Assembly: GCA_022710895.1 (NCBI GenBank)
Contig: JAKLGB010000008.1
Span: forward strand, 1-32,374
Origin: Bacillota bacterium
Lineage (GTDB): Bacteria > Bacillota_I > Bacilli_A > Izemoplasmatales > Hujiaoplasmataceae
Reading direction: 5' to 3'
Length of the DNA stretch: 32,374 nucleotides
Positions within the stretch are counted from its first letter, which is position 1; each line of letters begins with the position of its first letter. The position numbers and the translations under genes were made by a program. This document shows, in pieces, positions 1 through 32,374 of this stretch. The notes beneath the pieces were generated by a model. The model had not been told where the DNA came from. It made no database searches and was given only the letters and a program-made list of their open reading frames with translations.

Positions 1-150
1 GGGGTCGATTTGTTCGCCCGATATCCCCGGTTGCGTCAATATGTCGAATGGGGCCTTTTGGTTTGCGAGGACGACCACCTGCGGCTGACCCCTCGCGGGC
101 TGCTCTTGATGAACCAAGTCGAAACGGCCTTTTTGGAAAGGGCGTGCTGA
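1..150 (+). CDS. hemW: HemW-like radical SAM protein, C-terminal end (partial)
   Basis: The reading frame is open from base 1 and stops at TGA 148-150, leaving 49 C-terminal residues. The tail reads as a short winged-helix-like end: a hydrophobic GLL, then RLTPRGLLLMNQVETAFLE. This matches the usual HemW/HemN ending, in which an LT..G..L.N.V...FL pattern closes the protein. HemW proteins are radical SAM, haem-binding proteins related to oxygen-independent coproporphyrinogen III oxidase. The radical SAM core and its CxxxCxxC motif lie outside the window, so the call rests on the tail pattern only. xerD starts 1 nt after the stop, which implies co-transcription. Another protein with a winged-helix C-terminus is possible. 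Confidence 0.6.
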   Translation, partial: GVDLFARYPRLRQYVEWGLLVCEDDHLRLTPRGLLLMNQVETAFLERAC

Positions 151-151
151 T

Positions 152-1060
152 ATGTTGGAAGGCTTACTCAAAGAATACGTCTATTTCCTTCGCGTCACGA
201 AAAACCTCGCCAAAAACACCATCGTTTCTTATCAAAACGACCTCAAAGACTATTTGGCGTTTTTGGAGAGGAACTACCATATCTCCCGTCCCGACAAAAT
301 CGAACGGGCCCATCTGCTTCAATATGTCGCTCGTCTCAAACGGGAAGAAATGGCCCCGAAAAGCGTTGCCCGCAAACTCTCCGCGATCAAATCCTTCCAT
401 CGATATCTTCAAGTCGAAAAGATCATCGATGACAATGTCGTCGAATCGGTCCCGTTGCCCAAACCCCGGAAGCAACTGCCGGTCGTCCTCAATGTCGAAG
501 AGATCGACCGCCTTCTCGAAGCCGCGATCGGAACCGGAACGGTGTTGGAACTGCGCAATCGGGCGATGATCGAACTCGCCTACGGGTCCGGACTCCGCGT
601 ATCCGAACTGATCGATTTGGACATCGCCGATCTCCATCTGAACAACGGCCTTGTCAACGTCACCGGCAAAGGGTCAAAAGAACGGATCGTTCCCCTCGGG
701 GCCGATTCGATCGCCGCCTTGCGGAAGTACCTGACCGAGGCGCGACCGCTGATTCACCCGAAGGGAAAAGAAATTCTCTTTGTGAACAAAGACGGTGGCC
801 GCATCAGCCGCGTGGGTTTCTATAAAATCCTCCAAACCCTCGCCTTGAAAGCGGGAATCGATAAACCGATTTCTCCGCATACGCTCCGCCACTCGTTCGC
901 CACCCATTTGTTGGAGAACGGTGCCGATCTTCGGGCGGTGCAGGAGTTATTGGGACACGAAGACATCCTTACCACCGAAAATTACACCCACATCTCCAAA
1001 CGGCATCTTCAGGATGCTTATCAGGCCGCGCATCCGCGCGCCTTCGGAAAGAAGGAATGA
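152..1060 (+). CDS. xerD: Tyrosine recombinase XerD
   Basis: This 302-aa site-specific tyrosine recombinase should resolve chromosome dimers at dif together with XerC. The N-terminal SAM-like core-binding domain covers about residues 1-100, with KNTIVSYQNDLKDYLAFL typical of XerD. The catalytic domain follows with all active residues visible: Arg149 (GSGLRVSEL), Lys173 (GKGSKER), His243 and Arg246 (SPHTLRHSFATHLL), His269 (LLGHEDI) and the nucleophile Tyr278 (TTENYTH). The length matches the family (about 295-300 aa). The start follows the HemW-like stop by one base, and the stop overlaps a possible ATG of deoB. The xerD-deoB order is known from Bacillus (ripX-drm), which favours XerD over XerC or a phage integrase. 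Confidence 0.93.
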   Translation: MLEGLLKEYVYFLRVTKNLAKNTIVSYQNDLKDYLAFLERNYHISRPDKIERAHLLQYVARLKREEMAPKSVARKLSAIKSFHRYLQVEKIIDDNVVESVPLPKPRKQLPVVLNVEEIDRLLEAAIGTGTVLELRNRAMIELAYGSGLRVSELIDLDIADLHLNNGLVNVTGKGSKERIVPLGADSIAALRKYLTEARPLIHPKGKEILFVNKDGGRISRVGFYKILQTLALKAGIDKPISPHTLRHSFATHLLENGADLRAVQELLGHEDILTTENYTHISKRHLQDAYQAAHPRAFGKKE

Positions 1061-1062
1061 AC

Positions 1063-2241
1063 ATGAAATTCAAACGCGTTTTTCTCATCGTCATGGATAG
1101 CGTCGGCATCGGCGCTCTTCCCGACGCCGCCAAGTTCGGCGACGAAGACGCCAACACCCTTTCTCACATCGCTCAGGCCACCGGCGGAATCCATCTGCCG
1201 CTGCTCGGGTCCTTCGGTCTCGGAAATCTCACCGACATCCAGGGGGTCCCTCCCGTGGACAAACCGCGGGCGAACGTCGGAAAGATGAAAGAATTGTCCA
1301 ACGGCAAAGATACGATGACCGGTCATTGGGAAATCATGGGGTTACGTACCGCCATCCCCTTCCAGACCTTTACGGACACGGGATTTCCCGATGCCCTTTT
1401 GCAGGAACTGACGGCGAAAACCGGCCGAAAGATCATCGGCAACAAAGCCGCATCGGGAACGGAGATTCTCACGGAACTCGGCCCTCGGCAGATGCAAACC
1501 GGAGAACTGATCGTTTACACCTCCGCCGACTCCGTCCTGCAGATCGCCGCCCACGAGGAAATCATTCCCCTCAGCGAACTGTATTCGATCTGCAAAATCG
1601 CCCGGAAACTGACGCTTCGCGACGAATGGAAAGTCGGGCGCGTGATCGCTCGCCCCTATGTCGGGGATCCCGTCAACGGCTTCCGCCGAACGCCCAATCG
1701 CCACGACTACGCCCTCGATCCTTCCGGAAAGACCGTCCTCAATTGGCTGGCCGAGCACCAATACGACGTGATCTCGGTCGGAAAGATCCGCGACATCTTC
1801 AATGGTTCGGGGATCACCGACCATCACGGGATCGTATCCAATCATCACGGAATGGAAACGACGATGGCCATTGCCCAAGGTGATTTCACCGGTCTATGCT
1901 TCGTCAATCTCGTCGATTTTGACGCCATGTACGGCCATCGTCGCGATCCGCACGGCTATCGCGCGGCGTTGGAAGAGTTTGACCGCGATTTGGAAACCCT
2001 CCTGCCGGTCCTAAACGACGAGGACCTGTTGATCATCACCGCCGATCATGGAAACGACCCCACCTTCCGCGGCAGCGACCATACGCGCGAATATGTTCCT
2101 TTCCTGCTTTTCAACCGCTTGCTCAACGGGGGAATGCTTCCGGAATCGGAAACGTTCGCGGACATCGCCGCGACGATTGCGGAAAACTTCAACGTTCCCC
2201 AGACCAAATACGGGCAAAGCCGCCTGCGCATCCTCCGATAA
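1063..2241 (+). CDS. deoB: Phosphopentomutase DeoB
   Basis: DeoB interconverts ribose-1-P or deoxyribose-1-P and the 5-phosphates, and joins nucleoside phosphorolysis to the pentose and DeoC routes. It belongs to the alkaline-phosphatase superfamily and binds Mn. Visible motifs are the N-terminal metal site FLIVMDSVGIGALPDA (Asp12), the phospho-threonine loop GKDTMTGHWEIMG (about Thr84) and the C-terminal metal site TADHGNDPTFRGSDHTRE. Length is 392 aa, as expected. An ATG at 1057 overlaps the xerD stop. The ATG at 1063 is preferred because AAGGA (1052-1056) then sits 6 nt upstream, and the protein then begins like its homologues. It is the last gene of the hemW-xerD-deoB run and is followed directly by a hairpin terminator. 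Confidence 0.95.
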   Translation: MKFKRVFLIVMDSVGIGALPDAAKFGDEDANTLSHIAQATGGIHLPLLGSFGLGNLTDIQGVPPVDKPRANVGKMKELSNGKDTMTGHWEIMGLRTAIPFQTFTDTGFPDALLQELTAKTGRKIIGNKAASGTEILTELGPRQMQTGELIVYTSADSVLQIAAHEEIIPLSELYSICKIARKLTLRDEWKVGRVIARPYVGDPVNGFRRTPNRHDYALDPSGKTVLNWLAEHQYDVISVGKIRDIFNGSGITDHHGIVSNHHGMETTMAIAQGDFTGLCFVNLVDFDAMYGHRRDPHGYRAALEEFDRDLETLLPVLNDEDLLIITADHGNDPTFRGSDHTREYVPFLLFNRLLNGGMLPESETFADIAATIAENFNVPQTKYGQSRLRILR

Positions 2242-2247
2242 AAATAT

Positions 2248-2283
2248 GACACCCGGAAACGAATCCTTCCGGGTGTCTTTTTT
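2248..2283 (+). terminator. Rho-independent terminator of deoB, probably bidirectional
   Basis: A perfect 11-bp stem (2248-2258 with 2267-2277, GACACCCGGAA / TTCCGGGTGTC) closes an 8-nt loop and is followed by a T run at 2278-2283. It starts 6 nt after the deoB stop and lies between convergent genes. Read on the minus strand, the stem is followed by an imperfect U-rich run (ATATTTTTA), so it may also end the coiled-coil operon. Confidence 0.9.
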
Positions 2284-2285
2284 GA

Positions 2286-5231
2286 TTAGGCTTTTTTGGC
2301 GTCGATGCGGTATTTGCGGAATTTAGCATCGAGTTGTTTGAGCGAAACCCGCAACCGCTTGCGTTCTGCCCGTCGAATCGAACGGACGATCCGGCGGTAT
2401 CCCGAGTCGCGTTCGGCAAAGCGTTTGTATTCCCCGTATCCGTCGAGGACTTTGCGGAAGTCCTGGGATAGTTCTTCGATGGTTCCTTGCGAAGATTTCA
2501 GAGATTTGACGTATTCTTCGGTCAGCCGTTGGATCGTTTTTGCGGTGGCGTCGCGGTGGGCTTTGATCCGGGCTTCCCCGTCCTTTTCCGCTTGAACGGT
2601 TTGGAGTCGGAACTGCGATTCCATCGCGGAGATCCGGGTCTGAACGGCGGTCATTTCCACTTCGGTCTCCGATTCCATCATCGATTCTTCGCGACTTAAA
2701 GCCGCCAGACGGCGTTGATATTCAGCCTCGACGGCTTGGAGTCTTTGTTCGTATAGCAAACGATCCTGATCCCGGGCGGACATGACCTCCGCGATGCGGG
2801 CGGCGTATTCCGCGGAATGGTCTTTTTCGTCCTGGGCGAAGAAGATTTCCCGATACTTGGGAAGCAGGGCTTCGGCTTTGGCATCGAGTTCGGTTTCCGC
2901 CTCGCGCAACCGTTCTTCGTGGCGGGAATTGATGGAAGCCAGCGTATCGTAAAACGTCGGGTCGAGGATGTCCACGGCGTTTTCCATATACGGTTTGAGA
3001 GTTTCATATCGGGCTTTGGCCCGATCGTACAGCTCTTGGAATTCGGCGATCGTCACCTCGCGAAGGCGATCGGCATCGCTGACTGCGTTCTTCAATCTTC
3101 CGTCGAGGAGCGTCAATTCGCGACGGCTCTTGGCGATGATTTGGTCATCATCTTGCCGGCGGACGATGAGATTGATCCGCTGATCCCTCATCCGCCGTTC
3201 GCGGTCAAGGGAGAGGGAGAGGGATTTTTGTTCCCGCCGGTCGGAGGTTTCCTTCAGCCGACGGGCTTCGGCGTAGACTTTTGCCTGATAATCGTCTTCG
3301 ATCAATTTGATGTCGGAATCGTAGCGGGAAACGATTTGCCGGATTTGATCTTCATAGAATTGGCGTTCCTGATCGATGGTGGTCACGAGCGATTCCAAGC
3401 GGACCCGGTGTTCCGAATCGGCCAAGGTGATTTGTTCTTGGGCGAAACGCATCTGGTTCAGGTAGGTGGTGAGGATGAATTCATTGTTCACGCGAACCCC
3501 TTCGCCGACGCGGGATTTCTGCATCATCAGATAACTCTTTTCGTTTTCGAACATCGTCTCGAAATGCAGGGCTTTGATCCGATATTCTTTTAAGGCCAGT
3601 TCCAGTTCCGCTTTGGCTTCGACGACATAGATGTTGTGGGTCTCTTTTTCGCGGGAGTAACGGATCAAATCTTCGGAAATGGTGGACAGCCAGCGCCGGG
3701 AGGTGGCTCCGCTTTGGGAAAGATGGCCCAAATGTTCTTCGGTCGCCTTTTCCAAGCGTTCGACTTGATGGCGTTCGCGAAGGACGGCAAAACTCGACTT
3801 TGCAAACTGGCGGCGTTTTTCCAAAAGGAACAGATGGATTTTTTGCAATTCCGTCAACAATTCGCCTTCTTGGACGACGAGTTGTTTTTTGATGGCGTTC
3901 ATCATGATCAATTCCAGTTCGTTGATCTGGCTCTTGATCTTGGCGGATTGGATGTCGTAATCGATATTGGTTTTCAATTCCTTGTTCAGGCGGAGCAGGG
4001 AGATCCGGGTGAGTTCGTCTTTGATGATTTTGGAGGATTCGTCGCCGATCGTTTGGGCGAGGAAAGGATCGGATTTCATCACTTCGATATATTCGTTCAA
4101 ATAGAGTTCGAGACGGTTCATCGTCCTTAGCGATTGTTCTTCGGAGAGCCGAAGGATGGCTTTTTGCCGCCGAGCTTGATGCTTGAGCATTTTTGTCGCC
4201 CGAACCTCGGCTTGGCGGACGTCCCGCTGCCAGCGGGAAATCTTCTGGTACGTCTGCAATAAACGACCTTCATCGTGAGAACGGGTAGCTTCCGCGTTCA
4301 GAAGATCCCGCTTGTATTGGGATTTGTATTTGACGGGATCGTCGAAGAGATCAAACTTGTTGATGATCTGATAGGAACGGCTTTGCAGCAGGCGGTTCAG
4401 AACTTTTCGGTACAGGGCAGCGTAGTCGTCCTCTATGGTTTTCTGAATTTTGAGATTAAGGGCGTTGGTATGGGCGCAGAAGGCGTTGAATTGGTTGATT
4501 TTGTCGCTGACAAGGGCTTGAATTTCCACGGAGGTGGGATCCGATTCCGCAGAGAAGCTCAACTGGTTGTCGGCGTAATAAGAGGCTTCCTTTTCAAAGA
4601 AGGTTTCGATATCGTTGACTTTTCGATTCTTCTGACGAATGATGTTGGAAATATTGTCGTCCATCGACTTGATCTGGGTGTCCAGTTGGACAAACAAATC
4701 ATAGATCTCGTTTTGATGCCGTTCGAGGATTTGCTGGAAGGCTTGGCTCTTTTCCAAGAAATAGTCGAAGTACTCTTCTGAGGAAAGGATGTTATTGAGA
4801 TAGGTTCGGGAGTAGAAGGCCAGAAAATCGTATTTGATCTGCAAGATCGCTTTGGACAGATAATCGAGCGAGGAAAGCGTCTCGGGAAAGCGGAGCCGGT
4901 CGTGATGAAGGATGTCTTCGTTGGTGCCATGGACCAGAGTTTCGGTGTCGCTGATGATTCGCGAACGGTCGACGATGATTTCTTCTTCATGGTAGAAGAT
5001 GGAATCGGCGATCTTTTCGGCATCGCCCTTCAGGTTTCTCAGGCGTTTTTCCGCTTCGTTCAAGTTGTTGATGGAAATCTGGCGGTGGGTTTTGGCATGG
5101 TCGGAAACCTTGCGGAAAAAATCCTCGTAGAGGGCGATTTCGCGGGCATAGCCCTGCTTAATCTCGCTTTGAAGGATTGCTTTTCCGGATTGACGGGGAT
5201 CCGCCCCGACGGTTTTCTTGACTTCGGCCAT
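2286..5231 (-). CDS. Giant coiled-coil protein of unknown function (981 aa)
   Basis: I do not recognise a family. The protein is 981 aa, soluble in appearance, with no signal peptide, no membrane segment and no Walker A/B pair. It is dominated by Glu, Lys, Arg, Gln and Leu in heptad-like arrangement. Only eight prolines occur (12, 116, 232, 299, 389, 747, 758, 791), leaving residues 390-746 (357 residues) proline-free, as expected for a long continuous coiled coil. There is one cysteine (252). The last 37 residues are strongly basic (Arg/Lys-rich from 946), a possible nucleic-acid, membrane or partner contact. GGAG (plus 5241-5244) sits 9 nt before the ATG. It lies 16 nt behind the 1157-aa coiled-coil gene, so the two form an operon. 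A structural, scaffold or cytoskeletal role is inference. Confidence 0.9.
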   Translation of the reverse strand: MAEVKKTVGADPRQSGKAILQSEIKQGYAREIALYEDFFRKVSDHAKTHRQISINNLNEAEKRLRNLKGDAEKIADSIFYHEEEIIVDRSRIISDTETLVHGTNEDILHHDRLRFPETLSSLDYLSKAILQIKYDFLAFYSRTYLNNILSSEEYFDYFLEKSQAFQQILERHQNEIYDLFVQLDTQIKSMDDNISNIIRQKNRKVNDIETFFEKEASYYADNQLSFSAESDPTSVEIQALVSDKINQFNAFCAHTNALNLKIQKTIEDDYAALYRKVLNRLLQSRSYQIINKFDLFDDPVKYKSQYKRDLLNAEATRSHDEGRLLQTYQKISRWQRDVRQAEVRATKMLKHQARRQKAILRLSEEQSLRTMNRLELYLNEYIEVMKSDPFLAQTIGDESSKIIKDELTRISLLRLNKELKTNIDYDIQSAKIKSQINELELIMMNAIKKQLVVQEGELLTELQKIHLFLLEKRRQFAKSSFAVLRERHQVERLEKATEEHLGHLSQSGATSRRWLSTISEDLIRYSREKETHNIYVVEAKAELELALKEYRIKALHFETMFENEKSYLMMQKSRVGEGVRVNNEFILTTYLNQMRFAQEQITLADSEHRVRLESLVTTIDQERQFYEDQIRQIVSRYDSDIKLIEDDYQAKVYAEARRLKETSDRREQKSLSLSLDRERRMRDQRINLIVRRQDDDQIIAKSRRELTLLDGRLKNAVSDADRLREVTIAEFQELYDRAKARYETLKPYMENAVDILDPTFYDTLASINSRHEERLREAETELDAKAEALLPKYREIFFAQDEKDHSAEYAARIAEVMSARDQDRLLYEQRLQAVEAEYQRRLAALSREESMMESETEVEMTAVQTRISAMESQFRLQTVQAEKDGEARIKAHRDATAKTIQRLTEEYVKSLKSSQGTIEELSQDFRKVLDGYGEYKRFAERDSGYRRIVRSIRRAERKRLRVSLKQLDAKFRKYRIDAKKA

Positions 5232-5247
5232 GGGTCATCGCTCCGAT

Positions 5248-8200
5248 TCAGGCGTTAAGGATGCGTTTTTGATTTTCTTCGGACTCGGAAACCTGCTTGC
5301 GCAGGGATTCGGCGGTCGCATTGGATTTGGCGAGAGTGTCTTGGACGACCTCGTCGGTTTTGATCTTGAGGCGGTCGTTGATGATCAATACTTTCTCGAA
5401 GGGGTGAAGAATAAGAGCGTCATTGAACAGGATTCCCGCCGATTCCAAGCGACTCTTGACAAAGCGGTCGAATTCCCCAGCATAGGCGGTGTTGGCGACT
5501 TGCCACTGTTTCAAATAGGACGATTGAGCTTCGCCGATTTTCTGATAAAGTCCGACATAATCCTGCGGAAGGCGTTCGCGGATAGCGGACATCTGCGATA
5601 GAAAAGCGGGGCGGGAAACGAATTTTTCTTCTTCCAGCCGGGCCAGTTCCTTTTCCAAGGCGGATCTGCGTTCGGCGATGAATTGAGCTTTTTCGGCTTC
5701 CAAAGCCGCGAGTTTCTTTTCGTTTTGCGCGGGAACCGTTTCAACGGATCGATGCAATGAGGCCAGCGAAGCCGTCCGGTTTTGATCCCCTCGGGACAAA
5801 TCGGTCACCAAGCGAGCATTGGCGGTGAGGGTTTCCGCAGAAGATTTCTTCTTGAGGGTTTCATAACCTTCGATGTGACGCCGATAAGTGGTCTCAACTT
5901 GTTTTTTTGCGCGCAGGGAAGCGGCTTTCGCATCGCGGGTCCGGGACTCCGCCCCGGCCCGGTTTTTGGCGTCCTCTTTTCGAAGTTCTTTGTCCATGAA
6001 CCGCATGGCGGATTCTTGTTCGCGCAATCCGCGGACATAGGTTTGGTTCAACAGGAAAACTCGATCCGCGATCGTCGTTTCGACGGTCTTGGCGGCGAAG
6101 GCGACTTGAGGAATGGCAATTTCGGCAGGCGTTTGTTCCTTGGCAGCCCGAACGATTTCTCGATCAAATTCCTCCTCGATGATCCGCTCCTTTGCCAACG
6201 ATTCGTCGCGGAATTTCTTGATCGTCATCACATCGCCGGAAATAAGGATTTCTTCCAATTCGTCGAGGGCGGAGCGGACATGATCCAAAAAGTTCTCGGA
6301 CCACAGGATCGTTTCCACGTAAAAGGCATAAAGGGTTTTTCGCAAGCCTTTGACGGAATGGACGTTCATCAAACTGTCTTTTTCGGCTTCTGTTGTCAAA
6401 ATTGCGATTTTGCGGAAATCTTCGTCGAGCCAAGAGGTGGCTTTATCCCACAACGCGGTGCTCTTTTCTTTAGACACCAGGGCGGAAATCGTGTCTTTGG
6501 TGGCGGAAACGGCAGATAGAATATCATAACGGTAGAAGTGCTCCAAAGAAAGCGCTTCGGCCTGAAGCGGGGCATTCTCGTCGATCAAGGAAACGAGAAG
6601 ATGTTTAAGGGCAACCAGAGGTTTTCCCATTTGGTTTTCGATGTTCTTGCGGGCGGTGAACAAAGCGTGATCGAAATATTCGATCGCCCGTCGATGCGGT
6701 TCGGTCTGTCGATCGGTGCGGAATCGAAGTTGGTCGATCAAGCTTCGACGTTGTTCTTCAAGCAGGTAAGCATAGGCGCGGGGCGCCGAGGATTGCAGCA
6801 GATAGTCGTGAGCCCGGAGCGTCTGGTCTTTATGAAGATCGATGAGGTGCTGGGCATGATGGACATACTCCACGACAAATTCCGATCCGGCGGATTTATT
6901 GGCCTCATACCGACCCAGTTCGCGCCGGATGGCTTCCCCCAAAAGACCGCGTTGACGGACGACTTCAAAGGTCTCCTGCTCCAAGGCACGTTTTTCTTCC
7001 AAGGCCACCATGGCGAGGTCCCGGCGGTATTTGGCTTGGATCAAGGCCAGTTCCTTGTCGTAGGCTTGATCGTGGATGTCTTTTTCGAGGTTGTTCAACA
7101 GCCGGTCATGTTTGGAAAGAGCTTCCTCCGAAGCTTTCTGTTTGTTTTTTTCGGTGACTTCCCGTTGCGCCACCAGCAAGGCGGCTTCCGCATCCGAAGA
7201 AAGTTGATGGGTCTTTTGGAGAAAACCGTGCTGATGTTCGGCGATGGCCATGTCGGTTTCCAACTGAGCCAAGTATTTTTTGTAATCGCCGGTAATGTCG
7301 GCGTTTTCCATCGCCTTTTTCACAGAGGCGATTTCCAAACGGTTGTTGGATTCCAAAGAGACGATGTCTTTGCTCAATCGGTCGATGTTGGTGATCAAAT
7401 CGGTCATTTTGTTGGTAACGTTATTCAAGGTCACCAAGCAGTTGATCTTATAATCTTCAAAGGTTTTGGCACTGGATTTTACATAGTCCACAAATGTCTG
7501 CGAAATCGTTTGGTTGAAACGGATAAAATCCGAAAGCATGTTATCGATTTCGTCCATCGATTCGGATACGTAGAAGGCGAAATTGCTGTAAAGGTTGATG
7601 GCATCCTGAAAATATTGGGCAGGCATCGAATAGGCCAGTTTGATTTCTTCGACCCGACGGAACGAATCGACCTTGATCTTGCTGATTTCGTTTTGGTATT
7701 TGGATATAAGGAGGTCGGTCAGCTTTTGGTTCCGGTTGAGAAGATAACGGCTTTTCGCTTGGACGATGCCGTACTGCATAATGTATTTTTGCGTTAGGCG
7801 GCCATCGTTTTGAGCATCCGCTTCGATGATTTTTTTGCCGATGATCATCGAGGATTTGAGGAAATCCTCTTGGACGAGTTTTTCGAAGGCTACTTTCTTC
7901 TGGTTGATCGCGGCAATTTGACGGACATATTGGTCGATGAGGTTCTGGTTGATTTCCGAATAGGGAATCTGCCGGATTTCGCTCAATTCCGCGATCCGGT
8001 TCTTTTTGTTGGCGTAGCCTAGAGTCGTGGTTTTGAACAGTGCGGTCATCTTGTTTTTTGCATCGCGAAGCTTTTCCAAAATTTGCAGGATGGCGGCATT
8101 CATGAATTTGGCATCGTTGAAGGCCTTTTCGTTGAGTTGCCGGGTCATTTCCTGCAAAGAGTTTTTGGTTTTTTCCATCGTCCAAAGCAAAAGGTCGTAT

Positions 8201-8721
8201 TGCCGGTTATTCATCAGGGAGTATTCTTCACGGACGGATTCGAATTCCGCATTTTTCTGATCGACGAATTTTTGATGGATTTCGAATTCTTTATTGATCG
8301 CGGCTTCAGAGTCACGGCACATCGACTGGTACGTTTCCAGCGCGGCCCGTTTCAGGTCTTCGAAATCGGCCGCAATCTTTGAAAAAGCCTCGTCTTCGCG
8401 GTTCTTTTTGGCTTGAAGTTGATCGCGATGGGCCAGAAAATCCTCATCCAACGCCTGGAACAAACCCGCATATTCCTGGTCGATGACTTCGAGAACCTTC
8501 TGGAAATCCCCTTCGTACCGTTGATAGGTTTTCTGATTTTCCAAAGCGAAAAGACCGAAGTTTTCTTCGATCTTTTGAACTTCCGCTTGGTAGTTTTGTT
8601 CAATTTCCCGGGCTTGATCGTCAAGGGCCTTCAAGTGGTCCTCGTACAATCCGCGGTCGGGAATCGTGGTCTCGAGAGAAAAGAAAGCAGTGGGCTTTTT
8701 TTCGCGTTTTCCCTCTTTCAT
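5248..8721 (-). CDS. Giant coiled-coil protein of unknown function (1157 aa)
   Basis: This is the first gene of a two-gene minus-strand operon and has no family I can name. It has 1157 aa, no signal peptide, no transmembrane segment and no P-loop. Residues 25-250 and 368-646 (the latter 279 residues without proline) look like continuous coiled coil. A more mixed, possibly globular helical region spans about 640-880, with prolines at 647, 675, 701, 718, 865 and 871. A second coiled stretch follows from about 885 to 1035, with an Ala/Lys/Glu-rich part near 1000-1035. A short hydrophobic segment near 1095-1120 (ILFNDALILHPFEKVLIIND) may be a small folded tail. The SD AGGGGG (plus 8730-8735) lies 8 nt before the ATG. 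It shows no obvious sequence repeat shared with its neighbour. Confidence 0.9.
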   Translation of the reverse strand: MKEGKREKKPTAFFSLETTIPDRGLYEDHLKALDDQAREIEQNYQAEVQKIEENFGLFALENQKTYQRYEGDFQKVLEVIDQEYAGLFQALDEDFLAHRDQLQAKKNREDEAFSKIAADFEDLKRAALETYQSMCRDSEAAINKEFEIHQKFVDQKNAEFESVREEYSLMNNRQYDLLLWTMEKTKNSLQEMTRQLNEKAFNDAKFMNAAILQILEKLRDAKNKMTALFKTTTLGYANKKNRIAELSEIRQIPYSEINQNLIDQYVRQIAAINQKKVAFEKLVQEDFLKSSMIIGKKIIEADAQNDGRLTQKYIMQYGIVQAKSRYLLNRNQKLTDLLISKYQNEISKIKVDSFRRVEEIKLAYSMPAQYFQDAINLYSNFAFYVSESMDEIDNMLSDFIRFNQTISQTFVDYVKSSAKTFEDYKINCLVTLNNVTNKMTDLITNIDRLSKDIVSLESNNRLEIASVKKAMENADITGDYKKYLAQLETDMAIAEHQHGFLQKTHQLSSDAEAALLVAQREVTEKNKQKASEEALSKHDRLLNNLEKDIHDQAYDKELALIQAKYRRDLAMVALEEKRALEQETFEVVRQRGLLGEAIRRELGRYEANKSAGSEFVVEYVHHAQHLIDLHKDQTLRAHDYLLQSSAPRAYAYLLEEQRRSLIDQLRFRTDRQTEPHRRAIEYFDHALFTARKNIENQMGKPLVALKHLLVSLIDENAPLQAEALSLEHFYRYDILSAVSATKDTISALVSKEKSTALWDKATSWLDEDFRKIAILTTEAEKDSLMNVHSVKGLRKTLYAFYVETILWSENFLDHVRSALDELEEILISGDVMTIKKFRDESLAKERIIEEEFDREIVRAAKEQTPAEIAIPQVAFAAKTVETTIADRVFLLNQTYVRGLREQESAMRFMDKELRKEDAKNRAGAESRTRDAKAASLRAKKQVETTYRRHIEGYETLKKKSSAETLTANARLVTDLSRGDQNRTASLASLHRSVETVPAQNEKKLAALEAEKAQFIAERRSALEKELARLEEEKFVSRPAFLSQMSAIRERLPQDYVGLYQKIGEAQSSYLKQWQVANTAYAGEFDRFVKSRLESAGILFNDALILHPFEKVLIINDRLKIKTDEVVQDTLAKSNATAESLRKQVSESEENQKRILNA

Positions 8722-8870
8722 CGATTCCGCCCCCTAGGTGTAGGATGGATCAAACAACCGTGCAAGGCCAATGGAGCGAGAACCCAACGGGGTCCATCGG
8801 CAGGAAAAGGCTTATTTCCCTTCCGGAAAGGACATCGAATAACCCGGCAAGGACCCAACCTTCGGCCTTC
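8722..8870 (-). other. Long 5' leader of the coiled-coil operon
   Basis: About 150 nt separate the expected transcription start (near 8870) from the first coiled-coil start codon. I see no long ORF. The leader contains a palindrome TTCCGGAA (8821-8828) and a possible long-range pairing of GGGTCC (plus 8851-8856) with GGACCC (plus 8790-8795). No known riboswitch consensus is recognised. Confidence 0.4.
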
Positions 8871-8876
8871 TTTTCC

Positions 8877-8905
8877 ATTATAAACGAACACCCGGCAGAT
8901 TTCAA
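8877..8905 (-). promoter_or_regulatory. SigA-type promoter of the coiled-coil operon
   Basis: On the minus strand TTGAAA (plus 8900-8905) and TATAAT (plus 8877-8882) are separated by exactly 17 bp. The -10 is perfect and the -35 matches four of six bases of the consensus TTGACA plus conserved TTG. It is the only strong candidate between the divergent ruvB gene and the coiled-coil genes, and it implies a well-expressed operon. Confidence 0.8.
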
Positions 8906-8946
8906 CCAAAGAGCCGAAAATAAATCGCCATTCATCGCCAGTAATT

Positions 8947-8955
8947 TGATATAAT
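8947..8955 (+). promoter_or_regulatory. Extended -10 promoter of ruvB
   Basis: TG-n-TATAAT at 8947-8955 is a perfect extended -10 element. The -35 position (8927-8932, GCCATT) is poor, as is common with extended -10 promoters. It sits 20 bp ahead of the ruvB ATG and is divergent from the coiled-coil promoter about 45 bp away. Confidence 0.7.
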
Positions 8956-8974
8956 AAATAATGAGGTGGACTCC

Positions 8975-9979
8975 ATGGACAATCGGGTTCTCAGCAACAA
9001 CCTGTTGGTCGACGAGGAAATCGAAGTCTCGTTGCGCCCGCAGAAATTTTCCGAATTTATCGGACAGACCAACGTCAAAGAAATGATGCAGATCGCCGTC
9101 GGAGCGGCCAAGAAACGGGAGGAATCGCTCGATCACGTTCTGTTTTACGGGCCCCCCGGTTTGGGAAAGACGACGCTCGCCCAAGTGATTGCCAACGAAC
9201 TCGGGGTGGCGATCAAAATTGTCAGCGGACCGACGGTGGAACGCACCGGCGATTTGGCGGCGATTTTGACCTCGCTCGAACCCGGTGACGTGCTTTTTAT
9301 CGATGAAATTCATCGACTCCCGAAAATCGTCGAAGAAATCCTTTATTCCTCGATGGAGGATTTTGTCATCGACATCGTTGTCGGCAAGGACAACGGTGCC
9401 AAATCGATTCGGGTCGATCTTCCCCCTTTCACCCTCATCGGAGCCACGACCCGTTTCGGTGACTTGACCGGTCCGCTGCGGGACCGGTTCGGAATCGTCC
9501 ATAAATTGGAATTTTATACCGATCAGGATTTGGAGACCATTTGCCGCCGCACCGCCTCGATCTATGCTTGTGAAATCGAAGCCCCTGCGGTCGTGGAACT
9601 CGCCAAGCGCAGTCGGGGAACTCCCCGCATCGTCAACCGCCTGTTTCGGCGCGTCCGCGACTATGCGGATATTCTTTCCGACGGCGTCATCACCCTCGAC
9701 ATTACCCAAACCGCCTTGGATAAATTGAAAATCGATGCTTCGGGATTGGATCGGAAGGATCGGGAATACTTGGCCGTCATCATCGAGAAATACCACGGTG
9801 GACCGGTGGGCTTGGAAACGATCGCCACCTCCATCAGCGAAGACCCCCTGACTCTTGAAGATGTTTATGAACCCTACTTGATTCAAAAAGGGTTTATCAG
9901 TCGAACCCCTCGGGGACGGGTGGCCACGGAATTGGCCTACCAGCACTTAAAGAAAAGTTATCAAGGAACGTTGTTTTAA
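8975..9979 (+). CDS. ruvB: Holliday junction branch-migration helicase RuvB
   Basis: RuvB is the hexameric AAA+ motor that drives branch migration with RuvA at Holliday junctions. Over 334 aa the motifs are clear: Walker [10 protein letters not shown] (59-67), Walker [10 protein letters not shown] (106-114), sensor 1 LIGATTR (about 154-160), the arginine-finger region GPLRDRFG (about 166-173), and a C-terminal winged helix ending in [16 protein letters not shown] at 8966 is in frame, but it lies inside the Shine-Dalgarno GAGGTG (8963-8968), which is placed 6 nt before the ATG at 8975, so the ATG is the start. ruvA, normally just upstream, is absent here. queA starts 1 nt after the stop, keeping the usual ruvB-queA order. 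Confidence 0.97.
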
Positions 9980-9980
9980 A

Positions 9981-11018
9981 ATGAAAACCGCCGATTTTGA
10001 TTATGTTTTACCCGAGGAACTGATTGCCCAGACACCGATTCCGGAGCGTTCGTCTTCGCGGTTGCTCGTCTGTGATCGTGATTCTTTCACCCTCGTCCAT
10101 GACCATTTCTATAATCTGCCTCGTTATTTGCATCCGGGAGACGTCTTGGTGATCAACGACACCAAAGTCCTTCCCGCCCGGCTTCTGGGGGTCAAAGAAG
10201 ACACCGGAGCCGTGATCGAAGTGCTTTTGTTGCGAAACCTCGAGGGAGACCGGTGGGAAACCCTCGTCAAACCCGCCCGCCGCGTTCGCAAGGGGACGGT
10301 CATCGTTTTCGGGGACGGATTGCTGAAGGCTCGGTGCGTTGCCGTGGCAGAAGAAGGTCTTCGGGAATTCGTATTTGCTTACGAGGGAATTTTCTTGGAA
10401 CTGCTCGATCGTCTTGGGGAAATGCCGCTTCCACCTTATATTCATGAAACCTTGGCGGACAAGGATCGATACCAGACGGTTTATTCCGCTGTCGTCGGCA
10501 GCGCCGCCGCCCCGACCGCCGGGTTGCACTTTACCCAACCGCTTCTTTCTCAACTCCGTGAACTGGGAGTCCTCGTCTGTCCGATCACCCTGCATGTCGG
10601 CCTGGGAACGTTCCGACCGGTGAACGTCGAGGACGTCACGAAGCACCGGATGCATTCGGAATATTACCATATGAGCCAAACCACCGCCGACATCCTCAAC
10701 GCCGCTCGAGCGGACAAGCGTTCCATCATCGCGGTGGGAACCACTTCGATTCGAACCTTGGAAACGTTGGCGGCGAAAGAGGAGAAATTCCGCGAATCCA
10801 GCGGATGGACGGACATTTTCATCTACCCCGGGTTCGCTTTCCGCGCCGTGGATGGCTTGATCACCAATTTTCATCTTCCCAAGTCGACGTTGCTGATGCT
10901 GGTGTCCGCCTTTGCTTCCCCCGAAATCATCCGGAATGCCTATGATGAAGCCATCAAGGAACGGTACCGGTTCTTTTCTTTCGGAGACTCGATGTTTCTC
11001 CGGCCAAAAGGCCGGTAA
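9981..11018 (+). CDS. queA: S-adenosylmethionine:tRNA ribosyltransferase-isomerase QueA
   Basis: QueA transfers the ribosyl part of SAM to preQ1 in tRNA to make epoxyqueuosine, the step after Tgt. The 345-aa protein begins with the family signature [25 protein letters not shown]. Further on it carries [45 protein letters not shown] and, near the C-terminus, [15 protein letters not shown], all diagnostic. Length is typical (about 340 aa). It follows ruvB with a single-base gap and is probably translated from the same mRNA. The next gene is a PduL-type enzyme with its own promoter instead of tgt, which usually follows directly. Confidence 0.97.
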
Positions 11019-11029
11019 TCGGTTTGTCG

Positions 11030-11058
11030 TTGCGAAAACCATCGATTTGTAGTACAAT
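11030..11058 (+). promoter_or_regulatory. Promoter ahead of the pduL-like gene
   Basis: TTGCGA (11030-11035) and TACAAT (11053-11058) are spaced 17 bp apart in the 75-nt gap after queA. The hexamers are one to two changes from the SigA consensus. The pduL-like and tgt genes would be read from here. Confidence 0.65.
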
Positions 11059-11093
11059 ACCATTGGTCCAAACGAAATATCTGGAGGAAATAT

Positions 11094-12807
<1,714 letters not shown>

Positions 12808-12845
12808 TTCTCTCCGGGCTTTTGCGGAAAAAACCGATGGCATTC

Positions 12846-12874
12846 TTGAAAAAGGCCGCAAGGTTCCGTATAAT
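12846..12874 (+). promoter_or_regulatory. SigA-type promoter in the tgt-ftsZ gap
   Basis: TTGAAA (12846-12851) and a perfect TATAAT (12869-12874) have a 17-bp spacer. Transcripts would start near 12881, about 90 nt ahead of ftsZ, and run first through the hairpin at 12892-12927. Confidence 0.75.
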
Positions 12875-12891
12875 GATATCAAGACGCACCG

Positions 12892-12938
12892 ATCCCTCCC
12901 TTTTTCTCGAAAAATACACGGGGGGATGGTTTTTCTTT
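12892..12938 (+). terminator. Terminator-like or attenuator hairpin in the ftsZ leader
   Basis: ATCCCTCC (12892-12899) pairs with GGGGGGAT (12920-12927) with one G-T wobble, around an inner TTTTT-CTCG-AAAAA hairpin (12901-12914). TTTTTCTTT follows from 12930. It may end tgt transcripts or attenuate the promoter at 12846-12874. It is not a known riboswitch class to my eye. Confidence 0.45.
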
Positions 12939-12946
12939 CCGTTTTG

Positions 12947-12955
12947 TGATAGGAT
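12947..12955 (+). promoter_or_regulatory. Possible second ftsZ promoter (extended -10)
   Basis: TG-n-TAGGAT at 12947-12955 is an extended -10 with one mismatch. The -35 position (12927-12932, TGGTTT) is weak. It lies downstream of the hairpin, so it would bypass it, but it leaves only about 10 nt of leader before ATG 12971. This would fit better if translation starts at 12986. Confidence 0.35.
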
Positions 12956-12970
12956 GGAGAAGGAACGAAA

Positions 12971-14164
12971 ATGGGGGGTTATCCAATGTTTGACATCAAC
13001 GACAAATTCAATCAAAAACCCGTCATCAAAGTCATCGGCGTCGGTGGTGGCGGCGGTTCCGCCATCAACCGCATGATCGAAAACGACGTTCAAGGCGTCG
13101 AATTCATTGTCATGAACACCGATGCCCAAGTTCTGAAATTGTCGAAGGCGGACGTCCGCCTGCAACTGGGCAAGATGCTGACGCGCGGCCTCGGAGCCGG
13201 GGCGAACCCCGAAGTGGGCCGGCAAGCCGCATTGGAATCCGAAGATGAAATCCGCGAAATTCTCGCCGAAACCGATATGGTGTTCATCACCGCCGGAATG
13301 GGTGGCGGAACCGGAACGGGAGCCGCTCCCGTAATCGCCAGAATCGCCCGGGAAATGGGCTGTTTGACCATCGGTATCGTCACCAAACCGTTCAGTTTCG
13401 AAGGCCGCAAACGGACCGCCGTGGCTTTGCAAGGGTTAGAGGAACTCAAACCGTTCGTCGATACCTTGATCGTCATTCCCAATGACAAATTGCTCTACAT
13501 CGTCGACAAGGATACTCCTTATCTTGATGCTTTCCGCGAAGCGGATAACGTTCTCCGTCAAGGCGTTCAGGGAATCACGGAAATCATCGCCGTCCCCGGA
13601 GTCGTCAACGTCGACTTTGCCGACGTCAAGACCGTAATGAAAGACAAAGGGACCGCGCTGATGGGAATCGGAATCGCCTCTGGTGAGAACCGGGCCGTCG
13701 AAGCCGCCCGGGCCGCGATCCGCAGTCCGCTGTTGGAAACTTCGATCAACGGGGCCACCGACGCCATCGTCAACATCACCTCGGGCTATGACGCTTCTTT
13801 GTACGAAATCAACGAAATCGTCGAAGAGATCCAAAAAAGTTCGACCACCGACATCAACGTCATTTACGGTTCCGCCATCAACATCGACCTTCATGACGAA
13901 ATCATCGTCACCGTGATCGCCACGGGCTTCTCCGACGACCCGCTCCTCAAAGAGAGCACCATCCTGCGGGCCGATCAACAAGCCCAACCGGTGGTTTCTC
14001 CCCACATCGACGAAGCCTTCTCCAAACCTCCCGTCAAATCGAAAAAAGAGCTGAAAAAAGAAGAAAAACTGAAGAAGGAACAAGAAAAAATGCCCAAAAA
14101 ACCCGAGGAAGAGCCGGAGGATATCCAAATCCCCTCCTGGTTGCGGGAACGTTTCAAAAAGTAG
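12971..14164 (+). CDS. ftsZ: Cell division GTPase FtsZ
   Basis: FtsZ is the tubulin-like GTPase that forms the division ring. The 397-aa protein has the GTP-binding [14 protein letters not shown] (22-35), the tubulin signature [10 protein letters not shown] (111-120), the T7 loop NVDFADV (213-219), and a C-terminal FtsZ peptide [13 protein letters not shown] that would bind SepF or FtsA. A Lys/Glu-rich linker (about 355-380) joins the globular part to this tail. ATG 12971 has GAAGGA 6 nt upstream. ATG 12986 (MFDINDKFN) also fits homologues, so five residues are uncertain. Unlike most bacteria there is no ftsA or mur gene beside it. It appears to be a single-gene unit closed by its own terminator. 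Confidence 0.97.
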
Positions 14165-14170
14165 GCAGAC

Positions 14171-14194
14171 AAGGCTAGTTCACTAGCCTTTTTT
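14171..14194 (+). terminator. Terminator of ftsZ
   Basis: An 8-bp perfect stem AAGGCTAG / CTAGCCTT (14171-14178, 14183-14190) with a TTCA tetraloop runs into six T's (14189-14194). It begins 6 nt after the ftsZ stop. Confidence 0.92.
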
Positions 14195-14208
14195 GTTCGG
14201 AAAAACCG

Positions 14209-14237
14209 TTGTTTTTTGCGGTTTTCGGTGATACAAT
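14209..14237 (+). promoter_or_regulatory. Promoter of the mgtE-yhbY-surE-yggS-sepF-yggT operon
   Basis: TTGTTT (14209-14214) and an extended -10 TG-n-TACAAT (14229-14237) are spaced 17 bp apart. The start lies near 14244, only about 20 nt before the mgtE ATG, so there is no room for an M-box magnesium riboswitch. Confidence 0.75.
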
Positions 14238-14262
14238 GAGAAAAGAAACGGAGGGATCGTCC

Positions 14263-15663
14263 ATGGCAGATTTATGGGAAAACCAATCGACCTATGTCGC
14301 GGAAATCATCGGCATCCTGCAAAGCGATTCTTCCGCGGAAACCAAGCGGGATCGGCTGGATGAGTATCATGAACACGAACTGAGCGAAGCTTTCCTGGCG
14401 ATGACCCGGGACGACCGACGCAAGTTCTCCCATTTGTTCCCCGCTCCGTTCCTGGCGGAAATATTCGCGGAATTCGATCCCGAAACCGCCGTTCCCCTCC
14501 TTCGGGAAATGGGCGGCGGAGAAGCCGGTCGCATCCTCAACGAAATGGAAAACGACGACCTGGTCGACATTCTCCAAGCCTTTGAAACCCGGGAGGAACG
14601 CATCACCTTCCTGGCCCCGATCCGCGTCGAAAAACGGAATGCGATCAAAACCCTGATCGATTACGACGAAGACGTCGTCGGTTCGATCATGAACACCGCC
14701 TTCGTCGCCTTGGAAGTCGGGCTTACGGTCAAAATCGCGATTCGCCGGTTGGTGGAAGCCGCGCCCCAGACCGAATTCATCAACAACATCTATTTCCTTC
14801 AAGATCGCAAGTTGGTCGGGGTCCTGTCTTTGCGCGAACTCATCAGCGCCGGGAATCAGCCCGATCGACTCGTCGACGATTTGATGACCGTCAATCTGAT
14901 TACCGTCCTTCCCACCACTCCGAAAGCGGAAGCGATCCGCGTGATGCGAGACTACGACTTTTTTCTGCTTCCCGTCGTTGACGACGAAGACCGCCTTTTG
15001 GGTTTGGTATCCTTCGACGACATGGCCGAAGCCATTGACGAAGAAAGCGAAGCCGACTACGCCCAGCTCGCCGCCATCTCCGACGTGCGCAGCGAAGACA
15101 ACGACAATGTCTTCCGGACGGTCCGAAAACGGCTTCCCTGGTTGACGATCCTGCTGTTTCTGGACGTTTTCACGTCCTCGATCGTCGCCGGTTTCGAAGA
15201 AGTGCTTCAAGCCCTGCCCGTGTTGGCTTTGTTCATGCCGCTCATTTTGAATATGGCTGGTAACACCGGAACTCAAAGTCTGGGCGTTACGATCGGCCTG
15301 TTTGCCCGAGACCAGTTGTCCGGGCGGAAAGAAAGCGCACGGCATCTCGGACGGGAATTGCTTACCGGACTGATCAACGGATTGGCCATCGGAGGGCTGT
15401 TGTTCGCCGGGGTCATCGCCTTGAAATCCGTCCAAGGATCCGGTTTCGGAGAATCCGTTCGATTTGCCGCGGTGATTGCCCTTTCGCTGACGGTGGCCTT
15501 GGTCGCCTCCACCTTTTTCGGTGCGGCCGTCCCCTTGTTTTTCCGCCTCCTTCACATTGACCCGGCGGTGGCGTCCGGGCCATTCATCACCACGATTGTC
15601 GATATTTTGGCGCTCCTCATCTATTTCGCTCTGGCGATTTGGATGCTTGGGGCCTGGATTTAG
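14263..15663 (+). CDS. mgtE: Magnesium transporter MgtE (copy 1)
   Basis: MgtE forms a homodimeric Mg2+ channel in the membrane. The 466 residues show the cytosolic N domain (about 1-125, EMENDDLVDILQ), two CBS domains (about 135-260; GSIMNTAFVAL, LVGVLSLREL, DDLMTVNLITVLP), a plug helix, and five hydrophobic helices from about 292 to 462. The pore signature MAGNTGTQS (331-339) and the last-helix motif DPAVASGPFITTIVD with the pore Asp (447) are intact. The frame extends upstream, but GGAGGG (14250-14255) and the promoter fix the start at ATG 14263. The mgtE copy 2 starts 12 nt after the stop. The two proteins share architecture but are clearly diverged. Confidence 0.95.
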   Translation: MADLWENQSTYVAEIIGILQSDSSAETKRDRLDEYHEHELSEAFLAMTRDDRRKFSHLFPAPFLAEIFAEFDPETAVPLLREMGGGEAGRILNEMENDDLVDILQAFETREERITFLAPIRVEKRNAIKTLIDYDEDVVGSIMNTAFVALEVGLTVKIAIRRLVEAAPQTEFINNIYFLQDRKLVGVLSLRELISAGNQPDRLVDDLMTVNLITVLPTTPKAEAIRVMRDYDFFLLPVVDDEDRLLGLVSFDDMAEAIDEESEADYAQLAAISDVRSEDNDNVFRTVRKRLPWLTILLFLDVFTSSIVAGFEEVLQALPVLALFMPLILNMAGNTGTQSLGVTIGLFARDQLSGRKESARHLGRELLTGLINGLAIGGLLFAGVIALKSVQGSGFGESVRFAAVIALSLTVALVASTFFGAAVPLFFRLLHIDPAVASGPFITTIVDILALLIYFALAIWMLGAWI

Positions 15664-15675
15664 GGGGTGAAGTCG

Positions 15676-17115
15676 ATGGAAGACCGCAAACCCAACGAAG
15701 AAACCGAACGCGACTTTCTCGCCGAAATCCGAATTCTTTTCGAAGAACACCGCGGTGACGGTGATTTCATTCTTCAACTGGAAGAGTACCACCCCTTTGA
15801 CATCGCCAGGGCGCTGGTCGAGACCGTTCCAGAAATCCGGAAAGACGTTTTGAATAAACTACCACCCGCTTTTTCCGCCAATCTGTTCGAGACGTTGGAT
15901 GAAGAGGAAACAATCGAAATCGTCAAAGAATTGCCTTCGACTCTGGCTGTGTCGATCATCGATAAGATGGAAACCGACGATGCCCTCGACTTGATGCAAT
16001 ACCTTGAAGACGAAGAGGAAGACACCACCTTCGTCAATCTCCTCAGCCCGAAAAAACGGGAAGAACTGAAGAAGTTCTGGCACTACACCGATGACCAGAT
16101 CGGGTCGGTGATGTCCACGAACTACATCGAAATCCCCGCCTCGATGTCCGTGAAGGACGCCATGCGAAAGGTGACCGCGGTCGCCGGGGATACCGACTAT
16201 ATTTCCATTCTATATGCAGTTGACAAACAGCGGTTGGTCGGAACGTTGAAACTCAAGGAACTGATCGTGGCTCGCGCTTCCCAAACGATTACCGATGTGA
16301 TGAATCGGCGCTTCGCCTCCGCCCGTCCCGAAGAAGACAAAGAAACGGTAGCCCGTCGGATGCAGGACTACGGCGAATCCTCGATGCCGATTCTCGACGA
16401 AACCGGGAAATTGCTCGGAATTCTGACTCATGACGTGATGATCGACATCATTTCCGCAGTTCAAAGCGAAGACTACGGCCGTCTGGCCGGCTTGGGTTCC
16501 GCCGACTTGGAAACCCAAACCGAAACCACCTTTTCCGCCGTAAAGAGTCGTTTGCCTTGGTTGGCCATGCTTTTGGGCCTGAGTTTCCTTTCTTCCTTGG
16601 TCCTAACGCTTTTCTCCGGAGCGTTTCCCGATGCCCCGGGAGCGGGTCTGCTGGCGGCGAACCTGGCGGTGTACCTGCCCTTGATCTTGGACATGTCGGG
16701 CAACACCGGAACTCAAAGTTTGGCGGTCATGATCCGATTCCTGATTGCCAATCCCGACTCCATGGAACAAAAGACCGTTCGCGCCCATCTGCGCCGCGAA
16801 TGGTTGTCGGGGTTGATTCAAGCCTTGCTTCTGGGCGCCCTGACTTTCGGTATCGTCTGCCTCACGGAAGCTTTGCCGGCGGGGATGCGACTTGATTCGC
16901 GGACACTGGTGTTCGCGACCGTCACGGCTTTCGCGATCTTCATCGCCTTGGCCGTCGCCAACCTGTTGGGAGCCTTGATTCCCCTCCTCATGGCCAAACT
17001 GAAGTTTGACCCCGCCGTGGCCTCCGGCCCCTTCATCACCACGGTCGCCGATCTCGTTTCCTTGACTTTGTACTATTCCATCAGCCTGATCTTTTTGCTG
17101 AATTTCTATCTCTGA
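15676..17115 (+). CDS. mgtE: Magnesium transporter MgtE (copy 2)
   Basis: This second MgtE paralogue has 479 aa. It repeats the full layout: N domain with METDDALDLMQYL, CBS pair (IGSVMSTNYIEIP, RLVGTLKLKELI, ITDVMNRRF, LLGILTHDVMIDII), then five membrane helices with MSGNTGTQSLAVMIRF and DPAVASGPFITTVADLV. The pore Asp is present, so both copies look functional. A GTG at 15667 is in frame but forms part of the SD GGGGGTG (15663-15669). ATG 15676 is the likely start. The two products could form separate homodimers or a heterodimer, which the sequence cannot decide. yhbY starts 13 nt downstream, so the pair heads an operon of mostly cytosolic housekeeping genes. Confidence 0.95.
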   Translation: MEDRKPNEETERDFLAEIRILFEEHRGDGDFILQLEEYHPFDIARALVETVPEIRKDVLNKLPPAFSANLFETLDEEETIEIVKELPSTLAVSIIDKMETDDALDLMQYLEDEEEDTTFVNLLSPKKREELKKFWHYTDDQIGSVMSTNYIEIPASMSVKDAMRKVTAVAGDTDYISILYAVDKQRLVGTLKLKELIVARASQTITDVMNRRFASARPEEDKETVARRMQDYGESSMPILDETGKLLGILTHDVMIDIISAVQSEDYGRLAGLGSADLETQTETTFSAVKSRLPWLAMLLGLSFLSSLVLTLFSGAFPDAPGAGLLAANLAVYLPLILDMSGNTGTQSLAVMIRFLIANPDSMEQKTVRAHLRREWLSGLIQALLLGALTFGIVCLTEALPAGMRLDSRTLVFATVTAFAIFIALAVANLLGALIPLLMAKLKFDPAVASGPFITTVADLVSLTLYYSISLIFLLNFYL

Positions 17116-17128
17116 AAGGAGTCTGTCC

Positions 17129-17425
17129 ATGACACTCACCGGAAAACAGAAACGGCATCTTCGGGGATTGGCGATGACCCGCCGTCCCGTGTTCCAAATC
17201 GGGAAAGACGGCATCACCCCCGCCCTGGTCCAAAGCTTGAACGATTATCTCGTCAAGAACGAATTGATGAAGGTCAGCATCCTCGATACCTGTCCGCTGA
17301 CCCTCGATGAAGCCGCCGCGGAAATGACGGGGTTGCCCGCTGCTTTGGTTCAAATCATCGGGAAAAACATTGTTCTCTATCGCCGAAATCCGCAATTGAC
17401 CAACGGAATCGAGCTCCCGCAATGA
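17129..17425 (+). CDS. yhbY: Ribosome-associated RNA-binding protein YhbY (CRM domain)
   Basis: This 98-aa single CRM-domain protein binds pre-50S ribosomal particles in other bacteria. It opens with LTGKQKRHLRGLA and has the typical FQIGKDGITPALVQSLNDYL segment and a C-terminal IGKNIVLYRRNP, which match the YhbY fold throughout. AAAGGAG (17115-17121) gives a strong SD 7 nt before the ATG and overlaps the mgtE copy 2 stop. The last codon overlaps the surE start in an ATGA arrangement, implying translational coupling. Confidence 0.95.
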   Translation: MTLTGKQKRHLRGLAMTRRPVFQIGKDGITPALVQSLNDYLVKNELMKVSILDTCPLTLDEAAAEMTGLPAALVQIIGKNIVLYRRNPQLTNGIELPQ

Positions 17426-18150
17426 AAATCCTCCTCACCAACGACGACGGATACGATGCGATCGGGATCCGCATCCTCCAAAAGAAATTGCAAAAATACG
17501 GGGATGTGACCCTCGTCGCCCCGCACTCCCATATGAGCGGCGCTTCGGTCTCCCGCCAATTTTGGAACGAGTCCAAAGTCTACAAACATGCCGACAAGGT
17601 CTATAGCGTGGTCGGAACCCCCGCCGATGCCGTTCATTTCGGCATCTTCGGATTGAACCTGGCCCCGGATCTCGTGGTTTCCGGCATCAACTGTGGGCTA
17701 AACATCGGTATCGACACGATCTATTCCGGAACGGTCGGAGCGGGAATGGAAGCTTTGAAAGCCAAAGTCAAAGCGGTGGCTTTTTCCTGCGATTGGGATT
17801 ATTTTGAACCCGCCGAGCGCGAATTCGATGATGTGATGGACTTCATCCTGCGTTACGATCTTTTGACCAACAAATATTTGCTCAACGTCAATTTCGTCAC
17901 CAAGAAGTTTTCCGCCGCCAAAGGTATCCTCCTCACCGACCTGGCTTTCCGGCCGATGCAGCATTACTACATCGAGGAAGCCGACGGATCCTACAAGACC
18001 CGGCGGGTTTTCCTTCCCTACGATTTCATTCCGGAAACGGATTTGTGGGCGGCGGAATACGGATACACCTCGATCACGCCGCTGAAATTGGGAAACCGCA
18101 CTTTCACCGGGCTGTCGGAAATGCGCAAACGGGTCAACCGTCATGAATGA
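17422..18150 (+). CDS. surE: 5'/3'-nucleotidase SurE
   Basis: SurE is a metal-dependent survival protein that dephosphorylates nucleoside monophosphates. In 242 aa it shows the N-terminal LLTNDDGYDA (Asp8, Asp9), HSHMSGAS (Ser39), VVSGINCGLNIG (Asn90) and YSGTVGAGMEA, which together make the metal site. The C-terminal swapped-domain region contains TDLAFRPMQHYYI and YGYTSITPL. The start overlaps the yhbY stop by 4 nt and the end overlaps the next small gene by 8 nt. It supplies nucleosides that could feed the deo enzymes elsewhere in the window (inference). Confidence 0.96.
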   Translation: MKILLTNDDGYDAIGIRILQKKLQKYGDVTLVAPHSHMSGASVSRQFWNESKVYKHADKVYSVVGTPADAVHFGIFGLNLAPDLVVSGINCGLNIGIDTIYSGTVGAGMEALKAKVKAVAFSCDWDYFEPAEREFDDVMDFILRYDLLTNKYLLNVNFVTKKFSAAKGILLTDLAFRPMQHYYIEEADGSYKTRRVFLPYDFIPETDLWAAEYGYTSITPLKLGNRTFTGLSEMRKRVNRHE

Positions 18151-18325
18151 AAAACTCCGGTTTTGGCTTTTCCTCGGCTTTTATCTGCTGGTGACGGCCG
18201 GGGGATTCCTGATTCTGTGGTTGGGCGGTTTGGGGACCAGTTGGAATATTGTCATCGCTTTGGCGATGGTCTGTCTTTCGGCTTACGTATCCTACACCTT
18301 TGCGCATCCGAAAAAGAAAAAATAA
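18143..18325 (+). CDS. Small two-helix membrane protein, unknown
   Basis: This 60-aa protein has two clear hydrophobic helices (about residues 8-26 and 34-53) joined by a Gly-rich turn (LGGLGTSWN). It has a short charged N-terminus and a basic tail HPKKKK, suggesting both ends in the cytosol. I cannot name a family. It overlaps the surE stop by 8 nt, and the yggS SD follows within about 20 nt, so it is embedded in the operon and likely translated by coupling. Its short length leaves some doubt. Confidence 0.7.
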   Translation: MNEKLRFWLFLGFYLLVTAGGFLILWLGGLGTSWNIVIALAMVCLSAYVSYTFAHPKKKK

Positions 18326-18357
18326 CCGCTCCGCCATCGCGGAAGGGGGGATTGTCC

Positions 18358-19005
18358 ATGGATTTCACTTCCCGGCTGCGGTCGATCCGGGCCGTCATCG
18401 GCGATCGGGTCCTGATCGCCGCCACCAAATATGCCGAACCCCCGCTTTTGCGTGATCTGTTCGCTGCCGGGGTCGTCGATATGGGCGAAAACCGCGTCCA
18501 AGCGCTTTTGACCAAACAAGAAGCCTTGGCCGACCTCCCGATCCGCTGGCACTTCATCGGCCACCTGCAGACCAACAAAGTTGCGAAAATCGTCAACCGC
18601 ATCGAGACTCTGCATTCGTTGGATTCCCTCCGCTTGGCCGCGGAAATCCAACGTTGGCGGAAAACACCGTTAGCTTGTTTCGTCGAGGTGAACATCTCCG
18701 AAGAACCCGCCAAAAGTGGGGTTTCAATCGAAGAAACGGGCGAATTTGTCGAAAAACTTGCCGAATATGATACAATAAAAGTAGTCGGATTGATGGGAAT
18801 GGCCGCCGACACGGAAGACACCGAGGCGATTCGGGCGGCTTTCCTCCGTTTGCGGATCCTCCGGGACGATCTTTGCCGTCGGGGCTTGAGCCACGCCCCC
18901 TGCGAATGGTTGTCGATGGGGATGAGTCACGACTATCCGATCGCCGTTCAATGCGGAGCCACCCACGTGCGGCTCGGCTCGATCCTATTTCGAAACGAGG
19001 GATGA
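18358..19005 (+). CDS. yggS: Pyridoxal-phosphate homeostasis protein YggS (YlmE)
   Basis: This 216-aa PLP-binding TIM-barrel protein helps keep PLP levels balanced and lacks known enzymatic activity. PLP Lys24 lies in LIAATKYAEP. The motifs GENRVQ, WHFIGHLQTNK, EVNISEEPAKSGV, GLMGMA and the phosphate-binding LSMGMSHDYPIAVQCGATHVRLGS follow in order. The frame is open for 65 codons upstream, but GGAAGGGGGG (18341-18350) before ATG 18358 and homologue length set this start. With sepF and yggT it keeps the ylmE-sepF-ylmG order of Bacillus. Confidence 0.95.
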   Translation: MDFTSRLRSIRAVIGDRVLIAATKYAEPPLLRDLFAAGVVDMGENRVQALLTKQEALADLPIRWHFIGHLQTNKVAKIVNRIETLHSLDSLRLAAEIQRWRKTPLACFVEVNISEEPAKSGVSIEETGEFVEKLAEYDTIKVVGLMGMAADTEDTEAIRAAFLRLRILRDDLCRRGLSHAPCEWLSMGMSHDYPIAVQCGATHVRLGSILFRNEG

Positions 19006-19007
19006 CC

Positions 19008-19328
19008 ATGAGTTTATTTGAAAAGAAAAAAGCGCCAACGACTCCCGACATCGGCTTTGACAGTTTGGAATTCTACCGGGTTCAGGATTCCACAAAAATC
19101 TACGAGTACGCCGAACGGATCATGCATCGGATTCCCATCGTCCTCAACTTCGCCGACTGCCTCATCACCGAAGCCAACGAAGTGTTGATGTTTTTGACCG
19201 GCGTGCTATACGCCTGCGACGGAGAAATCGTCAAAATTCAAGATAAAATCTACCTGATGGCGCAGAAGAACGACTTGAACGGACCCACCCTCAAACGGTT
19301 CATCAGTCAGTATAGCGCCAAGAAATGA
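19008..19328 (+). CDS. sepF: Short cell-division protein SepF
   Basis: SepF anchors and bundles FtsZ filaments at the membrane. Here it has only 106 aa, against about 140-150 in most Bacillota. A short N-terminal MSLFEKKK could be the membrane-binding helix. The core SepF fold covers about 25-100 (RIPIVLNFADCLITEANEVL, MFLTGVLYACDGEIVKI, YLMAQKN). The linker between tip and core is nearly absent. The ATG is 2 nt after the yggS stop with GAGGGA 5 nt upstream. An in-frame ATG at 19002 would add two residues. It lies in the canonical yggS-sepF-yggT order. Confidence 0.88.
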   Translation: MSLFEKKKAPTTPDIGFDSLEFYRVQDSTKIYEYAERIMHRIPIVLNFADCLITEANEVLMFLTGVLYACDGEIVKIQDKIYLMAQKNDLNGPTLKRFISQYSAKK

Positions 19329-19332
19329 TCCG

Positions 19333-19587
19333 ATGACTGTCCTTTACCAGATCCTGCAGTACGGTTATCTCGTCCTTTATGTGTACTATCTCATCATCGT
19401 CTTGAAGATCATTTTGTCTTGGACCCCGCTGGTCAAAACCGGGTTTTATGCCTTCCTGCACAAGATCACGGCACCCTATACCGACCTTTTTCACGGCTGG
19501 TTGGTGATCGGCCACATCGATCTGACTCCGCTGTTGGGAATCATCCTGTACCAATTGATCCTTGCCTTCATCGGAGCGGCCTTATAA
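19333..19587 (+). CDS. yggT: YggT family (YlmG-like) membrane protein
   Basis: This 84-aa integral membrane protein has two hydrophobic segments (about 8-30 and 63-83) flanking a loop with LSWTPLVK and the family pattern ITAPYTDLFHG. YggT proteins lie beside sepF in many Gram-positives and have been linked to division or membrane organisation. Their exact task is not settled. The gene starts 4 nt after the sepF stop and its stop codon overlaps the base of a terminator hairpin, so it is the last gene of the operon. ylmH and divIVA, which usually follow in Bacillus, are missing. Confidence 0.9.
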   Translation: MTVLYQILQYGYLVLYVYYLIIVLKIILSWTPLVKTGFYAFLHKITAPYTDLFHGWLVIGHIDLTPLLGIILYQLILAFIGAAL

Positions 19588-19611
19588 GGAAAGCGATTTT
19601 CCTTGTTTTTT
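19586..19611 (+). terminator. Terminator of the mgtE-yggT operon
   Basis: A 7-bp stem AAGGAAA / TTTCCTT (19586-19592, 19598-19604) with a 5-nt loop is followed by G and six T's (19606-19611). The stem includes part of the yggT stop codon, and the T-run contains the -35 of the ileS promoter. Confidence 0.8.
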
Positions 19612-19631
19612 GTCGGGGGATTTGCTATAAT
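19603..19631 (+). promoter_or_regulatory. Promoter of the Ile T-box / ileS
   Basis: TTGTTT (19603-19608) and an extended -10 TG-n-TATAAT (19623-19631) are 17 bp apart. Transcription should start near 19638, at the beginning of the T-box leader. Confidence 0.82.
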
Positions 19632-19637
19632 GATGCC

Positions 19638-19861
19638 ATCAAGAAAGCGAAGATCGGGACAACGCCGCAATTCGACGCTTGGCAGAGACCGGACGGTTGG
19701 TGAAAGTCCGGAAGCGTCCATTACGGAAATCCCCCGAGAGCGAACCCCCGAAACGACAGTAGGCGGTTCCGCAGCCGGCGTTATCGGCTCCGAGTGCCGG
19801 CTTTAGGCCGGAACAAAGGTGGTACCGCGGTGAAAATCGTCCTTTTCGGATGATTTTTTTT
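19638..19861 (+). promoter_or_regulatory. T-box riboswitch (Ile) upstream of ileS
   Basis: The leader senses uncharged tRNA-Ile and controls read-through into ileS. Stem I has an apical arm GACGCTT / AAGCGTC (19674-19680, 19712-19718) and CCGGAC / GTCCGG (19689-19694, 19706-19711) around a GGTTGGTGAAA loop. The specifier loop GGAAATCCCCC carries ATC (19729-19731), an Ile codon. The T-box consensus AAGGTGGTACCGCG lies at 19816-19829, and its TGGT pairs with the tRNA ACCA end. A terminator follows (19833-19857). Confidence 0.95.
19833..19861 (+). terminator. Regulated terminator of the Ile T-box
   Basis: AAAATCGTCC (19833-19842) pairs with GGATGATTTT (19848-19857) with one wobble, followed by more T's. 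It would compete with the antiterminator formed by the T-box sequence. Confidence 0.85.
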
Positions 19862-19885
19862 ATTTTCAGGAAGAAGAGGGAAACA

Positions 19886-22624
19886 ATGGAAGAAAAAAAG
19901 AGTTTTAAAGACACATTGCTCATGCCGCAGACGGAGTTTCCGATGCGGGGAAATCTCGGTCAGCGCGAACCGGAGATCCAAGCCCGATGGGATGAAATGG
20001 ATCTTTACGGGAAACGGCTGGCCAAAAACGAAGGCCATCCGCACTACGTTCTTCATGACGGACCTCCCTATGCCAACGGAAACATCCATGTCGGTCATGC
20101 TTTGAACAAGTCACTGAAGGACTTTGTCCTTCGGTACAAGAGCATGAGCGGTTTTTACGTTCGTTATGTTCCCGGTTGGGATACGCATGGCTTGCCGATC
20201 GAAAACGCCTTGTCCAAAGACCGCAAAGTCAACCGCAAAGCGATGTCGGTGGCCGAATTCCGGAAATTGTGCGAACAATATGCCTTGGAACAGATCGCGA
20301 CCCAGAAAACCCAATTCCGGCGGTTCGGGATTTTGGGCGAATGGGATCGTCCCTACGTCACTTTGGACAAAGGCTTTGAAGCCGCGCAGTTGCGACTTTT
20401 TGCTCAGATGGTGGGAAAAGGCTTGATTTTCAAAGGCTTGAAACCCGTCTACTGGTCTCCCTCTTCCGAATCGGCGCTCGCCGAAGCGGAAATCGAATAT
20501 CAGGACATCGCTTCTCCCTCGATTTATGTGGCGATGCCCGCCGTCGATACCCGCGGCATTCTACCAAAAAATGCCGAATTTTTGGTTTGGACCACCACCC
20601 CGTGGACGATTCCGGCCAACCTCGCCATCTGCGCCGGTCCGGACATCGATTACGTCCTCCTAAAGACGGACGGAAATCGGTTGTTCGTCTGCGCCAAAGC
20701 GCTCGCCGAACCGCTCAAGACGATTCTCGGTTGGGAAAAGGCCGATGTTCTCAAAACGGTCAAAGGCGCCGAACTGGAAGGGATGACCTATCGTCATCCC
20801 TTGTATGATCGGGTTTCCCCGCTGATATTGGGTTCACACGTTACCGTCGAAGACGGTACCGGCCTCGTCCATACCGCTCCGGGACACGGGGAAGACGACT
20901 TTGTCGTTGGACAGAAGTATTCCCTCCCCGCCTATTGCCCGGTCGACGAACGCGGATGCATGACCGCCGAAGCCGGGGAGCGATTCCGCGGACTTTTCGT
21001 CGACGATTGCAATCCCGTGGTCATCCAAGCTCTTCAGGAAGCCGGGGCACTGCTCAAAGTCGCATCCATCGTTCATAGTTATCCGCATGACTGGCGGACC
21101 CATCAACCGGTCATTTTTCGGGCGACCCCGCAATGGTTCGCTTCGATCGAAGCCTTGAAAGAGGACATTCTGAGAGCCATTCAAACGGTCCGCTGGGTTC
21201 CTTCGTGGGGGGAAATCCGTTTGGCCAACATGATCAAGGAACGCGAAGGTTGGTGTATTTCCCGACAACGCGCCTGGGGTGTTCCGATTCCCGTGTTCTA
21301 TACCGAAAAGGGCACGGCGATTCTTGACGAAGCCCTGATTCGGCACATCGCCGATCTGTTCGAACGCGAAGGATCCAACGCCTGGTTTGAAAAGAGTCCC
21401 AAAGAATTACTACCGGAAGGTTACACCCATCCCGATTCCCCCAACGGCGTCTTCACCAAAGAAACCGACATCATGGACGTCTGGTTCGACTCCGGATCGA
21501 GCCATCACGGCGGGATGATGGAAAAAGGCTTGCCCTATCCTGCGGACTTGTATTTGGAAGGTTCCGACCAATACCGCGGCTGGTTCAATTCCTCGTTGAC
21601 CACGGGGGTGGCGACGATGGGCAAAAGCCCCTATCGTACGGTCGTTTCCCACGGCTTCGTTTTGGACGGAGAAGGCCGGAAAATGTCGAAATCGCTGGGC
21701 AACGTCGTCGACCCGATCAAGATTGCCAACACCCTCGGGGCGGACATTTTCCGCTTGTGGGTTGCCAGCGTCGCCTATCAATCCGATGTCCGCATTTCCG
21801 ATGAATTGATCAATCAGGTCACGGAAACGTATCGAAAAATCCGCAACACCTTCAAATTCATGCTCGGAAACCTCTTTGATTTCGATTATCATGTCGATGC
21901 CGTGGCGTGGGACTCCCTGCCCGAAATCGACCGCTTCCTGTTGGTCAAAACCGATCGCCTCTTGCGCGAATGCCTGGGAGCTTATGAGGAATTCAAGTTC
22001 GACGAGGTCACGCGGCGGATCGCCAATTTCGTCAACTTCATCTCCTCGTTCTATTTGGATTTTACCAAAGACATCCTGTACATCGAACGGGCGGACGCTC
22101 CCGCCCGCCGGGCGGTCCAAACCGTCATCCATCGCATGACGGACGTCCTTCTCCGGCTGTTGACCCCGATTTTGCCGCATACGGCTTCGGAGGCCTACGG
22201 ATTCCTTGCTCATCGGGACGAAGAAGACGTCTATCTGCTGGACATGCCGGCGGTTCGTTACGAAAATGCGGAACTCGAAGCCCGCTACGACCGTTTCCTT
22301 TCTTTCCGGGAAACGGTGCTCAAAGCCTTGGAAGAAGCACGGGCGGCGAAAGTAATCGGCAAAAGTTTCAATGCCAAACTCGTATTGTATCCCAAAGGGG
22401 AAACGGTGGACCTGTTGGATCGTTGCCAAATCAATCTCCAACAGGTGTTCATCGTCTCGCAATTGGAAATCCGCAAAGACGGTTACGGAGCCTTCAAGGG
22501 GGACGATGTATCCATCGACGTTCTTCCCGCGGAAGGAATCGTTTGCGACCGCTGCTGGCAAGTGGTCGGACACGTCGACGAAGACGGTTTGTGCGACCGT
22601 TGCCGGTCGGTTTTGTCGCGTTGA
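19886..22624 (+). CDS. ileS: Isoleucyl-tRNA synthetase IleS
   Basis: IleS charges tRNA-Ile and edits mischarged Val. The 912-aa protein has the class I HIGH motif as GNIHVGHALNK, the CP1 editing domain (WTTTPWTIPANLAI, HTAPGHGEDDF), the KMSKS loop GRKMSKSLGNV, the anticodon-binding domain, and a C-terminal zinc finger CDRCW...CDRC. The frame continues upstream through the terminator, but ATG 19886 with AGAGGG just before it is the natural start. The length matches bacterial-type IleS (about 920 aa). Regulation is by the T-box directly upstream. No clear terminator is seen downstream before the next promoter. Confidence 0.98.
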   Translation: MEEKKSFKDTLLMPQTEFPMRGNLGQREPEIQARWDEMDLYGKRLAKNEGHPHYVLHDGPPYANGNIHVGHALNKSLKDFVLRYKSMSGFYVRYVPGWDTHGLPIENALSKDRKVNRKAMSVAEFRKLCEQYALEQIATQKTQFRRFGILGEWDRPYVTLDKGFEAAQLRLFAQMVGKGLIFKGLKPVYWSPSSESALAEAEIEYQDIASPSIYVAMPAVDTRGILPKNAEFLVWTTTPWTIPANLAICAGPDIDYVLLKTDGNRLFVCAKALAEPLKTILGWEKADVLKTVKGAELEGMTYRHPLYDRVSPLILGSHVTVEDGTGLVHTAPGHGEDDFVVGQKYSLPAYCPVDERGCMTAEAGERFRGLFVDDCNPVVIQALQEAGALLKVASIVHSYPHDWRTHQPVIFRATPQWFASIEALKEDILRAIQTVRWVPSWGEIRLANMIKEREGWCISRQRAWGVPIPVFYTEKGTAILDEALIRHIADLFEREGSNAWFEKSPKELLPEGYTHPDSPNGVFTKETDIMDVWFDSGSSHHGGMMEKGLPYPADLYLEGSDQYRGWFNSSLTTGVATMGKSPYRTVVSHGFVLDGEGRKMSKSLGNVVDPIKIANTLGADIFRLWVASVAYQSDVRISDELINQVTETYRKIRNTFKFMLGNLFDFDYHVDAVAWDSLPEIDRFLLVKTDRLLRECLGAYEEFKFDEVTRRIANFVNFISSFYLDFTKDILYIERADAPARRAVQTVIHRMTDVLLRLLTPILPHTASEAYGFLAHRDEEDVYLLDMPAVRYENAELEARYDRFLSFRETVLKALEEARAAKVIGKSFNAKLVLYPKGETVDLLDRCQINLQQVFIVSQLEIRKDGYGAFKGDDVSIDVLPAEGIVCDRCWQVVGHVDEDGLCDRCRSVLSR

Positions 22625-22675
22625 CCGCTTTATCCCGGAACCATGGGTTCTCGGTCGGGCGTCTCCCTCGTCGAT

Positions 22676-22704
22676 TTGACAAAAAGGCACACGTTTAGTA
22701 TAAT
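22676..22704 (+). promoter_or_regulatory. Perfect-consensus SigA promoter
   Basis: TTGACA (22676-22681) and TATAAT (22699-22704) with a 17-bp spacer match the SigA consensus at all 12 positions. It is 24 bp ahead of the YczE-like gene and probably drives that gene, deoC, the unknown gene and deoD, and perhaps the M16 pair. Confidence 0.9.
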
Positions 22705-22727
22705 TTTCATCGACTCGGAGGCATTTC

Positions 22728-23384
22728 ATGAAGACCGGAATCACCGTGTCCCGCTCCCTTCGGTATTTGCTGGGACTGGCCTTGCTTTCCTTGGGGGTCA
22801 TCCTGGCTTTCAAAGCCGATCTGGGGGTTCTTTCCGCGGACAACCTCACCTATATTGTCGCCCTTTTGATGGGCACGACGTTGGGAACGGCATCGTTCCT
22901 CATCTGTTCGGGAATCATCGTATTCTTGCTTGTGGTGTACCGAAAATGGAATTTTCTTTTCCTTTTCGTGCAAGTCGGACTGTTTTCGCCGCTGATGGAC
23001 TTTTGGGACCTGACGGTTCTCGAGTCTTTTGCCCCGCAAGGGTGGGTCCGATACGCCACGTTTCTGGCGGCGCTGTTTCTGATTCCGCTGGGCAATGCGG
23101 TTTTGATTCGCACCACCTATCCGGCGGGCATCTATGACGAATTGATGTTTTTTACCGCTCGGCTGACCCGATTCCGATTGCCCGCTGCCCGTCTCCTCAA
23201 CGAAATCGTTCTCATCGGCGTTGCGCTTGTCCTCAGTTTTTCCACCGGGAACGGGTGGGGATCGGTTCGCTGGGGGACGTTTGTTCTCGCCGTTTCGATC
23301 GGCCCCTTGATCAAGGGGTATTTGCAAGGCTTTGATAAAATCACTTCATCCGGGAGGAACCGCTTATGGAAATCCGGCAATTAA
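22728..23384 (+). CDS. YczE/YitT-like integral membrane protein
   Basis: The 218-aa protein has about five hydrophobic helices (near 10-27, 39-68, 72-90, 104-125 and 160-200). It starts [34 protein letters not shown], which resembles the YczE/YyaS group of DUF161/YitT-related membrane proteins. Their substrate is unknown, so no transport function is assigned. CGGAGG lies 7 nt ahead of the ATG, under a perfect promoter. Its 3' end overlaps deoC by 19 nt, so the two are translationally coupled. A link to nucleoside metabolism is suggested only by this position. Confidence 0.75.
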
Positions 23385-24022
23385 TTGACCACACCTATCT
23401 CAAACCCGTCGGCACTCGCAAGGAAATCGATGCACTGATCGGCGAAGCCGTCGAGCATCGGTTCAAAAGCGTATGCATCCAACCCTGCTTCGTCGCCTAC
23501 GCCAAAGCCAAACTCGAGCGCACCGGGGTCCTCGTCTGCACGGTGATCGGTTTCCCTTTGGGGGCCAATACGACCGAAACCAAAGTATTTGAAACCTTAA
23601 ATGCCGTGGCCAATGGAGCCGATGAGATCGACATGGTCATCAACATCGGCGAATTGAAAGCCGGAAATCTGGACTACGTCCGTTCGGAAATCGACAGCGT
23701 CGTCAAGGCCGCCTCCGGCCGTTTGGTGAAGGTCATCATCGAAACCTGTTATCTCACGAAGGACGAAATCGTCGCTGCCAGTGACATTGTCGGCCGTACC
23801 GGCGCGACTTTTGTCAAAACCTCGACCGGTTTCGGCCCTGCCGGAGCTACTCCCGAAGACGTTCGCCTGATGAAAGCCAACGCTCGGGGGAAAGAAGTTA
23901 AAGCCGCCGGCGGCGTCCGGACCCGCGAGGACTTGGACAAGATGGTCGATGCCGGTGCCACCCGCATCGGCACATCCAACGGTGTCGCCCTCGTCCAAAA
24001 CGGTCAAGGAAGCGGTTATTGA
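23366..24022 (+). CDS. deoC: Deoxyribose-phosphate aldolase DeoC
   Basis: DeoC cleaves 2-deoxyribose-5-phosphate to glyceraldehyde-3-phosphate and acetaldehyde through a Schiff base. In 218 aa the TIM-barrel motifs are visible: IDHTYLKP at the N-terminus, [29 protein letters not shown] (Asp89), the Schiff-base Lys151 in FVKTSTGF, and Lys179 in VKAAGGVRT. The C-terminal [11 protein letters not shown] binds phosphate. The start lies inside the end of the YczE-like gene, with GGGAGGAAC just upstream. The stop overlaps the next start (TGATG). It works after DeoD and DeoB, whose genes lie at 24609 and 1063. Confidence 0.97.
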
Positions 24023-24603
24023 TGAAAAAGGCCGGTTTCCGGTCACGGACCGTCGCCGCCTTTCGTCCTTGGGAACCCCTCCGCCTTTTGATCATTCCGG
24101 TGGTGATCGCCGGTTTAGTGGCGCTTTTGTGGCTGGCGCTGTCCCAAGGGTTCGACGTCTGGCAGACTTTGCTGGTTTTCGTCGTGGCGCTGGTCTATTA
24201 TCTGGTTCGTTTGTGGTTGGGAAGATGGCGGATGTCCCGGTTGTTCTCTTCTCAGGAAACCGACGCCCGGTCCCGCTTCGTCGACCTTGATCTTTACATT
24301 CCCATCGGAGATGACCGCGGCGGGATGATTTCCCCGAAAAACGCCGCTCTCGGAAGCGATGCCGCCGGAGTATGGCTCATCACGTTCCGGATGCATCTGT
24401 TCGCCACTGTTCCTCAAGACGCCCTGCGTGTTCCGGTCGGCCCCGAGTTCCGAATTCTCTCGGTCAGTCCCGCCCGTTCCGGATTATTGCGGGTTCGCGC
24501 TTCGCTGATGCGTGAACCACTCGAATTCGTGCTCCTGGATGATCCTGCGCTCCGTTCTCTCCTCGATTCCAACCTTTCTCCATCTCCTCAGAAAGAAGAG
24601 TGA
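24022..24603 (+). CDS. Unknown membrane-anchored protein
   Basis: I do not recognise this 193-aa protein. It begins with a basic stretch ([18 protein letters not shown]). Two hydrophobic helices follow (about 20-41 and 45-64), and then a basic turn WLGRWRMSR. The remaining 125 residues look soluble and beta-rich (VDLDLYIPIG, GVWLITFRMHLFATVP, LRVRASLMREPLEFVLLD), which suggests a cytosolic domain on a two-helix hairpin, somewhat like bacterial PH-type proteins (weak inference). ATG 24022 overlaps the deoC stop as TGATG. A TTG at 24019 is possible but less likely. It sits between deoC and deoD, both nucleoside-salvage enzymes, with no intergenic gap. Confidence 0.8.
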   Translation: MKKAGFRSRTVAAFRPWEPLRLLIIPVVIAGLVALLWLALSQGFDVWQTLLVFVVALVYYLVRLWLGRWRMSRLFSSQETDARSRFVDLDLYIPIGDDRGGMISPKNAALGSDAAGVWLITFRMHLFATVPQDALRVPVGPEFRILSVSPARSGLLRVRASLMREPLEFVLLDDPALRSLLDSNLSPSPQKEE

Positions 24604-24608
24604 CTTTG

Positions 24609-25316
24609 ATGCCAACTCCCCATAATCACGCCCTAGAAGGCCAGATCGCCAAAACCGTCTTGATGCCCGGTGACCCGTTGCGGGCCAAATACATCGCCGA
24701 ACATTTTTTGGAAAACGTGGTCTGTTTCAATACCGTCCGCAATATGTTCGGATATACCGGAACCTATCAAGGGAAACGGATTTCCGTCATGGGTTCGGGA
24801 ATGGGAATGCCTTCGATCGGCATCTATTCCTATGAGCTGTACAAATTTTTCGGCGTCGAACGGATCGTCCGCATCGGTTCCGCGGGTTCCTATTCCCCCG
24901 ATTTGAAGCTTTTTGACGTCATGTTGGTCACCGAATCCTGGAGCGAGTCCAGTTACGCTCGGACCCAAAATGGGTCGCGAAAACACGTGATGCGCGCCAC
25001 CCCGGTCCTCACCCGCGAACTGCGTCAGATCGCCCGTCGGTTGGACATCCCCCTGCACCCGGGACGCGTCCATTCCAGCGACGTTTTCTACCATGAAACC
25101 CCCACGAATTTGGGAGAACTTCTGGGTAAGAAGAAGTGTTTGGCCGTGGAAATGGAATCTTTTGCCCTTTTCCATAATGCCTCCGTCCTCGGCAAACAGG
25201 CCGCCTGCCTTCTGACGATTTCCGATTCGCTCGTTACCCACGAGGAAACCACCCCCGAACAACGGGAAAAAGCTTTCACGCAGATGATGCGCGTGGCACT
25301 GGGCTTGGCGAAATAA
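24609..25316 (+). CDS. deoD: Purine-nucleoside phosphorylase DeoD
   Basis: DeoD splits purine (deoxy)nucleosides with phosphate into base and (deoxy)ribose-1-phosphate. The 235-aa protein is of the hexameric NP-I type. It shows VLMPGDPLRAKYIAE (phosphate site), MGSGMGMPSIGIYSYEL, RIGSAGS, the base-site region SSDVFYHE, AVEMESFALF and LTISDSL. The N-terminal MPTPHNHA is typical. A GTG at 24600 is in frame, but the family start is ATG 24609, with AGAAGAG upstream. It follows the unknown membrane-anchored gene by 5 nt. Its product is passed to DeoB and DeoC. Confidence 0.97.
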   Translation: MPTPHNHALEGQIAKTVLMPGDPLRAKYIAEHFLENVVCFNTVRNMFGYTGTYQGKRISVMGSGMGMPSIGIYSYELYKFFGVERIVRIGSAGSYSPDLKLFDVMLVTESWSESSYARTQNGSRKHVMRATPVLTRELRQIARRLDIPLHPGRVHSSDVFYHETPTNLGELLGKKKCLAVEMESFALFHNASVLGKQAACLLTISDSLVTHEETTPEQREKAFTQMMRVALGLAK

Positions 25317-25342
25317 TCTTTCATCCACCGAAAGGATTTTGC

Positions 25343-26617
25343 ATGGAACATCGCCGTTTTTCCGGCGTCGGATACACCCTTCAATGCATCCGCACCGCCA
25401 AATTCAAAACGTTTTTGATCGCGCTCCGCTTTGCGGGCGCTTTTTCTCATGAGACGCTGAACGTTCGCGCAATCCTTCCGGAATTGTTGCTGGACGGGAC
25501 GCGGAAAAGTCCCTCCCGCGAAGCCTTGCAACAGCGAATGGATGGGTTATACGGACTGTCCGTAACCCCTTCGACCGACAAAGTCGGACGCGCAAGCGTC
25601 ATCGGTTTCGATCTGAAAGCCGTGGACGGACGCTATCTTCCCGATGGATTCCCGACGCTGATCCCGGCGCTCGATTTGTTGCAGGAGATCATCTATCAGC
25701 CGAAACAATTCCGGGGCAACTTCCGGAAAAAGAACATTCAGGAAGAAGTCCGACTTCTCCGTGAAGAATTCGAAGCCGAATACGCGGATAAACCGGAGTG
25801 GGCTTATCAACGATTCATGAAGCTGATGTTCGCCGGGGAATTGCATCAATTCCGCGCCAAGGGCGATCCCGAAACCCTCGGTGATCTCCGCGCGGAAGAT
25901 TGTTTGCGAGCCTACCAAGATCTTTTGGCAAACGATCAGGTCACGATCCTCGCCGTCGGTGATTTCGATCCCGAAGTCTTGGCTTCGGCCATCGCCTCCC
26001 GGTTCCGGTTCGGCGGAAAAGGCGGGGGAGCCCCCTTGCTTGATTCCGAAACCGCGCCTCTGCGGGAACCGCGGTTGATCCGCGAATCCGGCGACCTCAG
26101 TCAAGCTCGCATCCATCTCGGATTTCGCTGGCCGATCCGGTTCGGAGATTCCGATTTTTATGCCGCCACGTTGGCCAACGCCGTCCTTGGAGAGTTTGAT
26201 CATTCGCGACTTTTCCGAAAAATCCGCGAAGAGCATTCGCTTTGTTATTTCATTCAATCCCAATACGACAGTAACAAAGGCTGTCTCAGCGTTCATGCCG
26301 GCACCGATCCCGAACAGGTAGATCGCGTCTTGGCTTTGATTGCAGAAAACCTCGAAGGCCTGCGCCGAGGAGATCTGTCGGACGAAGAACTGGCGTTGGC
26401 GAAAGAATCGGTGGCTAAACGCATTCGCCAAAACGCCGATTCCCCCGAGTCCTTGGCGATGCTGGATTTTCTGTATCATCGTCTTCTGGACCGTGAGTAT
26501 TCTCCCGAAGCGTCGTTGGCCCGGTTGGCCGCCGTGCAAAAGGAAGACGTCCTCGCCGCCCTCGGCCGCTTGCGCCCGGATCTGACCTACGTCGCCGAAG
26601 GGAGGGTTTCCCCATGA
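25343..26617 (+). CDS. M16-family peptidase-like protein without active site (YmfF-like)
   Basis: The 424-aa protein has the two-lobe M16 layout, with the second lobe carrying the ARIHLGFRWP and LFRKIREEHSLCYFIQS pattern. The expected HxxEH zinc motif is absent: the matching region reads ILPELLLDGTRKS. It is therefore probably the non-catalytic partner of the next protein, as in YmfF/YmfH pairs of Bacillota. AAAGGA is 8 nt before the ATG. The stop overlaps the next ATG, so the two products would be made in equal amounts. The substrate is unknown. It follows deoD by 26 nt with no visible promoter. Confidence 0.88.
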   Translation: MEHRRFSGVGYTLQCIRTAKFKTFLIALRFAGAFSHETLNVRAILPELLLDGTRKSPSREALQQRMDGLYGLSVTPSTDKVGRASVIGFDLKAVDGRYLPDGFPTLIPALDLLQEIIYQPKQFRGNFRKKNIQEEVRLLREEFEAEYADKPEWAYQRFMKLMFAGELHQFRAKGDPETLGDLRAEDCLRAYQDLLANDQVTILAVGDFDPEVLASAIASRFRFGGKGGGAPLLDSETAPLREPRLIRESGDLSQARIHLGFRWPIRFGDSDFYAATLANAVLGEFDHSRLFRKIREEHSLCYFIQSQYDSNKGCLSVHAGTDPEQVDRVLALIAENLEGLRRGDLSDEELALAKESVAKRIRQNADSPESLAMLDFLYHRLLDREYSPEASLARLAAVQKEDVLAALGRLRPDLTYVAEGRVSP

Positions 26618-27897
26618 TGAACCTGCGTCCCGAGCCGATGGTCCGGGAAACGATGGCCGAAGCCGTTCTTCCCAACGGAATGCGTCTCTATGTGCTCCCG
26701 AAACCCGGGTTTGCCCGCACCCAAGCGATTTTATCCGTTGGGTTCGGAGGAGTCGATCGCGAAGTTTTGGTCAAAGACCGCAGCGAGACCGTCGTTTTTC
26801 CCGAAGGAACCGCTCATTTTCTGGAACACATGCTGTTTGAATCGGAAGGCGAAAATCTCTCCGACCGTTTTTCCGCTTGCGGCGCTTCCGTCAATGCCTA
26901 CACCGCTCCGAAACGCACCGCCTACCATTTTTCGACCACCAACGGGTGGGAGATTCCCCTCAATCTCCTGCTCGATCTGGTTTTTCGGCCGCGGTTTGCG
27001 ACCGAACAAGTGAATAAGGAACGTCAGGTCATTGCCAAAGAAATCCGCATGTACCAAGACGACCTGGACCAAATGCTTTATCAGGACTGCATGGCCTCCT
27101 TATTCAGCGGCCATCCCGTCCGGGGAGACATCGCCGGGACCGCCGAATCGATTGCCCGGATCGATCTTTCCGTGCTGAAAGAGGCTTATGAACTGTTTTA
27201 TCATCCCGCGCGCTGTCAACTCGTCGTGGTCGGTGACCTCGACCCCGATCAGGTATGGGCGGTTCTAAACGCGCACCCTGCCTGTGCGGATGCCGTTTCC
27301 GACCGGCTCGCCGGCCGGATCCGTCAAGCCGAACCCCCGGTGGTCCACCGTCGTTCTTTGAACCGGCGCCGCGATGTCAAAAGCGATTTGCTGATGATGG
27401 GAATCAAACTGGACAAACGAGTTCCCCAATCGCCGTTGGACGACGATTTGGCGGAAATCCGTTTGGCATTCCTGTTGGATAATGTTTTTGGTCGGACGGC
27501 ACCGCTGTACCGCGAATGGATGGACAAACGCTGGATCAACGACACTTTCGAAACCTCGGTCACCGTCGAGGATGATTACGGAACGGTACTTCTTTTCACC
27601 GAGACCAAGAAACCCCGGGCCACCGAGGCTGCCTTCCGCTCCGCCCTCCGGAACATCCAATCGCTGTTCACCGATGAGAATCGCTTTGAAATCGCCCGAC
27701 GAAAAATGGTGGGGAACCTTCTGCAAACCTTCGATCACATCGGAGCTCTGGGCGGGTTTCTGACCGACTACTACAGTTCCGGCGTCGATCCTTTCGCCTT
27801 GTTGCGCCGCGTCGGGACCCTGACGTTTGCGGAGATCCGCGATCTCGCCCCGGTCTTTTCCGAAGAGGCGATCGCCGTGGTCCGATACCATCCGTGA
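26614..27897 (+). CDS. M16-family zinc peptidase (YmfH-like)
   Basis: This is the catalytic member of the M16 pair, 427 aa. The inverted zinc motif HFLEH is intact (His68, Glu71, His72) and the third ligand is expected near Glu143 in VIAKEIRMYQDD. The region GASVNAYTAPKRTAYHFSTT is typical of YmfH/PqqL-like peptidases. The second lobe has RRKMVGNLLQTFDHIG and ends in AVVRYHP. The start ATG overlaps the preceding stop (ATGATGA), so ATG 26617 is an alternative. A terminator follows 14 nt after the stop. The name pqqL or albF is not justified, since no PQQ or bacteriocin gene is near. Confidence 0.92.
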   Translation: MMNLRPEPMVRETMAEAVLPNGMRLYVLPKPGFARTQAILSVGFGGVDREVLVKDRSETVVFPEGTAHFLEHMLFESEGENLSDRFSACGASVNAYTAPKRTAYHFSTTNGWEIPLNLLLDLVFRPRFATEQVNKERQVIAKEIRMYQDDLDQMLYQDCMASLFSGHPVRGDIAGTAESIARIDLSVLKEAYELFYHPARCQLVVVGDLDPDQVWAVLNAHPACADAVSDRLAGRIRQAEPPVVHRRSLNRRRDVKSDLLMMGIKLDKRVPQSPLDDDLAEIRLAFLLDNVFGRTAPLYREWMDKRWINDTFETSVTVEDDYGTVLLFTETKKPRATEAAFRSALRNIQSLFTDENRFEIARRKMVGNLLQTFDHIGALGGFLTDYYSSGVDPFALLRRVGTLTFAEIRDLAPVFSEEAIAVVRYHP

Positions 27898-27910
27898 TTC
27901 ATTCCCTCAG

Positions 27911-27936
27911 AGACCGATCGAAAAATCGGTCTTTTT
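27911..27936 (+). terminator. Terminator after the M16 pair
   Basis: AGACCGAT / ATCGGTCT (27911-27918, 27925-27932) with a 6-nt loop is followed by a run of T's (27932-27936) and CTTTTC. It closes the gene run that starts at 22728. Confidence 0.92.
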
Positions 27937-27960
27937 CTTTTCCGATGAGGCTTCTTTTTG

Positions 27961-27969
27961 TGATATAAT
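27961..27969 (+). promoter_or_regulatory. Extended -10 promoter of the RlmI-like gene
   Basis: A perfect TG-n-TATAAT lies at 27961-27969, with no good -35 (27941-27946, TCCGAT). It is 21 bp ahead of the ATG at 27990 and probably drives the run that includes engB. Confidence 0.7.
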
Positions 27970-27989
27970 GGCTATGCAGGGGTGAAAGC

Positions 27990-29174
27990 ATGGCCGAATG
28001 CCGCTTGTTTTTGAAACCGAAAGAAGAAATCCGCATCCAGCGAGGACATCCCTGGGTGTATCATAACGAGATCGACCGTTTCGAAGGCCCGATTCAAAGC
28101 GGGGAACTCGCATCGGTATTTTCCGCCCAAGGCGAATTCCTTGGCAAAGGTTTTCTCAACACGGCTTCGAAAATTTTCGTACGCATCGTTTCCCGCGATT
28201 CGGCGGCGGTGATCGATGAGGCCTTTTTCGCCACCCTGATCCGGCGGGCCCATCAAGCCCGTTTGAACCTCGGATATCAGGATTCCTACCGGGCGCTGTT
28301 CGGCGAGGCCGACGGGATTCCCGGTCTGATCGTCGACCGCTACGGCGAATACCTCGTCGTCCAAATCCTGTCCTTGGGAATCGATCGACGGAAGGAGATG
28401 TTCACCCGGCTGTTGGTGGCGGAATTTGCCCCGCGCGGCATTTTGGAACGCAGTGATGTGTCCGTCCGTGCCAAGGAAGGGCTTCCGGAAACCGTGCAAG
28501 TGCTTTATGGCACCGTTCCCGACACCGTCGTCATCGATGAAAACGGCTTAAAGATGGCGGTGGATCTCCGAGGGGGACAGAAAACCGGGACGTTTCTCGA
28601 TCAACGCGGGAATCACGCGGCTTTGAAACCATACGTTTTTGACAAGACCGTCTTGGATTGTTTTTCGCATACGGGGGGGTTCGGTCTGCACGCGGCTTTT
28701 TACGGGGCTTCCGACGTCGAGTGCGTCGACATTTCCGCCTCGGCGGTTCGGCAGATGGAGGCCAACGCCCGCCTGAACGGACTTTCGAACATCCATCCCA
28801 TCCAAGCGGATGTCTTCTCGCTCTTACGTTCTCGACTGGGGGAAGGAAAACAGTATGATGTCGTCATCCTCGATCCCCCGGCTTTCACGAAGACTGCCGA
28901 TAAACTGGAAAAAGCTTATTCGGGATACAAGGAAATCAACCTTCAAGCCATGAAACTGTTGCGGGCGGGAGGCTATCTGGTGACCTGTTCCTGTTCACAA
29001 CACATGACCCCGGGGCTGTTTCTCGAAATGCTCGGTGAAGCCGCCGCCGATTCCGGGCGGTTGGTGCAGATGGCCGAATTCCGGATTCAAGGTCAGGATC
29101 ACCCGACGCTGTTGGGGTCCGAAGAATCGCTTTATCTCAAATGCGTGATCTTACGCGTCGAAGACCGGTGTTGA
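27990..29174 (+). CDS. RlmI-like class I rRNA methyltransferase with PUA domain
   Basis: This 394-aa SAM-dependent methyltransferase belongs to the RlmI/YwbD group, which methylates cytosine in 23S rRNA in E. coli. The N-terminal PUA domain (about 1-75) includes IQRGHPWVYHNEI. A central EEHEE-like segment has DGIPGLIVDRYGEYLV. The Rossmann domain follows with TGTFLDQRGNH, LDCFSHTGGFGLHA (SAM site), VECVDIS and the catalytic-region DVVILDPPAFTK, and then LVTCSCSQHM. The length equals that of RlmI (396 aa). GGGGTGAAAGC precedes the ATG. The exact target base is not determined by sequence. Confidence 0.9.
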   Translation: MAECRLFLKPKEEIRIQRGHPWVYHNEIDRFEGPIQSGELASVFSAQGEFLGKGFLNTASKIFVRIVSRDSAAVIDEAFFATLIRRAHQARLNLGYQDSYRALFGEADGIPGLIVDRYGEYLVVQILSLGIDRRKEMFTRLLVAEFAPRGILERSDVSVRAKEGLPETVQVLYGTVPDTVVIDENGLKMAVDLRGGQKTGTFLDQRGNHAALKPYVFDKTVLDCFSHTGGFGLHAAFYGASDVECVDISASAVRQMEANARLNGLSNIHPIQADVFSLLRSRLGEGKQYDVVILDPPAFTKTADKLEKAYSGYKEINLQAMKLLRAGGYLVTCSCSQHMTPGLFLEMLGEAAADSGRLVQMAEFRIQGQDHPTLLGSEESLYLKCVILRVEDRC

Positions 29175-29187
29175 AAGGGGAAAGGCC

Positions 29188-29817
29188 ATGATTGTCAAAC
29201 AAGTCCATTTTTTCGGGAGCGCCGTCTCCACGAGCCAATATCCCGCCGACGGATTGCCCGAGATCGTCCTTTGCGGCCGGTCCAATGTCGGAAAATCTTC
29301 CTTTATCAACACGATGCTCAATCAACGGAAGATCGCCCGCGTTTCCGGGACACCGGGAAAAACGCGGCTGATCAATTTTTTTCGGGTCAACGAGGCCTTT
29401 TATTTCGTCGATATTCCCGGATACGGATATGCTCAGGTTTCCCAAGGGGAACAAGAAGCCTTCCGCGAACGGATCGAGATGTATCTTTCCCGCCGTCCGA
29501 CGCTTCGGGCAGCCGTGCTTTTGCTCGATCTGCGCCGCATTCCCAATGCCGACGACCACTCGTTGATCGATTATATCCGCGCCCGCGGAATTCCGCTTTA
29601 TTTCGTCCTGACCAAAGCCGACAAATTGTCCAACAACGAACGGTTCCGCCAAATCCGGGCCATCTATTCGGCGCTTCCGGAAATCGAACCTTCGGCGTTT
29701 CACGTGTTTTCGTCGGTGACCAAAGAGAATGTCGATGGCGTCTGGGCCGCGCTCGAACCGCGGTTGTTCCCCGGTTCGGCGACATCCGCAAAGGAGGATC
29801 CCCATGAAAGACCGTGA
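29188..29817 (+). CDS. engB: Ribosome-biogenesis GTPase EngB (YsxC)
   Basis: EngB is an essential GTPase for 50S subunit assembly in Bacillus. In 209 aa the G motifs are G1 GRSNVGKSS (30-38), the switch region TPGKTRLINFF, G3 DIPGYGYA (75-82) and G4 TKADK (142-146), with VFSSVTKENVD as the G5 region. Length is typical (about 195-210). GGGG-AAAGG lies upstream, 13 nt after the methyltransferase stop. The gene is not beside lon, its usual neighbour in Bacillus. Its 3' end overlaps the next gene by 14 nt. Confidence 0.97.
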   Translation: MIVKQVHFFGSAVSTSQYPADGLPEIVLCGRSNVGKSSFINTMLNQRKIARVSGTPGKTRLINFFRVNEAFYFVDIPGYGYAQVSQGEQEAFRERIEMYLSRRPTLRAAVLLLDLRRIPNADDHSLIDYIRARGIPLYFVLTKADKLSNNERFRQIRAIYSALPEIEPSAFHVFSSVTKENVDGVWAALEPRLFPGSATSAKEDPHERP

Positions 29818-30505
29818 AATGTTCGATGCCATGGCTTCGGGTTACGACCAGGAAGTCGTCGAAAGCGACGAAAAAGGCCGCTTTCCTTTCGCGGGGTATC
29901 ACCGAGTCCTCGATTTTATCGCTTCGGAAATCGAAAACGATCCTCGACTGGGGACCATCCGGATTCTTGACCTCGGGATTGGGACGGGCAATCTCGAATC
30001 GCGGATCAAACCCGGGAAAATCGCCGTGGTCGGCGTCGATCTGTCTCCGAAAATGGCGGAAATCGCTCAATTGAAACTCCCGGATGCCCGGTTGATCGTC
30101 GCCGATTACCGGTGGGGACTCCCCGAAGAATTGCTGCGAGACAAATTCGATATCATCGTCTCCACCTATTCGTTCCATCATCTCTCTTTGGACGAGTGGA
30201 TCGAATATATCCATTACCTTTCCCAACGATTGACGGTTTTCGGAAAAATCTTCATCGGTGACATCCTGTTCGCCAATTCTCCCGAAAAAGACCGATGCCG
30301 GAAGGAACACATCGAGGATTGGGACGAGGACGATCATGACCATTATCATGTTTTCGAGGATTTGCGCCGCCGCGTCTGCGACCATCTGGCCGTCAGTTTC
30401 GTCAAACTGTCCTATTGCGCCGGGGTGATCATCCTCGAGAACTACCATGAATGTCTCGAGTACTTCGGAAAAACGGCAGAAAAGACATTGAAGTTCGGGA
30501 AGTGA
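29804..30505 (+). CDS. Class I SAM-dependent methyltransferase, substrate unknown
   Basis: This 233-aa methyltransferase has motif I LDLGIGTGNLESRI near residue 50, the acidic end of strand 2 in VVGVDLSPKMAEIA, and IIVSTYSFHHLSLDEW as motif II/III. It starts MFDAMASGYDQEV, common in small-molecule methyltransferases such as the YrrT group. A long acidic/His stretch (EDWDEDDHDHYHV) follows. The frame extends upstream into engB, but GGAGG (29792-29796) before ATG 29804 sets the start. It overlaps engB by 14 nt. I cannot name the substrate. Confidence 0.85.
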   Translation: MKDREMFDAMASGYDQEVVESDEKGRFPFAGYHRVLDFIASEIENDPRLGTIRILDLGIGTGNLESRIKPGKIAVVGVDLSPKMAEIAQLKLPDARLIVADYRWGLPEELLRDKFDIIVSTYSFHHLSLDEWIEYIHYLSQRLTVFGKIFIGDILFANSPEKDRCRKEHIEDWDEDDHDHYHVFEDLRRRVCDHLAVSFVKLSYCAGVIILENYHECLEYFGKTAEKTLKFGK

Positions 30506-30536
30506 GGCTTTTCGGGCGATTAGCGTCCAAAAAGGG

Positions 30537-30565
30537 TTTACTTCCGAGGGCAAGTTTGATACAAT
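30537..30565 (+). promoter_or_regulatory. Promoter of the Val T-box operon
   Basis: TTTACT (30537-30542) and an extended -10 TG-n-TACAAT (30557-30565) have a 17-bp spacer. Transcription would start near 30572, just ahead of the T-box stem I. Confidence 0.72.
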
Positions 30566-30571
30566 ACATTT

Positions 30572-30793
30572 ATCAGCGAAGAAGCGGAAGAGTAACGCCT
30601 TCCCGAGCCCCCAGAGAGCGGATGCATCGGTGAAAATCCGCGGCCGGAAGCGTGAACGTCGCCGTCGAGCCGGAAAGAGGAACCCCAGTATTCTTTCCCG
30701 TTCCCCGCGTTAAGGGATTCAAGCGCCGGATTTCGATCCGGAACCAAGGTGGTACCGCGATGTCAAGTCGTCCTTTTTGAGGGCGACTTTTTT
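30572..30793 (+). promoter_or_regulatory. T-box riboswitch (Val) upstream of the Nudix gene and valS
   Basis: This leader senses uncharged tRNA-Val. The stem I apical hairpin is GCGGAT / ATCCGC (30618-30623, 30636-30641), preceded by the usual AGAGAG. The specifier region GTGAAC-GTC-GCC carries GTC (30658-30660), a Val codon, at the same place as ATC in the Ile T-box. The T-box consensus AAGGTGGTACCGCG lies at 30746-30759. A terminator hairpin and T-run end at 30793. The first gene read after it is a Nudix hydrolase, with valS second. Confidence 0.94.
30765..30793 (+). terminator. Regulated terminator of the Val T-box
   Basis: AAGTCGTCC (30765-30773) pairs with GGGCGACTT (30781-30789) with one wobble around a TTTTTGA loop. 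T's continue to 30793. It competes with the T-box antiterminator. Confidence 0.85.
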
Positions 30794-30812
30794 CTTTTCA
30801 GGAGGATTCAAC

Positions 30813-31292
30813 ATGGAAAAACCCAGTTACATTCGTTTTATCCGCTCGAAAGTGGCGGAAGCCAAAATCATTTTGAACGCCGCTTGCGCCGTCATCGACG
30901 ACGGAACCGGCCGGATTTTATTGCAAAAGCGCACCGATAACCACAAATGGGGGTTGCCAGGAGGTTTGCTTGAACTCGACGAGTCGATCGTCGAAGCCGT
31001 CCGGCGCGAGGTCAAGGAAGAAACAAACCTCGACATCGAACCAACCCGGTTCATCGGGGTGTTCGTCAATCCGATGATGCGCTGGCGGGAGCGCGACGAA
31101 GCCGAAGTCATCTGTTTCAGTTTCGTCGGAGAAGTCGTGGGCGGAACCTTGCGGATCAATGACGACGAATCTTCCGAACTGCGCTATTTCGGTCGCGACG
31201 AGTTGCCGGAAATTCATTCCGTCGACAATCGTCAAACCATTGAAGCCTATTTTGCCAACGAAGAACATTTGATTGAAGGGAGACGTTTCTGA
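30813..31292 (+). CDS. Nudix hydrolase in the valS operon
   Basis: Nudix enzymes hydrolyse nucleoside diphosphate-linked compounds. In 159 aa the Nudix box [20 protein letters not shown] is complete in its G, E, RE and EE positions, but the usual Gly after EET is Asn (EETNLD). The N-terminal [19 protein letters not shown] is typical of a common Nudix group in Bacillota. GGAGG (30801-30805) lies 7 nt before ATG 30813, although the frame is open further up into the T-box terminator. The stop overlaps the valS ATG (TGATG), so it is cotranscribed and controlled by tRNA-Val charging. Substrate is unknown. Ap4A, a synthetase by-product, is only a suggestion. Confidence 0.9.
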
Positions 31293-32374
31293 TGAAACCG
31301 ATGAATCCGAAATATGACCACCGCGAAGTGGAATCCGGAAAATACGAACAATGGCTGAAGGAAGGTTGCTTCGCGGCCGGTGATGGCTCCAAACCGCCGT
31401 TCACGATCGTCATTCCCCCTCCCAATGTCACCGGGAAACTCCATCTCGGGCACACTTGGGATACCACTCTTCAGGACTTGATCATCCGTCGCAAGCGGAT
31501 GCAGGGTTATGATGCCCTCTATCTTCCCGGCATGGACCACGCCGGAATCGCCACTCAAGCCAAGGTGGATGCCAAATTACGGGCTCAACACGTCAACCGG
31601 TATGATTTGGGTCGAGAAAAGTATCTCGAGGTCGCTTGGAGTTGGAAAGAAGAATACGCCGGCTTGATCCGCGAACAATGGAAAGCGATCGGCTTATCGC
31701 TCGATTATTCCCGGGAACGATTCACCCTCGATGCCGGATTGTCCGAAGCGGTGACCGAAGTGTTCGTCCGACTGTACGAAAAAGGCCTTATTTATCGTGG
31801 CGAACGGATCATCAACTGGGACGTCCAGGCCAAAACGGCCTTGTCCAACATCGAAATCGAACACATTGAGACCGATGGTGCCCTTTATTTCATCACGTAT
31901 CCGTTTACGGAGGGTGAAGGCGGGATCACCGTGGCCACCACGCGACCGGAAACGATGTTTGGGGACGTGGCCTTGATGGTCCATCCCGAAGATCCGCGTT
32001 TTCTGGCTTGTCAAGACAAGTTTGTGGTGATTCCCACTTCCGGCCGAAAGATTCCGGTGATCGTGGACGCCTATGTCGACCGCGCCTTCGGAACGGGAGC
32101 CGTGAAAGTCACCCCCGCACACGATCCCAACGACTTTGAAGTCGGCAAACGTCACAGCTTGCCGATGCCGCTATGCATGAACGAAGACGGAACCATGAAT
32201 GCCATGGCCGGTCGCTTTGAAGGAATGGACCGTTTCGAATGCCGTAAAGCGGTTTTGGATGAACTGAAAACCATGGGCTTGTTGGTGAAAATCGAAGCGA
32301 TCCGCCATAACGTCGGGCACAGTGAACGCACCGGCATCATCGTCGAACCGCGGCTCTCCAAACAATGGTTTGTG
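31292..32374 (+). CDS. valS: Valyl-tRNA synthetase ValS, N-terminal part (cut by window end)
   Basis: ValS charges tRNA-Val and edits Thr. The frame is open from ATG 31292 to the window end, giving 361 of about 880 residues. It shows [20 protein letters not shown] (the HIGH motif), [42 protein letters not shown] and the editing-domain [14 protein letters not shown] and [17 protein letters not shown]. The KMSKS loop and the anticodon domain lie beyond the window. The start overlaps the Nudix stop. ATG 31301 (MNPKYDH) is an alternative start. Expression is governed by the Val T-box at 30572-30793. Confidence 0.96.

Follow-up and report, generated by a model that had tools for sequence, protein, structure and literature searches.

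A conserved pair of giant helical proteins beside ruvB as a candidate structural scaffold in the wall-less Izemoplasmatales

What do two very large proteins of no recognised family do beside ruvB in a bacterium that may have no cell wall? The question is raised by a stretch of DNA of 32,374 nt (the window; contig JAKLGB010000008.1), which is part of a 1.43-Mb assembly that is 81% complete. Two adjacent genes, here termed A and B, are located on the minus strand (Table 1), with A preceding B and a gap of 16 nt between them. A first-pass annotation, made from the sequence alone, had given their coordinates, strand and lengths (1157 and 981 aa) exactly, and the longest proline-free runs comprise 279 residues in A and 357 residues in B, as it had claimed. 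B is single-copy in its own genome. The near-consensus promoter described in the same annotation was also recovered. The promoter-like site upstream of A scores 11/12, which was reached by 1/100 shuffles of the upstream region, and in the majority of relatives from the window's own family a similar box (TTGAwT-17-TATAAT) precedes A by 22–31 nt. No clear conservation of such a box upstream of A was observed in family f3.

Table 1. Features of the A-B locus and its conserved flanks in the window.
Feature	Position (nt)	Strand	Description
deoB	1057..2241	+	phosphopentomutase; conserved flank
Terminator-like hairpin	2248..2277	.	bidirectional; between B and deoB
Gene B	2286..5231	-	981 aa, all-helical; downstream gene, convergent with deoB
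Most conserved segment of B	~3340..3610	-	about residues 541-630; coordinates approximate
Gene A	5248..8721	-	1157 aa, all-helical; upstream operon gene, divergent from ruvB
Promoter-like site	8877..8905	-	sigma-70-type, TTGAAA-17-TATAAT; upstream of A
ruvB	8966..9979	+	conserved divergent flank

Both proteins had been called unrecognised, and profile searches against Pfam, NCBIfam, PHROG and PADLOC likewise gave no family above cut-off for A or B. A search of 32 B and 31 A homologues against Pfam at 0.001 returned nothing beyond three scattered coil matches. The Walker A motif is absent from A and B of the window, no ATPase match was found in Pfam or NCBIfam, and neither protein matches an actin-fold NTPase of the MreB/actin-like cytoskeleton. 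No 19-residue segment of A or B resembles a transmembrane helix (maxima of 0.67 and 1.33, compared with 2.46 for MgtE). These profile, Walker A and hydrophobicity checks agree with the earlier statement that ATPase, membrane and secretion motifs are missing. SMC, Rad50, MukB, tape-measure proteins and DivIVA, all of which had been set aside on first reading, do not fit either: no ATPase head and no DivIVA profile were detected, no PHROG match to a phage structural or tape-measure protein was obtained, and the flanks of the pair are conserved housekeeping genes. No published account of the A-B pair was found in a literature search whose scope took in few subscription papers.

The pair is conserved nearly throughout the order. 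A immediately precedes B, in the same orientation, in 46 of the 49 inspected loci, which represent all three Izemoplasmatales families, with a median gap of ~13 nt; the adjacency seen in the window thus extends to related genomes. Two of the three exceptions stop at a contig edge (L080 and L184), and in the third (L062, 63% GC) the ORF caller picked an antisense ORF over B. A single-sequence search retrieved B homologues in 65 of 101 relatives and A homologues in 32. In families f1 and f3 the arrangement is xerD-deoB, the pair on the opposite strand and ruvB-queA, and the pair is next to deoB in these two families. A first tally had scored family f2 as devoid of the pair. This was rejected: gene position, together with profile comparisons run against reversed controls, shows that the pair is present but diverged; A (1108–1129 aa) and B (931–971 aa) of f2 lie beside ruvB or three genes away and match the two families over their whole length (profile-profile scores of 125 for A and 175 for B, compared with 43 and 33 for the reversed-profile controls).

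The lengths of both proteins are nearly constant (about 1110–1210 aa for A and about 920–990 aa for B), whereas identity between families is 10–20%; compared with the window, family f3 retains 9–12% in A and 13–18% in B. Judged from the sequences, such fast drift with barely changing length is the pattern of structural proteins. The dN/dS ratio is 0.04–0.08 for A and B, compared with 0.015–0.03 for ruvB and deoB. The most conserved segment of B carries the invariant polar residues K548, E562, E564, Q571, R574, T589, Q593, Q600, E607 and R611 in addition to F585 and F596. Within the order, GC content of the locus spans 25–63% (53.6% in the window and 37.8% in the same-genus relative L061), and conservation across this range rules out a compositional artefact; chance or antisense ORFs were rejected on the same ground. 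Absence from close relatives together with decay, which the first-pass annotation had named as contrary evidence, was not observed: decay was rejected for the window, and homologues are under purifying selection order-wide. Constant lengths, conserved place and low dN/dS indicate that A and B are real, strongly selected genes. In one genome (G055, L183:10680-12788), a single 702-aa helical gene replaces the pair in the deoB-ruvB interval, so having two genes is not an absolute requirement. In another (G032, L077:5634-9152), A is spread over several frames, which reflects assembly frameshift errors or recent decay.

Two large, family-less genes with poorly conserved sequences might be structural genes derived from a mobile element or a phage, or components of a defence system. 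This origin is highly improbable and is largely refuted by vertical synteny, because the pair occupies one locus with the same flanks order-wide, is under strong purifying selection and lacks PHROG and PADLOC matches.

The flank of the pair was compared with the proposal that A and B replace ruvA upstream of ruvB. This proposal does not hold: ruvA is present in 84 of the 101 genomes searched and in most relatives is located elsewhere than beside ruvB; it has been relocated rather than replaced. It was not found in the window's own, 81% complete assembly. Throughout Izemoplasmatales, ruvA lies apart from ruvB, and it is adjacent to ruvB in Acholeplasmataceae and other outgroups. On the far side of ruvB-queA-tgt, ftsZ is only a few genes away in f1 and f2, and the long helical protein EzrA regulates FtsZ in walled relatives. 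A and B could accordingly be imagined as a division scaffold that associates with FtsZ and positions or supports wall-free constriction. We regard this as rather improbable, since no EzrA, DivIVA, GpsB or ZapA profile matches A or B, and since ftsZ was not seen in the inspected ~10-kb flanks of f3 and Acholeplasmataceae. Adjacency is weak evidence.

AlphaFold2 predicts helices only in both proteins, with the longest single helices spanning 337 residues in A and 273 residues in B. The input alignments comprised 13 (A) and 16 (B) sequences, and confidence is modest (pLDDT of 68.8 for A and 73.4 for B; pTM of 0.28 and 0.35), which makes the models unusable for the arrangement of the helices. The top Foldseek matches are other long helices only (SMC arms and PrgA; TM about 0.1), and those to SMC arms have a TM of 0.06–0.16 and an rmsd mostly >60. 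The hydrophobic period is 3.60–3.62 in A, in B and in an Acholeplasma gene described below, in all families, whereas the same computation yields 3.50 for SMC arms (n = 40) and 3.54 for those of JetC. Some segments of B are near 3.5 (for example residues 281–406 and 421–546), and the heptad dominance of crescentin, FilP and intermediate-filament-like proteins was not observed in A or B. A and B are therefore not canonical heptad coiled coils, and the period speaks against a two-stranded coiled-coil filament of the classic kind; of the initial description as giant coiled-coil proteins, the size and the predicted all-helical character stand, and the classic heptad repeat does not. A period of 3.6 is compatible with straight helical bundles that have little twist, or with mixed 7/11 repeats.

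The same period would also fit amphipathic helices that lie on a surface, although the charge distribution gives no support. A and B might in that case form a peripheral membrane coat, in which long apolipoprotein-like helices lie on the membrane and stabilise the bilayer directly. The period recurs in all families, 2 of 31 A members weakly match Pfam apolipoprotein A1/A4/E, and the A profile matches apolipoprotein A-IV in the PDB with an E of 0.0005. However, packing in helical bundles yields the same period, the apolipoprotein matches fall within coil noise, and the charge round the helix resembles that of SMC arms. A class-A amphipathic membrane helix was rejected because no distinctive charge pattern was observed, and the coat as a whole appears quite unlikely.

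A giant gene at the corresponding place was also observed in Acholeplasmataceae and in family f16. This single proline-poor gene encodes 1000–1240 aa, mostly near 1200 aa, and is divergent beside an intact ruvA-ruvB-queA. It resembles the pair in chromosomal place, divergent orientation, low proline content, a period of 3.62 and purifying selection. In contrast to Izemoplasmatales, there is one gene rather than two, and ruvA is still in place. Its match to A profiles (124 compared with 90 for the reversed control overall; 46 compared with 37 and 31 compared with 33 by family) is not consistently above the controls, and the gene is therefore treated as a positional analogue. One of the genomes that carry it is, we presume, A. 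laidlawii PG-8A. Families f8, f9, f21 and others have no giant gene at the ruvB place. A and B were also compared as possible paralogues: their profile similarity to each other is 83 in f3 (control 36), 36 in f1 (control 33) and 23 in f2 (control 23), and so does not exceed the control in every sub-family; the raw hhalign value of 97% for this comparison is untrustworthy because A compared with its own reversed sequence already scores 128.

The cells in which the pair occurs are probably devoid of murein. Among the 101 genomes searched, MurC was found above cut-off in no Izemoplasmatales genome and only in six outgroup genomes, as would be expected of wall-less cells. Xianfuyuplasma coldseepsis zrk13, a cultured member, is coccoid and wall-less by TEM (PMC8397711), and the early suggestion that the lineage may lack a wall is in keeping with both observations. 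One relative, putatively this strain, carries the pair at 1808881-1815441. A canonical MreB of about 330 aa was found in some f3 genomes and in a few of f1, and the remaining genomes lack one; other MreB hits are 600-residue proteins that resemble DnaK. Because MreB is patchy and the pair is close to universal, the common skeleton cannot be MreB. Several f3 genomes contain three tandem MreB paralogues (e.g. G041:C1:439746-442783). Two further gene sets of the window are recorded here: two tandem MgtE magnesium-transporter genes (14209-17115), which are in tandem in several relatives too, and a YfmF/YfmH pair (25343-27897), which is linked in Bacillus to the 5-aminopentanol modification of EF-P and is kept in this wall-less lineage.

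Canonical SMC was found above cut-off in no Izemoplasmatales genome, except for a probable contaminant in G068, and in none of the Acholeplasmataceae searched; most other families of the class possess it. Only in families without canonical SMC were the pair or its positional analogue seen, and the neighbouring ruvB and xerD are linked to recombination and replication. A and B might accordingly be a nucleoid scaffold, in which helical rods bridge or tether DNA after the loss of the SMC condensin. This appears unlikely, because neither protein has an ATPase head, a hinge or a DNA-binding domain, the Foldseek matches to SMC arms reflect long helices only, and ruvB has no giant neighbour in other SMC-less families (f9, f5 and f7). 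Some SMC-less genomes (L283, L284 and L286), the putative A. laidlawii genome among them, encode JetA, a DUF4194/MksE-like protein and a JetC-like ATPase of the Wadjet/MksBEF type. SMC may have been superseded by a condensin of the JetABC type, whose presence in some of the same genomes weakens SMC replacement as the leading model for the pair.

The reading that we favour, which we hold tentatively and at somewhat less than even confidence, is that A and B together make up, as its two subunits, a structural scaffold inside the cell that is specific to this wall-less order, the Izemoplasmatales. It is suggested by the near order-wide occurrence of the pair, the A-B adjacency, the conserved length, the low dN/dS, the helices-only models and the lack of ATPase and transmembrane signals, together with the missing MurC, the wall-less Xianfuyuplasma cells (PMC8397711) and the restriction of MreB to some genomes. 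The two genes would be co-transcribed and would yield elongated helical rods in the cytosol; by joining each other, or by packing side by side, these rods would build up filaments, straight helical bundles or a mesh beneath the membrane. Such a scaffold would lend shape or mechanical stability to an osmotically fragile, murein-free cell. A filament or cell-shape role, which had been raised on first reading, is thus one that we infer rather than derive from an interpretable fold match. A wider and, on balance, doubtful reading is that straight, untwisted, non-heptad giant helical proteins constitute an undescribed class of skeleton, which would work mechanically without murein and usually without MreB and would take in Acholeplasmataceae by convergence or deep ancestry. 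The integrity and shape of wall-less bacteria is an open question outside a few mycoplasmas. For its study, a near-universal single-locus pair offers two candidate proteins in an order that is free-living, wall-less and represented in culture, and the positional analogue is located in the laboratory-tractable Acholeplasma.

Three known systems invite comparison with A and B. The arms of SMC, MukB and Rad50 are likewise long helical rods and provide the top Foldseek matches, but A and B have neither the ATPase head nor the hinge, and differ in period (3.60–3.62 compared with 3.50), with a TM of about 0.1. Apolipoprotein-like helical proteins have a period near 3.6–3.67 and give weak profile matches to A. 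These matches are below curated cut-offs, the class-A charge pattern is absent, and A and B are far longer. The third comparison is with HMW2 and MPN474/MG328 of Mycoplasma, cytoskeletal coiled-coil proteins of which the known ones belong to the terminal organelle. A and B are set apart from them by description, with no Pfam or NCBIfam match and a different genomic context, and share with them the character of giant, helical, cytosolic proteins of wall-less bacteria.
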